Positions 1-64,000 of a stretch of DNA of 64,000 nt are shown piece by piece. This DNA comes from Gilliamella sp. ESL0441 (GTDB taxonomy: Bacteria; Pseudomonadota; Gammaproteobacteria; Enterobacterales; Orbaceae). Each line of letters opens with the position of its first letter. Positions within the stretch are counted from its first letter, which is position 1. The notes under the pieces are model-generated. The model worked only from the letters and a program-made list of their open reading frames with translations. It did no database searches and had not been told where the DNA came from. Location: NCBI RefSeq assembly GCF_019469185.1, contig NZ_CP048264.1, positions 1,798,001 to 1,862,000 of the forward strand, in the 5' to 3' direction. Position numbers and translations under genes: made by a program.

Positions 1-46
1 AGAGCCTAGCGGATGTTGTATCATTTACTTTTGATAGGGCTTAATT

Positions 47-1405
47 ATGTTGAATGCATTAAGCCTAACTGATTGGATAGCAATTTTATTTAGCTTGGTA
101 TCATTGATTTTATTGATTATCCTTTTTAAATGCCAATTAACAAATACCAATTTGAAACAACTATTTGAAATTCAATTGTCTCAAAAAAAAGAGGAGTTAC
201 AAACTTTAGCCAAGCAAGTGATGCAATTAGAAAACGAGTTGAATCAATATCGCCAACAACATGTTGCCCAAAATATGAAAATTAGCGAGCTGAAAACTCG
301 CTTAGAAGAAACACTTAATTCAGCGCATGAACGACAAACGATACTTGAGCAAAGCGAGCAACGTCTCACTACCCAATTTGAAAACCTTGCTAACCGTATT
401 TTTGAGCACAGCGGCAAAAAAATTGAACAACAAAATAAACAAAGTTTAGATTTTTTATTGTCACCACTTAAAGACCAGCTAGAAGGCTTTAAAAAACAAG
501 TCCAAGATAGTTTTGGTCAAGAAGCGAAAGAGCGTCATACACTGACACACGAAATTCGTAATTTGCAGCAACTCAATGAGCTTATGACTAAAGAAGCAAT
601 TAATCTTACCAATGCCTTAAAAGGAAATAATAAAACTCAAGGAAATTGGGGCGAGTTTATTCTTAGTCAAATTTTGGATAATTCTGGATTACGTTTAGGT
701 TATGAATATGAAACACAAGTAAATTTAACCAATGACGATAATCAACGATTACAGCCTGATGTTATTGTACATTTACCTCAAGGTGGTGATGTTGTGATTG
801 ATTCAAAAGTCACCCTTGTTGCTTATGAACGCTATTTTAATGGTGAAGATGATGTCATCAAAGCTAAAGCTATGTCAGACCACTTGATAGCTGTCCGTAA
901 TCATCTTAAACAACTTAGCCAAAAAGACTACCATAAACTGATTGGGATTAATTCTTTAGACTATATTTTAATGTTTATTCCAGTCGAACCTGCTTTTTTA
1001 TGTGCTATAGATCAGGATCCGTCATTAATCAATGACGCACTAAAAAATAATATTATGATAGTCAGTCCAACCACACTTTTAGTGGCATTGCGAACTATTC
1101 ATAATTTATGGCGATTTGAGTATCAAAACCGCAACGCTGAGTTGATCGCCGATAGAGCAAGTAAACTCTATGATAAAGTCCGTGGTTTTGTTGAAGATAT
1201 GGAAAATCTAGGCAACTGTATAGACAAAGCTCAACAAACCTTTCAAAGTTCAATGAATAAACTATCTAAAGGTCGGGGTAATGTAATTGGACAAATCGAA
1301 AAATTCCGTGAACTTGGAGTTGAAGTAAAAAAACCGATCAATCCAGACCTAGCACTGCTCTCAATGGATGAGTTAGAGCGTACAGATGATAAAATTTCAA
1401 ATTAG
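47..1405 (+). CDS. rmuC: DNA recombination protein RmuC
   Basis: Predicted membrane-anchored RmuC of 452 residues (E. coli about 475). A single N-terminal transmembrane segment lies at about residues 10-27. A long Gln/Glu-rich coiled coil follows (about 30-130), then the conserved RmuC nuclease-like domain with GNWGEFILSQIL and GGDVVIDSKVTLVAYERY, the latter resembling the PD-(D/E)XK acid/lysine pair. In E. coli RmuC limits recombination at inverted repeats; the biochemical activity is not settled. The upstream 46 bases are too short to identify a neighbour. Identification rests on the domain order and conserved central block. Confidence 0.9.
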   Translation: MLNALSLTDWIAILFSLVSLILLIILFKCQLTNTNLKQLFEIQLSQKKEELQTLAKQVMQLENELNQYRQQHVAQNMKISELKTRLEETLNSAHERQTILEQSEQRLTTQFENLANRIFEHSGKKIEQQNKQSLDFLLSPLKDQLEGFKKQVQDSFGQEAKERHTLTHEIRNLQQLNELMTKEAINLTNALKGNNKTQGNWGEFILSQILDNSGLRLGYEYETQVNLTNDDNQRLQPDVIVHLPQGGDVVIDSKVTLVAYERYFNGEDDVIKAKAMSDHLIAVRNHLKQLSQKDYHKLIGINSLDYILMFIPVEPAFLCAIDQDPSLINDALKNNIMIVSPTTLLVALRTIHNLWRFEYQNRNAELIADRASKLYDKVRGFVEDMENLGNCIDKAQQTFQSSMNKLSKGRGNVIGQIEKFRELGVEVKKPINPDLALLSMDELERTDDKISN

Positions 1406-1479
1406 TCATCCTAAATCAAGGATTAACAATGCTATAAGTTAAAAATTGCTAAATACCAGAATATACAGAAAAAGTGTCA

Positions 1480-1508
1480 TTCACCATTAATAAAATAACG
1501 TGTATACT
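1480..1508 (+). promoter_or_regulatory. Candidate sigma-70 promoter for xseB-ispA-dxs
   Basis: TTCACC at 1480-1485 (4 of 6 to TTGACA), a 17-base spacer, and TATACT at 1503-1508, 26 bases before the xseB start. Read from sequence only. Confidence 0.45.
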
Positions 1509-1533
1509 CACTGAGTAAAAAGAGGAATATCTG

Positions 1534-1779
1534 ATGCCTAAAAAAACGATTAAAGAACCCAGTTTTGAAGAAACGCTTAAACAACTTGAGACCATCGTTA
1601 CACAATTAGAAAATGGCGATTTACCCTTAGATGAAGCATTGAATGAGTTTGAGAAAGGAGTAAAACTCGCCAGAGCAGGTCAAAAACAGTTAAAACAAGC
1701 AGAACAACGAATACAAATTTTACTATCTGAAAATAGTGATGCTGAACTTTCAGATTTTTTAGTTGAGAATAATGAATAG
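1534..1779 (+). CDS. xseB: Exodeoxyribonuclease VII small subunit
   Basis: 81 residues, the usual XseB length. It contains the family pattern [19 protein letters not shown] followed by [18 protein letters not shown], two helices that bind the XseA large subunit to form exonuclease VII, which degrades single-stranded DNA in the cytoplasm. It is preceded by an AGAGG-type ribosome site. Its stop codon overlaps the ispA start, so it heads an xseB-ispA-dxs operon as in E. coli. xseA is not in the window. Confidence 0.95.
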
Positions 1780-2641
1780 TTTAAAATCGTTACAAGATCG
1801 GATCGATGCTTTTTTAGTATCATATTTATCTGAACAACCTGTATCCAAATTACAACAGGCTATGAACTATAGTTTGCTTGCTGGAGGTAAACGAATTCGC
1901 CCTATTTTAGTTTATTTAACAGGTCAAATGTTTGGATGCCCTCTTGCTAATCTTGATGAACCAGCAGCGGCTATTGAGTCAATACATACTTATTCGCTTA
2001 TTCATGATGACTTACCTGCTATGGATAATGATGATTTACGCAGAGGTAAACCAACTTGTCATATCAAATTTGATGAAGCTCAAGCAATCTTAGCAGGTGA
2101 TGCATTACAAGCACTAGCATTTACACTATTAGCTGAAAGTCAATTGATTGATGCACAATCTAAAATTAGTATGATTGCAGAACTTGCTCAAGCAAGTGGT
2201 TTAAATGGTATGTGTTTAGGACAATCCCTTGACTTACAAGCCGAACACCAATCGGTCACATTAGAACATTTACAAAAAATTCATTGTTATAAAACTGGCG
2301 CATTAATTAAATGCGCAATTCGCCTAGGAGCTTATGCTAGTGGTAACGGTGCTAAACCTTATTATGAACATTTAGATCATTATGCCGAAGCGATTGGACT
2401 TGCTTTTCAGATTCAAGATGACATTTTAGATATCATCGGCGAACAAGCGATCATGGGTAAGCCACAAGGTTCGGATGTTGCTCATGAAAAAAGCACTTTT
2501 CCAGCATTAATTGGCTTACAAAAGGCTCAACAAATGACTCAACAACTTTATCAACAAGCTATCGATAGTATTAAGCAAATACCTTATAATAGTAAGCCAT
2601 TACAAGATCTTGCTAGCTTTATTATTAATCGTAATAGTTAA
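1772..2641 (+). CDS. ispA: Farnesyl diphosphate synthase
   Basis: Short-chain trans-prenyl transferase that condenses dimethylallyl and isopentenyl diphosphates to geranyl and then farnesyl diphosphate. The first Asp-rich motif is in [15 protein letters not shown] and the second is in [15 protein letters not shown] near residue 45 binds substrate. I chose ATG 1772 (289 residues) over an in-frame TTG at 1763. It gives the ATGAATAG overlap with the xseB stop, typical of translational coupling, and aligns with E. coli IspA. It feeds quinone, undecaprenyl phosphate and heme O synthesis, next to dxs of the same isoprenoid pathway. Confidence 0.95.
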
Positions 2642-2653
2642 TATACTAACTAA

Positions 2654-4516
2654 ATGATAAAAATGAATTTAGATAATTATCCTCTTTTAAGACAGATTAA
2701 TTCACCAGTCGATCTTAGACGTTATCCGCTTTCGCAATTGCCAGCAATTTGCCAAGAGCTTAGGCAATTTTTATTAACTTGTGTTAGCCAATCTAGTGGC
2801 CATTTAGCATCAGGGCTTGGCGTAGTTGAATTAACTACTGCTTTACATTATGTCTATCAAACCCCATTTGATAAAATTATTTGGGATGTCGGACACCAAG
2901 CTTATCCACATAAAATTTTAACGGGTCGTCGTGATCAGATGCTCTCTATTCGCCAAAAAGACGGTATACATTCTTTTCCATATCGAGAAGAAAGCGAATA
3001 CGATGTATTAACAACTGGACATTCCTCAACATCAATCAGTGCAGCTCTGGGGATTGCTATTAGTGAACAAGCAAAACAATCAGGTCAAAAAGTTGCTGCC
3101 ATTATTGGAGATGGTGCATTAACAGCAGGTATGGCATTTGAAGCAATGAATCATGCTGGTCATATCAAACCCGATATGTTAGTGATTGTAAATGATAATG
3201 ATATGTCCATTTCTGAAAATACCGGAGCATTAAATCAGCATTTGACACAAATTTTATCAAGTAAAGCTTACGCATCTTTTCGAGAAAGTGGTAAACGAGT
3301 GCTTTCCAATATTCCGCCTTTAAAGGAACTATTCAAAAAAACTGAAGAACATTTAAAAGGTTTAGTCACCCCTGCCATTTTATTTGAAGAACTAGGTTTT
3401 AATTACATTGGTCCCATTGACGGACATGATGTCGAAAATTTAGTCGCAACGTTACAAAGAGTTAGGCAATTAAAAGGACCGCAATTATTGCATGTCATTA
3501 CACAAAAAGGTAAAGGCTATGAGCCTGCTGAAAAGAATCCTACACTCTGGCATGGTGTACCAAAGTTTGATCCCATTGATGGAACATTTCCTTTAGATAA
3601 AAAAATAGCCCCCACCTATTCACAAGTTTTTGGTGAATGGCTGTGTGAAATGGCGGAAAAAGACAAACGATTGATAGCTATTACACCGGCAATGAGTGAA
3701 GGTTCTGGCATGACAGAATTTGCTAAACGCTATCCGAATCAATTTTATGATGTAGCTATTGCAGAACAACATGCGGTAACGTTAGCGGCAGGTTTTGCTA
3801 TTAGTGACTTTAAACCGATTGTGGCAATCTATTCTACTTTTTTACAACGTGCTTATGATCAGGTTATTCATGATATTGCAATACAAAATCTACCAGTTCT
3901 ATTGGCTATTGATCGGGCCGGCATCGTTGGTGCAGATGGCGAAACCCATCAAGGAGCCTTTGATTTAAGCTTTTTAAGATGTGTACCCAATTTTGTTATT
4001 ATGACGCCGAGTGATGAGAATGAATGCCGACAAATGCTCTATACGGGTTACCTTCATCATGGACCAGTAGCTGTACGATATCCTAGAGGTGAAGGAACGG
4101 GTGTGAATTTAGAACCATTAAAAACAATACCGCTTGGACAATCTAAGCTATGTCGAGAAGGTGAAAAGATAGCTTTACTTAATTTTGGCACATTACTCCC
4201 CGAAGTTTTACAAGCAGCAGATCAAATTAATGCTACAGTTATAGATATGCGTTTTGTAAAACCATTAGATGAGAAAGTACTTTTGCAGATCAGCCAAACA
4301 CATAATATACTAGTGACTATAGAAGAAAATAGTATCAAAGGCGGTGCGGGAAGTGGCGTCGGTGAATTTTTGTTATCGAAAAAAATAAAATGTGATATTT
4401 TAAATATTGGATTACCTGACAGATTTATTCCGCAAGGATCACAAAGTGAAATTCGTGCTGAAATGGGATTAAACTGTGAACATATTATCGATAAAATCAA
4501 TAAATTTATAAATTAA
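2654..4516 (+). CDS. dxs: 1-deoxy-D-xylulose-5-phosphate synthase
   Basis: 620 residues, the same length as E. coli Dxs. Thiamine-diphosphate enzyme that joins pyruvate and glyceraldehyde 3-phosphate in the first step of the MEP isoprenoid pathway. Visible landmarks are [17 protein letters not shown], the ThDP motif [18 protein letters not shown]...NDND, the catalytic region [14 protein letters not shown], and [19 protein letters not shown]. It starts 12 bases after ispA, so xseB-ispA-dxs is one transcription unit. An alternative start two codons later (ATG 2663) is possible because the beginning reads [12 protein letters not shown]. Confidence 0.97.
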
Positions 4517-4526
4517 TAGGTAAAAT

Positions 4527-4820
4527 ATGGAAACTCAAGCTGTCACTATTCAAATTTTTGGACGAACATTAAAATTTAATTGTCCAGTTGATGAAGTTGA
4601 CGCACTAAATAATGCCGCAAAAGATCTTGAATCACGTTTAACAAAATTACGTGAAAAATCACCTCAAGTTGGTAGTGATCAATTGATCATGACTGCGGCA
4701 CTAAATATTTCTTATGAACTCACAAAAGAAAAAGAAAAAAGTGATCAATTTAGTGGTCGATTAAAATTATTACAACAATTGCTTGATTCAGCTTTAACAA
4801 CGAACAGTGAATCATTTTAA
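4527..4820 (+). CDS. zapA: Cell division protein ZapA
   Basis: 97 residues. The N-terminal beta-rich part begins ETQAVTIQIFGRTLKFNCP, as in ZapA, and a C-terminal coiled coil (about 55-95) makes the dimer and tetramer. ZapA crosslinks FtsZ filaments at the division ring. The gene lies 10 bases after dxs and directly before 6S RNA and fau; zapA-ssrS-fau is a conserved gammaproteobacterial cluster. Confidence 0.92.
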   Translation: METQAVTIQIFGRTLKFNCPVDEVDALNNAAKDLESRLTKLREKSPQVGSDQLIMTAALNISYELTKEKEKSDQFSGRLKLLQQLLDSALTTNSESF

Positions 4821-4843
4821 TTGTAAATTTAATAAAAATACAG

Positions 4844-4871
4844 TTGTGTGATTTTTTAAATTTTGTATTAT
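4844..4871 (+). promoter_or_regulatory. Candidate promoter of 6S RNA
   Basis: TTGTGT at 4844-4849, 16-base spacer, TATTAT at 4866-4871. The predicted start falls near 4878, where similarity to E. coli 6S RNA begins. Confidence 0.6.
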
Positions 4872-4876
4872 GTTAT

Positions 4877-5057
4877 TCATCTCTGGGATGTTCGCGATTA
4901 AGGGTTAGTCCCCTGAGCCGATATTCTTTATTTTAGAATGACGTGACTTTTAATTGGTGTGTATGCCTTTATATAAGGAAACCTAAAAATTAAAACGCGT
5001 TGTTCACCTTGAGCCTTGGGTTCAAGGGTTACGACCCTAACGACATCTTGGAGTGTT
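4877..5057 (+). ncRNA. ssrS: 6S RNA
   Basis: Regulatory RNA that mimics an open promoter and sequesters sigma-70 RNA polymerase in stationary phase. The 5' part reads CTCTGGGATGTTCGC and later AGTCCCCTGAGCCGATATT. The 3' part reads GGTTCAAGGGTTACGACC and CGACATCTTGGAG. These match the two closing strands of E. coli 6S RNA, and CTCTGGGATG can pair with CATCTTGGAG. The position between zapA and fau is the conserved one. The ends are estimated. Confidence 0.92.
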
Positions 5058-5082
5058 ATTCTTTCTTATAAGTGATAACGTC

Positions 5083-5628
5083 ATGAATATCCGTCAGATT
5101 ATTCGTCAAAAGAGGCGCCAATTATCTCATCATGAACGTGCAATGGCACAGCAATTAGTCTATCAAAAAATAGCTAATCATTCTGCGATTCATCAAGCAA
5201 GTAATATAGCCATATTTTTATCTTTTGATGGCGAAATCGAAACAAAACCTATTATTGAATACTTGTGGCAACAAAATAAATCTGTCTATTTACCTATTAT
5301 CCATCCTTTTGTGTCCACTCATTTACTTTTTATTCAATACACTCCTAACAGTCAATTAATCAAAAATAAGTACGGTATACTTGAACCTGTTTTAAATGTA
5401 TTAGATGTCATTCCCTATCAAAAATTGGATATTGTTTTCACCCCTTTAGTTGCATTCGATAATCGAGGTTATCGTCTGGGAATGGGGGGAGGATTTTATG
5501 ATCGCTTGCTAGCTAATTATAAAGCAGACCAAATTTTACCTATTGGTTTAGGTTTTGCCTGCCAAAAAGTTCAGCGGCTTCAAAATCAGCCATGGGATAT
5601 ACAATTACCCGAAATTATTTATGCCTAA
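5083..5628 (+). CDS. fau: 5-formyltetrahydrofolate cyclo-ligase
   Basis: 181 residues (E. coli YgfA/Fau 182). Converts 5-formyl-THF to 5,10-methenyl-THF using ATP. The signature GMGGGFYDR is at about residues 145-153, and basic residues RQKRRQLS near the N-terminus match the family start. I start at ATG 5083; an upstream GTG at 5053 lies within the 6S RNA end. It follows ssrS and is probably co-transcribed with it. Confidence 0.92.
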   Translation: MNIRQIIRQKRRQLSHHERAMAQQLVYQKIANHSAIHQASNIAIFLSFDGEIETKPIIEYLWQQNKSVYLPIIHPFVSTHLLFIQYTPNSQLIKNKYGILEPVLNVLDVIPYQKLDIVFTPLVAFDNRGYRLGMGGGFYDRLLANYKADQILPIGLGFACQKVQRLQNQPWDIQLPEIIYA

Positions 5629-5921
5629 ATCGCATTTACAATTTAATTTGGAAAAATGGTTAAAATTTGTATCATTTAATATTAATAAGCGGTATACTTG
5701 TTCTTGCTTCATTTCTTAACATTGTTTTTCAAACAATGGCAATTCAAAAGTAATATTTGTAAATTACAATCTTTTTTTACAGTATGTTATTCATCCTTTT
5801 AGTTCTTTTTTTGTTATGTATTATTGTTTCATATTTAAGTCTTAAAGAATAAACATTCTAACTCATGGTGGAATTTTATTCCTTTAAGACTTTTTTTTAT
5901 ATAATAAAAAGGAGTGCTGCA
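5629..5921 (+). other. Intergenic region before the catalase gene
   Basis: AT-rich stretch of 293 bases. TATACT at 5693-5698 is a possible -10, but no well-spaced -35 is seen. A 22-codon reading frame at 5784-5852 would give the hydrophobic peptide MLFILLVLFLLCIIVSYLSL (plus two residues), but it has no ribosome site. Confidence 0.4.
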
Positions 5922-7382
5922 ATGTCAGAAAAAAAAGCCTTAACCACCAACAATGGAGCACCAATAGCCGATAATCAAAATTCCCGTACCGCTGGTCCTC
6001 GTGGCCCTGTGTTAATTGATGACTATCAGCTTATTGAGAAACTTGCACAATTTAATCGTGAAAACATTCCTGAAAGACGTGTACATGCCAAGGGTTCAGG
6101 TGCGCACGGTACGTTTACCGTGACTAATGATATCACTCAATATACTTATGCCAGTATTTTTGCCAAAGTGGGGAAACAAACTCCCGTATTTGCCCGATTT
6201 TCTACTGTTGGTGGGGAACGTGGTTCATCCGATACAGCTCGTGATCCAAGAGGATTTTCCGTAAAATTTTATACCGATCAAGGTAACTGGGATATTGTAG
6301 GTAATAATACACCAGTATTTTTTATACGTGATACCCTCAAATTTCCAGATTTTATTCATACCCAAAAACGTGATCCCAAAACCAACTTAAAAGATCCACA
6401 AATGATGTGGGATTTTTGGTCTTTATCACCAGAATCACTCCACCAAGTCACCATCCTCTTCTCTGACCGTGGTATTCCTGACGGTTTCAGGCATATGCAT
6501 GGTTTTGGTAGTCATACTTACAGTATTATTAATAAAGATAATGTTCGGACGTGGGTTAAATGGCATTTTAGAACTGAACAAGGCATTAAAAATATCCATC
6601 CTAAAAAAGCAGCCGAATTAGATGGGAGTAATCCAGATTCAGCCCAAGAAGACTTATTTAATGCGATTGAACGCGGTGACTATCCTAAATGGCGCCTTTA
6701 CATGCAAGTAATGACTGAAGAACAAGCCAATCATCATCCCGAAAACCCTTTTGATGTCACAAAAGTGTGGTCACAAAAACAGTATCCATTAATTGAAGTG
6801 GGCGTAATGGAACTTAATCGTAATCCAGAAAACTATTTTGCTGAAGTTGAACAAGCCGCATTTGAACCAAGTAATGTCGTGCCTGGAACGGGGTTATCGC
6901 CAGATAAGATGTTACAAGGGCGAATTTTTGCGTATGCCGATGCACACCGTTATCGTATAGGCACAAACTACCAACAATTACCAATCAATGCGCCGAAATG
7001 TCCGGTACACAATTATCAACGTGACGGAGCAATGCGCTTTTATACACCAGATAATGCGCCTAATTACGAGCCAAATAGTGTTGATAGCGCACCTAAACAA
7101 CAACCACAATATGCTGAGCCACCGATGCATGTGCCTGCGGGTACAATGGATAGGCATGATCATCGTGTTGACGATGATTATTATTCACAGCCACGCGCAT
7201 TATTCAATTTGATGAATCCCGATCAAAAACAGCTATTGATTGATAATATTGTCGGTTCAATGAAAAATGTTGATCGTGATATCCAAATTAGGCAGCTTAA
7301 GCATTTTTATAAAGTCCACCCTGATTATGGTTCAGGGATTGCCAATGGGTTAGGAATTGAAATCGATCTTATCAAAAGTTAG
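5922..7382 (+). CDS. katA: Heme catalase (clade 3, KatA type)
   Basis: Monofunctional small-subunit catalase that turns hydrogen peroxide into water and oxygen in the cytoplasm. The catalytic His is in [14 protein letters not shown], the distal Asn in [10 protein letters not shown], and the proximal heme-ligand Tyr in [14 protein letters not shown]. The start at 5922 gives 486 residues, close to Proteus catalase. It is chosen because AAGGAG lies a few bases upstream and the protein then begins [14 protein letters not shown]. The ATG at 5865 would add 19 atypical residues. Single-gene unit closed by a hairpin terminator at about 7602-7636. Confidence 0.95.
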
Positions 7383-7399
7383 TTCACCTCATAACCAAT

Positions 7400-7423
7400 G
7401 TGCCGACTTTGCTTAATCGGCAC
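7400..7423 (+). terminator. Hairpin just after katA
   Basis: GTGCCGA at 7400-7406 pairs with TCGGCAC at 7417-7423, 18 bases after the katA stop. The T-tract after it is poor, so termination here would be partial. Confidence 0.4.
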
Positions 7424-7601
7424 GATTTAATTTATGGTTATAATAAATCTGGCGTCAAGTTAAATAGACATGCTATTTATATGCATTTATTCTTATTTTG
7501 GCTGGCGAACAGGACTTAACTTTATTGTTGAAATTTAACACGGTTTTGATGGCTATTTGGAAGAATTGTTTGAGAAAAGAATAGAATATTGTTTAATTTA
7601 C

Positions 7602-7636
7602 AGCTTGGTTAGTGGTTTAACTAAACCAAGCTTTTT
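7602..7636 (+). terminator. Intrinsic terminator downstream of katA
   Basis: AGCTTGGTT at 7602-7610 pairs with AACCAAGCT at 7624-7632, followed at once by a T run (7632-7636). The T run is on the + strand only, so it serves katA and protects the convergent rlmB. Confidence 0.65.
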
Positions 7637-7647
7637 ATCCTACTTAG

Positions 7648-8400
7648 TTATTTATTTTTTTGTCTGACTATCTCAAATAAGCAAACGCCCGTTGCTACCG
7701 AGACATTAAGCGAAGACACAATTCCCGCCATTGGAATACTGACCAATTCATCACAATGTTCTTTGGTTAATCGTCGCATTCCTTCCCCTTCTGCGCCCAT
7801 AACCAAAGCCAATGGAATACTCGTTGATGATTTGTAAAAGTCAGTTTGATAAAGTGTACGTTCTGCTTCTCCAGCCGTGCCCACAATCCACACGCGATAC
7901 TCATCTTGTAACATTCGCATGGTACGCGCTAAATTGGTAACCCGAACAACAGGGATACTTTCAGCGGCTCCACAAGCTACTTTTTGTGCCGTCGAATTAA
8001 GCGGAGCCGAACGATCTTTCGGGACTATAATAAAATTAACCCCTGCTGCGTCTGCTGTTCTGATGCAGGCGCCAAGATTATGCGGATCTGTCACGCCATC
8101 TAAAATCAAAATAACGGGATTGGGTTGCTGTTCCATCAATAATGGAATATCATTTTCCTGATAACCACGACAAGGTTTTACTACAGCTAAAATACCTTGA
8201 TGTACACCATTTTTAGATTTGTCATCTAACCACTGGCGGTGGGTTATTTTAACGATTAAACCAAGTTGCTCTATTTCATGCACAAGACTATTAAGACGTT
8301 TATCTTCTCGCCCTTTAGCGATGTAAACCTCAATAATTCTTTCAGGAGCACGTGTTAATAGTGCTTCGATAGCATGAATACCATAAACTGTTTCACTCAT
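7648..8400 (-). CDS. rlmB: 23S rRNA (guanosine-2'-O-)-methyltransferase RlmB
   Basis: 250 residues (E. coli 243). SpoU/TrmH-type knotted methyltransferase that 2'-O-methylates G2251 of 23S rRNA from S-adenosylmethionine. The N-terminal substrate-binding domain starts YGIHAIEALL. SPOUT motifs are LDGVTDPHNLGACIRTADAAG (motif 1, shown in part), VMGAEGEGMRRL (motif 2) and IPMAGIVSSLNVSVATGV (motif 3 with knot). The gene follows rnr directly, with no gap, as in enterobacteria. Confidence 0.95.
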   Translation of the reverse strand: MSETVYGIHAIEALLTRAPERIIEVYIAKGREDKRLNSLVHEIEQLGLIVKITHRQWLDDKSKNGVHQGILAVVKPCRGYQENDIPLLMEQQPNPVILILDGVTDPHNLGACIRTADAAGVNFIIVPKDRSAPLNSTAQKVACGAAESIPVVRVTNLARTMRMLQDEYRVWIVGTAGEAERTLYQTDFYKSSTSIPLALVMGAEGEGMRRLTKEHCDELVSIPMAGIVSSLNVSVATGVCLFEIVRQKNK

Positions 8401-10830
8401 CTATTTTTTACTCTTTACTTTCTTACTTTTAGCCGTTTTACTTGTTGATGTCGAGGCGATTTTAGTCGCATTTTTATCTACCTTTTTGCGCTTTCCTTTA
8501 TTTTTATTTGTCGCTTTGACCTTTTTTTTAACGCTGCCACTCACTACCGATTTTTTATTTTTACGCTTTTTAGTCGACGCAACATCCTTATCATTTTTAT
8601 CATTTAGCTGTTTAGCCTTAGTTTTTGCGGTTTTGCCTTGCCGTTTAGGCTTATTATTACTACTGACCAAGGCAAAATCAATTTTTCTTTCTTCAGGATT
8701 AACATTTTCTACTTTAACGCTAACTTTATCACCTAAACGGTAACTGTAATGGGTATTTTCACCAATTAAACGATTTCGTGAAGCGTCATAAATATAATAA
8801 TCATTCTCAAGCGATGAAACATGTACCAGACCGTCTATAAACAGATCATCTAATCTGACAAAAAACCCGAAGTTCACAACACTTGATATGGTACCATTAA
8901 AGACTTCACCCACATGATCTTGCATATAATCACACTTGAGCCAATCAACCACATCACGCACAGCCTCATCGGCTCGACGCTCAGTCAGTGAACAATGTTC
9001 GCCAAAATAGAGCATTTCGTTAACGGTATAACGATGCCCTCCTGTCTTACTGGTTTTATGCTGTTCATTGGCTAATATCCACTTAATGGTTCGATGTAAC
9101 AGTAAATCCGGATAACGTCGAATTGGCGAGGTAAAATGGCCATACTCTTCAAGTGCAAGCCCAAAATGACCCCGATTTTCTGGATCATAAATCGCTTGTT
9201 TCATCGATCGTAAAATAACTGTCTGTAACATATCACTATCAATTCGATCTTCTATCGCTAGCATCAATTCGGCAATATCTTTTGATTTTGGATTAATACC
9301 GCCACCTAACGATAATCCTAGTTCTTGTAAGATGCTACGTAAGTTATTCATTCGCTCTTCATCTGGACGATCATGAACACGAAACAAAGCAGGTACTTCG
9401 GCCTCAATCACCAGTTTTGCCGCTGCAACATTAGCTAAAATCATACACTCTTCAATAATCTTATGTGCATCATTACGTTGCGCTAACTCAATACTTTCGA
9501 TCCGTTTATCAGCATTAAAAATAAATTTCGGTTCTTCCGATTCAAAACCAATCGCTCCACGAGTAATTCTCGACTTATCCAATACTTTGTATAAACCATA
9601 TAAGTTTTCTAAATGTGGCACTAAATCATGATAATGTTGACGGAGTTCTTCATCACCATCTAAAATTTTTGCAACTTTGGTGTAAGTCAATCTTGCATGT
9701 GAGTTCATCACAGCGTCGTAAAATTGATAACCGGTCAAACGACCTTTGTTTGATATGGTCATCTCACAAACTAAACATAGTCTATCTACCTGTGGATTAA
9801 GCGAACAAAGACCATTTGATAACGCTTCTGGCAACATCGGCACGACACGAGAAGGAAAATAGACTGATGTACCACGTAAGCAAGCTTCTTTATCAAGTGC
9901 TTTATCGGGTCTGACGTAATAGCTAACATCAGCTATTGCCACCCATAATCTATAACCTCCACCACGATTTTTTTGGCAATACACGGCATCATCAAAATCA
10001 CGTGCATCTTCACCATCAATGGTGACTAAAGGTAGATCCCGTAGATCTTTACGTCCTTTTTTAGCTTTTTCAGGCACTTCATCACCGAATTTACTCACCT
10101 CTTTTTCAACAGCTTTAGGAAATTCATATGGGATTTCATGATTACGAAGTGCAATATCAATGGCTAAGTTTGTGCCCATGATTTCGCCAAGGACTTCTTT
10201 AATGATACCGACCGCTTTTTGGCGACGTTCAGGGCGTTGTTGTAACTCAACAACGACGACCGCTCCCATGCGTACAGTGCGTTTCGGTTTACCAGTGATT
10301 AAAATATCAAAATTTAAGCGACTATCATCCGGCACCACAAATCCAACGCCTTGTTCAATAAAGTAGCGACCAACAATTAAATTACTGCGGGGCTCTAAAA
10401 TACGCACAACACGTGCTTCTGTTTTTCCGCGATATTGGTTACTCAGTGGTTGGGCTAAAATCACATCACCTTGTAAGACTTTTTTCATCTGTTCTGGCGA
10501 TAAAAAGTAATCTTCAGGTTTTCCTTCAACACGTAAAAAGCCAAAACCATCACGGTGTGCAATCACCTTCCCCTTAACCATATCTAACTTTTCAGGAAGT
10601 GCATAACATTTACGGCGAGTGAACACGACTTGACCATCGCGTTCCATTGCACGCAAGCGACGATGTAATGCTTCTTTTTGTTCTTCATTTTTGATAGAAA
10701 CGGCTTGAGCAATTTTTTCTAAGCTAGCAGGTTTCGCCTCTTTGGTAAGGTAATCTAAAATTAACTCACGACTGGCTATCGGAGAATCATATTTCTGCGC
10801 TTCTCGTTCATAAAATGGATCGTTTATCAT
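8401..10830 (-). CDS. rnr: Ribonuclease R
   Basis: 3'-5' exoribonuclease of the RNB family that can degrade structured RNA. Order: N-terminal helix-turn-helix-like segment, cold-shock domains ([16 protein letters not shown]), RNB catalytic domain with the Asp cluster [16 protein letters not shown]1 domain ([19 protein letters not shown]), and a long Lys-rich tail. The start at 10830 ([22 protein letters not shown], 809 residues) aligns with E. coli Rnr. An upstream start at 10866 would add 12 unrelated residues. rlmB follows without a gap. Confidence 0.95.
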
Positions 10831-10965
10831 AAGGAATATCCAGAGATCATATTTAATCGGTAGCATAACATAGAGTTATGTAACTTAAAATAAACATTCC
10901 TTTTTACTACTAATCTTTATCGATATAATTTACATAGCTAAACAAAACTAAATTATTAAAATTAA

Positions 10966-10984
10966 AACCGAATATCATTCGGCT
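10966..10984 (-). terminator. Terminator of purH-purD
   Basis: CCGAAT at 10968-10973 and ATTCGG at 10977-10982 form a tight hairpin. In the - direction it is followed by TTTTAATTTT. It lies about 45 bases after the purD stop. Confidence 0.65.
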
Positions 10985-11029
10985 CTTTTAAGTCTATAAC
11001 TGACATAAATTCAATCATGTTTTAGTTAT

Positions 11030-12322
11030 CTATTGAGTGTTTTTTTCACGTTCAATGGCGCGATAACCGATATCATGACGATAAAAACAGCCATGCCAAT
11101 GAATTTTATCAACTTGCTGATAAGCACGTTGCTGAGCTTCCAGTACTGTATTTCCTAAAGCGGTAACACAAAGCACGCGTCCACCATTAGTATAAACCCG
11201 ACCTTTTTCCAAACACGTGCCTGCATGAAAAATTTTACAATCATCAGTTGATTCAACTGGTAAGCCTGTTATAACGTCTTGAGTATTATAATCAGCAGGA
11301 TATCCGCCTGCAGCCATCACCACGCCAAGGGCAGGTCTTGGATCCCATTTAGATTTCACCGTATCTAATTTGCCATTTACAGCAGCTAGACACAATTCAA
11401 CTAAATCTGATTGCATACGCATCATAATCGGCTGTGTTTCAGGATCACCAAAGCGACAATTAAATTCAATTACTTTGGGGTTACCCTGTTTATCAATCAT
11501 TAATCCTGCATACAAAAAGCCAACATAAACATTGCCTTCTTGTGCCATGCCATTTACAGTTGGATAGATGATTTGTTCCATGACTTTGGTAAAGACTTCG
11601 TCTGTCACAACAGGGGCCGGAGAGTAAGCGCCCATTCCCCCCGTATTGAGCCCCGTATCACCGTCTCCGACTCGCTTATGATCTTGACTTGTTGCCATTG
11701 GCTCGACATGCTTACCGTCAACCATAACAATAAAACTGGCTTCTTCTCCCGCTAAAAACTCTTCAATAACCACACGATGACCAGCATCACCAAATGCATT
11801 ACCGGCTAGCATGTCACGAACGGCATCTTCTGCTTCTTTTTGAGTCATGGCAACAATCACCCCTTTACCGGCTGCAAGTCCATCAGCTTTAACGACAATT
11901 GGAGCGCCTTTTTTTCTGAGATAAGCAAGTGCAGGCTCAATTTCAGTGAAATTTTGATATTCAGCAGTAGGAATATGATGTCGTGCTAAAAAGTCTTTAG
12001 TAAATGCTTTTGAACCCTCGAGTTGCGCTGCTGATTTAGTAGGACCAAAGATTTTTAATCCTGCCTTTTGAAAGCTATCAACCACGCCTAACACTAACGG
12101 ATTTTCGGGACCAACAACGGTTAAGTCTATTTGCTGGAGCTGAGCAAAATTGAGTAAACCATCAAGATCATTCGCTTTGATATCAATGTTTTCTATATTA
12201 GGTTCCAGTGCAGTACCTGCATTACCTGGTGCAACAAACACTTTTGTAACGAGTGGTGATTGTGCCACTTTCCAAGCTAAAGCATGTTCACGTCCACCAC
12301 TACCGATAATTAATACTTTCAT
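11030..12322 (-). CDS. purD: Phosphoribosylamine--glycine ligase
   Basis: GAR synthetase, 430 residues (E. coli 429). ATP-grasp enzyme that joins glycine to phosphoribosylamine in step 2 of purine synthesis. N-terminal MKVLIIGSGGREHALAWK, ATP-grasp loop KADGLAAGKGVIVA, and IEFNCRFGDPETQP near the metal site. Two in-frame ATGs lie two codons apart. I choose 12322 because AAGGA stands 6 bases before it, whereas for ATG 12328 that sequence would abut the start codon. Second gene of purH-purD. Confidence 0.95.
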   Translation of the reverse strand: MKVLIIGSGGREHALAWKVAQSPLVTKVFVAPGNAGTALEPNIENIDIKANDLDGLLNFAQLQQIDLTVVGPENPLVLGVVDSFQKAGLKIFGPTKSAAQLEGSKAFTKDFLARHHIPTAEYQNFTEIEPALAYLRKKGAPIVVKADGLAAGKGVIVAMTQKEAEDAVRDMLAGNAFGDAGHRVVIEEFLAGEEASFIVMVDGKHVEPMATSQDHKRVGDGDTGLNTGGMGAYSPAPVVTDEVFTKVMEQIIYPTVNGMAQEGNVYVGFLYAGLMIDKQGNPKVIEFNCRFGDPETQPIMMRMQSDLVELCLAAVNGKLDTVKSKWDPRPALGVVMAAGGYPADYNTQDVITGLPVESTDDCKIFHAGTCLEKGRVYTNGGRVLCVTALGNTVLEAQQRAYQQVDKIHWHGCFYRHDIGYRAIEREKNTQ

Positions 12323-12368
12323 CCCCATTCCTTTAACCTGTTATTGAATCACTTTTAATTTGTTAGAA

Positions 12369-13961
12369 TTAATGTCTAAAATGACGCATATTAGTAAAAA
12401 TCATTGCAAAATTATGTTCATTAGCTGCTTGAATAACTTCATCATCACGAATAGAGCCGCCGGGTTGAATCACGCAAGTTACCCCTACTTTAGCCGCCGC
12501 ATCAATGCCGTCTCTAAATGGAAAAAATGCATCAGATGCGACCACACAGCCTGCTACTTCTAAATTTTCATCTTGCGCTTTAATACCAGCTATTTTAGCC
12601 GAATAAACACGACTCATTTGTCCTGCTCCAATTCCAATGGTCATGTTGTCTTTGGCATAAACAATGGCATTGGATTTAACAAACTTTGCCACTTTCCAGC
12701 AAAACAGTGCATCGGATAGTTCTTTGTCAGTGGGTTGTCGTTTGGTCACCACCGTTAATTGATTTTCGATGACCATATCCACATCATGTTCCTGAACTAA
12801 CAGTCCACCATTTACTCGTTTGAAATCTAAACGGCAATTGGGTGTTTGCGACCATTGACCACACGCTAAGATGCGTACATTTTGTTTAGTTTGAGTAATA
12901 GCAAGCGCATCTTGATTGATTGACGGTGCTATAATCACTTCGACAAATTGGTTTTCTACAATCATGGTTGCCGTTTTTGCATCTAAAGGACGATTAAAGG
13001 CAATAATCCCACCAAAGGCAGACGTTGGATCGGTTTTAAACGCATTTAAGTAAGCATTAAAAATGGTATCACTCACAGCTACTCCACAAGGATTAGCGTG
13101 TTTAACAATCACACACGCAGGTTCATCAAACGATTTAACGCATTCAAGTGCGGCATCCGCATCCGCAATATTGTTATAAGAGAGTGCTTTACCTTGTAGC
13201 TGTTTAGCGGTCGCAATCGATGCGTCGTTTATATCTTCATCAATATAAAAAGCCGCTTTTTGATGTGCATTTTCACCATAACGCATATCCTGTTTTTTGA
13301 TAAATTGAAGATTCAATGTTCGTGGAAATTGTCCAGACACTTTGTCGGTTTCACCATAATAAGGCGGCACTAATTGCCCAAAATAATTGGCAATCATTCC
13401 ATCATATTTAGCTGTGTGTTCAAAAGCTTTAATTGCTAAATTAAAACGATATGGGTAGCTAAGGGAATTGTGTTGTTGATCCATCAATTCAATGATTGGC
13501 TCATAGTCCTTGTAATCAACAACAATAGCAACATCTTGATGATTTTTAGCCGCTGCACGCACCATGGTAGGTCCACCGATATCAATATTTTCAACGACAT
13601 CTTCTAAACGGCAATCTGATTTAGCGACTGTGTCAGCAAAGGGATACAAGTTAACCACGACCATATCAATAGGTGCAATTTGATGTTGATGCATCACATC
13701 ATCATCTAAACCTCGCCGCCCTAAAATTCCGCCATGAATTTTAGGATGAAGCGTTTTGACTCTTCCCTCCATCATCTCAGGAAATCCGGTATAGTCTGAA
13801 ACCTCAATGACGGGAATATTGTGTTTCATAAGCAATTTAGCGGTACCACCCGTTGAAAGAAGTTCAACGTTTCGTTGATGAAGAGCTTGGGCAAATTCGA
13901 TAATACCGGTTTTGTCAGAGACGCTTAGTAAAGCACGATGAATAGGACGAAACTGCTGCAT
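12369..13961 (-). CDS. purH: Bifunctional AICAR formyltransferase / IMP cyclohydrolase
   Basis: 530 residues (E. coli 529); catalyses the last two steps of IMP synthesis. The N-terminal MGS-like cyclohydrolase domain contains [15 protein letters not shown] and [11 protein letters not shown]. The C-terminal transformylase domain contains [18 protein letters not shown] MRYGENAHQ, the catalytic KHANPCGVA, and [15 protein letters not shown]. The purD start lies 47 bases downstream. A PurR operator is not convincing: upstream I see only a half-site. Confidence 0.96.
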
Positions 13962-14265
13962 GATGGGGCTCCGAAGTTAAGACTTTAAATCCAAATCAAT
14001 TGAATCGGTATTATATAGAAAACCATCATCGATGTTTAGTGATTAGTTTATATTCTGATAAATTTAATTATCTCCAGCAAGGTTAATATATTATCTCAAA
14101 CGTATATTTAAAAATTTTTGTTGAAAAGATATAAAAAGCTTTTTAATTTTTAGGAAATCTTCTTTCAAAGTAAAAATGAAGAGTATTGTTTTATTGATAA
14201 AAAAGGATAACATGATAATTATAGTAATGAATTCGTATCATAATACAATTTCAGTTGAAACAAAA
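13962..14265. other. Intergenic region upstream of purH
   Basis: Very AT-rich. It must hold the purH promoter (- strand), but I cannot pick one with confidence. A 32-codon frame at 14212-14310 (+) has AAGGAT 5 bases before its ATG, but its last half is the era terminator hairpin, so I do not call it a gene. Confidence 0.4.
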
Positions 14266-14310
14266 TTAGTTATCAATAAGCGAGATAATCAAAACTTAAT
14301 TGATAACTAA
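14266..14310 (-). terminator. Candidate terminator of the rpoE...era run
   Basis: Perfect 12-base inverted repeat, TTAGTTATCAAT at 14266-14277 and ATTGATAACTAA at 14299-14310, with a 21-base loop. In the - direction it is followed by TTTTG. It lies 23 bases after the era stop. The low GC of the stem lowers confidence. Confidence 0.5.
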
Positions 14311-14332
14311 TCCAATATCTAAGTAATGAGAT

Positions 14333-15238
14333 TTAATCGTCACTATAGCCAAGACTGCGTAATGCTCGCTCGTCATCAGCCCAACCAGCTTTGACTTTTA
14401 CCCACAACTCTAAGTGAACTTTGGTATCAAAAAAAGATTGCATATCTTTTCGAGCTTCAATACCTATTTTTTTGATCTTTTCACCTTTATTACCAATAAC
14501 CATTTTCTTTTGACCATCACGTTCGACTAATATCAAACCATTGATACGATACATGCCCGTACGTTCATCAACTTTAAATTGTTCAATTTCAACGGTTACC
14601 GAATAAGGCAACTCATCTCCTAAAAAACGCATTAATTTTTCACGAATGATTTCGGATGCCATGAAACGTTGCGATCGGTCAGTAATATAATCTTCTGGAA
14701 AATGGTGTTCCCCAACCGGTAAATGTTTTTTCACAATATCTTTGATGATATCAATGCCCTCACCCTTTTCAGCGCTAATTGGTACGACATCAAGAAAATT
14801 GATTTTTTGGCTGATTTCTTGAATATGAGGTAACAATTGGGTTTTATCGGTAACATTATCAATTTTATTGATCACTAATAAGACTGGCGACTTACAATCT
14901 TTCAATTTGTTAGCAACCATTTCATCATCATCTGTCCAGTGTGTCCCCTCAACGACAAAAATCACCAATTCTACATCACCAATAGAACTACTCGCCGCTC
15001 GATTCATAAGGCGATTGATGGCTCTTTTTTCTTCGATGTGAAGACCCGGTGTGTCAATATAAATTATTTGGTCATTATCTTGAGTATCAATTCCAACAAT
15101 ACGATGGCGTGTTGTTTGTGCTTTACGCGAGGTAATTGAAACTTTTTGACCTAATAATTGATTTAATAATGTTGATTTGCCGACATTTGGTCGACCTACA
15201 ATGGCAACGAATCCACAATGTTGTGTTGTTTCTGTCAT
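14333..15238 (-). CDS. era: GTPase Era
   Basis: 301 residues, the same as E. coli Era. Essential GTPase that binds the 3' end of 16S rRNA and helps assemble the 30S subunit. G1 [10 protein letters not shown]3 DTPGLH, G4 NKID, then the KH domain with the [11 protein letters not shown] loop. Its start overlaps the rnc stop by 4 bases, so translation is coupled. In E. coli recO follows era; here it does not. Confidence 0.96.
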
Positions 15239-15915
15239 TTTATACCTAATTGATTGAGTGCTTGTTGAGCGGCAGCTTGTTCGGCTTTACGGCGACTAAG
15301 TCCTCGCCCTAAATATTGATGGTCATCATTTTCAAGTTTGCATTGAATCAAAAATTCTTGCTCATGTTTATCACCAGTGACTTCAAGGATCAGATAACAT
15401 GGTCGTTCTTGATGTATACCTTGTAAGTATTCTTGAAGTCTTGTTTTTGAATCTTTTTGTTTCACGCCCGGTTTAATTTCAACTAACCGGCTCTCATACC
15501 AAGACAGTATTAATCGCCTTACATTTTCAATATCGCTATCTAAATAGATGGCACCAATAATGGCTTCAACCGCATCAGCAATAATTGATTCCCGACGAAA
15601 ACCACCGCTTTTTAATTCACCTTGTCCTAAAATCAGATAGTTACCTAAATTAAATGCTTTGCCTATTTCAGCCAATGTTGTACCGCAAACTAAACTTGCT
15701 CGCATCTGACTTAAATCACCTTCATCTTGCTGTCTAAATCGATGAAAAAGATCATCTGCAATTACAAAGCTCAAAATAGAATCGCCTAGAAACTCTAGGC
15801 GTTCATTGTGTCGTTTATTCGCACTTCGATGAGTCAGCGCTAATTCAAGTAAAGAAAGTTTTTGAAATTGATAGCCTATCGACTGTTGCAATGATTTTAA
15901 ATTTTTAATACTCAT
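15235..15915 (-). CDS. rnc: Ribonuclease III
   Basis: 226 residues, equal to E. coli. Cleaves double-stranded RNA, including rRNA precursors and the pnp leader. Endonuclease signature [18 protein letters not shown] with the catalytic acids, second metal site [13 protein letters not shown], and a C-terminal double-stranded RNA-binding domain ending [18 protein letters not shown]. It sits between lepB and era as in E. coli. A likely target, the pnp leader hairpin, is in this window at 49224-49266. Confidence 0.96.
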
Positions 15916-15920
15916 AGCGA

Positions 15921-16922
15921 CTAGTGGATGCCTCCAATACGACTAAAGCGAATACCTGTTGGCCATTCATTTGGTTGTTTTTCAAAGCTAATCCATATTG
16001 CTGTCGCTTTACCAACGAAGTTTGATTCAGGCACAAATCCAAAATAACGGCTATCGCCACTATTATCACGATTATCACCCATCATGAAATAATTGCCTTC
16101 TGGTACAACCCAAGTCGCAATCGGTTGCCCTTTTTGGTGAAAGAAATATTCTGATTTTTCCATGATTCCTTTTGTTGTTAAGATATCGTGAGTATTATCA
16201 CCAATAGTTTCTTGCTGTACTTGCATATCAAAAGATCTCAAAGAGTTGGAATCGACAATTCCCCTTTCTTTATAATCTTCTAAAGTATAAAAATCGGGAT
16301 TTGATTTACTTTGTCGATTAACTTGTTTCCAATCGCTTAATTTCGGTTCGCTATAGTTCATATTTAATGGTTTTGACTCTTGTCCTATACAATTTTTATC
16401 AGTGCTCTTACAAGCTGGATAGATAAAAATTTTCTTTTGTTCCACAGAGTAAACAATCTTGTCGCCAGGTAATCCAATAACCCTTTTAATCAAATCTAAT
16501 TTTGAACCATCGGGATGTTTAAAAACAGCGATATCACCTCGTTTAGGATGTCCAGTTGATATAATGACGGTATTGGTGATGGGATCTCGTAATCCATAAG
16601 AATATTTCTGAACAGCAATAAAATCACCCACTAATAGTGTTTTCATCATTGATCCTGAAGGAATCTGAAATGGTTCATATAAAAACGATCGAATAACGAG
16701 CACGACAAAAAGGACAGGGAAAAAAGATGCTAAACTTTCGACCCAACCTTTTGGCTTACCAACTTCTGCTAGCACTTTACCATCGATGTCACCGTTACAC
16801 TGTTTACGGACTTCTTCAACTTTACGTTGCCTTGCAGGCTTCCAACGGTATTTTTCTAAAAACCAAAAGATTCCTGTTATCAATGTTGCTATTGTTAATA
16901 TGATGGCGAATGTATTAGCCAT
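15921..16922 (-). CDS. lepB: Signal peptidase I
   Basis: 333 residues (E. coli 324). Inner-membrane serine protease that removes signal peptides from exported proteins. Two N-terminal transmembrane segments (about residues 3-20 and 62-82). The catalytic Ser is in [15 protein letters not shown] and the catalytic Lys in [14 protein letters not shown]; box E is [15 protein letters not shown]. It lies 5 bases before rnc and 20 bases after lepA, in one operon. Confidence 0.95.
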
Positions 16923-16942
16923 TTTTTTCCCTCTTTTGCTGG

Positions 16943-18739
16943 TTAATCTTTACCGACATGTAAAATAGCTAAAAACGCTTCTTGTGGTAATTCAACATTA
17001 CCGACTTGTTTCATGCGTTTTTTACCTTCTTTTTGTTTCTGTAAAAGTTTTTTCTTACGACTAACGTCACCACCATAACATTTAGCTAAAACGTTTTTAC
17101 GTAGTTGCTTAACGGTTGAACGAGCAATAACATGATTGCCAATTGCAGCCTGAATAGCGATGTCAAACTGTTGTCTTGGTATGAGATCTTTCATTTTTTC
17201 GACTAATTCACGACCACGATAAGGTGCATTATCCTTGTGGGTAATTAATGCCAAAGCATCAACACGCTCTCCATTAATAAGAACATCTAACCTGACCATA
17301 TCTGCAACTTGGAAACGTTTAAAACTATAATCCAAAGACGCATAACCTCGAGAAGTTGATTTTAGTTTATCAAAAAAGTCTAAAACAACTTCGGTCATAG
17401 GTATTTCATAAGTTAGAGCGACTTGATTGCCATGATATACCATATTTGTTTGTACACCGCGCTTTTCGACACATAAGGTTATCACATTACCTAAATAAGT
17501 TTGTGGAACTAAAATGTTACATTCAGCAATCGGTTCACGTAATTCATTTATGTTATTCACTGCTGGTAATTTTGCTGGACTATCGACGTAAATAATTTCA
17601 TTAGATGTGGTTAATACTTCATACACAACTGTCGGTGCTGTTGTAATCAAATCTAAATTGTATTCACGTTCTAACCGCTCTTGAATGATTTCCATATGTA
17701 ATAAACCAAGGAAACCACAACGGAAACCAAAACCTAAAGCACCAGAATTTTCAGGCTCATAAAATAAAGAAGCATCATTCAAACTTAATTTACCTAATGC
17801 ATCTCGGAAAGCTTCATAATCATCAGAACTCGTTGGAAATAACCCAGCATATACTTGTGGTTTTACTTTTTTGAAACCAGGTAAAGGTTTATCTGCTGGT
17901 GATTTAGCAGAAGTTAACGTATCACCAACCGGAGCACCTAAAATATCTTTGATTGCACAAACAACCCAACCCACTTCACCACAATGAAGACAAGTTTTAT
18001 CAACTTGTTTAGGCGTGAATATTCCAAGACGATCAACATTGTAAGTCATGCCTGTACTCATGACTTTTATTTTGTCACCTTTATTTAATTCACCATTTTT
18101 AATACGAATTAACGATACCACACCTAAATAGTTATCAAACCATGAATCAATAATCAAAGCTTGCAAAGGTGCGTTTGGATCGCCTTCTGGTGCGGGAATA
18201 TCGTTAACAAGTTGTTCCAAAACATCAATAACGCCAACCCCAGTTTTAGCTGAACATCGAACCGCATTGGATGCATCAATACCAACAATGTCTTCTATCT
18301 CTTCTGCAACGCGTTCAGGCTCAGCTGCGGGCAAATCAATTTTGTTCAAAACAGGAACAACTTCTAGATCCATATCTAAAGCAGTATAACAGTTAGCAAG
18401 TGTCTGTGCCTCAACACCTTGTCCTGCATCAACGACTAACAATGCGCCTTCACATGCAGCAAGTGAACGTGAAACCTCATAAGAAAAATCAACATGTCCT
18501 GGTGTATCGATGAAATTAAGTTGATAGGTTTCGCCATTTTTTGCATGGTAATCTAGGGTAACACTCTGTGCTTTAATAGTTATACCACGTTCACGTTCAA
18601 GATCCATTGAATCTAACACCTGTGCTTCCATTTCACGATCTGAAAGTCCACCACAAATTTGTATAATGCGGTCGGAAAGTGTGGATTTACCATGGTCAAT
18701 ATGAGCAATAATTGAAAAATTGCGGATATTTTTATTCAT
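16943..18739 (-). CDS. lepA: Elongation factor 4 (LepA)
   Basis: 598 residues (E. coli 599). Ribosome-associated GTPase related to EF-G. G1 [15 protein letters not shown]3 [19 protein letters not shown]4 [13 protein letters not shown], and the LepA-specific C-terminal domain ending near [20 protein letters not shown]. It follows rseB after 135 bases. In E. coli rseC lies between rseB and lepA; here there is no room for it. Confidence 0.97.
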
Positions 18740-18874
18740 ATCAATAAATTATAATTTGTATTTAGTTATAAACTATTAATTATTTAAATACTTCTTAATA
18801 ATAAGCGGTATTAATAATAATTATTCAGCAAGAAAGATTAGCATTTTACACATTTATCACTACTAAGCATAGTG

Positions 18875-19879
18875 TTATCGAGAGGTTTGCGGTGATTTCT
18901 CGACAATATTTTGTGCAATGCGCTCTATAGTGGTACGAGGTAAATTACCTATGATAATAATATTTTTATGAGCAATATTCGTTGAAAAAATAGTACGACC
19001 ACCTTGTTGTATTAATTGATTAGATAAATTAGCTTGCTCTGATGATACATTAACAGTGAATGAAAATACACCATCTGAATAGAGTTTTGTTGCTATATCA
19101 GAGTTATAAAAATTTACGTTATAAGCAGCAATTTCTTTAAACCCTTTTGGAAGCCATGCTAAACGCCAAGCTTCTAATACGTTTTCTTGTTTTTCAATTG
19201 ATAATAAAATAGGATAAGTTCTAGTATCAAGGTACTCTTTAACTTTTTGTTTATCGAAATTTTCATCAAGATCAATGACTTTAAATTGACTAATGACTTC
19301 ACTATGTTGATCTAATAAATCGATACGAATAGGTAAATGAATCTCTTCATCAATCCATATCACATAACTGTAGCGATCTCTATCTTTTGCAATCATTTTT
19401 ACTAGTTGAACACTTCGGTTTGCAGTTCTTGTTTTTCCTAATAAAGTAAAATCATAGATATCTGCCAGTTCACTAAAATTATTATAAATCACATCAGGAA
19501 AAGCTTCGACAATGCGAGGGCTAGTGATCGAGAAGGACTCACTATCTGGTTGAAAATAGCTAGTAACTCCATCATGTAAAATAATTTCTTTCGCCGCTCC
19601 CTCTAAAAATAGTAATAGAGCTTTGGTATCTTTTTTTTCTTTTGCACCTAAATGCGTATATTCATAGGTAGTAACATATTGGTTTTTATCCTGAGAAAGA
19701 AAGTGTATTTGGTAATCAAGATTTTGAACCGCATTACGCATTTTATTGAGTAATGAAATAGGGGCATCATTATCTAGAGCACAGGCAGGTAAAGAAAGAA
19801 AAACGAAAGAAAGAGCAGCAATAAATTGGCTACTCTTCTTTTTAATGATATCAATACTAAAATTAAATAAAGATTTCAT
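18875..19879 (-). CDS. rseB: Sigma-E regulatory protein RseB
   Basis: 334 residues (E. coli 318). Periplasmic protein that binds the RseA periplasmic domain, shields it from DegS and senses lipoprotein or LPS signals. An N-terminal membrane or signal segment lies at about residues 17-34, ending near PACALD. The rest is the two-domain MucB/RseB fold, with LLFLEGAAKEIILHDG and YVIWIDEEIHLPIRIDLLD. It starts 6 bases after the rseA stop. Confidence 0.9.
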   Translation of the reverse strand: MKSLFNFSIDIIKKKSSQFIAALSFVFLSLPACALDNDAPISLLNKMRNAVQNLDYQIHFLSQDKNQYVTTYEYTHLGAKEKKDTKALLLFLEGAAKEIILHDGVTSYFQPDSESFSITSPRIVEAFPDVIYNNFSELADIYDFTLLGKTRTANRSVQLVKMIAKDRDRYSYVIWIDEEIHLPIRIDLLDQHSEVISQFKVIDLDENFDKQKVKEYLDTRTYPILLSIEKQENVLEAWRLAWLPKGFKEIAAYNVNFYNSDIATKLYSDGVFSFTVNVSSEQANLSNQLIQQGGRTIFSTNIAHKNIIIIGNLPRTTIERIAQNIVEKSPQTSR

Positions 19880-19885
19880 TGTAGG

Positions 19886-20446
19886 TTAATGAGCATTTAA
19901 TCTTTTTTGTAATTCGTAGTCTTGTACAAGTAATCTGATTTTATCATACTGCCTTTTATCAAGCAGTTGCTGATCATTTTGCTGTTGAAAGCCTCCAACT
20001 GGCGCAACATTAACACCAACAGGTACAGTATTGAACATCGGAGCACCATCTTTGTTTTCAGTTTGGCTTTGTTGATACTGAACACCGGCAATAATAGCTA
20101 AAGTAACACACGCAGCAAGCCCAACCTGACTCACTTTTGCAAGCGCATCTTTAAAACGAATCCAAATTAGATTTTCTTTTTTAGGAATAGCGACGTTATG
20201 GATATTTGGTTGCTCAGTCAATTCATTATAAAGATTATCACTAGCAATGACTTGTGCAACTTGTTTAGAAATATCCATAGTTAATGAACAACTATGCAAT
20301 TCACTTCGCATGGCTTCTCTTACAAGATGGTAGCGATGCCAACAAGATTGCAAACATTCATCTTTTGAAACTTCATCAATAAAACGATTATCTATAGACT
20401 CGCCATCCATGAGTAATGAAAGTTGCTCTTTTTGTTCTATTTGCAT
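19886..20446 (-). CDS. rseA: Anti-sigma-E factor RseA
   Basis: 186 residues from ATG 20446. Membrane protein whose N-terminal domain (KEQLSLLMDGESIDNRFI...CWHRYHLVREAMRSEL) binds sigma-E in the cytoplasm. One transmembrane segment at about 106-125 (VGLAACVTLAIIAGVQ). The periplasmic part ends VQDYELQKRLNAH and is shorter than in E. coli, which continues about 20-25 residues. The start is chosen for AAGG 8 bases upstream and alignment with E. coli MQKEQLSALMDGE; frames starting at 20476 or 20482 would add unconserved residues. Confidence 0.92.
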   Translation of the reverse strand: MQIEQKEQLSLLMDGESIDNRFIDEVSKDECLQSCWHRYHLVREAMRSELHSCSLTMDISKQVAQVIASDNLYNELTEQPNIHNVAIPKKENLIWIRFKDALAKVSQVGLAACVTLAIIAGVQYQQSQTENKDGAPMFNTVPVGVNVAPVGGFQQQNDQQLLDKRQYDKIRLLVQDYELQKRLNAH

Positions 20447-20497
20447 AGTAGATACCTTAAATTTATGACTATTCATTATCAATTTAACTATTGTTTT

Positions 20498-21070
20498 CTA
20501 ACCAATTAATGGTTTTATTTTTTCATCAATCGCATCTCTTGCTCTAAAAATGCGTGATCTAACTGTTCCAACTGGCGTGTCCATAATTTCTGCAATCTCC
20601 TCATAACTTAAACCTTCAATTTCACGCAATGTTATTGCGATTCGTAAATCATCAGGTAGTGAATCAATTGCTTCAAAAACCGCCTTTTTAACTTCTTCTG
20701 AAAGTGCTAAATTTTCAGGATTTTCTAAATCCCTGAGCGATTCAGCACCTTCGTAAGTCTCCGCCTCACTTGCATCAATATCAGATGAAGGCGGTCTACG
20801 TCCTTGAGATGTTAAATAATTTTTTGCTGTGTTAACAGCTATCCTATATAACCAAGTATAAAAAACACTTTCACCTTTAAACAAGCTTAAAGATCGATAA
20901 GCTTTAATAAAGGTTTCTTGTACAACATCAGGGACTTCCGATGCTAATACATAACGAGAAACCAAATGAGCTAACTTATTTTGATAACGAATCACAAGTA
21001 AATTGAACGCATTTTTATCGCCGTTTAATACACGATCAACTAAAACTTGGTCTGTTACTTGCTCCCCCAT
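20498..21070 (-). CDS. rpoE: RNA polymerase sigma factor RpoE (sigma-E)
   Basis: 190 residues (E. coli 191), very close throughout. ECF sigma factor for envelope stress. Region 2 is FNLLVIRYQNKLAHLVSRYV...PDVVQETFIKAYRSL with FYTWLYRIAVNTAKNYL. Region 4 is LPDDLRIAITLREIEGLSYEEIAEIMDTPVGTVRSRIFRARDAI, shown in part. It heads rpoE-rseA-rseB and is preceded by a perfect sigma-E promoter, so it should autoregulate. Confidence 0.97.
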   Translation of the reverse strand: MGEQVTDQVLVDRVLNGDKNAFNLLVIRYQNKLAHLVSRYVLASEVPDVVQETFIKAYRSLSLFKGESVFYTWLYRIAVNTAKNYLTSQGRRPPSSDIDASEAETYEGAESLRDLENPENLALSEEVKKAVFEAIDSLPDDLRIAITLREIEGLSYEEIAEIMDTPVGTVRSRIFRARDAIDEKIKPLIG

Positions 21071-21132
21071 TAAAGGCCATTCCTCATTATGTTAATAACT
21101 GTTAATCGGCCCACATTAGTCCACTTAAACAG

Positions 21133-21160
21133 TTAGAGTCTAAAATTTCAAAAAAGTTCC
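21133..21160 (-). promoter_or_regulatory. Sigma-E promoter of rpoE
   Basis: On the - strand GGAACTT (21154-21160), 16 bases, TCTAA (21133-21137). This is the sigma-E consensus with ideal spacing, 63 bases before the rpoE start, and matches the known autoregulated rpoE promoter of enterobacteria. Confidence 0.85.
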
Positions 21161-21280
21161 ATTATTTTAATAGAAATATTATTTTTTTTCCAATTGATAA
21201 GCTTTGCAAATTGGTTACTATATAATAATTATAGATTTTTTATTAATTTCGCTATTGAGATTTATTGCAAAAAATTTGAT

Positions 21281-23773
21281 CTAATTTAATAAAAAGATCT
21301 CACGCTTACCTTTATCATTATAAGTGATTTGATAAAATTGAGGGAGATTAAAATTCACCGAACTACTCGTTTTAAAGGTAAAACGATCATCAGATAATAC
21401 ATAAAAATCATTAATATCTTTGACCATATTTTCTTTCGTTCCATTGCAATTACGATAAATTTCTACTTGGTTGTTTTCGTTTAGAATATAAAGATCAAAA
21501 CCAGAATCAGTATCTTCAAAGAAAAATTGAATGATCCCTTCATAAGCAACACTATCAATTTCTTTAGGTAATTCATTGGTCTGATCTAACATATTTAAAG
21601 GTCGACCCTGTACTTTATTATTCGATACGGCACCATAAAAATCGATCGCATTTTCGAATTGATGAACTGATACGCCCAGTCGTTCGAAAAACAGATACCA
21701 AGAAGATCCATCGATCCGCAATGGTTTAACTTGCGTTGAATTATTCTGGGTTGTGGTTAAACGTAACTCAATACATTCATCCATTAATTTCTTCATTTGT
21801 TGTTTAATTTCATTACCAAGGTATTTACTGTAGCAAAAGATCTCCATTAAATCTGGTAGATCTGCATCTTTATGCATCCGATTAAGGAGCGTTTTGATGG
21901 CTTCTAATACACATAGCGAACCGCTAAAATGCAATACCCGAATCTCATTCCAGGAATTTCGGTATAGTAAATCAACTGACCCCACTAAACTAAGTTCTTT
22001 TTTACCATAGTTCAAAACATTCTTACTTATCTCAAATTCAATATCTAAATTTGTACTAGGATCATCTTCAAGATTTAAAATAATAGCTAAATGGCGAATT
22101 TCGCATGGACCATAAAGTTGTTCTTCAGTTGCAGCAGGGACTTCAATAGGAAAATATTCTTTCAAGTTTTCAATAAATTTATTAATTTTTGTATTACCTT
22201 GCTCATCACCATCTCGATAATGAAATTCGGTTGTGTCCGCTATCAAACCATTGAAATAACACCATCCAACTAATTTAACAAGATATTTACTGTACTCAAG
22301 ATATTGATGACCTGAAATAGATTCTAATTCAGGTTTTTGGTTATAAACATACCAACCCGCTCGATTTATTCGATCTTCTTTTACGTGAATAAACGTTAAC
22401 GCTTCTTCTTGCAAATTATTAGAAATATTAAGTTTTAAGGTAGTTATTTTACCCGGCAATACTTCGTAGGATGCATAAAGCTTACGGGTTAAAACAGCCA
22501 TATCTTGCGGGCTTATAATAGAATCTAAATTATTGCGACGACCAAAATTTAATAAATTACGATATCCCGTCATCATCGTTTGTAATAGTATTTCATGCAT
22601 TTCACGAACTTGTTCAATTTTCCACGTATGGCTTGAATCAAGTTTTGCTATACGTTCGGAGCTCCACCCCCACTCTTTAACGATATTTTCTAATATTTCA
22701 CGTCGCCATGAAGATATGTATTGAGTTTGAGATAATTTTTCATTCACTTTAAGATAGAAACACATTCTTATCAGCTCGAGCCGTTCAAAATCCTTAATTT
22801 CAACAAGATAAGCGGTTATTCTTTCTAAAAGCATATAATAAGAATCTAGGTTGATTCCTTTCTGAGAGTTAAATTCTTGAATAGATTTCCTCATTTCGTA
22901 GGCAATAGGTCTATTTTCGGGGTATATCCAAGAATAAGCTTCTAGCAATAATGTTTTTAACACAGCTTTAAATGGTGAATCAATACTTTTATAAAGTTGC
23001 CATAAACTGGCTCCAAAATACTCTTCTGCTGATAACCCTGTTAATGGCCCAAAATCTAACCATTCATCTCTGTTTATCAAATCCAACTCAATTAAAGCTT
23101 TCACGCATTGTTTATAGGTAGGATATTTTATATTGTTAATCGTAAAATTATGTGGAACAACAAACCACAATAGATATTTTCCAGCTAATAGTGTTGCAGT
23201 TCGATAAAACTCTTCAAGTAATAAAATATGTTGTGCCGAACCACAGTTTTCACCCATCAAACATTCATGATGATTATTAATAAAACGATCAACATCTACC
23301 ACAAATAATGTTAACTTAACGTTTTGTTGCTTTGCCCATTGTTCAACCAGTCGACATTTTTCATTTAAAGCTTGCTTTCTTGTTTCAGATAAATTACTTT
23401 CTACACAGACCCAAATATCAAGATCTGACTCTATTGATTGACCTATAGAACATGTACTTCCCATCGAATATAATGCAGATATTGATGGAATGGAATTTTC
23501 TTCAGTACAAACAAAATCAAAATCATTTTTAAGCTGAGCACAAATTGAATCTGGTATTTGATAAAAAGCAATACCGCATGGAGTATCTAATTGGTGAAAG
23601 CCAGGTAATTTTGGATCATTAAAATGAAAAATAGCAGGTAGCAACGAAAATACACGTTTAAATTCAACTGACATTCCAGCCAAAGCACGTTCATGTTTAA
23701 GATGAACAAGATGTTTAAGTTCTTTTTTTACGTTACTAATATTATATTGCATAGCATTATCTAGATTAGACAC
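21281..23773 (-). CDS. cyaA: Class I adenylate cyclase
   Basis: 830 residues (E. coli 848). Makes cAMP, the effector of CRP. The N-terminal catalytic domain has YSMGSTCSIGQSIESDLDIWVC, the nucleotidyltransferase G-S and D-x-D motif, then HILLLEEFYRTATLLAGKYLLW and SAEEYFGASLWQLYKSIDSP. The C-terminal regulatory part ends FNLPQFYQITYNDKGKREIFLLN, about 20-25 residues earlier than E. coli. The start codon is GTG with AAGGAG 6 bases upstream. cAMP-CRP is relevant here because three genes of the sugar locus carry CRP-type sites. Confidence 0.95.
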   Translation of the reverse strand: MSNLDNAMQYNISNVKKELKHLVHLKHERALAGMSVEFKRVFSLLPAIFHFNDPKLPGFHQLDTPCGIAFYQIPDSICAQLKNDFDFVCTEENSIPSISALYSMGSTCSIGQSIESDLDIWVCVESNLSETRKQALNEKCRLVEQWAKQQNVKLTLFVVDVDRFINNHHECLMGENCGSAQHILLLEEFYRTATLLAGKYLLWFVVPHNFTINNIKYPTYKQCVKALIELDLINRDEWLDFGPLTGLSAEEYFGASLWQLYKSIDSPFKAVLKTLLLEAYSWIYPENRPIAYEMRKSIQEFNSQKGINLDSYYMLLERITAYLVEIKDFERLELIRMCFYLKVNEKLSQTQYISSWRREILENIVKEWGWSSERIAKLDSSHTWKIEQVREMHEILLQTMMTGYRNLLNFGRRNNLDSIISPQDMAVLTRKLYASYEVLPGKITTLKLNISNNLQEEALTFIHVKEDRINRAGWYVYNQKPELESISGHQYLEYSKYLVKLVGWCYFNGLIADTTEFHYRDGDEQGNTKINKFIENLKEYFPIEVPAATEEQLYGPCEIRHLAIILNLEDDPSTNLDIEFEISKNVLNYGKKELSLVGSVDLLYRNSWNEIRVLHFSGSLCVLEAIKTLLNRMHKDADLPDLMEIFCYSKYLGNEIKQQMKKLMDECIELRLTTTQNNSTQVKPLRIDGSSWYLFFERLGVSVHQFENAIDFYGAVSNNKVQGRPLNMLDQTNELPKEIDSVAYEGIIQFFFEDTDSGFDLYILNENNQVEIYRNCNGTKENMVKDINDFYVLSDDRFTFKTSSSVNFNLPQFYQITYNDKGKREIFLLN

Positions 23774-23861
23774 ATGAACTCCTTACGGACTTTCTAAATC
23801 TAACATTTTATGAGTAGAAGGTAAATAGAATAAAAATTTTAAACACAACAATGAAACGGCC

Positions 23862-24470
23862 ATGATTACCCTAGAAAACATTACCCAACGAATAAAAAAG
23901 CGAAACAACAGCAAATATACGAAAGATAAAGCTGCTGTTTTACTCCCCATTGTCAATATTGAAGGAAAATTAGCACTATTATTTCAAGTTAGGTCAAAAA
24001 AGCTTAGATGGCAGCCGGGTGATATTTGTTTTCCAGGCGGACGCATGGATGACTCAGATTTAACTCCAGAACAGACTGCCAAACGAGAAACTTGCGAAGA
24101 ATTAGGTATCCCATTGAGTGAAATATTTATTTTAGGTGAATTACCTAAATTTATTGCTTCATTCGGATTGATGATTTACCCATTTGTAGGTCAAATAACC
24201 ACATTAGCCAACCTTAAACTGAATACCAATGAAGTTGAAGAGGTTTTTACCGTGCCGATAGAATGGTTTATAAATAATTCACCTCAACATTCCATAATAA
24301 ATCTGGGTCATAAAGGTACGGATAACTTTCCTTTTCACCTAATACCTAATATCACCTCAGAATGGCAAAAAAGATCTGCTCATAACATCTTGTATTATTC
24401 CTACAATAATCATATTATTTGGGGATTAACAGCTCAAGTTTTAAATGATTTTATTAACACAATCCGTTGA
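23862..24470 (+). CDS. nudL: CoA pyrophosphatase-like Nudix hydrolase
   Basis: 202 residues. Nudix box GRMDDSDLTPEQTAKRETCEELGI at about residues 66-89 (acids and REx2EE present), preceded by the NudL/CoAse pattern LRWQPGDICFPGG. In this family CoA is cleaved to 3',5'-ADP and phosphopantetheine. The gene diverges from cyaA with only about 88 bases between, so the promoters lie face to face. Family assignment is firm; substrate is by homology. Confidence 0.8.
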   Translation: MITLENITQRIKKRNNSKYTKDKAAVLLPIVNIEGKLALLFQVRSKKLRWQPGDICFPGGRMDDSDLTPEQTAKRETCEELGIPLSEIFILGELPKFIASFGLMIYPFVGQITTLANLKLNTNEVEEVFTVPIEWFINNSPQHSIINLGHKGTDNFPFHLIPNITSEWQKRSAHNILYYSYNNHIIWGLTAQVLNDFINTIR

Positions 24471-24792
24471 TAAAAATAATAAATAAACATCGTGTTATTT
24501 GTCAGAATAAAAAAACTATTACTGATTGCAATTTTAGCAAATAATGCTAAACAACATATCTATATAACAAAAATCCTTGAGAATCACTCCGTAAATATTT
24601 TTAATAGATAACGTTGTTCAATTATCTCTCGTTAGCAACTTTAAGTCTGAATACTTTTAAAAGTAAAAAAAGACAATATCTGAGAGCAACTTAAGATTTC
24701 AACACTCTCTTTTATAGATTTCATCTCTACCCAATGAATAACGGTTAAACATTGATTATCAATTTCAATCATTTAAAAATAAGGGTATTATC
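24471..24792. other. Intergenic region before the YdgH-like gene
   Basis: 322 AT-rich bases. It contains a small perfect hairpin, TTTAGCA at 24533-24539 and TGCTAAA at 24545-24551, without a T run. No confident promoter, RNA or small gene is seen. Confidence 0.35.
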
Positions 24793-25593
24793 ATGAAACG
24801 TTTCAATAAATCATCAATTGCATTTGCTGTATTATTATCTTTACCTTTTGTAAATGTTTATGCTGCATTACCATTAACTGACGAAGAAAGTAGTCATTTA
24901 ATTCCGATGAAAGAAATTTCGGTAACGGGTAATTATTTGCAGGCCCAAAATGCAGCAGATGATATTTCAAAAGCTGCCGATGAAGCTGGAGCTAAGTATT
25001 ATCATATTACTGCACTTGAAGCAGCAGAAACATCAAATTCAGCTGATTCTGCTATTGTTTATGCTGATATTTATCAATCAAATGCACCGATAACATTAAA
25101 TGAAGAAGAAACGACATACAACGGTATTGTCGCTTATGAACGTAACAAAGCGCTTTATTATTTACCATTTGAAATTGTTAAATTTAAAGGAAGTTTTAAC
25201 AATACTTCCGAAATAACTACTGAAGCTAGCAAAATAGCAGCAGAAAAAGATGCTTATGCATTTTACATCAGCTCAATCGAGCCTTCTAATTTAAAAAATC
25301 AATCACAAGATATTGAAGTTGCTTTATACAAAAAAGATGCACCTGTAAGAGATTATATTGTCACAAAAGCAATTGCAGGTGAAAATGCTTATGAAATCAG
25401 TAGTGATGCATTTAAAACAATGAAACCTTATGCAACAATTGTTTTCCATGGTGTATTTAACAATACAACAGAAGTAAGTGCCGCCGCACAAAAACATGCG
25501 ATTGCTAACGGTGCTCAATTTTATTATGTTAAAGAGGTTTCAACCAATCCAGCCAATACTGCACAAACAATCTATGTTAATTTATACAAATAA
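24793..25593 (+). CDS. ydgH: YdgH-like periplasmic protein with three BhsA/McbA-type (DUF1471) domains
   Basis: 266 residues with a Sec signal peptide cleaved after about residue 24 (VNVYA-ALPLT). The mature part starts with the DUF1471 lead ALPLTDEESSHLIPMKEISVTGNY. Three degenerate repeats follow, each with ISKAADEAGAKYYHI-like helix plus strand: about 38-95, 125-185 and 205-266, ending FYYVKEVSTNPANTAQTIYVNLYK. This is the E. coli YdgH architecture. DUF1471 proteins are linked to stress and biofilm, and the exact role is unknown. The symbol is by architecture. Confidence 0.7.
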   Translation: MKRFNKSSIAFAVLLSLPFVNVYAALPLTDEESSHLIPMKEISVTGNYLQAQNAADDISKAADEAGAKYYHITALEAAETSNSADSAIVYADIYQSNAPITLNEEETTYNGIVAYERNKALYYLPFEIVKFKGSFNNTSEITTEASKIAAEKDAYAFYISSIEPSNLKNQSQDIEVALYKKDAPVRDYIVTKAIAGENAYEISSDAFKTMKPYATIVFHGVFNNTTEVSAAAQKHAIANGAQFYYVKEVSTNPANTAQTIYVNLYK

Positions 25594-25608
25594 AATATTT
25601 TAATTGCA

Positions 25609-25647
25609 TTTTCCACGTGTTAGAGGATTACTTTAACCCGTGGAAAA
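25609..25647. repeat. Inverted repeat after the YdgH-like gene
   Basis: TTTTCCACG at 25609-25617 pairs perfectly with CGTGGAAAA at 25639-25647, and GTTA/TAAC extend it inside. It lacks a following T run on either strand, so it is an RNA hairpin or weak terminator rather than a classic one. Confidence 0.5.
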
Positions 25648-25823
25648 CATAAAATCTTAATATATTCAACTAATGAATAATATTGATTTAAAAGCCAACC
25701 TTTATCTATTTAATAATTTATTTGTTAATACAATATATTTCTAAATTCATTAAAAAATATAATTTAAAAAAAGATTCGTTATTTCTAATTTTCAATCATT
25801 GCATTAAAACGGTTGGGAAACGT

Positions 25824-27317
25824 ATGTTATTAAAAAATGTTAGGATTAAACGATATTTCCATATCACGAAAAAAATATTAAATCACTATTGTTTTATCAT
25901 TATGTTAATTAGCTCAACAACCTATGCTTTAGATGCTAAAACAGCTCAAGTTATTCAAGGTACTGCGCCTTATTTTACTCAACCTGACTTAGTGGGTTAT
26001 GAAGGTGCTCGTGAATACGATAAAGCAAATTTTATTTATTTTGGCGTAAAATTTAATGGTACGACCTATTCGGGAATGAATGATTTAAACATAGCAATAA
26101 AACAATCTGGATTTCCTGCTGTCGACCCAAACAAAACGACACCAAATCAACTGTTAGCGCTGCTAAAATCCAATTATGGATTAGCAGGGACATTATTACC
26201 TTTTAACCCTATGTTAGTTGACAGTGATAGAAAGAATGTTGCTGATGATGAAGGTGATTTACCAATTAAAATAAATCCACCAGAGGCAGGATTAAATATC
26301 GAATGGTTTTACCGCTCCATCAATCAATCTTTTTTATTACTTGAACCTGATAGAAACAGAACCTTTTGTGAACTAGCACGATTAGGTTGGAATCCTTATA
26401 TCCGAATATCAGGACCTGTTGTGTTAGTTACTGAATTTGGTGTGCCCAACTTTAGAGTTTATGCAAATCCTAAACACGACTTCTTTATTTATAATGCGAT
26501 AAAACCCACAGTGTGCGCTGCTAAACCGTCTATAGCTTACTCATTTGTTTTCGAAGGTCGAGATTATACGGGAGACTGGGCTAAACTGACTTGGGGTGAA
26601 GATAACGAATACACCTATGATTCAGGTCTCGTGAATAAGGTACGATCAGGCGGTTTTCCAACAACTGGATTTGATCATGCCCAATTCACCATGTCTTTTG
26701 CAGGTGTTCCATTTGATTTATCAACCATTTCAACATCAACAAACTCTAATGGTGTAAATCTGACAACAAATCTTCTTAAAGATAATGATATTGATGACTA
26801 CTTAGTTAATACAGCGCTTCAATTTCATTTAACTGGTAAAGCGACTAACAAACCGACTTTTTCAATTAAGTCCAATGATAATGAAATATACTCTTTTACA
26901 ATTAATAAATGGTTTGTCACATCTAATTTGAGTGCAACAACTTATGACCAAAGTTCACAGGCTTGCCAAGGTAATTATGTTGTTCCAACGATTGAAGACT
27001 TTACCAATAGTGATCAAACACTCATCACTTCAGGAGCATGTAAATCAGATAACAATTCTAAGAATTGTTTGGCAATCAACAGTAATCATTATTATCGAAA
27101 AGTTGGAAATAGTCTTTTTGCGGAATGGGGTGATATCACTAATGAACAAAATCAATATTATCATGCTTATCCGGGTAATAACTTCCCTAAAAATATTTTA
27201 TATTGGACATCTGAACAAAGGGATATGAATAATCAATATGCCGTAGGACCATCTATAGGTGCGATTGAATGGATAGCAAAAGATGAACCAATTAATTTTG
27301 TTTGTGTGTTGAAATAA
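25824..27317 (+). CDS. Exported adhesin-like protein of unknown function
   Basis: 497 residues from ATG 25824, chosen because GGGAAA lies a few bases upstream and a signal peptide (cleavage near STTYA-LDAKT) follows. A TTG at 25722 would extend it by 34 residues. I do not recognise a named family for the body. The last 120 residues show ACQGNYVVPTIEDF, LFAEWGDIT, YWTSEQRD and a C-terminal FVCVLK. This Cys/Trp pattern resembles the C-type-lectin-like ends of some bacterial adhesins. It is next to the YdgH-like gene and the 3' end of a tRNA cluster. Export is well supported; the adhesin role is inference. Confidence 0.6.
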   Translation: MLLKNVRIKRYFHITKKILNHYCFIIMLISSTTYALDAKTAQVIQGTAPYFTQPDLVGYEGAREYDKANFIYFGVKFNGTTYSGMNDLNIAIKQSGFPAVDPNKTTPNQLLALLKSNYGLAGTLLPFNPMLVDSDRKNVADDEGDLPIKINPPEAGLNIEWFYRSINQSFLLLEPDRNRTFCELARLGWNPYIRISGPVVLVTEFGVPNFRVYANPKHDFFIYNAIKPTVCAAKPSIAYSFVFEGRDYTGDWAKLTWGEDNEYTYDSGLVNKVRSGGFPTTGFDHAQFTMSFAGVPFDLSTISTSTNSNGVNLTTNLLKDNDIDDYLVNTALQFHLTGKATNKPTFSIKSNDNEIYSFTINKWFVTSNLSATTYDQSSQACQGNYVVPTIEDFTNSDQTLITSGACKSDNNSKNCLAINSNHYYRKVGNSLFAEWGDITNEQNQYYHAYPGNNFPKNILYWTSEQRDMNNQYAVGPSIGAIEWIAKDEPINFVCVLK

Positions 27318-27520
27318 GTAATTCTACGTCTAATATTTATTGTTAAAACACATTTTTTATATGTGGAAAAAACAAAAAAGCTAAATGTTTTTCAAGAAAT
27401 AGAAGGATTAAAGATTATTGAATGACAGTCAATTTTAGACACCATTTGTTAAGACTTAGGTTTAATCTTATGAGAAATATAGGAATTATTAATTGTTTAT
27501 GTTTAGAAAAGCAGCATAAA

Positions 27521-27595
27521 TGGCTGGGGTACCAGGATTCGAACCTGGGCATGGCGGGATCAAAACCCGCTGCCTTACCGCTTGGCTATACCCCA
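27521..27595 (-). tRNA. tRNA-Gln (anticodon TTG), copy 1
   Basis: 75 bases including the encoded CCA. Acceptor TGGGGTA, anticodon loop TTTTGAT, T-loop GGTTCGAATCC. Very close to E. coli tRNA-Gln(UUG). Last of five tRNAs transcribed leftward. Confidence 0.95.
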
Positions 27596-27621
27596 ATATT
27601 ATTCAGGAAAAAGATATCTAG

Positions 27622-27708
27622 TGGTACGGGTAGTGAGATTTGAACTCGCACACCTTTTCGGAACTAGAACCTGAATCTAGCGCGTCTACCAATTCCGCCA
27701 TACCCGTA
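27622..27708 (-). tRNA. tRNA-Leu (anticodon CAG)
   Basis: 87 bases with encoded CCA and the long variable arm of leucine tRNAs. The anticodon arm CTAGATTCAGGTTCTAG gives CAG; the D-arm is GGCGGAATTGGTAGACGCG. Confidence 0.95.
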
Positions 27709-27782
27709 TTGGAATACTCAAGAAAGTAACAAACAGAGATAAAACAGATTAACTAATAGATACCAAAAAACGCAGATTGGAA

Positions 27783-27857
27783 TGGCTGGGGTACCAGGAT
27801 TCGAACCTGGGCGTGGCGGGATCAAAACCCGCTGCCTTACCGCTTGGCTATACCCCA
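27783..27857 (-). tRNA. tRNA-Gln (anticodon TTG), copy 2
   Basis: 75 bases, nearly identical to the copy at 27521-27595; the visible difference is one base in the anticodon-to-variable region. A recent duplication is likely. Confidence 0.95.
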
Positions 27858-27882
27858 ATAAAGGATAACATTAAGATTAAAA

Positions 27883-27968
27883 TGGTGCGGGTGAAGGGAC
27901 TTGAACCCCCACGCCTCGCGGCGCCAGAACCTAAATCTGGTGCGTCTACCAATTTCGCCACACCCGCA
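27883..27968 (-). tRNA. tRNA-Leu (anticodon TAG)
   Basis: 86 bases with CCA and a long variable arm. The anticodon arm CCAGATTTAGGTTCTGG gives TAG. Confidence 0.95.
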
Positions 27969-28004
27969 TGATATACTTTCGGTAAAAGTATAACTTAATC
28001 TTAA

Positions 28005-28081
28005 TGGTGGCTACGACGGGATTCGAACCTGTGACCCCATCATTATGAGTGATGTGCTCTAACCAGCTGAGCTACGTAGCC
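28005..28081 (-). tRNA. tRNA-Met (elongator, anticodon CAT)
   Basis: 77 bases with CCA. Acceptor GGCTACG, anticodon arm with CTCATAA, matching E. coli metT/metU elongator tRNA rather than initiator. First gene of the cluster. Confidence 0.95.
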
Positions 28082-28119
28082 ATTTCATTCGCAACGTCAT
28101 AACCAACACTGCGAGGCGC

Positions 28120-28148
28120 ATTATGCTTGTGTTACGGCAAATCGTCAA
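28120..28148 (-). promoter_or_regulatory. Promoter of the tRNA cluster
   Basis: On the - strand TTGACG (28143-28148), 17 bases, CATAAT (28120-28125), then a GC-rich discriminator GCGCC. The GC-rich start region is typical of stringently controlled stable-RNA promoters. Confidence 0.8.
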
Positions 28149-28198
28149 CCCTTTTTTTAAGATATTTTAAAAAAAAGTGATGAGTGATTAAGTTACAA

Positions 28199-29296
28199 TC
28201 AGATCCAGTTTAATAACGCTTCATTTCGTTTTTTTTGTAACTCAATACCAATTGATTTACCCGTATAACCTTCGGCAATAATATTCTTTACATCGACATC
28301 ATTAGCGATGTGATAAGCTTTTTCAAGATATTCAGCTTGCGGAAAGGTATTCTGTTTACTCAACGCTTCACTCGCTATAACTAACTGTCTAAGATGTTGG
28401 GGATTACGCCAGACATCAATACCATTAAACAAATTCAATATTTCTTCAGTCGTAAGTTTCTCAGCATTAGCAACTTTCTTCCAATATTGTTGAACCATGA
28501 GCGCCATTTTAGAATAATGGTTAGGGGCCTTAATTTGATTACATAATAGTTCAACCGATTTTTTATCAGCTAAATTGCCACATAAAACACTAAAACGAAT
28601 AGTAAGCTCTTTGGTTAGTTGTACCGATTTTTTTAAAGCATCGATTAAATCATCAGATAAATTTAATGTTGGAAATAAAATTGATAGCGCACCACACTGC
28701 TCTAGAACTTGAAAATAAATTTGAGGATCTTCCGTCGATAGAGCTTTTTCAGTTTCTTTCCAAACGCGTTCAGCAGTAAGAAAGCTAACTTCGCCTATTG
28801 AAACCATCTCTTTCATTAAATCCATGGTCTGATGCGCAATGACAAAACCTAATTTATGGTAGCGAGCAGCAAATCGCGCGACTCGCAAAATACGTAAAGG
28901 ATCTTCTCTAAACGCAACAGACACATGTCGTAATAATTTATGATTAAGGTCATCAACCCCATGATAAGGATCCACAATATTGCCCTTATCATCCATAGCA
29001 ATGGCATTAATAGTTAAATCTCGACGGATTAAATCTTGTTCTAAGGTGATATCTTTACCGAAATCACAAATGAATCCATTATATCCTTTACCAGATTTAC
29101 GCTCTGTACGAGCCAAAGCGTATTCTTCTTTAGTTATAGGATGTAAAAAAACGGGAAAATCTCTACCAACTTGTTCAAATCCTAATGATATAAGTTCATC
29201 AGGGGTCGCCCCTACCACTACCCAATCATTATCGATTACAGGTAATCCAAGAAGTTTATCTCGAACGGAGCCACCAACAAGGTAGATTTCACTCAT
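28199..29296 (-). CDS. cca: CCA tRNA nucleotidyltransferase lacking the HD motif
   Basis: 365 residues from ATG 29296 (E. coli 412). Adds or repairs the 3' CCA of tRNAs. The nucleotidyltransferase core is intact: YLVGGSVRDKLL, the metal pair in VIDNDWVVVGA, RRDLTINAIA, and REDPLRILRVARFAAR. The segment that holds the HD phosphohydrolase domain in E. coli is cut down and its CHDLGK is replaced by CGNLAD (about residues 239-244). The neighbouring tRNAs all encode CCA, so the gene should mainly do repair. It starts one base after the ygiM stop (TAAAATG). An upstream frame to 29434 overlaps ygiM and is not used. Confidence 0.9.
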   Translation of the reverse strand: MSEIYLVGGSVRDKLLGLPVIDNDWVVVGATPDELISLGFEQVGRDFPVFLHPITKEEYALARTERKSGKGYNGFICDFGKDITLEQDLIRRDLTINAIAMDDKGNIVDPYHGVDDLNHKLLRHVSVAFREDPLRILRVARFAARYHKLGFVIAHQTMDLMKEMVSIGEVSFLTAERVWKETEKALSTEDPQIYFQVLEQCGALSILFPTLNLSDDLIDALKKSVQLTKELTIRFSVLCGNLADKKSVELLCNQIKAPNHYSKMALMVQQYWKKVANAEKLTTEEILNLFNGIDVWRNPQHLRQLVIASEALSKQNTFPQAEYLEKAYHIANDVDVKNIIAEGYTGKSIGIELQKKRNEALLNWI

Positions 29297-29297
29297 T

Positions 29298-29912
29298 TTA
29301 ACGCATCCAACGGTCTTTTTTACGGCGACGAGGAAGAATGATCGGTAAAATGAGACCCAACAAGAATCCGCCACCAGCAACAAGCCCACCATATGTAAAC
29401 CAAGTAATGATAAGGTCACGGCGTTTATCATCAACTTGATTTAGCATTGATTCCAATTGCGCTCCCTGTGTTTTTACTTGCGATTCTAATTCACTATTTT
29501 TACGTTTTAATGTTTGAACCAATTCTTCAGATGTGCGTAATTTCTGAACATAATCACTGACCATTTTTTGTTGATACTGCTCGGCATTATCAACTTTATC
29601 TTTATATTCAGCTATTTTTGCTTCTAAATCAGGAATACGTGTTTTTAGACTAGGCTGATCGCTCAGCTTGGCTGTTTCAATCCAAGCAGCATTACCATTT
29701 TTAAGCTGGATTCTTGTGTATTTACCGTCTGCGCTTCTTTCAAACGCATTGACTTTAGAACCACTTTTAATGGTACCAGAAAAAGCATGTTGCTGACTTG
29801 GACCACGTCGTAAATAAACTTCAACTTCATCGACAACATATTTTTCAACAGCACTAGCATTGAAAGCTAATGCAATAAAAGAAATAAGAGTAATAATATT
29901 CTGTTTTTTCAT
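29298..29912 (-). CDS. ygiM: YgiM-type SH3-domain membrane protein
   Basis: 204 residues (E. coli YgiM 206). Signal peptide to about residue 21 (NASA-VEKYV), a bacterial SH3 domain (about 24-85, VDEVEVYLRRGPSQQHAF), a coiled coil (about 90-165), one transmembrane helix (about 170-192) and a basic end RRRKKDRWMR. It belongs to the TIGR04211 family of unknown function. ygiM-cca order is conserved with E. coli. Confidence 0.85.
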   Translation of the reverse strand: MKKQNIITLISFIALAFNASAVEKYVVDEVEVYLRRGPSQQHAFSGTIKSGSKVNAFERSADGKYTRIQLKNGNAAWIETAKLSDQPSLKTRIPDLEAKIAEYKDKVDNAEQYQQKMVSDYVQKLRTSEELVQTLKRKNSELESQVKTQGAQLESMLNQVDDKRRDLIITWFTYGGLVAGGGFLLGLILPIILPRRRKKDRWMR

Positions 29913-30028
29913 AAAAATTCAACTAATCATCCATAAATATTTACATAATAACATAAAAAATTATCTTTTCGCATAATCATTTTACTATTTATGCTTTTAA
30001 ATTAATCATTACGAATTCATTCCGATGA

Positions 30029-30044
30029 ATGGAAACGATTACAT
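30029..30044 (+). promoter_or_regulatory. GalR-type operator upstream of the alpha-galactosidase gene
   Basis: ATGGAAACGATTACAT fits the E. coli Gal operator consensus GTGKAANCGNTTNCAC at 14 of 16 positions. The two mismatches are the outermost bases, which still pair with each other. It lies about 85 bases before the predicted -10 hexamer's start site, and a GalR/GalS-type gene is just downstream. Confidence 0.7.
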
Positions 30045-30049
30045 TTTTA

Positions 30050-30065
30050 TGCGATCTGAATCACA
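30050..30065 (+). promoter_or_regulatory. CRP-type site of the alpha-galactosidase gene
   Basis: TGCGATCTGAATCACA matches TGTGA-N6-TCACA at 9 of 10 positions. A candidate -10, TATCTT at 30106-30111, puts the site centre about 60 bases upstream of the start, the class I distance. There is no good -35, as expected for an activated promoter. Confidence 0.65.
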
Positions 30066-30141
30066 CATTAAAAAAAATGTTATTCCCCTATTAAAAAATA
30101 ATCGATATCTTATTTCAAAAGACATAAACTTTGGAGTATTT

Positions 30142-32259
30142 ATGAACTATCGCCTTAATAACAACCGTATAGATATCCTTTTACGCACTACCCCCTATGC
30201 TGAACTTTGCTACTTTGGAAAACGATTACATCACTTTCAACCAGAAAATGTTGAAATGTGTATGTCTGCTGTTCCCAATTCACGTATTGATGTCAATGTA
30301 CCATTTACGCTTTGCCCTGAAGAAGGATTAGGTAATTTTAGTACACCAGGTCTTGAAGGGCATAGAAATGGTAAAGATTGGTCTCCCGTTTTTAAAACAA
30401 AAGAAGTTATTGAAAATGATAATAATATTACTATTATCAGTGAAGATGAAATAGCCAATTTACGTTTAACCTGTCAGTTTATTCTTGATAATAGTGGTGT
30501 TTTACAATGTAAAAATAGTTTAACAAATTTAGGTGAGCAACCTTATCAAGTAAATCGACTTTCAATCACCATCCCCATTCCCGAAAGAGCACAAGAATTA
30601 ATGGCTTTCCACGGTCGTTGGATAAAAGAATTTTACCCACATAGAACAAAAATAGAACACTGCGGATATTTACAAGAAAATCGCCGAGGAAGAACTTCAC
30701 ATGAATACTTTCCAGGAATGATTGTTGGTACAAATGGATTTAAAGAACAAACTGGCGAAGTTTGGGGATTTCATTTAGGTTGGAGCGGTAATCATCGTAT
30801 TCAAGTTGCGGTAAAAAGCAATGGTAAACGTTTTATTCAGGCGGAAGCGCTATATCTTGCAGGTGAAATATCGTTAGCCAAAGGTGAAACACTTGATACA
30901 CCTTGGCTATATAGTACATATAGTGATGAAGGTTTAAATAAAATGAGCCATCATTTCCATCAATATTTACGCAACAATATAATTAATTTTCCACAAAATA
31001 AAGCTCGTCCGGTACATTTAAATACTTGGGAAGGCATCTTTTTTGACCATAACCCCGATTACATCATGAAAATGGCAACAAAAGCGGCACAAATTGGTGT
31101 TGAACGTTTTATTATTGATGATGGCTGGTTCGGAAAACGAGACGATGACTATCAAGGTTTAGGAGACTGGTATCTTGATGAACGAAAATATCCTAATGGT
31201 CTTGAGCCGGTGATAAAACATGTGAAAGATCTCGGTATGGAATTTGGTATATGGGTTGAACCTGAAATGATCAATAAAAATTCAGATCTTTATCGTGCTC
31301 ATCCTGATTGGTTACTTGAATTATCGGGGTATCAACAGCCAGAAGGTCGTCATCAATATTTGCTGGATTTGCAAAATCCTGATGTGTTTGATTATTTACT
31401 TGAAAGATTAACATGGTTGTTGGGTAGTTATGATATAGATTATATCAAATGGGATATGAATCGAGAAATTGTTCAACCTGGTCACAATGGCAATCCAGCT
31501 ATCGTTGGACAAACAAAAGCATTGTATCGTTTACTCGATATTTTACGTAAAAAATTTCCTAATGTTGAAATTGAATCATGTTCATCTGGTGGTGGTCGAA
31601 TAGACTATGAAATTTTGAAAAGGACTCAACGTTTTTGGGCTTCAGATTCTAATGATGCATTAGATAGACAAACGATTCAACGAGGCATGAGTTACTTCTT
31701 TCCTCCTGAAGTGATGGGCGCGCACATTGGTGGTGCTTTGTGTCACACCACGTTTCGTGAACTCGATATGAATCTTCGGGGACTAACAGCTTTATTTGGT
31801 CATATGGGCGTTGAACTTGATCCGGTTAAAGAGTCAGAAAAAGAACAACAAGCTTTTTCCCACTATATAAATTTACATAAAAAATTACGTCATTTATTGC
31901 ATAATGGTAAAAGTTATCGCTTAGATGTCGATGATAGCCTTGCAATGCAAAGTTATGGGGTTGTAAGTGAAGATCAAACAGAAGCAGCGTTTATTATTGC
32001 ACAGTTGATTTTACCCACTTATGCTTTAAGTGGAAACTTACGCTTAACAGGTTTACTTGCAGATAAATTTTACAGGATTGAAATTCTTGATATGCCAGAC
32101 AATATTGATCCTAAAATTAATGGGCATGTAATGAAAGCACTACCTCGCTGGATGACTGTTCAAACAACATTATCAGGAGAATGGTTAATGAATATTGGCT
32201 TACCTTTACCTGTTTTAGACCCAGCGACAGCAATGTTAATTAGTCTTAGAAAAGAATAA
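30142..32259 (+). CDS. rafA: Alpha-galactosidase, GH36 (RafA-like)
   Basis: 705 residues from ATG 30142 (E. coli RafA 708). Hydrolyses terminal alpha-1,6-galactose from melibiose, raffinose or stachyose. An N-terminal beta-sandwich precedes a TIM barrel. The nucleophile Asp is in YIKWDMNR (about residue 438) and the acid/base Asp in RFWASDSND (about 502); IIDDGWFGKRDDD is the GH36 pocket. The start is set by GGAG 5 bases upstream; the frame is open to 30025 but the extra 39 residues are not family-like. No signal peptide, so the substrate must be imported. Controlled by GalR- and CRP-type sites. Confidence 0.93.
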   Translation: MNYRLNNNRIDILLRTTPYAELCYFGKRLHHFQPENVEMCMSAVPNSRIDVNVPFTLCPEEGLGNFSTPGLEGHRNGKDWSPVFKTKEVIENDNNITIISEDEIANLRLTCQFILDNSGVLQCKNSLTNLGEQPYQVNRLSITIPIPERAQELMAFHGRWIKEFYPHRTKIEHCGYLQENRRGRTSHEYFPGMIVGTNGFKEQTGEVWGFHLGWSGNHRIQVAVKSNGKRFIQAEALYLAGEISLAKGETLDTPWLYSTYSDEGLNKMSHHFHQYLRNNIINFPQNKARPVHLNTWEGIFFDHNPDYIMKMATKAAQIGVERFIIDDGWFGKRDDDYQGLGDWYLDERKYPNGLEPVIKHVKDLGMEFGIWVEPEMINKNSDLYRAHPDWLLELSGYQQPEGRHQYLLDLQNPDVFDYLLERLTWLLGSYDIDYIKWDMNREIVQPGHNGNPAIVGQTKALYRLLDILRKKFPNVEIESCSSGGGRIDYEILKRTQRFWASDSNDALDRQTIQRGMSYFFPPEVMGAHIGGALCHTTFRELDMNLRGLTALFGHMGVELDPVKESEKEQQAFSHYINLHKKLRHLLHNGKSYRLDVDDSLAMQSYGVVSEDQTEAAFIIAQLILPTYALSGNLRLTGLLADKFYRIEILDMPDNIDPKINGHVMKALPRWMTVQTTLSGEWLMNIGLPLPVLDPATAMLISLRKE

Positions 32260-32649
32260 CTTTAAAGACATTACAAATAATTTACAATTTTTTAAAAATT
32301 TGAAACAGAACCTAATTTTTAATTCAATTTGTTAACAAATTTTAAGGTGAACCGATTCAGGTGTAAATCGAGTTATTGGCAAATAGACTTTTTTACTTTA
32401 TTATAATTAATTAGGAATAATAACAAGTTAAGTCAAATTTCTAGAGTATTATAAACTGAATCAACTTAAAGATGTAAGTAAAAGATATTTTAAATGAAGG
32501 TTCCCTCCCGCTTTACAAGCCTTTTCGTTTTTATCGTTGATATTCGACAATGCTCTATGTTGACAAACTTTAATTATAAAAATTACAGAACACAGGTATA
32601 GTTTCAGTAATCATTTTTAGTTGAAGTAATTTATTAAAAAGGTTTTTTT
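32260..32649. other. Intergenic region between alpha-galactosidase and galR
   Basis: 390 bases. It holds the palindrome AATTTGTTAACAAATT at 32326-32341 and a weak GalR-like sequence around TGAACCGATTCA (32348-32359, about 11 of 16). No clear terminator or promoter could be fixed. Confidence 0.4.
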
Positions 32650-33654
32650 ATGGCGACAATAAAAGATGTTGCATATTTAGCAAAAGTTTCAGTTGCAACA
32701 GTATCTCGCGTTATTAATAACGCAAATAATGTTAGTGATAATACGCGAGAAATCGTAAAAAAAGCCATGGAAACTTTAAATTACTATCCAGATGCTAATG
32801 CACGAGCGTTATCACAACAAAATTCTAATACTATCGGTATTGTCGTTGCGGATGTTTCCGATCCATTTTTCGGTTATATGGTCACAACCGTTGAAAAAGT
32901 CGCGTCTCGAACTGGACATTTTTTGTTGATCGGTAATGGTTATCATAATGAAAAACAGGAATATAATGCCATTACTCAACTTATCGAGCATCGTTGTTCA
33001 TCATTAGTTGTTCATGCGAAAATGTTGACAGATGAAACCCTCATCAAATTAATGCAACAAGTTCCTGGAATGGTTTTGATAAACCGAATTATTAAAGGAT
33101 ATGAAAAACGTTGTATCGCTTTAGATGATCGTTATGGATCATATTTAGGTGTAAAACATTTGATTCAAAATGGTCACAAAAAAATTGGGTATTTATGTTC
33201 TGATCATGAAATTACAGATTCTTCAGATCGTTTAAATGGCTACAAGGATGCATTAACAGAAAACAATATAGAAATCGATCACAATCTTATCGCCTTTTCA
33301 TCACCAAATGAATTAGGCGGAGAACAAGCCATGAAATCATTGTTAGAACGAAACCGCAAAATAACTGCCGTTGCTTGTTATAACGACTCTATGGCTGCCG
33401 GAGCGATGTCCATCTTATATGATAACGATTTAAAAATTCCCACCGATGTATCAATAATTGGCTTCGATGACATTTTAATTGCTAATTATCTGCATCCCAA
33501 ATTAACAACCGTGAGATATCCATTACATGCAATGGCTGAACAAGCTGCTGAACTAGCATTAATTCTAGCCAAAGGTGAAGAGCCATCAAGCAATTTAGTA
33601 AACGTGTTTTCACCTACGTTAACCAAACGCTATTCCGTTAGTTCTATAGGTTAA
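32650..33654 (+). CDS. galR: GalR/GalS-type LacI-family repressor
   Basis: 334 residues. N-terminal helix-turn-helix MATIKDVAYLAKVSVATVSR and hinge NANARALSQQ, then a periplasmic-binding-type sugar domain. It is strikingly like E. coli GalR: VVADVSDPFFGYMV, FLLIGNGYHNE, PGMVLINRI, CIALDDRYGSYL and ACYNDSMAAGAMSILYDN. The expected ligand is galactose. Its likely targets are the two galactosidase genes, which carry Gal-type operators. It could equally be named galS. Same strand as the alpha-galactosidase gene, 390 bases downstream, probably with its own promoter. Confidence 0.88.
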   Translation: MATIKDVAYLAKVSVATVSRVINNANNVSDNTREIVKKAMETLNYYPDANARALSQQNSNTIGIVVADVSDPFFGYMVTTVEKVASRTGHFLLIGNGYHNEKQEYNAITQLIEHRCSSLVVHAKMLTDETLIKLMQQVPGMVLINRIIKGYEKRCIALDDRYGSYLGVKHLIQNGHKKIGYLCSDHEITDSSDRLNGYKDALTENNIEIDHNLIAFSSPNELGGEQAMKSLLERNRKITAVACYNDSMAAGAMSILYDNDLKIPTDVSIIGFDDILIANYLHPKLTTVRYPLHAMAEQAAELALILAKGEEPSSNLVNVFSPTLTKRYSVSSIG

Positions 33655-33679
33655 ATTATCTACATAACTGCTATAAACT

Positions 33680-33700
33680 CATCTTAACGTTGTTAAGATG
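33680..33700 (+). terminator. Hairpin after galR
   Basis: CATCTTAAC (33680-33688) and GTTAAGATG (33692-33700) are perfect complements with loop GTT. A weak T-run (CTTTT) follows within 10 bases. Confidence 0.5.
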
Positions 33701-33931
33701 AAACACTTTTAATATGTAAATTTAGTATTTTGTTTTTATTTTATCAAAAAGCTAAAGCTTTAAATCAAATTAAAACTTTATTCATTGAAACCCATTCCTG
33801 CTATCGTAATAGTTTCCGATTCAAAAAAAGTATAGAGACTGATATCTGCTCATGTAAACTTTATAAATAAAATCAGACTTGATTAAACAGTTTAATATTG
33901 ACAGATTAAGTCTCTATGACATTATAAAAAA

Positions 33932-35735
<1,804 letters not shown>

Positions 35736-35741
<6 letters not shown>

Positions 35742-35766
35742 GCCCGCTTTATATCGGTAGCAATCC
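35736..35766 (-). promoter_or_regulatory. BglG/SacY-family ribonucleic antiterminator (RAT) site
   Basis: On the - strand the 31-base element runs GGATTGCTACCG, 8 bases, CGGGCAAAACC. It has the two conserved halves of the E. coli bgl RAT (GGATTGTTACTG and CAGGCAAAACC). The T to C and A to G changes compensate each other in the stem. Its last 6 bases are the first arm of the terminator, so a bound BglG-type protein would block the terminator fold. No bglG-like gene is in the window. Confidence 0.85.
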
Positions 35767-35789
35767 AACAGCTAATAATAAGCACTTTC

Positions 35790-35817
35790 AATATAACAAA
35801 GAAAAAAAATGATTCAA
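35790..35817 (-). promoter_or_regulatory. Promoter of the bglH-type porin gene
   Basis: TTGAAT (35812-35817), 16 bases, TATATT (35790-35795) on the - strand. The predicted start near 35782 leaves a leader of about 137 bases that contains the RAT and terminator. Confidence 0.6.
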
Positions 35818-35834
35818 AAATTAAATCCTATTGT

Positions 35835-35850
35835 TGTGACTTAAATCACA
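35835..35850. promoter_or_regulatory. CRP site between the porin and lacZ genes
   Basis: TGTGACTTAAATCACA matches TGTGA-N6-TCACA at all 10 positions. Its centre is about 60-61 bases upstream of the predicted porin start, the class I position. It is symmetric, so it might also affect the divergent lacZ. Confidence 0.82.
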
Positions 35851-35939
35851 TTAATACTGAAAATATTATCTTATACATAATTTGTTACCGTATACAAAAA
35901 AAACTATTAAAAATAATCAAAAAACATTAAATTTTATAT

Positions 35940-35955
35940 ATGTATCCGATTACAC
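35940..35955 (+). promoter_or_regulatory. GalR-type operator upstream of lacZ
   Basis: ATGTATCCGATTACAC matches the Gal operator consensus GTGKAANCGNTTNCAC at 14 of 16 positions and shares CGATTACA with the operator at 30029-30044. Confidence 0.62.
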
Positions 35956-35958
35956 AAA

Positions 35959-36000
35959 TGATATATTGATCACTGTTTTATTATTTAATTTATTTATAAT
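35959..36000 (+). promoter_or_regulatory. Candidate CRP-dependent promoter of lacZ
   Basis: TGATATATTGATCACT (35959-35974) matches the CRP consensus at 7 of 10. A perfect TATAAT lies at 35995-36000. The site centre is about 41 bases before the predicted start, the class II position, which fits the absence of a -35. Confidence 0.5.
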
Positions 36001-36064
36001 GAATACGCATTCAAAAATTAGTTAGATTAACGTAAATCATTTGGTACTAAATTGTTAAGATTAA

Positions 36065-39166
<3,102 letters not shown>

Positions 39167-39190
39167 GAAGATTACTAATGCAATAAGGTA

Positions 39191-39228
39191 ATAACTATAA
39201 GACATAATATTTTATGCCTTATAGTTAT
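39191..39228. terminator. Hairpin between convergent lacZ and recB
   Basis: 17-base arms at 39191-39207 and 39212-39228 (ATAACTATAAG...CTTATAGTTAT) with one mismatch and a 4-base loop. T-runs are poor, but the position between convergent genes suggests a bidirectional terminator. Confidence 0.6.
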
Positions 39229-39306
39229 GTACTTTATATGAAAAACAATTACAAATAATTAAATATCCGAATTTTGGAGCAACGATTTAAACAATTTGAA
39301 ACTGTT

Positions 39307-42300
39307 TTAATTAACACCATCAAATAATTTGTCTAACTCTTCAATAAAAGCTTGTTCAGGAAGATGATAAAAAATACCGTGCTCAGGCATACCTCGTAAA
39401 AATAGATAATAAATTCCGCCAAAATGAGTTTGATATTGATAATTAGGCAATCGTTTTTTTAAAAAACGATGCAACGCAAGGCTATAGAGTTGATATTGCA
39501 ATTCATAGCGATGTTCACACATCACTCTTTCTAATGCTTTTGGCCCATAATTCTCCGCAGAATAACCTAGCCAATTTGATTTATAATCAACAATATAATA
39601 TTTACCTTGATATTCAAACACTAAATCAATAAATCCTTTTAGCATACCTTGTACTGTTTCAAAATTGAGCATAGGACATTGAGAAGATAAGTTATCATAG
39701 GTTTTACAAATACTATCAAGTTGTTCACAACTTATTGCTTGACGTATAGGAAAATAAAATTGTAATTCATTAATACATTTTCCTGTTAATACATGTGATA
39801 GAACTAAACCGTGTTGATTAAGATTTGTGGATAATATTTGGTGTAACCATTCTAATAAAATCGGTTGCCAAGATTTATCTAAATTAAGTTTTACAATCGT
39901 ATCGCTACATAATGCTTCGATATTCTTCTCTGAGAGATTTTCCATTATATGATGCAGTAATGTACCAACATAAGCCCCTTTGGGAAAATGATGAATATCA
40001 TATTTTAACGCTGTCTCTAAAGCAGTTTGAGATTCTATCGGCTCTTCATCCCAATCGTCTGTTATTTCTGGATTGACCATCACAATAGGATGCTGTTTTT
40101 GCAGTTCGGTATAACTTGTTACACGCCAATGATTATCAAGTTTTCGTTTAAATACATTAGCCGTTAAAGATTGGTTTGGTTGATGACTAGTTGTGTATTT
40201 ATCACTGATCAGCGGTAATTCCACTTGAACTAAATCACCCATTTCAGCAATATTTTTTAACTCATTCTTTAAAAGATAATGAATCGCTGATTGATTCTTC
40301 TTCATTGAAGCAAGACCAATACTACAATGATAAACTGATCGCGTCATTGCCACATAAAGTAATCGTAAGTCTTCAGCTATGCGTTCATCTTCTATCTGTT
40401 GCTTTATTTCATCTGTTAATAACCAAGCATAAGTTTGCTGAAAATCGTTATTTTTGTCATGATAAAATTGCGTATCTGCAACACGATATTGGCAGATAAA
40501 AGGTAACCAGACTAGAGGAAACTCTAAACCTTTTGATTTATGTATAGTGATAATCTTGATAAGATTTTCATCACTTTCAAGGCGCTGTTCGTGATTTTCG
40601 ATATTAAAATCAGGATTAACAATCTGTTTTGTTAACCAGCGTACTAGGGCGTGTGGGCTATCTAAATCATCCGCTGCTTCTTGTAACAACTCACCTAAAT
40701 GCATAAAGTTAGTTAAGATTCGCTCACCGTCTTGCCGTGCCAGAATATTTTCCGCTAAATGACGTTTTTTCATCATTCGACGCAACATCACTAATACACC
40801 ATAATACTGCCAGGTAACCTGATACTGCTTAAATTCTTCTACTAAACTTTCCCATTTATCTTGATCCTCGGTGATTTGTTCAAGCTCAGACATCGTCTGT
40901 CCTAATAAAACTGTCATCATAGCCAAACGTAAAGCGGCTTCATTTTCTGGCATCAATACTGCTTGTAAAAGGCAAAGTACATCCTTTGCTTCATCAGATT
41001 CAAACACACTATTACGATTGGATAAATAGACACTTTTGAGACCACAGACGGCTAATTTTTGCTGAATAATCTCAGCCTCTCTACCCGTTCGTACTAAAAT
41101 CGCTATATCTGAAGTCGATATTGGACGATAAGCTTTACTATCACCAATCAAAATTGAAGTGTCAGATAACCAATGAACTATTTGCTTAGCACAACAATTT
41201 GCCATCTGTTCTTGATAATCCGCTTTGGTTGTCACCTCTTCTGGCAATAAATAAGCGGTTAAAGCATTTGCTTCTTGTTCCCTAATTAGTAATGATTTTT
41301 GCTTATTTTTTTCTGCACAATTCATTGGTAAAAAAGGAATATCATTAAAAACAAACGGATTTTCATGGTAAGCAAATAATTGATTCACTGCTTTTACCAT
41401 AGCTGATGAGGAACGATGATTCACATCCATCGTAAAATAGTTATCACCAGTTGAACGTTTTGCCTTAAGATAAGTAAAAATATCCGCACCACGAAAACTA
41501 TAAATAGCTTGTTTAGGATCGCCTATAAATAGCAACCCCGTGTCAACACGTTTATTATCATAAATACGATCGAAGATTTGGTATTGAATCGGATCGGTAT
41601 CTTGAAATTCATCAATTAACGCAACCCGATATTTACTTGAAATACTTTGTGCTAATCGTTTCCCTGTTCGTGTTACTAACGCCCGATTAAGCTGCCAAAG
41701 CAAGTCATTAAAACTTATCTCAGTGCGTTTAATTTTCTCATCATAAATGCCTTTTTGGATTATGGCTACAATATCCATTAGAATATGGCTTCGCAAATCC
41801 AGTTTACGCTTATGTAACATCTCAATTTCAGTAAAAACAAAATGATTTGGAACGGTTTTTCCTTCTTTTGTTTTACTCGTCAGAACGGATTGACAAAATT
41901 TCTCTAGCTCATTAGGTAACACAAAAGTGTGGGTTGTACTGTTTGCCCATTCTGAGACTTTTGCAAGCCAAATAGGCAGATATCGGCTACTATAGGATTG
42001 TTTACTGACTCCTGATTGATTAATGATATCCGCTAATTGATCAACATGCTTTAACCACGCCTTTTTTACCGTTTCAATCATTTTAAAATTTTGCTGATAA
42101 AATTCAGCTATAGCTTCGGCAACATTGAGGTTTAACTCAGTTTTCTCGTTACAGGTTTTCGATAAATAAGGCGTAATATCGGCTAATAATTCCGTCGGGT
42201 CTTTCCAACAGTCTCGAACTAAATAAACATATGATTTTTCAAGTGGTGTAAAATAGTAACGCCAGAAATCTTGCACGACTTGTAATTGCAATTGATACTC

Positions 42301-42768
42301 ATCAGTAACTAATTTTTGTTCAAACAGCACTCCTGATTCGAACGCATGGCTAGTCAGTATTCTTTGACAGAAACTATGAATCGTGTAGATTGCTGCGTCA
42401 TCCATTGATTGTAGAGCATCAGTTAGCCGTTGAATCGCTTGTTGACGATCAATAATTAATGCTATTAGTTGCTGATAAATAGGATCATCATGTTCACCAT
42501 TTAATAATGCAAGCCTTAATTCTTGTATGTTTTGTCTTATACGTGAACGTAACTCTTGAGTGGCTGCTTTAGTAAACGTCACCACTAAAATTTGGCTAAC
42601 ATCAAGTGGTGTAGGATAGCTATTTTCGCCAATGCCAAGCAATAACCTTAAATATATAAAGGCAAGCGAATAAGTTTTACCAGTACCTGCCGATGCTTCG
42701 ATTAATGTTCGACCTGTTAACGGTAAATCAAAGAGATTGAGCTTTCTTATTCCGCCTGATGAAACCAT
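39307..42768 (-). CDS. recB: Exodeoxyribonuclease V subunit RecB
   Basis: 1153 residues (E. coli 1180). UvrD-type helicase with a C-terminal nuclease; the motor and nuclease of RecBCD in double-strand-break repair. Walker A EASAGTGKTYSLAFIYLRLL, motif II DEFQDTDPIQYQIF, GDPKQAIYSFRGADI, and the nuclease active site GFIDLVFEYQGKYYIVDYKSN (Asp, Asp and Lys present, shown in part). The start overlaps the sixA end by 22 bases. recC and recD are not adjacent, unlike E. coli. Confidence 0.95.
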   Translation of the reverse strand: MVSSGGIRKLNLFDLPLTGRTLIEASAGTGKTYSLAFIYLRLLLGIGENSYPTPLDVSQILVVTFTKAATQELRSRIRQNIQELRLALLNGEHDDPIYQQLIALIIDRQQAIQRLTDALQSMDDAAIYTIHSFCQRILTSHAFESGVLFEQKLVTDEYQLQLQVVQDFWRYYFTPLEKSYVYLVRDCWKDPTELLADITPYLSKTCNEKTELNLNVAEAIAEFYQQNFKMIETVKKAWLKHVDQLADIINQSGVSKQSYSSRYLPIWLAKVSEWANSTTHTFVLPNELEKFCQSVLTSKTKEGKTVPNHFVFTEIEMLHKRKLDLRSHILMDIVAIIQKGIYDEKIKRTEISFNDLLWQLNRALVTRTGKRLAQSISSKYRVALIDEFQDTDPIQYQIFDRIYDNKRVDTGLLFIGDPKQAIYSFRGADIFTYLKAKRSTGDNYFTMDVNHRSSSAMVKAVNQLFAYHENPFVFNDIPFLPMNCAEKNKQKSLLIREQEANALTAYLLPEEVTTKADYQEQMANCCAKQIVHWLSDTSILIGDSKAYRPISTSDIAILVRTGREAEIIQQKLAVCGLKSVYLSNRNSVFESDEAKDVLCLLQAVLMPENEAALRLAMMTVLLGQTMSELEQITEDQDKWESLVEEFKQYQVTWQYYGVLVMLRRMMKKRHLAENILARQDGERILTNFMHLGELLQEAADDLDSPHALVRWLTKQIVNPDFNIENHEQRLESDENLIKIITIHKSKGLEFPLVWLPFICQYRVADTQFYHDKNNDFQQTYAWLLTDEIKQQIEDERIAEDLRLLYVAMTRSVYHCSIGLASMKKNQSAIHYLLKNELKNIAEMGDLVQVELPLISDKYTTSHQPNQSLTANVFKRKLDNHWRVTSYTELQKQHPIVMVNPEITDDWDEEPIESQTALETALKYDIHHFPKGAYVGTLLHHIMENLSEKNIEALCSDTIVKLNLDKSWQPILLEWLHQILSTNLNQHGLVLSHVLTGKCINELQFYFPIRQAISCEQLDSICKTYDNLSSQCPMLNFETVQGMLKGFIDLVFEYQGKYYIVDYKSNWLGYSAENYGPKALERVMCEHRYELQYQLYSLALHRFLKKRLPNYQYQTHFGGIYYLFLRGMPEHGIFYHLPEQAFIEELDKLFDGVN

Positions 42769-43202
42769 TCAAGCTTTCCAATATTTGTTGTTAACTCAAT
42801 GCAGGCAATTGATGCCGTAGTAAACATTGGTGGAGCGACATCAGGACAAAGTTCATTAACCAAATATCCAACTAATGGAAGATGTGAAACAATAATCACT
42901 TGCTCGACACCTTGAGAAGGAAATGTCGATAATAAATTGGCGATATAGGCAGGATTACCACCTGGAACTAAAAGTTTTTCAGTTTCGACTTTTAAAACAG
43001 AGACTTGTGTCGATAATTCTGCCAATGTTTGCTGGGCACGTAAATAAGGGCTAACTAAACCAAGATCAAATTGGAAACGTTGCTGTTTAAGCCACAGCCC
43101 TGCATGGTTTGCTTGACGAATTCCATAAGGAGTAAGGGAACGGCTTGAATCAGATGAAGCAGAATAACCTGCTTCACCATGCCGCATTATACAAACTTTC
43201 AT
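42747..43202 (-). CDS. sixA: Phosphohistidine phosphatase SixA
   Basis: 151 residues (E. coli 161). Histidine-phosphatase fold with the RHG motif MKVCIMRHGEAGYSA at the start and the second His in IIVSHLPLVGYLVNEL. SixA removes phosphate from phosphohistidine of proteins such as ArcB or the nitrogen PTS protein NPr. It lies between yfcZ (10 bases upstream) and recB (overlapping). In E. coli fadJ and fadI separate sixA from yfcZ. Confidence 0.9.
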   Translation of the reverse strand: MKVCIMRHGEAGYSASSDSSRSLTPYGIRQANHAGLWLKQQRFQFDLGLVSPYLRAQQTLAELSTQVSVLKVETEKLLVPGGNPAYIANLLSTFPSQGVEQVIIVSHLPLVGYLVNELCPDVAPPMFTTASIACIELTTNIGKLEWFHQAE

Positions 43203-43212
43203 TTATATCCAA

Positions 43213-43509
43213 TTAGCGTAATTTTAATTGAAAAATCAGACATTCAGCACCACAACAAAAAGTAAATTTTGCCGTTAATTTAAAACCACCGTCAACTTTG
43301 TCAATACTACTGTTAATTTCGCAAGGCTCAGTTGCAACATCTTTTGCAGCTTGAGTTAAAGATGCTAATTTAGCTTGAGCTTCTGGCTCTGTCGCAAATA
43401 CATGCTCGTACTCAGCGGTGCAATCTTCATTATCTATGATTGTGCCAACATCTACGCAACAACAAGCTGGAGTATCATTTGCTTTACATTTATTTAGAGA
43501 ATCTGTCAT
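43213..43509 (-). CDS. yfcZ: YfcZ/YiiS-family protein (DUF406)
   Basis: 98 residues (E. coli YfcZ 94). Cys-rich start ANDTPACCCVDVGTIIDNEDC and end TFCCGAECLIFQLKLR match YfcZ closely. Function unknown; the six or more cysteines suggest metal or redox chemistry (inference). AGGTAAGGC precedes the ATG. It probably leads yfcZ-sixA-recB. Confidence 0.88.
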   Translation of the reverse strand: MTDSLNKCKANDTPACCCVDVGTIIDNEDCTAEYEHVFATEPEAQAKLASLTQAAKDVATEPCEINSSIDKVDGGFKLTAKFTFCCGAECLIFQLKLR

Positions 43510-43923
43510 GCCTTACCTCTGTTTTACCGATTAAATTGACAGTAGTATACTCTCAATCATATCTAAGGGCAAAATTCTCATCATGATTTATTTAGAATAG
43601 CTTTACTTTAATAACATTTTTTAAAAGATAAAACAGCCTTGTTATTGACTAAACGGAATTAAGAATCCAAGTGGTGATTTGAATTTTTTCAAATCAAAAA
43701 AATTAAAACAAACCTTGTCTATATGTCAGTAACGTTCATCAGCAAATAAACGATCAGTTGATAGTTAACTTTGCCTTATTTTCAGTTCTGTTAAGGTATT
43801 CTTTTGTTATGAATCCAAATCCGTTTAACCATGAAGGCGTACAACTTAGATTATTGCGATTGAATTTGATTGAGATAGTTAATGTTTCGGTAATTTTAAA
43901 AAGATTTAGAGCATGCACAAAAT
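43510..43923. other. Intergenic region upstream of yfcZ
   Basis: About 410 bases without a supported gene. It includes a hairpin (GATTTGAA at 43676-43683, TTCAAATC at 43688-43695) with no T-tract. It presumably carries the yfcZ promoter, which I could not place. Confidence 0.35.
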
Positions 43924-43952
43924 AAAAAAACCTCTACCAGATGGTAGAGGTT
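43924..43952 (-). terminator. Terminator of deaD
   Basis: AACCTCTACC (43929-43938) and GGTAGAGGTT (43943-43952) are perfect complements with loop AGAT. In the - direction a 7-T run follows. It starts 8 bases after the deaD stop. Confidence 0.9.
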
Positions 43953-43959
43953 ATGATGA

Positions 43960-45726
43960 TTAAAATTTAGGTGCAGATGAACGACCGCGTTTTTTTGCAA
44001 AACTTTTATCGTTCGATTCTGCTCGGTTACTTTTACGTCCCCGTTTAGCATCAGACTGAGCACCGCTTACTAAACTCATTTTCATTGGTTGATTAAGTAC
44101 ACGGACTTTTTCCAAATGTTTAAGGATATCTTTTGGCATTCCTTTTGGTAACTCAACCGTTGAATGGGTTTCATAAAGTTTAATGTTACCAATATAACGG
44201 CTACTAATATCCGCTTCATTAGCAATAGCGCCAACAATGTGACGAACTTCAATACCGTTCTCTTTACCAATTTCAATACGATACATATCCATGTCACCCA
44301 CATCACGTCGTTCCCGGCGTTTTGGTGATTCTCGATTATCACCTCGTAGTCGACGCTCGCCACCACGATTATCTCGATCACGATTTTCACGAGATGGTTT
44401 AAATACCGGATCAGGTGGTAAAATTAATGGACGCTCACCTTGGGCAAGCTTCAATAATGCAGTTGCAATCGTTTCAAGATCCGCACCACTTTCAGTTTGG
44501 ATTTGGCTCAGTATTGCTTGATATTGATCTAAATCATTACTTTCTAGCTGTTGTTGAACTTGCTGATTAAACTTAACTAACCGACGTTTTTCTAATAATT
44601 CTTTAGAAGGTAAGCCCACTTCTGGGATTGGTTTTTTAATTGTTTGTTCAATATTTTTTAGTAAACGACGTTCACGGCTATCAACAAATAAAATTGCACG
44701 ACCTGCACGACCTGCACGCCCTGTTCGCCCAATGCGGTGAACATAAGATTCTGAGTCTAAAGTAATATCATAGTTAATAACTAAACTAATCCGTTCAACA
44801 TCTAATCCGCGCGCTGCCACATCCGTTGCGATTAAAATGTCTAAGCGACCATTACGTAATCGATCGAGTGTTTGCTCTCTTAATTGTTGAGTCATATCAC
44901 CATTTAATGCAGCACAACTATACCCATGTTTCTCAAGCACTTCAGCAACATCAAGGGTCGCTGTTTTTGTCCGCACAAAAATAATTGCCGCATCGAAATC
45001 TTCAGCTTCTAAAAAACGAATAATTGCTTCATTTTTTCGCATTCCTCGTACTAACCAATAACTCTGTTCTATATCAGGAGCAGTTTGATTGGTACCTTTA
45101 ATTTGCACTTCTTTTGGGTTATGCATAAATCGTTTAGTAATACGACGAATAGGCGCAGGCATAGTCGCAGAAAATAATGCCGTCTGATGATCTTCAGGAA
45201 TAGCAGCCATGATACTTTCTACATCATCAATAAAGCCCATTCTAAGCATCTCATCAGCTTCATCAAGCACTAAACCTTTAAGATTTGAAAGATCTAATGT
45301 TTTACGATTCAAATGATCCAATAATCGACCAGGGGTACCGACTACAATTTGTGGCCCTTGTTTCAAAGCACGTAATTGCACATCATAACGTTGACCACCA
45401 TATAATGGTAATACTTTGATTCCTTTCATGTATTTAGAATATTCAGCACATGCATCAGCGACTTGTATCGCAAGCTCACGTGTTGGTGCTAACACTAAAA
45501 GCTGCGGCGCTTTTAAATTGGCATCAATATTCATTAAAAACGGAATTGAAAAAGCTGCGGTTTTTCCACTACCGGTTTGTGCCATTCCAAGAACATCATT
45601 ACCATTTAATAATAATGGTATACATTCGGCTTGAATTGGAGATGGTTTGCTAAAACCAAGATCATTTAACGCATTAAGGATGTCCTCAGATAAACCAAGG
45701 TCAATAAAAGAAACTTCTTTTGTCAT
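43960..45726 (-). CDS. deaD: ATP-dependent RNA helicase DeaD (CsdA)
   Basis: 588 residues (E. coli 629). DEAD-box helicase for ribosome assembly and cold-shock mRNA decay. Q motif [13 protein letters not shown], Walker [16 protein letters not shown] in [17 protein letters not shown] in LFSATMP, motif [20 protein letters not shown] charged linker is followed by the DeaD RNA-binding domain ([21 protein letters not shown]) and a basic tail shorter than in E. coli. It lies downstream of rpsO-pnp-nlpI in conserved order. Confidence 0.95.
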
Positions 45727-46104
45727 GTAAACTCGCTTATAAATTTATGATATATATAAACTTTCTAATTAAATTATTTTCGATCGATATTATTAAATCG
45801 ATATAGTTATCTAACAAAGCTAAATAACCTATTAATTTCTGCTTTTCCATCAAATGAAAGTATATATAAATTTATGCCAGCTCACTAAATTGAAAATTTA
45901 CGATTCACAACAAAAAATCAATCTCCATAATGGTTAATCAATTTAAGTCGTGAATGTTATATGGACAAAGTTAATTTTTGTACCATACTCTGATCCGATA
46001 AAGGATAAACCAATTAGTATTATCAGATATATTAGAATAACTATTGGCAAAATCAGAACTAAACTATAACAATATTTTCACTTTTAAAACTGGCATGACC
46101 CATG
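45727..46104. other. Intergenic region and probable leader of deaD
   Basis: 378 AT-rich bases between nlpI and deaD. In E. coli deaD has a long cold-responsive leader and this gap would allow one, but I see no clear cold-box, terminator or promoter. Confidence 0.35.
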
Positions 46105-46956
46105 TTACTTTTCCTCAAGTAACTTAATTTCATAGAGTGCCTGTTGATGTTCAACAAAGTTATAAATATTATTAGCTAAAGCATATTTAAATAACATTTT
46201 GGCACGCTCATTATTACCTTTATTTTGGTAGTATTTTCCTAAATAAAAGTAGATTTCACAAAGACGCTCAGCTAATTGCCGATTATTTTCAACGTCCTCC
46301 TGAACAATTTGCATTAACTTAGATTCATTAATTTTACCTAAATAAAATGCAATGATATTGCTACCATAAATCGTTTTATCATTTAGCTGATCATAACGAT
46401 TTTGTAACATATTTAATGCTGATTTTTCATCAATTTCTTTTTCAATAAGATAAAGCCAAATAATTCTAATTGGCTCGTTGGTATCATATTGATAAAATCT
46501 AACTGCATCCCTTACAGCTGATTGATAATGACCTGTACGATACAACGTAATAGCACGATTCAAATAAGCATATGCATAAGCAGAATCCAACTCTAATGTC
46601 GTGTTGAAAGACACTAAAGCAACATCAAAATCACCTTCTCTAAGCGCATAAGTACCTAAAAAGTTATAAACGTCCGGTATTTCAGGATTGTAACTTAATA
46701 GTGTCGAAAAATCTATTTGTGCAAAGGCTTTAAAACCTAATGAATCATACACAATACCCCGCTCAAAAATGAGTTGCATTCGGGTAACAGTATCAATATC
46801 TTTCCGGGATAATTGTTGGCTGATCTGAGCAATTTTCAATTCATCATCATATGAAACTTGCTCAGGAACAGCGAGCACTAAATGAGATTTTGAACAACCT
46901 GACATAAGAATAACAGCTAACATAAAGCATAAAATCCTCAGGTTGAACAGTTTCAT
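46105..46956 (-). CDS. nlpI: Lipoprotein NlpI
   Basis: 283 residues (E. coli 294). Lipoprotein signal peptide with lipobox LMSGC (Cys about residue 21). Tetratricopeptide repeats from about 60 to 150 (YNFLGTYALREGDFDVALVS, AYAYLNRAITLYRTGHYQSA) and another near the C-terminus (YYQNKGNNERAKMLFKYAL). NlpI is an outer-membrane adaptor for peptidoglycan hydrolases and the Prc protease. It lies 25 bases after pnp, as in E. coli. Confidence 0.93.
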   Translation of the reverse strand: MKLFNLRILCFMLAVILMSGCSKSHLVLAVPEQVSYDDELKIAQISQQLSRKDIDTVTRMQLIFERGIVYDSLGFKAFAQIDFSTLLSYNPEIPDVYNFLGTYALREGDFDVALVSFNTTLELDSAYAYAYLNRAITLYRTGHYQSAVRDAVRFYQYDTNEPIRIIWLYLIEKEIDEKSALNMLQNRYDQLNDKTIYGSNIIAFYLGKINESKLMQIVQEDVENNRQLAERLCEIYFYLGKYYQNKGNNERAKMLFKYALANNIYNFVEHQQALYEIKLLEEK

Positions 46957-46981
46957 TTTAAAACCCCTAGTGAGTAATTTT

Positions 46982-49096
46982 TTATTCAGCAGTTGGTATA
47001 TCTTCTATTGCTGGTTCTATAGCATCCTTCATACTTAAACGAATTCTACCTTGACGGTCGATCTCAAGAACTTTCACATTCACTTCCTGACCAACCTTCA
47101 AATAATCTGCCACTTTTTCAACACGATGATCGGCTATTTGAGAAACATGAACTAATCCCTCTTTACCACCGATAATAGATACAAAAGCACCAAAATCAAC
47201 AATTCGTGTTACTTTACCTGTATAAATCTTACCAATTTCAACATCAGCAACCAAATTATTGATACGCTCCATAGCATCTTTAGCTTTGTTCGCATCGGAT
47301 GCTGCAATCTTAACCGTACCATCATCAGAGATTTCAATGGTTGTGCCTGTTTCTTCGGTTAATGCACGAATCGTTGCGCCACCTTTACCGATAATATCAC
47401 GGATTTTATCCGGATTAATATTCATAGTGTAAATGCGTGGAGCAAATTCTGATATTTCTTGACGCGGTTTGTTAATCGCTTGATCCATTACCGTTAAAAT
47501 ATGCAATCTTGCACCTTTCGCTTGATTAAGAGCAACTTGCATGATTTCTTTGGTGATACCTTCAATTTTGATATCCATTTGTAAGGCACTAACACCTTCA
47601 CGTGTTCCGGCAACTTTAAAGTCCATATCGCCAAGATGATCTTCATCACCTAAAATATCTGATAATACGACAAATTTATCGCCTTCTTTAACTAATCCCA
47701 TTGCAATACCTGCAACTGATGATTTAATTGGCACACCTGCAACCATTAGAGCAAGCGAAGCACCACAAACAGAAGCCATTGACGATGAACCATTTGATTC
47801 AGTAATTTCAGATACTACACGCACCGTATAAGGAAATTCTTCTTGGCTAGGCATAACCGCAGCTACACCTCGTTTAGCTAAACGTCCATGACCAATTTCG
47901 CGACGTTTAGGTGATCCAACCATACCTGTTTCACCGACAGAATATGGCGGGAAGTTATAATGCAATAAGAAACGTTCGGTGTATTCGCCTGTTAATTCAT
48001 CAATAATCTGCGCATCACGTTCAGTACCTAATGTTGCCGTTACTAATGCTTGAGTTTCACCACGCGTGAATAAGGCGCTACCATGTGCTCTTGGCAATAA
48101 ATTAGTACGGATATCCAATGCCCGAACCATATCTTTCTCACGACCATCAATACGAGGCTCACCGGCAATAACACGCTGACGAACAATTTGACTTTCTAAA
48201 TCAATAATGATGTTCATCACTTCGTTTTCATCAAGTTCTTCATCTTGTGCTTTTAAAGTGGTTAGTACATCTTCTTTGATCAGATCGATTTGCGCATAAC
48301 GAGCTTGTTTTTCTGTGATGCGGTAAGCTTCACCAAGACGATCTTTCGCTAGTTCAGAAACAGCATTGTATAATGCTTCATTTTTAACTGGTGGAACCCA
48401 ATCCCATTTTTCACGATTCGCTTTCGCCACAAATTCATTAATGTTATCAATGACAACTTGTTGTTGCTCATGACCTAACACAACAGCAGCTAACATTTGC
48501 TCTTCGCTTAATAAATCTGCTTCAGATTCAACCATTAATACTGCGCTTTTCGTACCAGCGACAACTAAATCTAAACGGCTATCTTGAAGTTCTTTTACTG
48601 ATGGGTTTAATACGAATTCATCGTTGAGTAAACCTACTCGAGCGGCACCAATAGGGCCATGGAAAGGCACACCTGACAAGCAAAGTGCAGCTGAAGCACC
48701 TATCATTGCAACTAAATCAGGACTGACATCCGGATTGACTGACACAACTGTTGCAATAATTTGAATTTCATTAACAAATCCCTCAGGAAATAATGGACGT
48801 AATGGACGGTCAATTAAACGTGCAATTAATGTTTCTCCTTCACTTGGACGTCCTTCACGTTTAAAAAATCCCCCGGGAATACGACCGGCAGCATAGGTAC
48901 GTTCTTGGTAATTAACGGTTAAAGGAAAAAAGTCTTGCCCTTCTTTGACTTTTTTATTAGCAACTACCGTAACAAATACAGCGGTATCGTCCATATTAAC
49001 CATGACCGCAGCCGATGCTTGACGTGCTAAAATACCTGTTTCTAAAGTAACAGTGTGACGTCCATATTGAAATTTTTGATATGTTGGATTAAACAA
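46982..49096 (-). CDS. pnp: Polyribonucleotide nucleotidyltransferase (PNPase)
   Basis: 704 residues (E. coli 711). Phosphorolytic 3'-5' exoribonuclease, core of the degradosome. Two RNase PH domains (the second has [24 protein letters not shown] and [13 protein letters not shown]), a KH domain ([18 protein letters not shown]) and an S1 domain ([20 protein letters not shown]). The leader holds a long hairpin like the RNase III target used in E. coli pnp autoregulation. Downstream of rpsO with its own promoter. Confidence 0.97.
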
Positions 49097-49223
49097 AATA
49101 ATATCCTCTTGTTAATAAAGCTGTTGAAATGAAAATCTCGACAGGCAGTAGTATTAAGTACAACTTATTGATTTTTTTATTTCAACTATGTAGGGTCATC
49201 AACAAAAGATTATTTCACTGTCA

Positions 49224-49266
49224 CGACTAATGACAGATCTATAAATTATAGAGCTCTCATTAGTCG
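49224..49266 (-). promoter_or_regulatory. Long leader hairpin of pnp (candidate RNase III site)
   Basis: Arms at 49224-49244 and 49246-49266 pair over 21 bases with two mismatches (CGACTAATGA...TCATTAGTCG). It is within the pnp leader, about 130 bases before the start, where E. coli pnp has the RNase III-cut stem that mediates autoregulation. Function is by analogy. Confidence 0.7.
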
Positions 49267-49339
49267 CGCGAAACATGAGATACAATCTTTTAATATGTTG
49301 ATTTACAATAAACAATTTAATTTTACTTTTGAGCTGAGC

Positions 49340-49367
49340 ATTATATCAAAGCTCAAATTTTTAACAA
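49340..49367 (-). promoter_or_regulatory. pnp promoter
   Basis: On the - strand TTGTTA (49362-49367), 16 bases, TATAAT (49340-49345), between the rpsO terminator and the pnp leader hairpin. Confidence 0.68.
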
Positions 49368-49391
49368 CGAAAAAGAGGCCTAAGCCTCTTT
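49367..49391 (-). terminator. rpsO terminator
   Basis: AAAGAGGC (49372-49379) and GCCTCTTT (49384-49391) with loop CTAA, followed in the - direction by a 5-T run. Readthrough into pnp is usual in related bacteria. Confidence 0.8.
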
Positions 49392-49405
49392 CAAGTAGAT
49401 TTTGA

Positions 49406-49675
49406 TTAGCGACGTAAGCCTAATTTTTGAATCAATTGGTTATAACGTTCGATATCTTTACGACGTAAATAATCTAATAATTTACGACGGCTAGATACCA
49501 TGCGTAATAAACCACGACGGCTGTGGTGATCTTTTTTGTGCTCAGAAAAATGACCTTGTAAATCATTAATACGTGCAGTTAAAAGAGCAACTTGAACTTC
49601 AGTTGAACCAGTATCGTTAGTTCCACGACCATATTCAGCTACGATTTTCGCTTTAGCTTCTACAGTTAGAGACAT
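49406..49675 (-). CDS. rpsO: 30S ribosomal protein S15
   Basis: 89 residues from ATG 49675, the standard S15 length, starting [18 protein letters not shown]. Binds 16S rRNA and nucleates the platform of the small subunit: [23 protein letters not shown] (shown in part), [23 protein letters not shown] lies before the ATG; longer in-frame starts up to 49786 reach into the promoter and are rejected. Heads rpsO-pnp-nlpI-deaD. Confidence 0.98.
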
Positions 49676-49766
49676 AATAAACCTCATAAAATTAATATAA
49701 AACATGGTATGTCCGATCTCTAATTCAGACACACCTCGGCATTCATATAAATATGAATTGTGCGCA

Positions 49767-49794
49767 ATTATACTGGATTCTACCAAAATAGCAA
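49767..49794 (-). promoter_or_regulatory. rpsO promoter
   Basis: On the - strand TTGCTA (49789-49794), 16 bases, TATAAT (49767-49772). The transcript would start near 49760 and open with an 8-base-arm hairpin (ATTCATAT...ATATGAAT, 49741-49758). Confidence 0.75.
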
Positions 49795-49810
49795 TTTGAA
49801 TTGTATAGCA

Positions 49811-50740
49811 TTAGCTTTGTTTAAGCTCAAAACCATACTCTTCTTGAATGAGTTTTTTTAACGCTTCAATATAATTTTGGGCTGACAGGCTGAGTTGTAC
49901 TTTTTGCGAAGTGATCCAACCAATCAAAATTTTTTCATCAACTTCAAGTGGTATGGATAAGATATCAGAACCATTTAAATCCGTACTTAACACACCTGTA
50001 CTAATCGTATAACCATTTAACCCATGCAATAAATTAAACAAAGTGGCTCTATCACTCACATGAATGCTTTTTTTATGATAAACCGTACTTAAAATCTCTT
50101 CTGAAAAATAAAATGAATTATATTCTCCCTGTTCAAAAGACAAATAAGGGTAGTTTTCAAGGTCATTCAACGTTAACGATTTCATTGATGATAGTGGGTG
50201 ATTGGTACTGATAAATACATGGGGTTGAGCTTCAAACAGTGGATGAAATGTTAGCCGATGTTCTTTCAGCAATCGTAGAATCACTTTTTGATTAAAATCA
50301 GTTAGATATAAAATCCCAACTTCGCTTCGTAAATTAGCCACATCAGTAATAATATCATATGTTCTGGTTTCTCTAAGGGTAAACTCATATTCATCAGTGT
50401 GATTTTTTTTGATAAGATTCACAAATGCATTAACAGCAAATGCATAGTGTTGAGTGGAAATACTGCAAAGTTGTTTTGAAGGGACTTTTTTTGAATAGTG
50501 TTGTTCTAATAATTCAGCTTGATCTATAACTTGTTTTGCATACCCCAAAAATTCAACACCATCAGTGGATAATGAAACGCCTTTAGACGTTCGTACAAAA
50601 ATTTCAATACCAAATTCCGCCTCTAATTCTTTAACTGCTGTGGAAAGACTAGGTTGGGTAATATATAAATTTTTTGCTGCTTCATTGATTGAACCTGAAC
50701 GAGCAATTTCTAAAATATAACGTAATTGTTGAAGTTTCAT
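49811..50740 (-). CDS. LysR-family transcriptional regulator
   Basis: 309 residues. N-terminal winged helix-turn-helix MKLQQLRYILEIARSGSINEAAKNLYITQPSLSTAVKELE (shown whole only in part here) followed by the LysR co-inducer domain, with VGILYLTDFNQKVILRLLKEH and NYPYLSFEQGEYNSFYFSEE. The target is unknown. It lies alone between rpsO and a 406-base gap, with the sulfite/sulfonate-type exporter gene yfcA beyond. I do not recognise a named orthologue. Confidence 0.82.
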   Translation of the reverse strand: MKLQQLRYILEIARSGSINEAAKNLYITQPSLSTAVKELEAEFGIEIFVRTSKGVSLSTDGVEFLGYAKQVIDQAELLEQHYSKKVPSKQLCSISTQHYAFAVNAFVNLIKKNHTDEYEFTLRETRTYDIITDVANLRSEVGILYLTDFNQKVILRLLKEHRLTFHPLFEAQPHVFISTNHPLSSMKSLTLNDLENYPYLSFEQGEYNSFYFSEEILSTVYHKKSIHVSDRATLFNLLHGLNGYTISTGVLSTDLNGSDILSIPLEVDEKILIGWITSQKVQLSLSAQNYIEALKKLIQEEYGFELKQS

Positions 50741-51146
50741 ATCATCACTTATTAAGTCTTATACGCTCATTATTAAATAATATTACGTTTACTATATACC
50801 AAAAACTCGCGTATGTGCAGTAACCTGTTGTTTTAAATTGAATGTAAGTAGTAAAAGTAATAAGATTCAATTTGTTTAAATGTGATTGGGATATATGAAT
50901 AAAGGGTGAGTTGTAAATCTAAAATAATATGTTCTATGAGGAATTGTTGATAGGAATTAATGGAAGGCTCAATTTTGCAAATTGATTAAGTGAGTTAATA
51001 GGTATATTTGATGAAATATACTACTTAACATTGTTTAAATGAACAGCAATAGAATCTTTTTAATTTAATACTAAATTATATGAACAATGATAACTTATTA
51101 ATCGATTTAAAAAAGTTGCATTATCATTGGATGATTCTATTTGCGA
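50741..51146. other. Intergenic region between yfcA and the LysR gene
   Basis: 406 AT-rich bases. I see no gene, RNA, terminator or well-formed promoter. In related bacteria other genes lie here, so it may be decayed sequence. Confidence 0.35.
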
Positions 51147-51902
51147 TTAAATAAAAAAGTTTTCATAGATTAATTTGATGCTCATAATAGTCGAAACAGT
51201 GATTAACATGGGTCTAATTAATCTGCGACCTTTAGTTACTACCATTTTTGCACCAAGCCTTGCTCCGATAAATTGACCGATTAACATAATCAGACCAATT
51301 GACCAGACGACTTCGCCACCTAAAATAAAAAAGATTAGCCCAGCTAAATTAGAAGTAAAATTTAAAACTTTGGTATGTGCGGTTGCTTTCGTTAAATTAA
51401 AACCTGCAAGGGTTATATAAGCCACAGCGTAAAATGAACCTGCACCGGGGCCAAAAAATCCGTCATAAAAACCGATTCCTAATGCTGGTATTAGTGCAAA
51501 TTGAATGATAGAGAACCGACTTTTACGATCATCTTCACCTACTTTTGGCGAAAGTAAAAAATAAATGCCTACGCTAATAGTTAGTATGGGTAGTAAAAGT
51601 TTTAAAAATTCAGCTTGAATATGGATGACTGAAATCGTACCTATAGCAGAACCAATAAAGGCAAATACAATCGCCCACTTTTGCTGTTTCAAATCAACCA
51701 TGTGTTGACGAATAAAATAGAGACTAGCGGAAAAAGATCCACCACAACTTTGTAATTTATTTGTTGCTAAAGCACTAGCAGGAGGCAATCCAACCGCTAA
51801 TAAAGCTGGCACAGTTAATAAGCCTCCACCACCAGCGATGGAATCAATAAAGCCGGCTAAAATGGCGATGGCAAATAATAAAACGAGTATTTCATAACTC
51901 AT
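51147..51902 (-). CDS. yfcA: TSUP-family membrane transporter YfcA
   Basis: 251 residues (E. coli YfcA 269). About eight hydrophobic helices in two TauE/SafE repeats. N-terminal GFIDSIAGGGGLLTVPALLA and internal GFYDGFFGPGAGSFYAVAYI are the two family signatures. Likely exports a sulfur- or carbon-containing organic anion; the substrate is unknown. It lies 13 bases after aroC; in E. coli mepA is between them. Confidence 0.88.
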   Translation of the reverse strand: MSYEILVLLFAIAILAGFIDSIAGGGGLLTVPALLAVGLPPASALATNKLQSCGGSFSASLYFIRQHMVDLKQQKWAIVFAFIGSAIGTISVIHIQAEFLKLLLPILTISVGIYFLLSPKVGEDDRKSRFSIIQFALIPALGIGFYDGFFGPGAGSFYAVAYITLAGFNLTKATAHTKVLNFTSNLAGLIFFILGGEVVWSIGLIMLIGQFIGARLGAKMVVTKGRRLIRPMLITVSTIMSIKLIYENFFI

Positions 51903-51915
51903 AAACGATTACTCA

Positions 51916-52986
51916 TCATAAATTGACATCGCTGCATTGTGCCCGATAACGGAGATAGTGATCCATAAGAACAATAGCCACCATTGCCTCTGCTATCGGA
52001 ACTGCACGTATACCTACACATGGGTCATGTCGTCCATGCGTAGAAACATCAACCGATTCACCAACTACATTTATTGAACGACCTGATATTTCGATACTTG
52101 GCGTGGGTTTCAGCGCAATATTGGCGATTATCGTTTGCCCGGAACTTATCCCGCCTAAGATACCACCAGCATGGTTAGATAAAAAACCATTTGGTGTGAT
52201 TTCATCTCGATTTTCACTTCCTCGTTTAGTGACAACCGCAAATCCGTCGCCAATCTCTACCCCTTTTACTGCATTAATGCTCATTAAAGCATGGGCGAGT
52301 TCAGCATCTAATTTATCAAAAACAGGTTCCCCCAATCCTACTGGAACATTTTCAGCCACAATACACACTTTAGCACCAATCGAATCTCCTTCTTTTCGTA
52401 ACGATCTAAGCAATTGATCGAGCGATTCAAGTTTCGATTCATCTGCACAAAAAAATGGATTTTGTTCAACTTGCTGCCAATCTTTTAATTCGCACACAAT
52501 ATCTCCCATTTGTGCCAAATATCCACGTATTTGAATACCGAATTTTTCATGTAGATATTTTTTGGCTATTGCTCCTGCAGCAACACGCATCGCTGTTTCA
52601 CGGGCAGAGGAGCGCCCTCCTCCCCGATAATCTCTTATCCCATATTTGTTGTGATAAGTATAATCTGCATGGCTAGGTCGAAAAATATCTTTTATTTGGC
52701 TATAGTCTTGCGAACGTTGATCGGTATTTTCAATCATTAAACCAATGCTGGTACCCGTTGTTACACCTTCAAAAACACCTGATAATATTTTAACTTGATC
52801 AGGTTCTCTGCGTTGAGTTGTATAACGAGATGCGCCTGGACGACGGCGATCTAGATCTATTTGTAAATATGATTCCGTTAATGTAAGACCTGGTGGTACA
52901 CCGTCGACAATACATCCTAATGCAACGCCATGTGATTCACCAAAGGTTGTGACTTTAAATAATTTTCCGATTGAGTTTCCAGACAT
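51916..52986 (-). CDS. aroC: Chorismate synthase
   Basis: 356 residues (E. coli 361). Converts 5-enolpyruvylshikimate 3-phosphate to chorismate with reduced FMN, the last step of the shikimate pathway. Signatures: [41 protein letters not shown] (shown in part), [18 protein letters not shown], and [16 protein letters not shown]. It lies 29 bases after prmB, as in E. coli. Confidence 0.97.
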
Positions 52987-53015
52987 AATAACCTTATTCC
53001 GATTAATGCATAAAT

Positions 53016-53909
53016 TTATTTAAAATAGTGATGATATTTAATCAAGTCTTGTTGTGTTATTGAAAACACGCCAAAACCACCACGCTCAAAGTCTATCCAA
53101 TTGAATGGAACATCTGGATATTGTTCTTGCAAACTAATCCAACTATTCCCTACTTCACAAATAAGAACGCCTTCAGGTGTTAAATAATTTGTTGCATCAT
53201 GCAAAATTCGTTTTACTAAATCCAATCCATCAAATCCGGCTTCCAGCGCCAGTTTCGGTTCATATAAATATTCTTCAGGCAAATCATTCATATCCTCATC
53301 ATCAACATAAGGTGGATTGGAGACAATAAGATCGTACTGTTTTACCGGTAAATCATCAAAAAGATCCGATAAGATAGGCGTAACTTGAAAGTTCATTTCG
53401 TGCAAATTGATATTGGTTTGAGCAACATCAATTGCCTCAAGCGAAATATCAGTAATATCAACATGCGCTTCTGGAAAAGCATAAGCACAAGCAATACCAA
53501 TGCAACCACTCCCGGTACAAAGATCTAAAATATTTCGAGGCGGTGTGGTTAGTAGCGTTTTAAAATGATTATCAATTAATTCACCAATCGGTGAACGAGG
53601 TATTAAAACTCGTTCATCAACATAAAAGCTATGCCCACAAAACCACGCTTGATTCGTTAAATAAGGAGTTGGAACACGATCGTCAATTCGCTTTTGAATA
53701 ATATCAAACAGAAACTGCCTTTCTTCTTCCGTCAGATTGGCTGCGTAAAATTCTGGAGGAATAGATAATGATAAGCCTAAACTGGCTAAAATAAGTTGTT
53801 TTGATTCATCGATAGGATTATCCGTTCCATGTCCTAAATAAATATCTGATTGACTGAGTTGTGAAGTTGTCCAGCGAATAAAGTCCTGAACGGTACTTAA
53901 GTTTTCCAT
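53016..53909 (-). CDS. prmB: Ribosomal protein uL3 glutamine methyltransferase PrmB
   Basis: 297 residues from ATG 53909. Class I methyltransferase that modifies Gln150 of ribosomal protein L3. Motif [20 protein letters not shown] and the glutamine-binding NPPY in [20 protein letters not shown]. The start has GGAG 7 bases upstream and gives the expected beginning; the frame is open to 53945, but that adds 12 unconserved residues. It is the last backbone gene before the prophage. Confidence 0.95.
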
Positions 53910-54295
53910 AATGGCTCCAAAAGATCGAGGAGAGGAAGATATCATTCGTCAATGAAGGTCATCTTATTCTCAAAAATATCGCAAATCGAGTGTTTAAACA
54001 AACCTTTAAAATTGTATCACTCATTTATTTCAACAATTTAATTATTCGCAATATAGGGTGAAGAAAGTAAGTTAAATAAATTAAATATATTCATTATGAT
54101 AATCTATCATTTTAGAATTAATTTTAATTCATTTATGAATTTTTTAACTACGCAAAATATTATCAAAGTATTTTATTATATTCAATTATTCATTCTCAAT
54201 CATAATAGTAAGTCATAGAAAGTGTTTTTTTAATAATGACTTGATAAATATAAATTTAACAGATATAAAAAACATTTTAGCTTAATGAGGCAATC
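53910..54295. other. Junction region between prmB and the prophage
   Basis: 386 very AT-rich bases. One prophage end should lie here, but an attachment site cannot be defined without the other junction. No tRNA is present. GAGGC directly before 54296 is the recombinase ribosome site. Confidence 0.4.
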
Positions 54296-55180
54296 ATGTT
54301 TTTTCTTTCTAAATTATTTAAACCCCTAAATACTCATCCAAAATCCGTTAACAATTGGCTTGATGAATATATTACAATTCTTGCCGAACGTAATTTAAAA
54401 CCCAAAACAATCGAAATAAAAACGTATTTGCTAAAAGTTATCCGTCAGCAAATAGGCGCTAAACCGATCTCCCAAATAACACCACCCGATGTTGCAAAAA
54501 TTATCAAAATCTATACAGATCAAGATAAAGCTCCGTCCGCTAAGTGCATGTATCACTTACTTAAAGATATCTTCCGAGAAGCATACGCACTGGGCTGGAA
54601 TGACAGGAACCCCGCCGAACCAATAAAATGTCCTAAAGTTACTGTGAAACGTTCACGAATGACATTTGTTGAGTTTAAGAAAATTTTAAATGAGGCGGAA
54701 AAAACAGGAAATAAAATAATGTATGATGCTATGACGCTTGCGCTAGTTACAGGGCAACGCCGTTCAGATATAGCAGAAATGAAAAAATCAAATATTAAAC
54801 GAAATTATTTATTAATAGATCAATATAAAACAGGTGCAAAAATCGCGCTACCGATAAAATTGGAATGTAAAAAAATAAGCACTAGTTTACGAGACATTAT
54901 TGAATCAACTGATAATGACTATTTAATATGTCGCAACAATGAAAAAATAAAATTAGACGATATAACGCGTCAATTTTCACGATTACGTGATAGAGTTTAT
55001 AGCCGAAATTACTGGGACGGAACACCTACCACATTTCACGAAATCAGGTCGCTGTCAGAGCGTTTATATAGAGAACAACGCATTGACACCATGACATTAT
55101 TGGGTCACAAATCCCAGCAAATGACTGATAAATATAATGATAGTCGAGGTCGTGAGTATAAAAAACTGAGAATAAATTAA
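54296..55180 (+). CDS. Lambda-Int-like tyrosine recombinase without arm-binding domain (candidate tail-fibre invertase)
   Basis: 294 residues. Colinear with lambda Int from about Int residue 78 on: NNWLDEYITILAERNLKPKT (core-binding), GKAASAK-like DKAPSAKCMYHLLKDIFREA, then the catalytic domain. All six catalytic residues are visible: R155 (TGQRRSD), K178 (YKTGAKIALP), H248 and R251 (TFHEIRS), H271 (LLGHKS) and Y280 (TDKYND). The N-terminal arm-binding domain of Int is replaced by about 17 unrelated residues. Its stop codon directly abuts the 20-bp repeat at 55181. An ordinary prophage integrase is the alternative. Confidence 0.88.
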   Translation: MFFLSKLFKPLNTHPKSVNNWLDEYITILAERNLKPKTIEIKTYLLKVIRQQIGAKPISQITPPDVAKIIKIYTDQDKAPSAKCMYHLLKDIFREAYALGWNDRNPAEPIKCPKVTVKRSRMTFVEFKKILNEAEKTGNKIMYDAMTLALVTGQRRSDIAEMKKSNIKRNYLLIDQYKTGAKIALPIKLECKKISTSLRDIIESTDNDYLICRNNEKIKLDDITRQFSRLRDRVYSRNYWDGTPTTFHEIRSLSERLYREQRIDTMTLLGHKSQQMTDKYNDSRGREYKKLRIN

Positions 55181-55200
55181 ACCTATTTACGTGGTAGGTA
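55181..55200 (+). repeat. Left 20-bp inverted recombination site
   Basis: ACCTATTTACGTGGTAGGTA. Identical, in inverted orientation, to 57018-57037; identity stops exactly at both ends. Within it ACCTA and TAGGT form an imperfect dyad around a 9-base asymmetric centre, as expected for a tyrosine-recombinase core site. Confidence 0.85.
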
Positions 55201-55754
55201 GTCATTTAGTTTGTTCTGACTGGATAGGGAGATGGGAATTAATGCCATTTCGTCGTGATGAATTGCCGTTCGGCTGGTATTTTAGGAACGGAGACAATTA
55301 TTTACTCAGTTCGCCACAGGGGCAGGCTCTAAATAGTTTATCTACTAATTATAAAAACGATCATCGTATTACGATTAAAATCATTAACGGTTTACAATAT
55401 ATTAATGTTCCGACAGCGTTTGCGCCAGATGGTCGAGGTTTTTTTATACGTGCTGTTAATGGGATTACTCGACAGGTAGGTCATGTTGAGGATGACGCAA
55501 TTCGCAATATACGGGGTGGTTTAGTGCATGTTATGCAGTGGCGTGGTAGTGTCCCGTCCGGTGTTTTTAGTTTACGCCCCTCGAATGGCGGGTCAGGGTT
55601 AAATAATAGACATGCATCGGTCGTTTGTAATGTTAACGATTCCGATTACCCAGAGAGACCAATAATATTTGACGCATCACAATCGGTACCAACAGCAAAT
55701 GAAAATAGGGTTTTGAATGTTGGAGCGACCCCAGCTATCTATTTAGGAGTTTAA
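55182..55754 (+). CDS. Silent alternative tail-fibre C-terminal cassette
   Basis: 190 residues counted from the repeat (PIYVVGSHLVCSDWIGRWEL...). The frame has no ribosome site and no convincing start; a GTG at 55191 lies inside the repeat. Its frame relative to the repeat is the same as in the expressed fibre gene, where PIYVVG also occurs, so inversion would fuse it in frame to the N-terminal 287 residues. The sequence has fibre-tip features (GFFIRAVNGI, RPSNGGSGLNNRHASVVC). It ends one base before the downstream Tfa gene. Confidence 0.75.
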   Translation, partial: PIYVVGSHLVCSDWIGRWELMPFRRDELPFGWYFRNGDNYLLSSPQGQALNSLSTNYKNDHRITIKIINGLQYINVPTAFAPDGRGFFIRAVNGITRQVGHVEDDAIRNIRGGLVHVMQWRGSVPSGVFSLRPSNGGSGLNNRHASVVCNVNDSDYPERPIIFDASQSVPTANENRVLNVGATPAIYLGV

Positions 55755-55755
55755 A

Positions 55756-56283
55756 ATGATTAATTACTATTTTGATAACACAAACGAATTCAGACCGTAC
55801 ACGCATCAATTAGAGGCTAACAATGACACAATGCCACCCGACAATGCGTTACGGATTGCCCCAGAATTTAGGCGTGGGTATTATCCGTGCGAAAAAAAAG
55901 GTGCGTGGGTGCTCGTCGAGGATCATCGAGAAAAAACAGCCTATAATATCGAAACACAGGAGCCTGTTAAAATTGATTATCTAGGTAAAATAAAATCCGG
56001 TTATACGTTGTTAGAGCCGTTCGAGTTTTGCAAATGGGAAAAAAATAAATGGGTGCTGGATGAGGAGCAAAAAAACACCTATGTTACCCAACAAAACCAA
56101 TCAAAATTAGTAAATTTGTTATCTGAGGTTAATAATGAGATAGATATATTGACCGACAAAATAGAGCTAGATATAGCAACAGATGATGATAAAAAACTAC
56201 TGAAAAAATGGAAATTGTATCGTATACAGCTAAAATCCATTGATACAAATAAATTAGATATTGAATTCCCAGCTAAGCCCTAA
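55756..56283 (+). CDS. Tail fibre assembly protein (Tfa), silent-side copy
   Basis: 175 residues. Tfa-type chaperone for the adjacent alternative fibre tip. Early part YPCEKKGAWVLVEDHREKTAYNIETQEP (shown in part) is the usual Tfa pattern; the C-terminal LTDKIELDIATDDDKKLLKKWKLYRIQL resembles the Tfa on the other strand. GGAG precedes ATG 55756. As the fibre cassette lacks a promoter, this copy is probably off in the orientation shown. The stop overlaps the opposite gene's stop. Confidence 0.8.
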   Translation: MINYYFDNTNEFRPYTHQLEANNDTMPPDNALRIAPEFRRGYYPCEKKGAWVLVEDHREKTAYNIETQEPVKIDYLGKIKSGYTLLEPFEFCKWEKNKWVLDEEQKNTYVTQQNQSKLVNLLSEVNNEIDILTDKIELDIATDDDKKLLKKWKLYRIQLKSIDTNKLDIEFPAKP

Positions 56284-56294
56284 ACGGGCTTTTT
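56275..56294 (+). terminator. Terminator at the centre of the invertible segment
   Basis: AAGCCC (56275-56280) and GGGCTT (56286-56291), followed by T (to 56294). It overlaps the end of the + strand Tfa gene and lies between the two converging gene pairs. Confidence 0.6.
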
Positions 56295-56612
56295 GGGGAA
56301 TGTGACATTTATATTTGAGGTATCCACACGAGTTAATAAAATGCGGTGTTTCTTCCAGTTTTTTAACTGCTCGTCTTCATTAGATTCTTGCATATCCAAA
56401 TCTATAACATCCTGTAAAATAGCTATTTTCTCGTTGGCTTCAGATATTAATGCTGTTTTTATTGATTGATTTTGCAATATAATTTGCTCATCAGACAGAT
56501 GAATAGGCTCAGGATCAACCAGCTTTAGCTTTCCTTTTACCTCTTTTAAAGCTTTGCCTTCTTCATTCGCTTTAATAGCCATTTCGGCGTACTCTTGACT
56601 TGTATATATCAT
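56280..56612 (-). CDS. Tail fibre assembly protein (Tfa), expressed-side copy
   Basis: 110 residues, shorter than the + strand copy and lacking its first 60 or so. MIYTSQEYAEMAIKANEEGKALK, then LQDVIDLDMQESNEDEQLKNWKKHRILLTRVDTSNINVTFPKKP (compare in part), which parallels the + strand copy. It starts one base after the fibre stop, exactly the spacing in the silent pair. Confidence 0.78.
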   Translation of the reverse strand: MIYTSQEYAEMAIKANEEGKALKEVKGKLKLVDPEPIHLSDEQIILQNQSIKTALISEANEKIAILQDVIDLDMQESNEDEQLKNWKKHRILLTRVDTSNINVTFPKKPV

Positions 56613-56613
56613 G

Positions 56614-57897
56614 TTAATGTCCTCTTACTGTCCATCTAATCCAAGCCTCGCCAGCCACGGGTGAATATGATGCTAACCACAGCGAGGCTAGGAATAATTC
56701 TGCGTATGAATATTCAATATCACCCCATATCCCATTATTTATTTTGTCAATGCTAACCCCGTAGTTTTGTGTTTTCATTGGTATTAACAAATTAATAAAA
56801 TTGCCGCAAACGGCATTTGCGTATGGGGTTTTAGCTAGAATTACACTAGATTGTTCAATGAATCCGTTTGAATATTTGTTATACCAGCTATCGCCGTGCA
56901 CATATGACTCAACAATGTATATTCTATTGTTTAACTGATCGATTTTGTTGTTAATATTAGACACATCAGTAATAACTGATTCCCCGTTAACGGTTAATTT
57001 AGCAAAATCAACAGAGTTACCTACCACGTAAATAGGTGATCCGTTTACCTGTTTTTGAACAGCAGGGATGGTACCAATATCATCCGCCGTTGGTTTATTA
57101 TTAGGTGAGTAAACTCGCTGAGAATTTTCAGTTAAATTTTTAACATCTAATGAGCCGTCAATTAACTGACTATCTACACCAGATTTTTTAATGAAAACTG
57201 AAGTGTCAATTGAGGATGCGGCTTTTTTGGCATCCTCTGCCGATTTTTCAGCATTCAGTTCAGATGTTTTGGCGTTGCTCTCGGATAGGCTGGCTGAATT
57301 TGCACTATTACTAGATTTTTGAGCTGAATTACTTGAAGCTGTGGCTGATGAGCTGGCGCTATCAGCACTGTTTTTTGCTGATGCCGCACTATTGAGCGCC
57401 GATGAGCTAGCATCTATGGCTGTATCGGCGTTTTTTGCTGTTTGTTCCGCATAGCTTTTACTTTCCTCTAACAGTTTAGCCAGTTCATTTGAAATTGCAT
57501 ATTGTGATTTTATCGTAACCTGTCGCCCGTCTGGAGCGGTTAGGGTGACCTCGTTTTCACTTGTTAATATTGTGTGCCAAGCGTCAAGTTGAATTTGATA
57601 ATAATTCAGCATTTCGGATATTCGCAACGCTAAAGCCTCAATTGAAACATTGGGCGATGTTGGGATTTCGTAATTAACCCCAGTTTTTGTATCGCCAATA
57701 TATTCATTTGCTAGCGTCAACTGTGTATCAGATTGAACAGACGCTATTTCACATATTTCTATTGAATTTTTTGTTTTTAATATTAACATTTGACCTGAAC
57801 AAACACCAATTAATGGATTTGCCCATTTAGTCTCAATACCCGTTACTGATTTACTACCATTAGTAATTGTAATTGTACCTGTTTTATACCAAGACAT
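56614..57897 (-). CDS. Side tail fibre protein (expressed form)
   Basis: 427 residues from ATG 57897, which has AGGAAAG just upstream (a TTG at 57909 is rejected). The N-terminus MSWYKTGTITITNGSKSVTG is typical of lambdoid tail fibres. An Ala/Ser/Asn-rich stalk (about residues 145-235, SAASAKNSADSASSSATASS) forms a trimeric coiled coil. Pro288 begins the variable tip at the 20-bp repeat; the last 140 residues determine receptor binding if the model is right. Transcribed with J upstream. Confidence 0.88.
   Translation of the reverse strand: MSWYKTGTITITNGSKSVTGIETKWANPLIGVCSGQMLILKTKNSIEICEIASVQSDTQLTLANEYIGDTKTGVNYEIPTSPNVSIEALALRISEMLNYYQIQLDAWHTILTSENEVTLTAPDGRQVTIKSQYAISNELAKLLEESKSYAEQTAKNADTAIDASSSALNSAASAKNSADSASSSATASSNSAQKSSNSANSASLSESNAKTSELNAEKSAEDAKKAASSIDTSVFIKKSGVDSQLIDGSLDVKNLTENSQRVYSPNNKPTADDIGTIPAVQKQVNGSPIYVVGNSVDFAKLTVNGESVITDVSNINNKIDQLNNRIYIVESYVHGDSWYNKYSNGFIEQSSVILAKTPYANAVCGNFINLLIPMKTQNYGVSIDKINNGIWGDIEYSYAELFLASLWLASYSPVAGEAWIRWTVRGH
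57018..57037 (-). repeat. Right 20-bp inverted recombination site, inside the fibre gene
   Basis: Reads ACCTATTTACGTGGTAGGTA on the - strand, coding PIYVVG at residues 288-293 of the fibre. Exact inverted copy of 55181-55200. It marks the border between constant stalk and variable tip. Confidence 0.85.
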
Positions 57898-57968
57898 AAC
57901 TTTCCTCAAAGTTAAACAATAAATATAATTAAAGTATTTTTAAAAGATAAGGTTCAGAAAACCTGATT

Positions 57969-58655
57969 CTATTGATATTTTCTAATATCTATAAAGGGGA
58001 TGTTTTCAATTTTTGGGAAATTTGTAATATGCTTTCCTTTAATATTGACTAATAGATGAAGACAAACACTCTCATTTATTGCTGTAGAAAAAATATCAAA
58101 TATCAAATTCCCGAATGTTGGCAAGTTAAATAATTTTGATCCGTAAACAGTACATAAAACAGCGACAGGAAAACCAAGTTCAATTTTCAAGCTATTTCTT
58201 TCAAGAGTTTGTTTGCTTTTATTAAACAAATTATGGTCTGGCACCCTACAAAAATCCATTTCAAGCGGTTTGCATGAATTGTTATAAACAAGATTATGTT
58301 TTTCATTATAAATTTCTAACCCATAACTAGTTAACCTTGGTACATAGTTTGCAAACAAATAAACTTCTAAATTAAATTCAAAGTTATTACTATAAGCAAT
58401 TTCTATAAACTTAAATCCGTTAATTGAGCGCACAGATGAAACCATCGCTGGAGCATCTTCAATTAACCCTACAGCTCTCACGAATGGAAGCACAATATGT
58501 ACATCTGAAATTCCCGTATTAATATTTATTTTTCTGATTTTTATATTTCCCCTAGGAATTGTCACATTTATTTTTTTTATAAAATTCATGGGGGTTACAT
58601 TTGGTGATATAAAAACTTGCCCAGCATTATTTTTGATTGTCAGTCCATAACTCAT
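57969..58655 (-). CDS. Phage protein of the J-downstream SYGL family
   Basis: 228 residues of unknown function. It starts MSYGLTIKNNAGQVFISPNV, a pattern found in proteins encoded after tail-tip J in many lambdoid phages (DUF6453-like, from memory). Mostly beta-strand pattern. It overlaps the preceding 91-residue gene by 4 bases and may be a paralogue of it. Confidence 0.6.
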   Translation of the reverse strand: MSYGLTIKNNAGQVFISPNVTPMNFIKKINVTIPRGNIKIRKININTGISDVHIVLPFVRAVGLIEDAPAMVSSVRSINGFKFIEIAYSNNFEFNLEVYLFANYVPRLTSYGLEIYNEKHNLVYNNSCKPLEMDFCRVPDHNLFNKSKQTLERNSLKIELGFPVAVLCTVYGSKLFNLPTFGNLIFDIFSTAINESVCLHLLVNIKGKHITNFPKIENIPFIDIRKYQ

Positions 58656-58927
58656 TTATTACCTCTCAAAAAAACAAAAATATCAAATGAATACCCCCTA
58701 CTGGTCCAAGTCAAGGTTTCATTGTCGATCCTAACATCTAAAAAAACTTCTGAGATATTTTCACCGAATGACGAGACCCAATTCATTGTAAACATATCAA
58801 GATCAAAGCTATATTTTTTTTGCCCACTACTTCCCGAATTAATGCGAAAAAAATCTAAAACATAGACAGGACTAATAAAATTAATAACATCTCGTTGATT
58901 ATCATCAAAAACCTGTATTCCAAACAT
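58652..58927 (-). CDS. Small phage protein after J
   Basis: 91 residues. MFGIQVFDDNQRDVINFISP resembles the start of the following 228-residue protein. Likely virion-associated or moron-type. Starts 5 bases after the J stop and ends in an ATGA overlap. Function unknown. Confidence 0.6.
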   Translation of the reverse strand: MFGIQVFDDNQRDVINFISPVYVLDFFRINSGSSGQKKYSFDLDMFTMNWVSSFGENISEVFLDVRIDNETLTWTSRGYSFDIFVFLRGNK

Positions 58928-58932
58928 AATTA

Positions 58933-61900
58933 TTACCTCAACTTCCCAAGTTTGACACGCAACAATCCTCTTTCATCGAAAACTTTAACGCCCTCATTAT
59001 TAATTAACACCTTACTTTGTCCCTCAAAAATTCCATTTATTTCAAATTGTCCATTTTTATGCAAAACCCATCCAGTCCGACCCTGCACATAATTATCGGA
59101 TTGAATTGAATTCGCAATTTTTGCGCTAGTGATTGATGCGTCCTTGATTTTTGCGTTTGTGATTGTTCCATCCCCTATAACAGCATCATTAATAATCACT
59201 TGATCTCCATGCGTTGTGAATACTGTTTGAGGATTTCCATTGGCTGAGTTCATGATTGAAAAACGATCTTGAAGAAAAATGACATTGCTTTGCATTCCAT
59301 GTTCAGTGTTTTCAACCCCCATTGTCATACCTGCAACATACTGTTGACCTTTGTCATCCACTTCAACTTTCATTGTGCGATGAGCTGAAACTTTACCATT
59401 TAAATTGTTTACCGTTTCACTGACATCTGAAATGGTGGTAGAAACATCTCCAACTTTTGTGTTAATTGCCTGTATTGATTTGGCAGTAGCGGCATTTTGT
59501 TCCGCTGTTGTCTGTTTTAATTCGGATAAGTTGCTATTTATACTACCGTATTTGGTGTTCAGCTCCTTTAAAGCAATGGCAGTTGTTTCTTTCTCAGTTA
59601 ATAACACTGAATGAGTTTCTTGAATTTCAGCGGACAAGTTGCCGTTTTCAATTCTACGGCGTCGTGTCTCTGTATCATTTGCCAACGCATTTTCAATAAT
59701 TGATTTAGCGTTCTCAATTGAACTTACAGCGGTATTATCCACCGAATCTACAATCGAGTTCCAAGCGTCTGTTTCTTTTATTTCTTCAAAAATATGGTCT
59801 GTCAAATCGTTAGTATTGGTACTTGAAACACCTCTAACCCAATCTGTCCAATCACTGATGTTACCAATTTTATCGACAAGACGAGCACGGTAGAAAAACT
59901 GTTGACCTATAGCTAACCCTGTCTGAGAATAATTGCAAGTTGGGTAACTAACATTGCTTAATAGCAGGGCATTTTCTTCATTTTCAGTCAAACTATATTG
60001 AATTTCTGTGTAACTACTATCTCCGCTTCCAATTGGAAACGACCAATTAAGGTCAATACCAAATACCACACTTTCGCTAGCAGTAAAGTCTACTGGTCTG
60101 TCAGGTTTACCAACTTTTCCTTTGATTGCTTTGGCTTGTGAATAGGCCCAAGGTGAAGATGCATCAATCGCATTTACTGCTCGTACTCGAACTTCATAAA
60201 CACCGGCGTAAACACCTTCGACGGTAAAATTCGTTCCATTAGTTCGACCAATATTAATCCAAGACGAATTATCTTTTCTCCATTGAGCAATATAGTTTGT
60301 CGCACCCTCTACCACATCCCAAGAAGCTTGTAATGATGCCACTGACAGGCCTTGAGATATATAACTACTTTCTGATAAAACAATATTTTTGGGGGATGAA
60401 ACTGAACTTGGCGGAGTAACTGTTATTGGTTTTGGCTCTAATCGTATACCTTGATCTATATATTTGAATTTATTTGGATCATGATGAATAGCCGTAATTG
60501 TAAACTGACCTTCATTAGACGATGATATTGAGGTTACTCTATAATACTGAATAGCGATATTATCACTATCAATACACCATACTGCGCCAGCAACTGGTGT
60601 CAGTTTATAATTAGCCGTAACAGTGAGTGTTTTTTTGTCTGTACTAATCGCTCTAATCGTTCGGCTTTGCGCAGTGCCATCCGGTAAATTAAGGACTAAC
60701 CGATCGCCCACATCATATTCAACGGCTCTATCTAATGTGATTTTTCGTCCTTCAACGGCGTGAATACGCCCGCCATTTTCTTTGCCAGAACGAGAAGGGT
60801 CAGCAATCCCAATGATTCGCGCAGGTAAAGGAATATAGCCATCGAGTCCTACTGAAAATGTGATCACTTCATCTTTTGCATTAGAAAGTAAAGCCCAACG
60901 TCCACGTCGTTGCGCTTCAGCTTGCGAAGTACAACCTATCGCTGTTAATTTCATGACATTGACATCATAACGACGCATCAAGTCATGGTCCCACACAGCC
61001 TCAACATCATCACAATAATGATTGTTAGGATCAGAATATGCAACTAAACAGGATGTATAACGATTTTTATATGAACCACCAGAATAGGTAAAATCGCCAA
61101 TAACATTAGAAGGATGATAGATAAAATCTGGTTCATCTTGCGGCATATCTGCGGTTAAACAGATCTGATCATTCCCCCAAAATATAATGCCCCGAAATGA
61201 AGCCACTAAATCTTTTAGAACGTTATAAGCCTCTTCTTGACTTTGTATATATTCATTACAAGCAAAGCGAGGTTCCATGCCACCTCGACCATCCGGCACC
61301 ATTTGATCACAATACTGACCTAATTGGTAAATTGACCATTTATCGAGCATTGTTGAGTCAATTCTTACCCCCATACCTGCTATCTCATCACGCATCAAAT
61401 AATAAGAAAGCCAAGCAGGATTATTGGTATATGCCATTTTAAATCCACCTGTCCAAGTGCCTGAATAGGTCCTGTTTACTGGATCATAATTGTCTGGTAC
61501 TTGGACAATTTTTCCTTTCAGTTTACAACTAATTTTAGGAATAGAACCATTAAATTGGCTAGCATCTAACTCGATATAAAGTAGAGCGGTATTAGGATAC
61601 CGTAATTTACTGTCAATAATTTCCGCATATGAAAAAACACTAAACGCATTAATCAATTTATTCGATTTTGAATCAGGTGTTAGTCGTCTAACACGTATAC
61701 TCCACCCTTCTAATGCATTTGGTAAATTGATGCGATGATCTCGCTGATATTCTGAGGTTGTTTTTCCATTAAATTCACCACGAATAATCGTTTCAAACGC
61801 ACTGCCATCTGTTGATAAGTCAATAGTATACTTGGTAACAGTTCCTACCGTATCACCATTTTCTTTATAATGTAAATGACTTGGTAAACTTAATTTGATT

Positions 61901-62253
61901 CTTATGGCATCTAATTCTAGATTACTAAATGATCGTATCCAAGGATTGTCAGATTTTACTGTAAAAGCGGCTTTTAACTCATTACTTATCTCAGGTATTC
62001 CTTGAATATAATCTTGCGTTTGGGCACCATTACGAAATTCCCATGCAACACCATTAAAATTACGTGTGCCATCGAGATTGGCTAGTGGAGTATTATCAAT
62101 GAATATATTTTGTTCTGTTAGATCGCCTTGAATTTCCCCTTCACTTAATGCTAAAAGCACTTTGAGCTTTGCTGTTGAAAGCAAATTATCGGGTTGTTCA
62201 TAAGGTCTATGTTGTTTTTTTTTACCGCCCTTTTGACCTTCTATTAATTGCAT
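58933..62253 (-). CDS. J: Tail tip host-specificity protein J
   Basis: 1106 residues (lambda J 1132). Central tail fibre that contacts the receptor. N-terminal KVLLALSEGEIQGDL and IFIDNTPLANLDGT, the baseplate-hub part GTWTGGFKMAYTNNPAWLSYYL, two fibronectin type III domains (about residues 615-810), a coiled coil (about 830-960), and a beta-rich tip ending ERGLLRVKLGKLR. It follows L-K-I in the lambda order. Confidence 0.93.
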   Translation of the reverse strand: MQLIEGQKGGKKKQHRPYEQPDNLLSTAKLKVLLALSEGEIQGDLTEQNIFIDNTPLANLDGTRNFNGVAWEFRNGAQTQDYIQGIPEISNELKAAFTVKSDNPWIRSFSNLELDAIRIKLSLPSHLHYKENGDTVGTVTKYTIDLSTDGSAFETIIRGEFNGKTTSEYQRDHRINLPNALEGWSIRVRRLTPDSKSNKLINAFSVFSYAEIIDSKLRYPNTALLYIELDASQFNGSIPKISCKLKGKIVQVPDNYDPVNRTYSGTWTGGFKMAYTNNPAWLSYYLMRDEIAGMGVRIDSTMLDKWSIYQLGQYCDQMVPDGRGGMEPRFACNEYIQSQEEAYNVLKDLVASFRGIIFWGNDQICLTADMPQDEPDFIYHPSNVIGDFTYSGGSYKNRYTSCLVAYSDPNNHYCDDVEAVWDHDLMRRYDVNVMKLTAIGCTSQAEAQRRGRWALLSNAKDEVITFSVGLDGYIPLPARIIGIADPSRSGKENGGRIHAVEGRKITLDRAVEYDVGDRLVLNLPDGTAQSRTIRAISTDKKTLTVTANYKLTPVAGAVWCIDSDNIAIQYYRVTSISSSNEGQFTITAIHHDPNKFKYIDQGIRLEPKPITVTPPSSVSSPKNIVLSESSYISQGLSVASLQASWDVVEGATNYIAQWRKDNSSWINIGRTNGTNFTVEGVYAGVYEVRVRAVNAIDASSPWAYSQAKAIKGKVGKPDRPVDFTASESVVFGIDLNWSFPIGSGDSSYTEIQYSLTENEENALLLSNVSYPTCNYSQTGLAIGQQFFYRARLVDKIGNISDWTDWVRGVSSTNTNDLTDHIFEEIKETDAWNSIVDSVDNTAVSSIENAKSIIENALANDTETRRRRIENGNLSAEIQETHSVLLTEKETTAIALKELNTKYGSINSNLSELKQTTAEQNAATAKSIQAINTKVGDVSTTISDVSETVNNLNGKVSAHRTMKVEVDDKGQQYVAGMTMGVENTEHGMQSNVIFLQDRFSIMNSANGNPQTVFTTHGDQVIINDAVIGDGTITNAKIKDASITSAKIANSIQSDNYVQGRTGWVLHKNGQFEINGIFEGQSKVLINNEGVKVFDERGLLRVKLGKLR

Positions 62254-62260
62254 AATCCAC

Positions 62261-62863
62261 CTATTGTTGATCTTCTGAATAAATACCCGCGTTAATCACT
62301 GCGCCACCAATTTCACGATTACCTAATAAAACAGGAACAGGATATCCCACCGCATTGGTATTAACGGGCGCCCCAAAACCATAATTAGGCTTATTTTCAG
62401 TATTTGATGCCCCACCTGCGTTAAATTTAGGCTGAGGGGTAAGTAATTGCACAATGCCACCTAATGCCATGCTCAAACCAATACTAGCTAAAACTGAAGA
62501 TGCAGTAATTTCAGCACCCAATAGCGTTAAAGAGGCACCACCAGTAAAGAAAGCACCAATTAAAGCAACGGCTCCGATCACAACTTGTAATAAACCACCA
62601 CTTTTGGCGCCTTGAGCTATCGGCATAATCATATAATTTTTGCCATTAACATTAATATCAAACTCATCGATTCCAATATTTTTTCCATCCACAAAAAAGG
62701 CAAACTTAATGCCTTTTAAATGAGCCGTACTCATATATTTTTCAAATCCTTTTATTGTCGCACAAAGTGCGCGTAGCAATTCACGGATATTGTTTACGTC
62801 ATACGTATGCTTTTTTCCAAATTGCCTTGCCATTGCACCTTTCAAAGTTAACTTACTGAGCAT
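62261..62863 (-). CDS. I: Tail assembly protein I
   Basis: 200 residues from ATG 62863 (lambda I 223). N-terminal half folds like a ubiquitin-like domain (VNNIRELLRALCATIKGFEKYM), followed by a Gly/Ala hydrophobic stretch (about 95-155) and a tail with PVPVLLGNREIGGAVINAG. It starts 11 bases inside the end of K. Longer in-frame starts up to 63013 lie in K and are rejected. Confidence 0.85.
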   Translation of the reverse strand: MLSKLTLKGAMARQFGKKHTYDVNNIRELLRALCATIKGFEKYMSTAHLKGIKFAFFVDGKNIGIDEFDINVNGKNYMIMPIAQGAKSGGLLQVVIGAVALIGAFFTGGASLTLLGAEITASSVLASIGLSMALGGIVQLLTPQPKFNAGGASNTENKPNYGFGAPVNTNAVGYPVPVLLGNREIGGAVINAGIYSEDQQ

Positions 62864-63575
62864 TAAATAACTCCTTATGCCGCACAATGCGAACAGTTCT
62901 ATCTCGAAAATATTTACCGTAAGGTGTACGTGTAGATAATTGACCGTACAGGTGGTGTAAAATAAGATTATCCCCCACATAAATAGCAGCATGATTTGTG
63001 ACTTGCGAACCAATGCGCATCATAACTATGTCCCCGACTTTCATTTCATTCAGACCGACTTCAACAAATCCTTCTGCTTGCCAATTATCATCATAAAGAT
63101 GCTCTTTCCCACTATCCCACCATTCTCGTGGCACTGAATAATTGTTTAATTTAATCCCATATTCACGATCATAATAATCCATTATTAATGACCAACAATC
63201 AGCGTGACCAAGCAACCATTGCCGTCCGGTATAATCTCGATTTATTCGTGGCGATATTGTGCAAAAATCACCATCAGGGGCAGACATTATTCCCCATTCA
63301 ATACCTGTATAATCACATTGAATACGGTCAAACTCTGACGGAACCAGTGACGTAACATCAGGATGAGAATGAATAATCATGATAATTTCACCTTGTTTTT
63401 CTGCAGCTAACTGTTCTTCTGGTGATATTAAAAAATGCGCTTGTGGATTATCTGAAATGTTTTTACAAGGTAGATAGATCTGTTTTTTTCCCGTATCAAT
63501 AATGAATCCACAAGCTTCATTTGGGTATTCGCTATCCACATGCTTTTTGATTGAATCAAGTAATTTTTGTCGCAT
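62853..63575 (-). CDS. K: Tail assembly protein K (JAMM peptidase plus NlpC/P60)
   Basis: 240 residues from ATG 63575 (lambda K about 245). N-terminal Mov34/JAMM domain with EACGFIID, HSHPDVTSLVPSEFD (zinc-binding). C-terminal NlpC/P60 domain with the catalytic Cys in GHADCWSLIMDYY and His in VTNHAAIYVG. Probably cuts peptidoglycan or processes the tip during assembly. The start at 63635 would run into L and is rejected. Confidence 0.9.
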   Translation of the reverse strand: MRQKLLDSIKKHVDSEYPNEACGFIIDTGKKQIYLPCKNISDNPQAHFLISPEEQLAAEKQGEIIMIIHSHPDVTSLVPSEFDRIQCDYTGIEWGIMSAPDGDFCTISPRINRDYTGRQWLLGHADCWSLIMDYYDREYGIKLNNYSVPREWWDSGKEHLYDDNWQAEGFVEVGLNEMKVGDIVMMRIGSQVTNHAAIYVGDNLILHHLYGQLSTRTPYGKYFRDRTVRIVRHKELFNAQ

Positions 63576-63576
63576 A

Positions 63577-64000
63577 TTACTTACCTTGAAGATTAGCCGC
63601 AGGAAAACCGCCAAACGGAAGAGGTTTATTACCATGTCGGGCTTTACAATCTTTTAATAGTCCTCCACATTCATCTTTTGCCGGATCATCAACGGCAATT
63701 CCGTCTTTGGTGAAAAACTTATTTCCAGCATAATCACAGCCTGTACCTGAGCGGTACCATCCGCGCATACACCAAGTACATAGTGTTGTGATTTGCCTGG
63801 TAGGCAATTGTAAATTTTGAATATCAAATGGCGAACAAAGTTCAAATTCAACAATAGCTTTCGTTTCTTCGCGTTTATTATTAATAAAAAATAATTGAAC
63901 TCTTTCTTGAGTTGGATCGGCTGTGGCATTACCTGCTAACCAGTTGTCTGAATCAAGGTATTTTGCCATTGTGGTATGAATTTTTACTCTCGCTTGAACT
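63577..64000 (-). CDS. L: Minor tail protein L (5' end outside the window)
   Basis: The frame is open to the window edge, so the gene begins beyond 64000; the ATG at 63969 is internal (the upstream residues VQARVKIHTT fit lambda L). Carries NPTADPTQE-like NATADPTQERVQLFFI and the Cys cluster CTWCMRGWYRSGTGCDYAG and DECGGLLKDC, probably a metal or iron-sulfur site. K starts 2 bases after its stop. Confidence 0.9.
   Translation of the reverse strand, partial: VQARVKIHTTMAKYLDSDNWLAGNATADPTQERVQLFFINNKREETKAIVEFELCSPFDIQNLQLPTRQITTLCTWCMRGWYRSGTGCDYAGNKFFTKDGIAVDDPAKDECGGLLKDCKARHGNKPLPFGGFPAANLQGK

Follow-up and report, generated by a model that had tools for sequence, protein, structure and literature searches.

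Does the pair of identical 20-bp sequences that brackets two opposed tail fibre cassettes in the genome of the bee-gut symbiont Gilliamella sp. ESL0441 form a working switch between fibre tips, and if so, which enzyme throws it and what kind of particle carries the fibre? We examined the locus in a 64,000-nucleotide stretch of that genome (the window, to which all positions below refer), and compared it with related genomes, database proteins and viral contigs.

A Two-Tip Segment Bounded by Exact Inverted Repeats

The left repeat, a candidate recombination site, occupies 55181..55200 (+ strand) and its identical, inverted copy 57018..57037 (− strand, within the fibre gene), with 1,817 nt in between; the sequence immediately outside the two copies is not alike, and the 20-bp sites have short inverted arms (ACCTA and TAGGT) with an asymmetric centre between them. 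Allowing up to 3 mismatches, we found no copies of the 20-mer in the window beyond these two (100 control shuffles gave a mean of 0.00 and a maximum of 0 matches), and none elsewhere in the 2.75-Mb genome when up to 2 mismatches were allowed. When exact inverted pairs of 20 bp or longer lying no more than 5 kb apart were counted, the window contained this one alone and none of 60 dinucleotide-preserving shuffles contained any; in the same test at 18 bp a pair was present in 1/60 shuffles, and at 16 bp in 11/60.

Between the repeats lie a silent fibre tip, tip A (55182..55754, +), and its 175-aa Tfa (55756..56283, +; PF02413, phrog_105), facing the 110-aa Tfa of tip B (56280..56612, −; PF02413, phrog_188) and the tip of the expressed 426-aa fibre (56614..57894, −; matches to tail fibre PHROGs). 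The expressed fibre is laid out as a constant stem of 286 aa, the residues PIYVVG and a 134-aa tip B, and its start is most likely the ATG at 57894, which is preceded by GAGGAAAG. This anatomy is observed directly, and it agrees with what a sequence-only reading of the locus had claimed: the repeat search and the differing flanks confirm exact 20-bp repeats whose identity stops at their ends, the open reading frames and PF02413 matches confirm opposed tip/Tfa pairs with the right repeat inside the expressed gene, and PIYVVG is translated in frame at both repeats. Its description of the left cassette as start-less was fair, in that tip A possesses no independent start beyond the repeat, the first in-frame one being a GTG within it. 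The neighbouring recombinase gene (below) is oriented towards this cassette, so read-through transcription from that gene is possible.

Tip A matches the tail collar fibre family phrog_523 weakly (E 7.5e-05), and its structure model was set aside as poor (10-residue block means of 23–81, mostly below 50). The tip B model (residues 331–426) has block means of 68–92, and its best PDB matches are R1 and R2 pyocin fibres, with TM-scores of at most 0.23 when normalized to query length and up to 0.66 when normalized to target length; we treat this modelled likeness as a lead only.

The Opposite Orientation in Relatives

In Gilliamella sp. wkB308 the corresponding locus expresses tip A, the tip that is silent here; its flanks are collinear with those of the window (96.7% and 98.7% identity) and the interior is reversed. 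The fibre that a flip would create was predicted to have 477 residues, and the database protein P0126 is exactly that long and joins a stem 99% identical over 286 aa to tip A (184/184 residues). Other database fibres have near-identical stems carrying opposite tips, and at another locus genomes G014 and G032 show the same kind of flip. The search of related genomes for the inverted arrangement, which had been proposed as a check, was therefore positive, and both orientations exist in nature; they come from different strains or species, so this is a between-strain comparison. The sequences of loci L154 and L155 are the same as those of L015 and L037, and L151 is the same as wkB308 contig 37, so each was counted once.

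A Recombinase Gene Adjoining the Left Repeat

The stop codon of a gene for an arm-less 294-aa tyrosine recombinase (54296..55180, +; PF00589), the proposed invertase, directly adjoins the left repeat. The nearest solved relatives of the protein are lambda Int structures (PDB 1z1b and 5j0n), aligned over lambda residues 74–355, so that it shares the core-binding and catalytic parts of lambda integrase (~38% identity to J02459), whereas the arm-binding N-domain is missing by both alignment and comparison with the structural relatives. The putative catalytic residues are retained. An exact site pair adjoins such a recombinase gene at 5 loci in 4 genomes, and these pairs always bracket tips; 6 of the 13 recombinase matches in the genus had no site on the sequence examined.

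The sequence-only reading had taken Mu, P1 and e14 as its models. Fibre inversion by Mu Gin, P1 Cin and e14 Pin is the work of serine invertases, and no serine recombinase (PF00239) was detected across this genome (G000), in a search whose control found the family in 10/14 genomes. That part of the reading does not fit, since the genome-wide search detected no PF00239 protein that could be an enzyme of the Gin/Cin/Pin type and it is a tyrosine recombinase that adjoins the left repeat. The enzyme behind the inversion is most likely the 294-aa lambda-Int-like protein.

Might the neighbouring gene be a bystander, with inversion due to homologous recombination or another cellular recombinase? We think this very unlikely, because repeats of 20 bp are short substrates for homologous recombination, the genome-wide search detected no serine recombinase, and recombinase gene and site occur together at 5/5 paired loci. 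In its favour are the 8 other PF00589 matches in the genome, the putative nature of the neighbour's catalysis, and the Xenorhabdus tailocins that, in an extract of PMC13280938, invert with no invertase in the locus.

A second alternative, that the enzyme is the element's integrase, the repeats are its att sites or their remnants and inversion is a by-product, would suit its membership of the lambda-Int family, its location at the boundary with host genes, and its arm-less relatives in ZF40 and G060, which lack a fibre switch and resemble integrases. However, no further copy of the site occurs in 53–84 kb (the next best match has 5/19 mismatches), so no att-like copy was found at the element's other end, unlike the lambda arrangement, and direct matches between the left and right flanks are at chance level, with the element ends known only approximately. 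We set aside the repeats as att sites on these grounds, and since the site pairs beside recombinase genes surround tips at every one of the five loci, this alternative appears highly improbable.

Among phages, a megablast search for relatives returned none; tblastn matched 108 records, and the 40 matches listed are mostly from lambda-type phages (38–40% identity), with an annotated integrase at most positions and a few unannotated. No plasmid matched the Salmonella-type arm-less integrase P0086, and G371 was rejected as an arm-less relative on finding that it is a full-length lambda-type Int. More distant matches (L019, L020 and L022) have 24–28% identity. The recombinase tree (124 sequences thinned to 77 rows) has an unknown root, so the direction of arm loss cannot be read from it, and its arm labels were assigned by length, which mislabelled P0090 (383 aa, no PF09003 listed).

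Some recombinase copies may be inactive, since Cys replaces Y280 in the closest database homologue, P0001, and likewise in P0054. The Cys in place of the active Tyr in P0001, and the truncated or site-less recombinases of G032 and G016, would accord with a fossil switch whose two orientations became fixed in the distant past and have stopped interchanging. Against this, the window's enzyme keeps its putative catalytic residues, the repeats are exact, and both wkB308 and G028 have contigs that end at the site (one wkB308 contig begins at the repeat); we consider a fossil unlikely.

A Tail Cluster with Lysis Genes

Upstream of the fibre gene are two small genes (57969..58927, −; phrog_425 and phrog_557), the gene for the 1106-aa tail tip protein J (58933..62253, −; PF24801, PF09327, PF13550; phrog_31) and tail genes I, K and L (62261..64000, −; L read from the sequence alone), and the cluster runs past the window end to ~72.9 kb (L012). 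Besides a lysis cassette it holds lambda-type tail genes, but among the cluster proteins searched (all except L and a few small ORFs) none was a head, portal or terminase/packaging protein. Because lysis and tail genes were found without these, the cluster looks like an F-type tailocin, that is, a non-contractile, headless particle, and is probably a weapon against rival bacteria; on that reading the switch should alter the killing spectrum, changing which bacteria are killed.

The terms "prophage" and "host range" in the sequence-only reading are a poor fit to this gene content. A phage-type Q antiterminator, a Gam-like gene and the integrase-type recombinase at one end could mark a prophage whose head genes were recently lost or do their work from another place, its switch serving phage host range. 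Yet the tail terminator comes after the lysis genes with no head module between; a second tail cluster in the same genome, contractile and equipped with a recombinase paralogue and a separate pair of sites, resembles the first in layout, as does that of G016 (from ORFs only); and the same prmB-like gene adjoins the tail clusters in wkB308 and wkB108. A prophage is accordingly quite unlikely. Of the earlier overall reading, a segment that inverts and carries two tips, each with its matching Tfa protein, is well supported; the prophage with its host range and the Mu/P1/e14 model fit the data poorly.

A Proposed Switch and Its Precedents

We consider it very probable that the locus is a two-state, site-specific inversion switch for a tailocin binding tip, with the neighbouring tyrosine recombinase most likely acting on the sites. 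The arm-less lambda-Int-like enzyme would act on the two 20-bp sites and the resulting inversion of the 1.8-kb segment would swap the binding tip: in one state the stem would be joined in frame at PIYVVG to tip B with the 110-aa Tfa alongside, and in the other to tip A with the 175-aa Tfa. We infer that the neighbouring recombinase is the catalyst and that flipping continues within a growing population; the particle would be a headless killer, and the two tips would bind different bacteria.

A wider reading, on which as a whole our judgement is evenly divided, is that a lineage of arm-less lambda-type integrases became a portable tip-switch module in Gilliamella, comprising the recombinase gene with a site at the 3' end and two tip/Tfa cassettes, and fitted to unrelated stems in tail clusters of the lambda-type, contractile and P2-like kinds. 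The two modules here would then serve two headless tails whose targets change independently, and their differing site centres (TTACGTG and TTATGAG) would keep the two switches apart.

The kind of switch is itself already known, and its closest precedents are carotovoricin with its invertase Ein and the Rin shufflon. The carotovoricin tail is of the contractile kind and Ein belongs to the serine invertases, whereas this cluster encodes a lambda-type tail and a recombinase of the tyrosine class. In carotovoricin Er, a Pectobacterium tailocin (Nguyen et al. 2001, as cited in extracts of PMC13195805 and PMC12090994), the fibre tip is, as here, switched by inversion beside an invertase gene. The Rin shufflon of Bifidobacterium prophages, as excerpts of PMC6109161 describe it, likewise places an arm-less tyrosine recombinase beside receptor-binding-protein cassettes, with a constant N-terminus, short crossover sites and observed inversions; it has several cassettes, 11-bp sites and phages with heads, whereas here there are two cassettes with Tfa, 20-bp sites, a headless cluster and an enzyme closest to lambda Int. 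Site searches of the window and genome gave two sites and two tips, and no shufflon of more than two interchangeable cassettes. Mu, P1 and e14 (fibre inversion by Gin and Cin in PMC6109161 and in e14 in PMC4272514, both in part) resemble this locus in carrying two tips and assembly genes on an invertible segment.

If correct, the proposal describes a tyrosine-recombinase version of the carotovoricin-type tailocin fibre switch in a bee-gut symbiont, two of whose tail clusters carry paralogous switches, and opens tests of hedged specificity in phage-tail weapons, of the change from integrase to invertase, and of what prevents cross-recombination between two switches in a single genome. It also offers a candidate enzyme class for the inverting Xenorhabdus tailocins with no locus invertase (PMC13280938, in extract).

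Among viral contigs the site pattern occurred in 11 stretches, of which 4 were examined and the other 7 are single sites. At the viral-contig fibre loci L105–L133 (29 of 40) we found neither a recombinase (E 1e-15) nor a pair of the same site; other exact inverted pairs are present in the viral-contig loci L118 and L120 (22 bp) and L119 (16 bp).

The fibre tip inversion segment

The 20 bp repeats at 55181–55200 and 57018–57037 are, as the sequence-only reading had claimed, exact inverted copies of one another, and they are the only two copies in the window (≤3 mismatches allowed) and in the 2,754,041-base genome (≤2 mismatches allowed); in 60 dinucleotide-shuffled versions of the window there was no exact inverted pair ≥20 bp long with its copies within 5 kb of each other. 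Reading frames confirm that the right repeat lies within the expressed fibre gene (56614–57894, minus strand, its ATG behind GAGGAAAG), after residue 286, and that the left repeat heads a start-less cassette, a tip reading frame whose own start lies inside the repeat with none outside it. The frame across the two repeats is the same, as had been stated, and PIYVVG is encoded at each. At a BLASTP threshold of E 10 the silent tip (tip A, 184 aa) and the expressed tip (tip B, 134 aa) do not match, and each has its own Tfa gene (PF02413) directly behind it. The best solved matches to a structure model of tip B are the ends of the R1 and R2 pyocin fibres, with low TM-scores by query length. Viral contigs L118 and L120 have another exact inverted pair, of 22 bp, in their fibre region (4872–4893 / 5390–5411).

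Both orientations are present in related sequences

Comparison with related genomes, which the sequence-only reading had proposed, revealed the opposite orientation in Gilliamella sp. wkB308 and, at another locus, in genome G032 relative to G014. In wkB308 (L017, taken to be G008 contig 40) the gene order next to the prmB-like gene is that of the window and there is a 19 bp exact repeat pair, but there tip A (GSPIYVVG-GHLVCSDW) is on the expressed fibre, paired with the 175-aa Tfa, and the silent cassette is tip B with the 110-aa Tfa; the flanks are collinear with the window at 96.7% and 98.7% identity, while the interior is reversed, with its joins at the repeat. The flipped fibre had been predicted to have 477 residues, and database protein P0126, encoded on a 4,508-base contig, has exactly that length: it is 99% identical to the window stem (the constant part of the fibre) over 286 aa, continues with PIYVVG, and then matches tip A at 184 of 184 residues. 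The 120 fibre matches listed (of 145) plus the window fibre make 121 sequences, of which 97 could be assigned a tip (58 A, 39 B). Stems were compared for the 51 typed fibres in which they are full length, and opposite tips were found on stems that are 100% identical over 292 aa (P0144/P0160), 99.65% identical (P0123/P0143) and 99.6% identical (P0125/P0146).

At a locus other than the window's, the tip that G014 (L036) carries in its silent cassette is the expressed one in G032 contig 148 (L039), where the inner segment is reversed relative to its flanks with the join at the site. The contig 148 recombinase (L039 238–924) is truncated and runs into cassette sequence at its end; this switch is possibly locked. 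The G014 fibre, two tips and recombinase (L036 6511–9633) are flanked by other genes and by a gene read as vgrG, and no tail genes were seen in the 14 kb examined.

Contig ends also fall at the site. Contig 41 of wkB308 starts exactly where the repeat does, and over 1,166 bases from there it is identical to the end of contig 40; on contig 37 the site is 18 bases from the contig start, and two of the four site copies in this assembly are ≤36 bases from a contig end. Both copies in genome G028, one with a mismatch to the pattern, are one base from a contig end. With contig counts rounded, the chance that one given site lies so near an end is ~0.0013 (wkB308) or ~0.0007 (G028). Mixed orientations in the sequenced DNA would account for these breaks, which are circumstantial evidence.

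The adjoining recombinase

A gene for a 294-aa tyrosine recombinase (54296–55180, PF00589) ends at the left repeat, which its stop codon directly abuts; at the genome's second tail locus (locus 2) and in G014 the stop codon sits inside the repeat. Among solved structures it is closest to lambda Int, with which it aligns over lambda residues 74–355, and it therefore lacks lambda's N-terminal arm-binding domain. When 17 proteins were aligned with lambda Int, R155, K178, H248, R251, H271 and Y280 fell opposite positions that we take to be the lambda catalytic residues. Cys replaces Y280 in P0054 and in P0001, the closest homologue, and such a change of the putative active tyrosine would argue against a family that works throughout. 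The Mu/P1/e14 inversion model of the sequence-only reading does not fit: a genome-wide search for serine recombinases (PF00239) came out negative, with the control positive in 10 of 14 named genomes, and a PF00589 recombinase adjoins the left repeat.

Most likely, recombinase protomers would attach to the short inverted arms of the two sites, and strand exchange across the asymmetric site centre would invert the 1.8 kb segment; the stem would thereby be joined in frame to the alternative tip, with that tip's Tfa following behind it. The sequences establish the sites, the reading frames and the two orientations; we infer the recombinase's role as catalyst, as well as the inversion rate and a change of target cells.

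Fibre inversion is known in Mu and P1. It is also described for e14 (PMC4272514) and for the tailocin carotovoricin, where 172 of 365 loci have the invertase gene ein (PMC13195805). In Xenorhabdus, tailocin loci differ by inversion from one sister strain to another although the locus encodes no invertase (PMC13280938). Among open-licence papers we found none that deals with a tailocin of Gilliamella or with a tailocin switch run by a tyrosine recombinase.

A second switch in the same genome

Locus 2 (~1,514–1,531 kb) is a contractile cluster with sheath (phrog_205), baseplate, tape measure and a CI-like repressor. None of the ten locus 2 proteins searched matched capsid, portal or terminase families; phrog_587, phrog_280 and the fibre's phrog_2557 are nevertheless classed as structural proteins in the head and packaging category. 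The locus 2 recombinase is 83% identical to that of the window, and the locus has a 21 bp site pair and two tips of its own, but only one Tfa gene was identified there. The lysis regions of the two loci are 90.8% identical over 1,595 bp. Lambda-type, locus 2 and P2-like fibre stems match one another over just 13–17 residues with weak E-values, and all join their tips at P[IT]YxVG. By our own division of the site, in which the strand-cut position is presumed, the central seven bases are TTACGTG in the lambda-type tail locus (F locus) of the window and of wkB308 and TTATGAG in the other sites compared. Tyrosine recombinases generally require identical overlaps, and because the centres differ we predict no recombination between the two switches.

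Spread of recombinase and sites

The recombinase has 13 matches in 9 of 35 Gilliamella genomes (E ≤ 1e-20), and an 18-base site pattern (≤1 mismatch) is present in 6 of the 35; the reversed control pattern gave 0 hits. An exact inverted site pair adjoins the recombinase at five loci in four genomes (window, locus 2, wkB308, G014 and G011), and for two more matches (G028 and G032 contig 148) the contig holds just one site, which is also true of viral contig L149. The other 6 of the 13 have no site on the sequence examined: the match in G016 is degenerate, that in G008 contig 20 is cut by the contig end, those in G032 contig 1 and G023 have internal stops, and those in G031 and G008 contig 7 are fragments. 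In a 77-row tree the six included Gilliamella recombinases that have a site on their own sequence (window, locus 2, wkB308, G014, G011 and G028) fall in one 29-row group (support 100/100), which also takes in G016, where there is no site pair, as well as database proteins whose context is unknown. In G016 (L038 8019–8065 / 8536–8582 and 8284–8526, the latter on the minus strand) the recombinase is beside a lambda-type tail, and a short reversed reading frame resembles what is left of a second tip, so that this switch, too, is possibly locked.

In an order-wide sample, 8 of 394 genomes match at E ≤ 1e-90, six of them Gilliamella. The others are G060, with an arm-less recombinase near a lambda-type tail and no repeat pair, and G371, with a full-length lambda-type Int. 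The integrase of phage ZF40 is arm-less too, and the 10 kb to each side of it carry no annotated tail gene; judging by such relatives, the wider family also includes likely integrases.

The tail cluster

The F locus runs, from ~72.9 kb down, through a Gam-like gene, Q-like antiterminator, holin, endolysin, Rz, Rz1, tail terminator, major tail protein, two chaperone-type genes, tape measure, M, L (assigned by position and length only), K, I, J, two small genes, fibre and Tfa. The sequence-only reading had called it a prophage, but the proteins searched, all except L and a few small ORFs, matched no family of head, portal or terminase proteins, and from its gene content it is probably a tailocin. 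Its outer neighbours, named from sequence, are a methyltransferase gene read as prmB, aroC, and prc- and proQ-like genes. G011 has a lambda-type tail cluster beside the same prmB-like gene without a recombinase match there, and two complete fibre and Tfa pairs in tandem (L090 8462–13497) take the place of the switch. Beyond the window's tail cluster, in the continuing region L012, a pair of genes for phage regulators (phrog_7148 and phrog_769, of which one has a Mu-type transposase-like match) lies at 12847–13685 between proQ-like and dedA-like host genes, and at 11384–12776 the ProQ-like coding sequence is apparently duplicated in tandem, with 323-aa and 134-aa frames that have similar starts.
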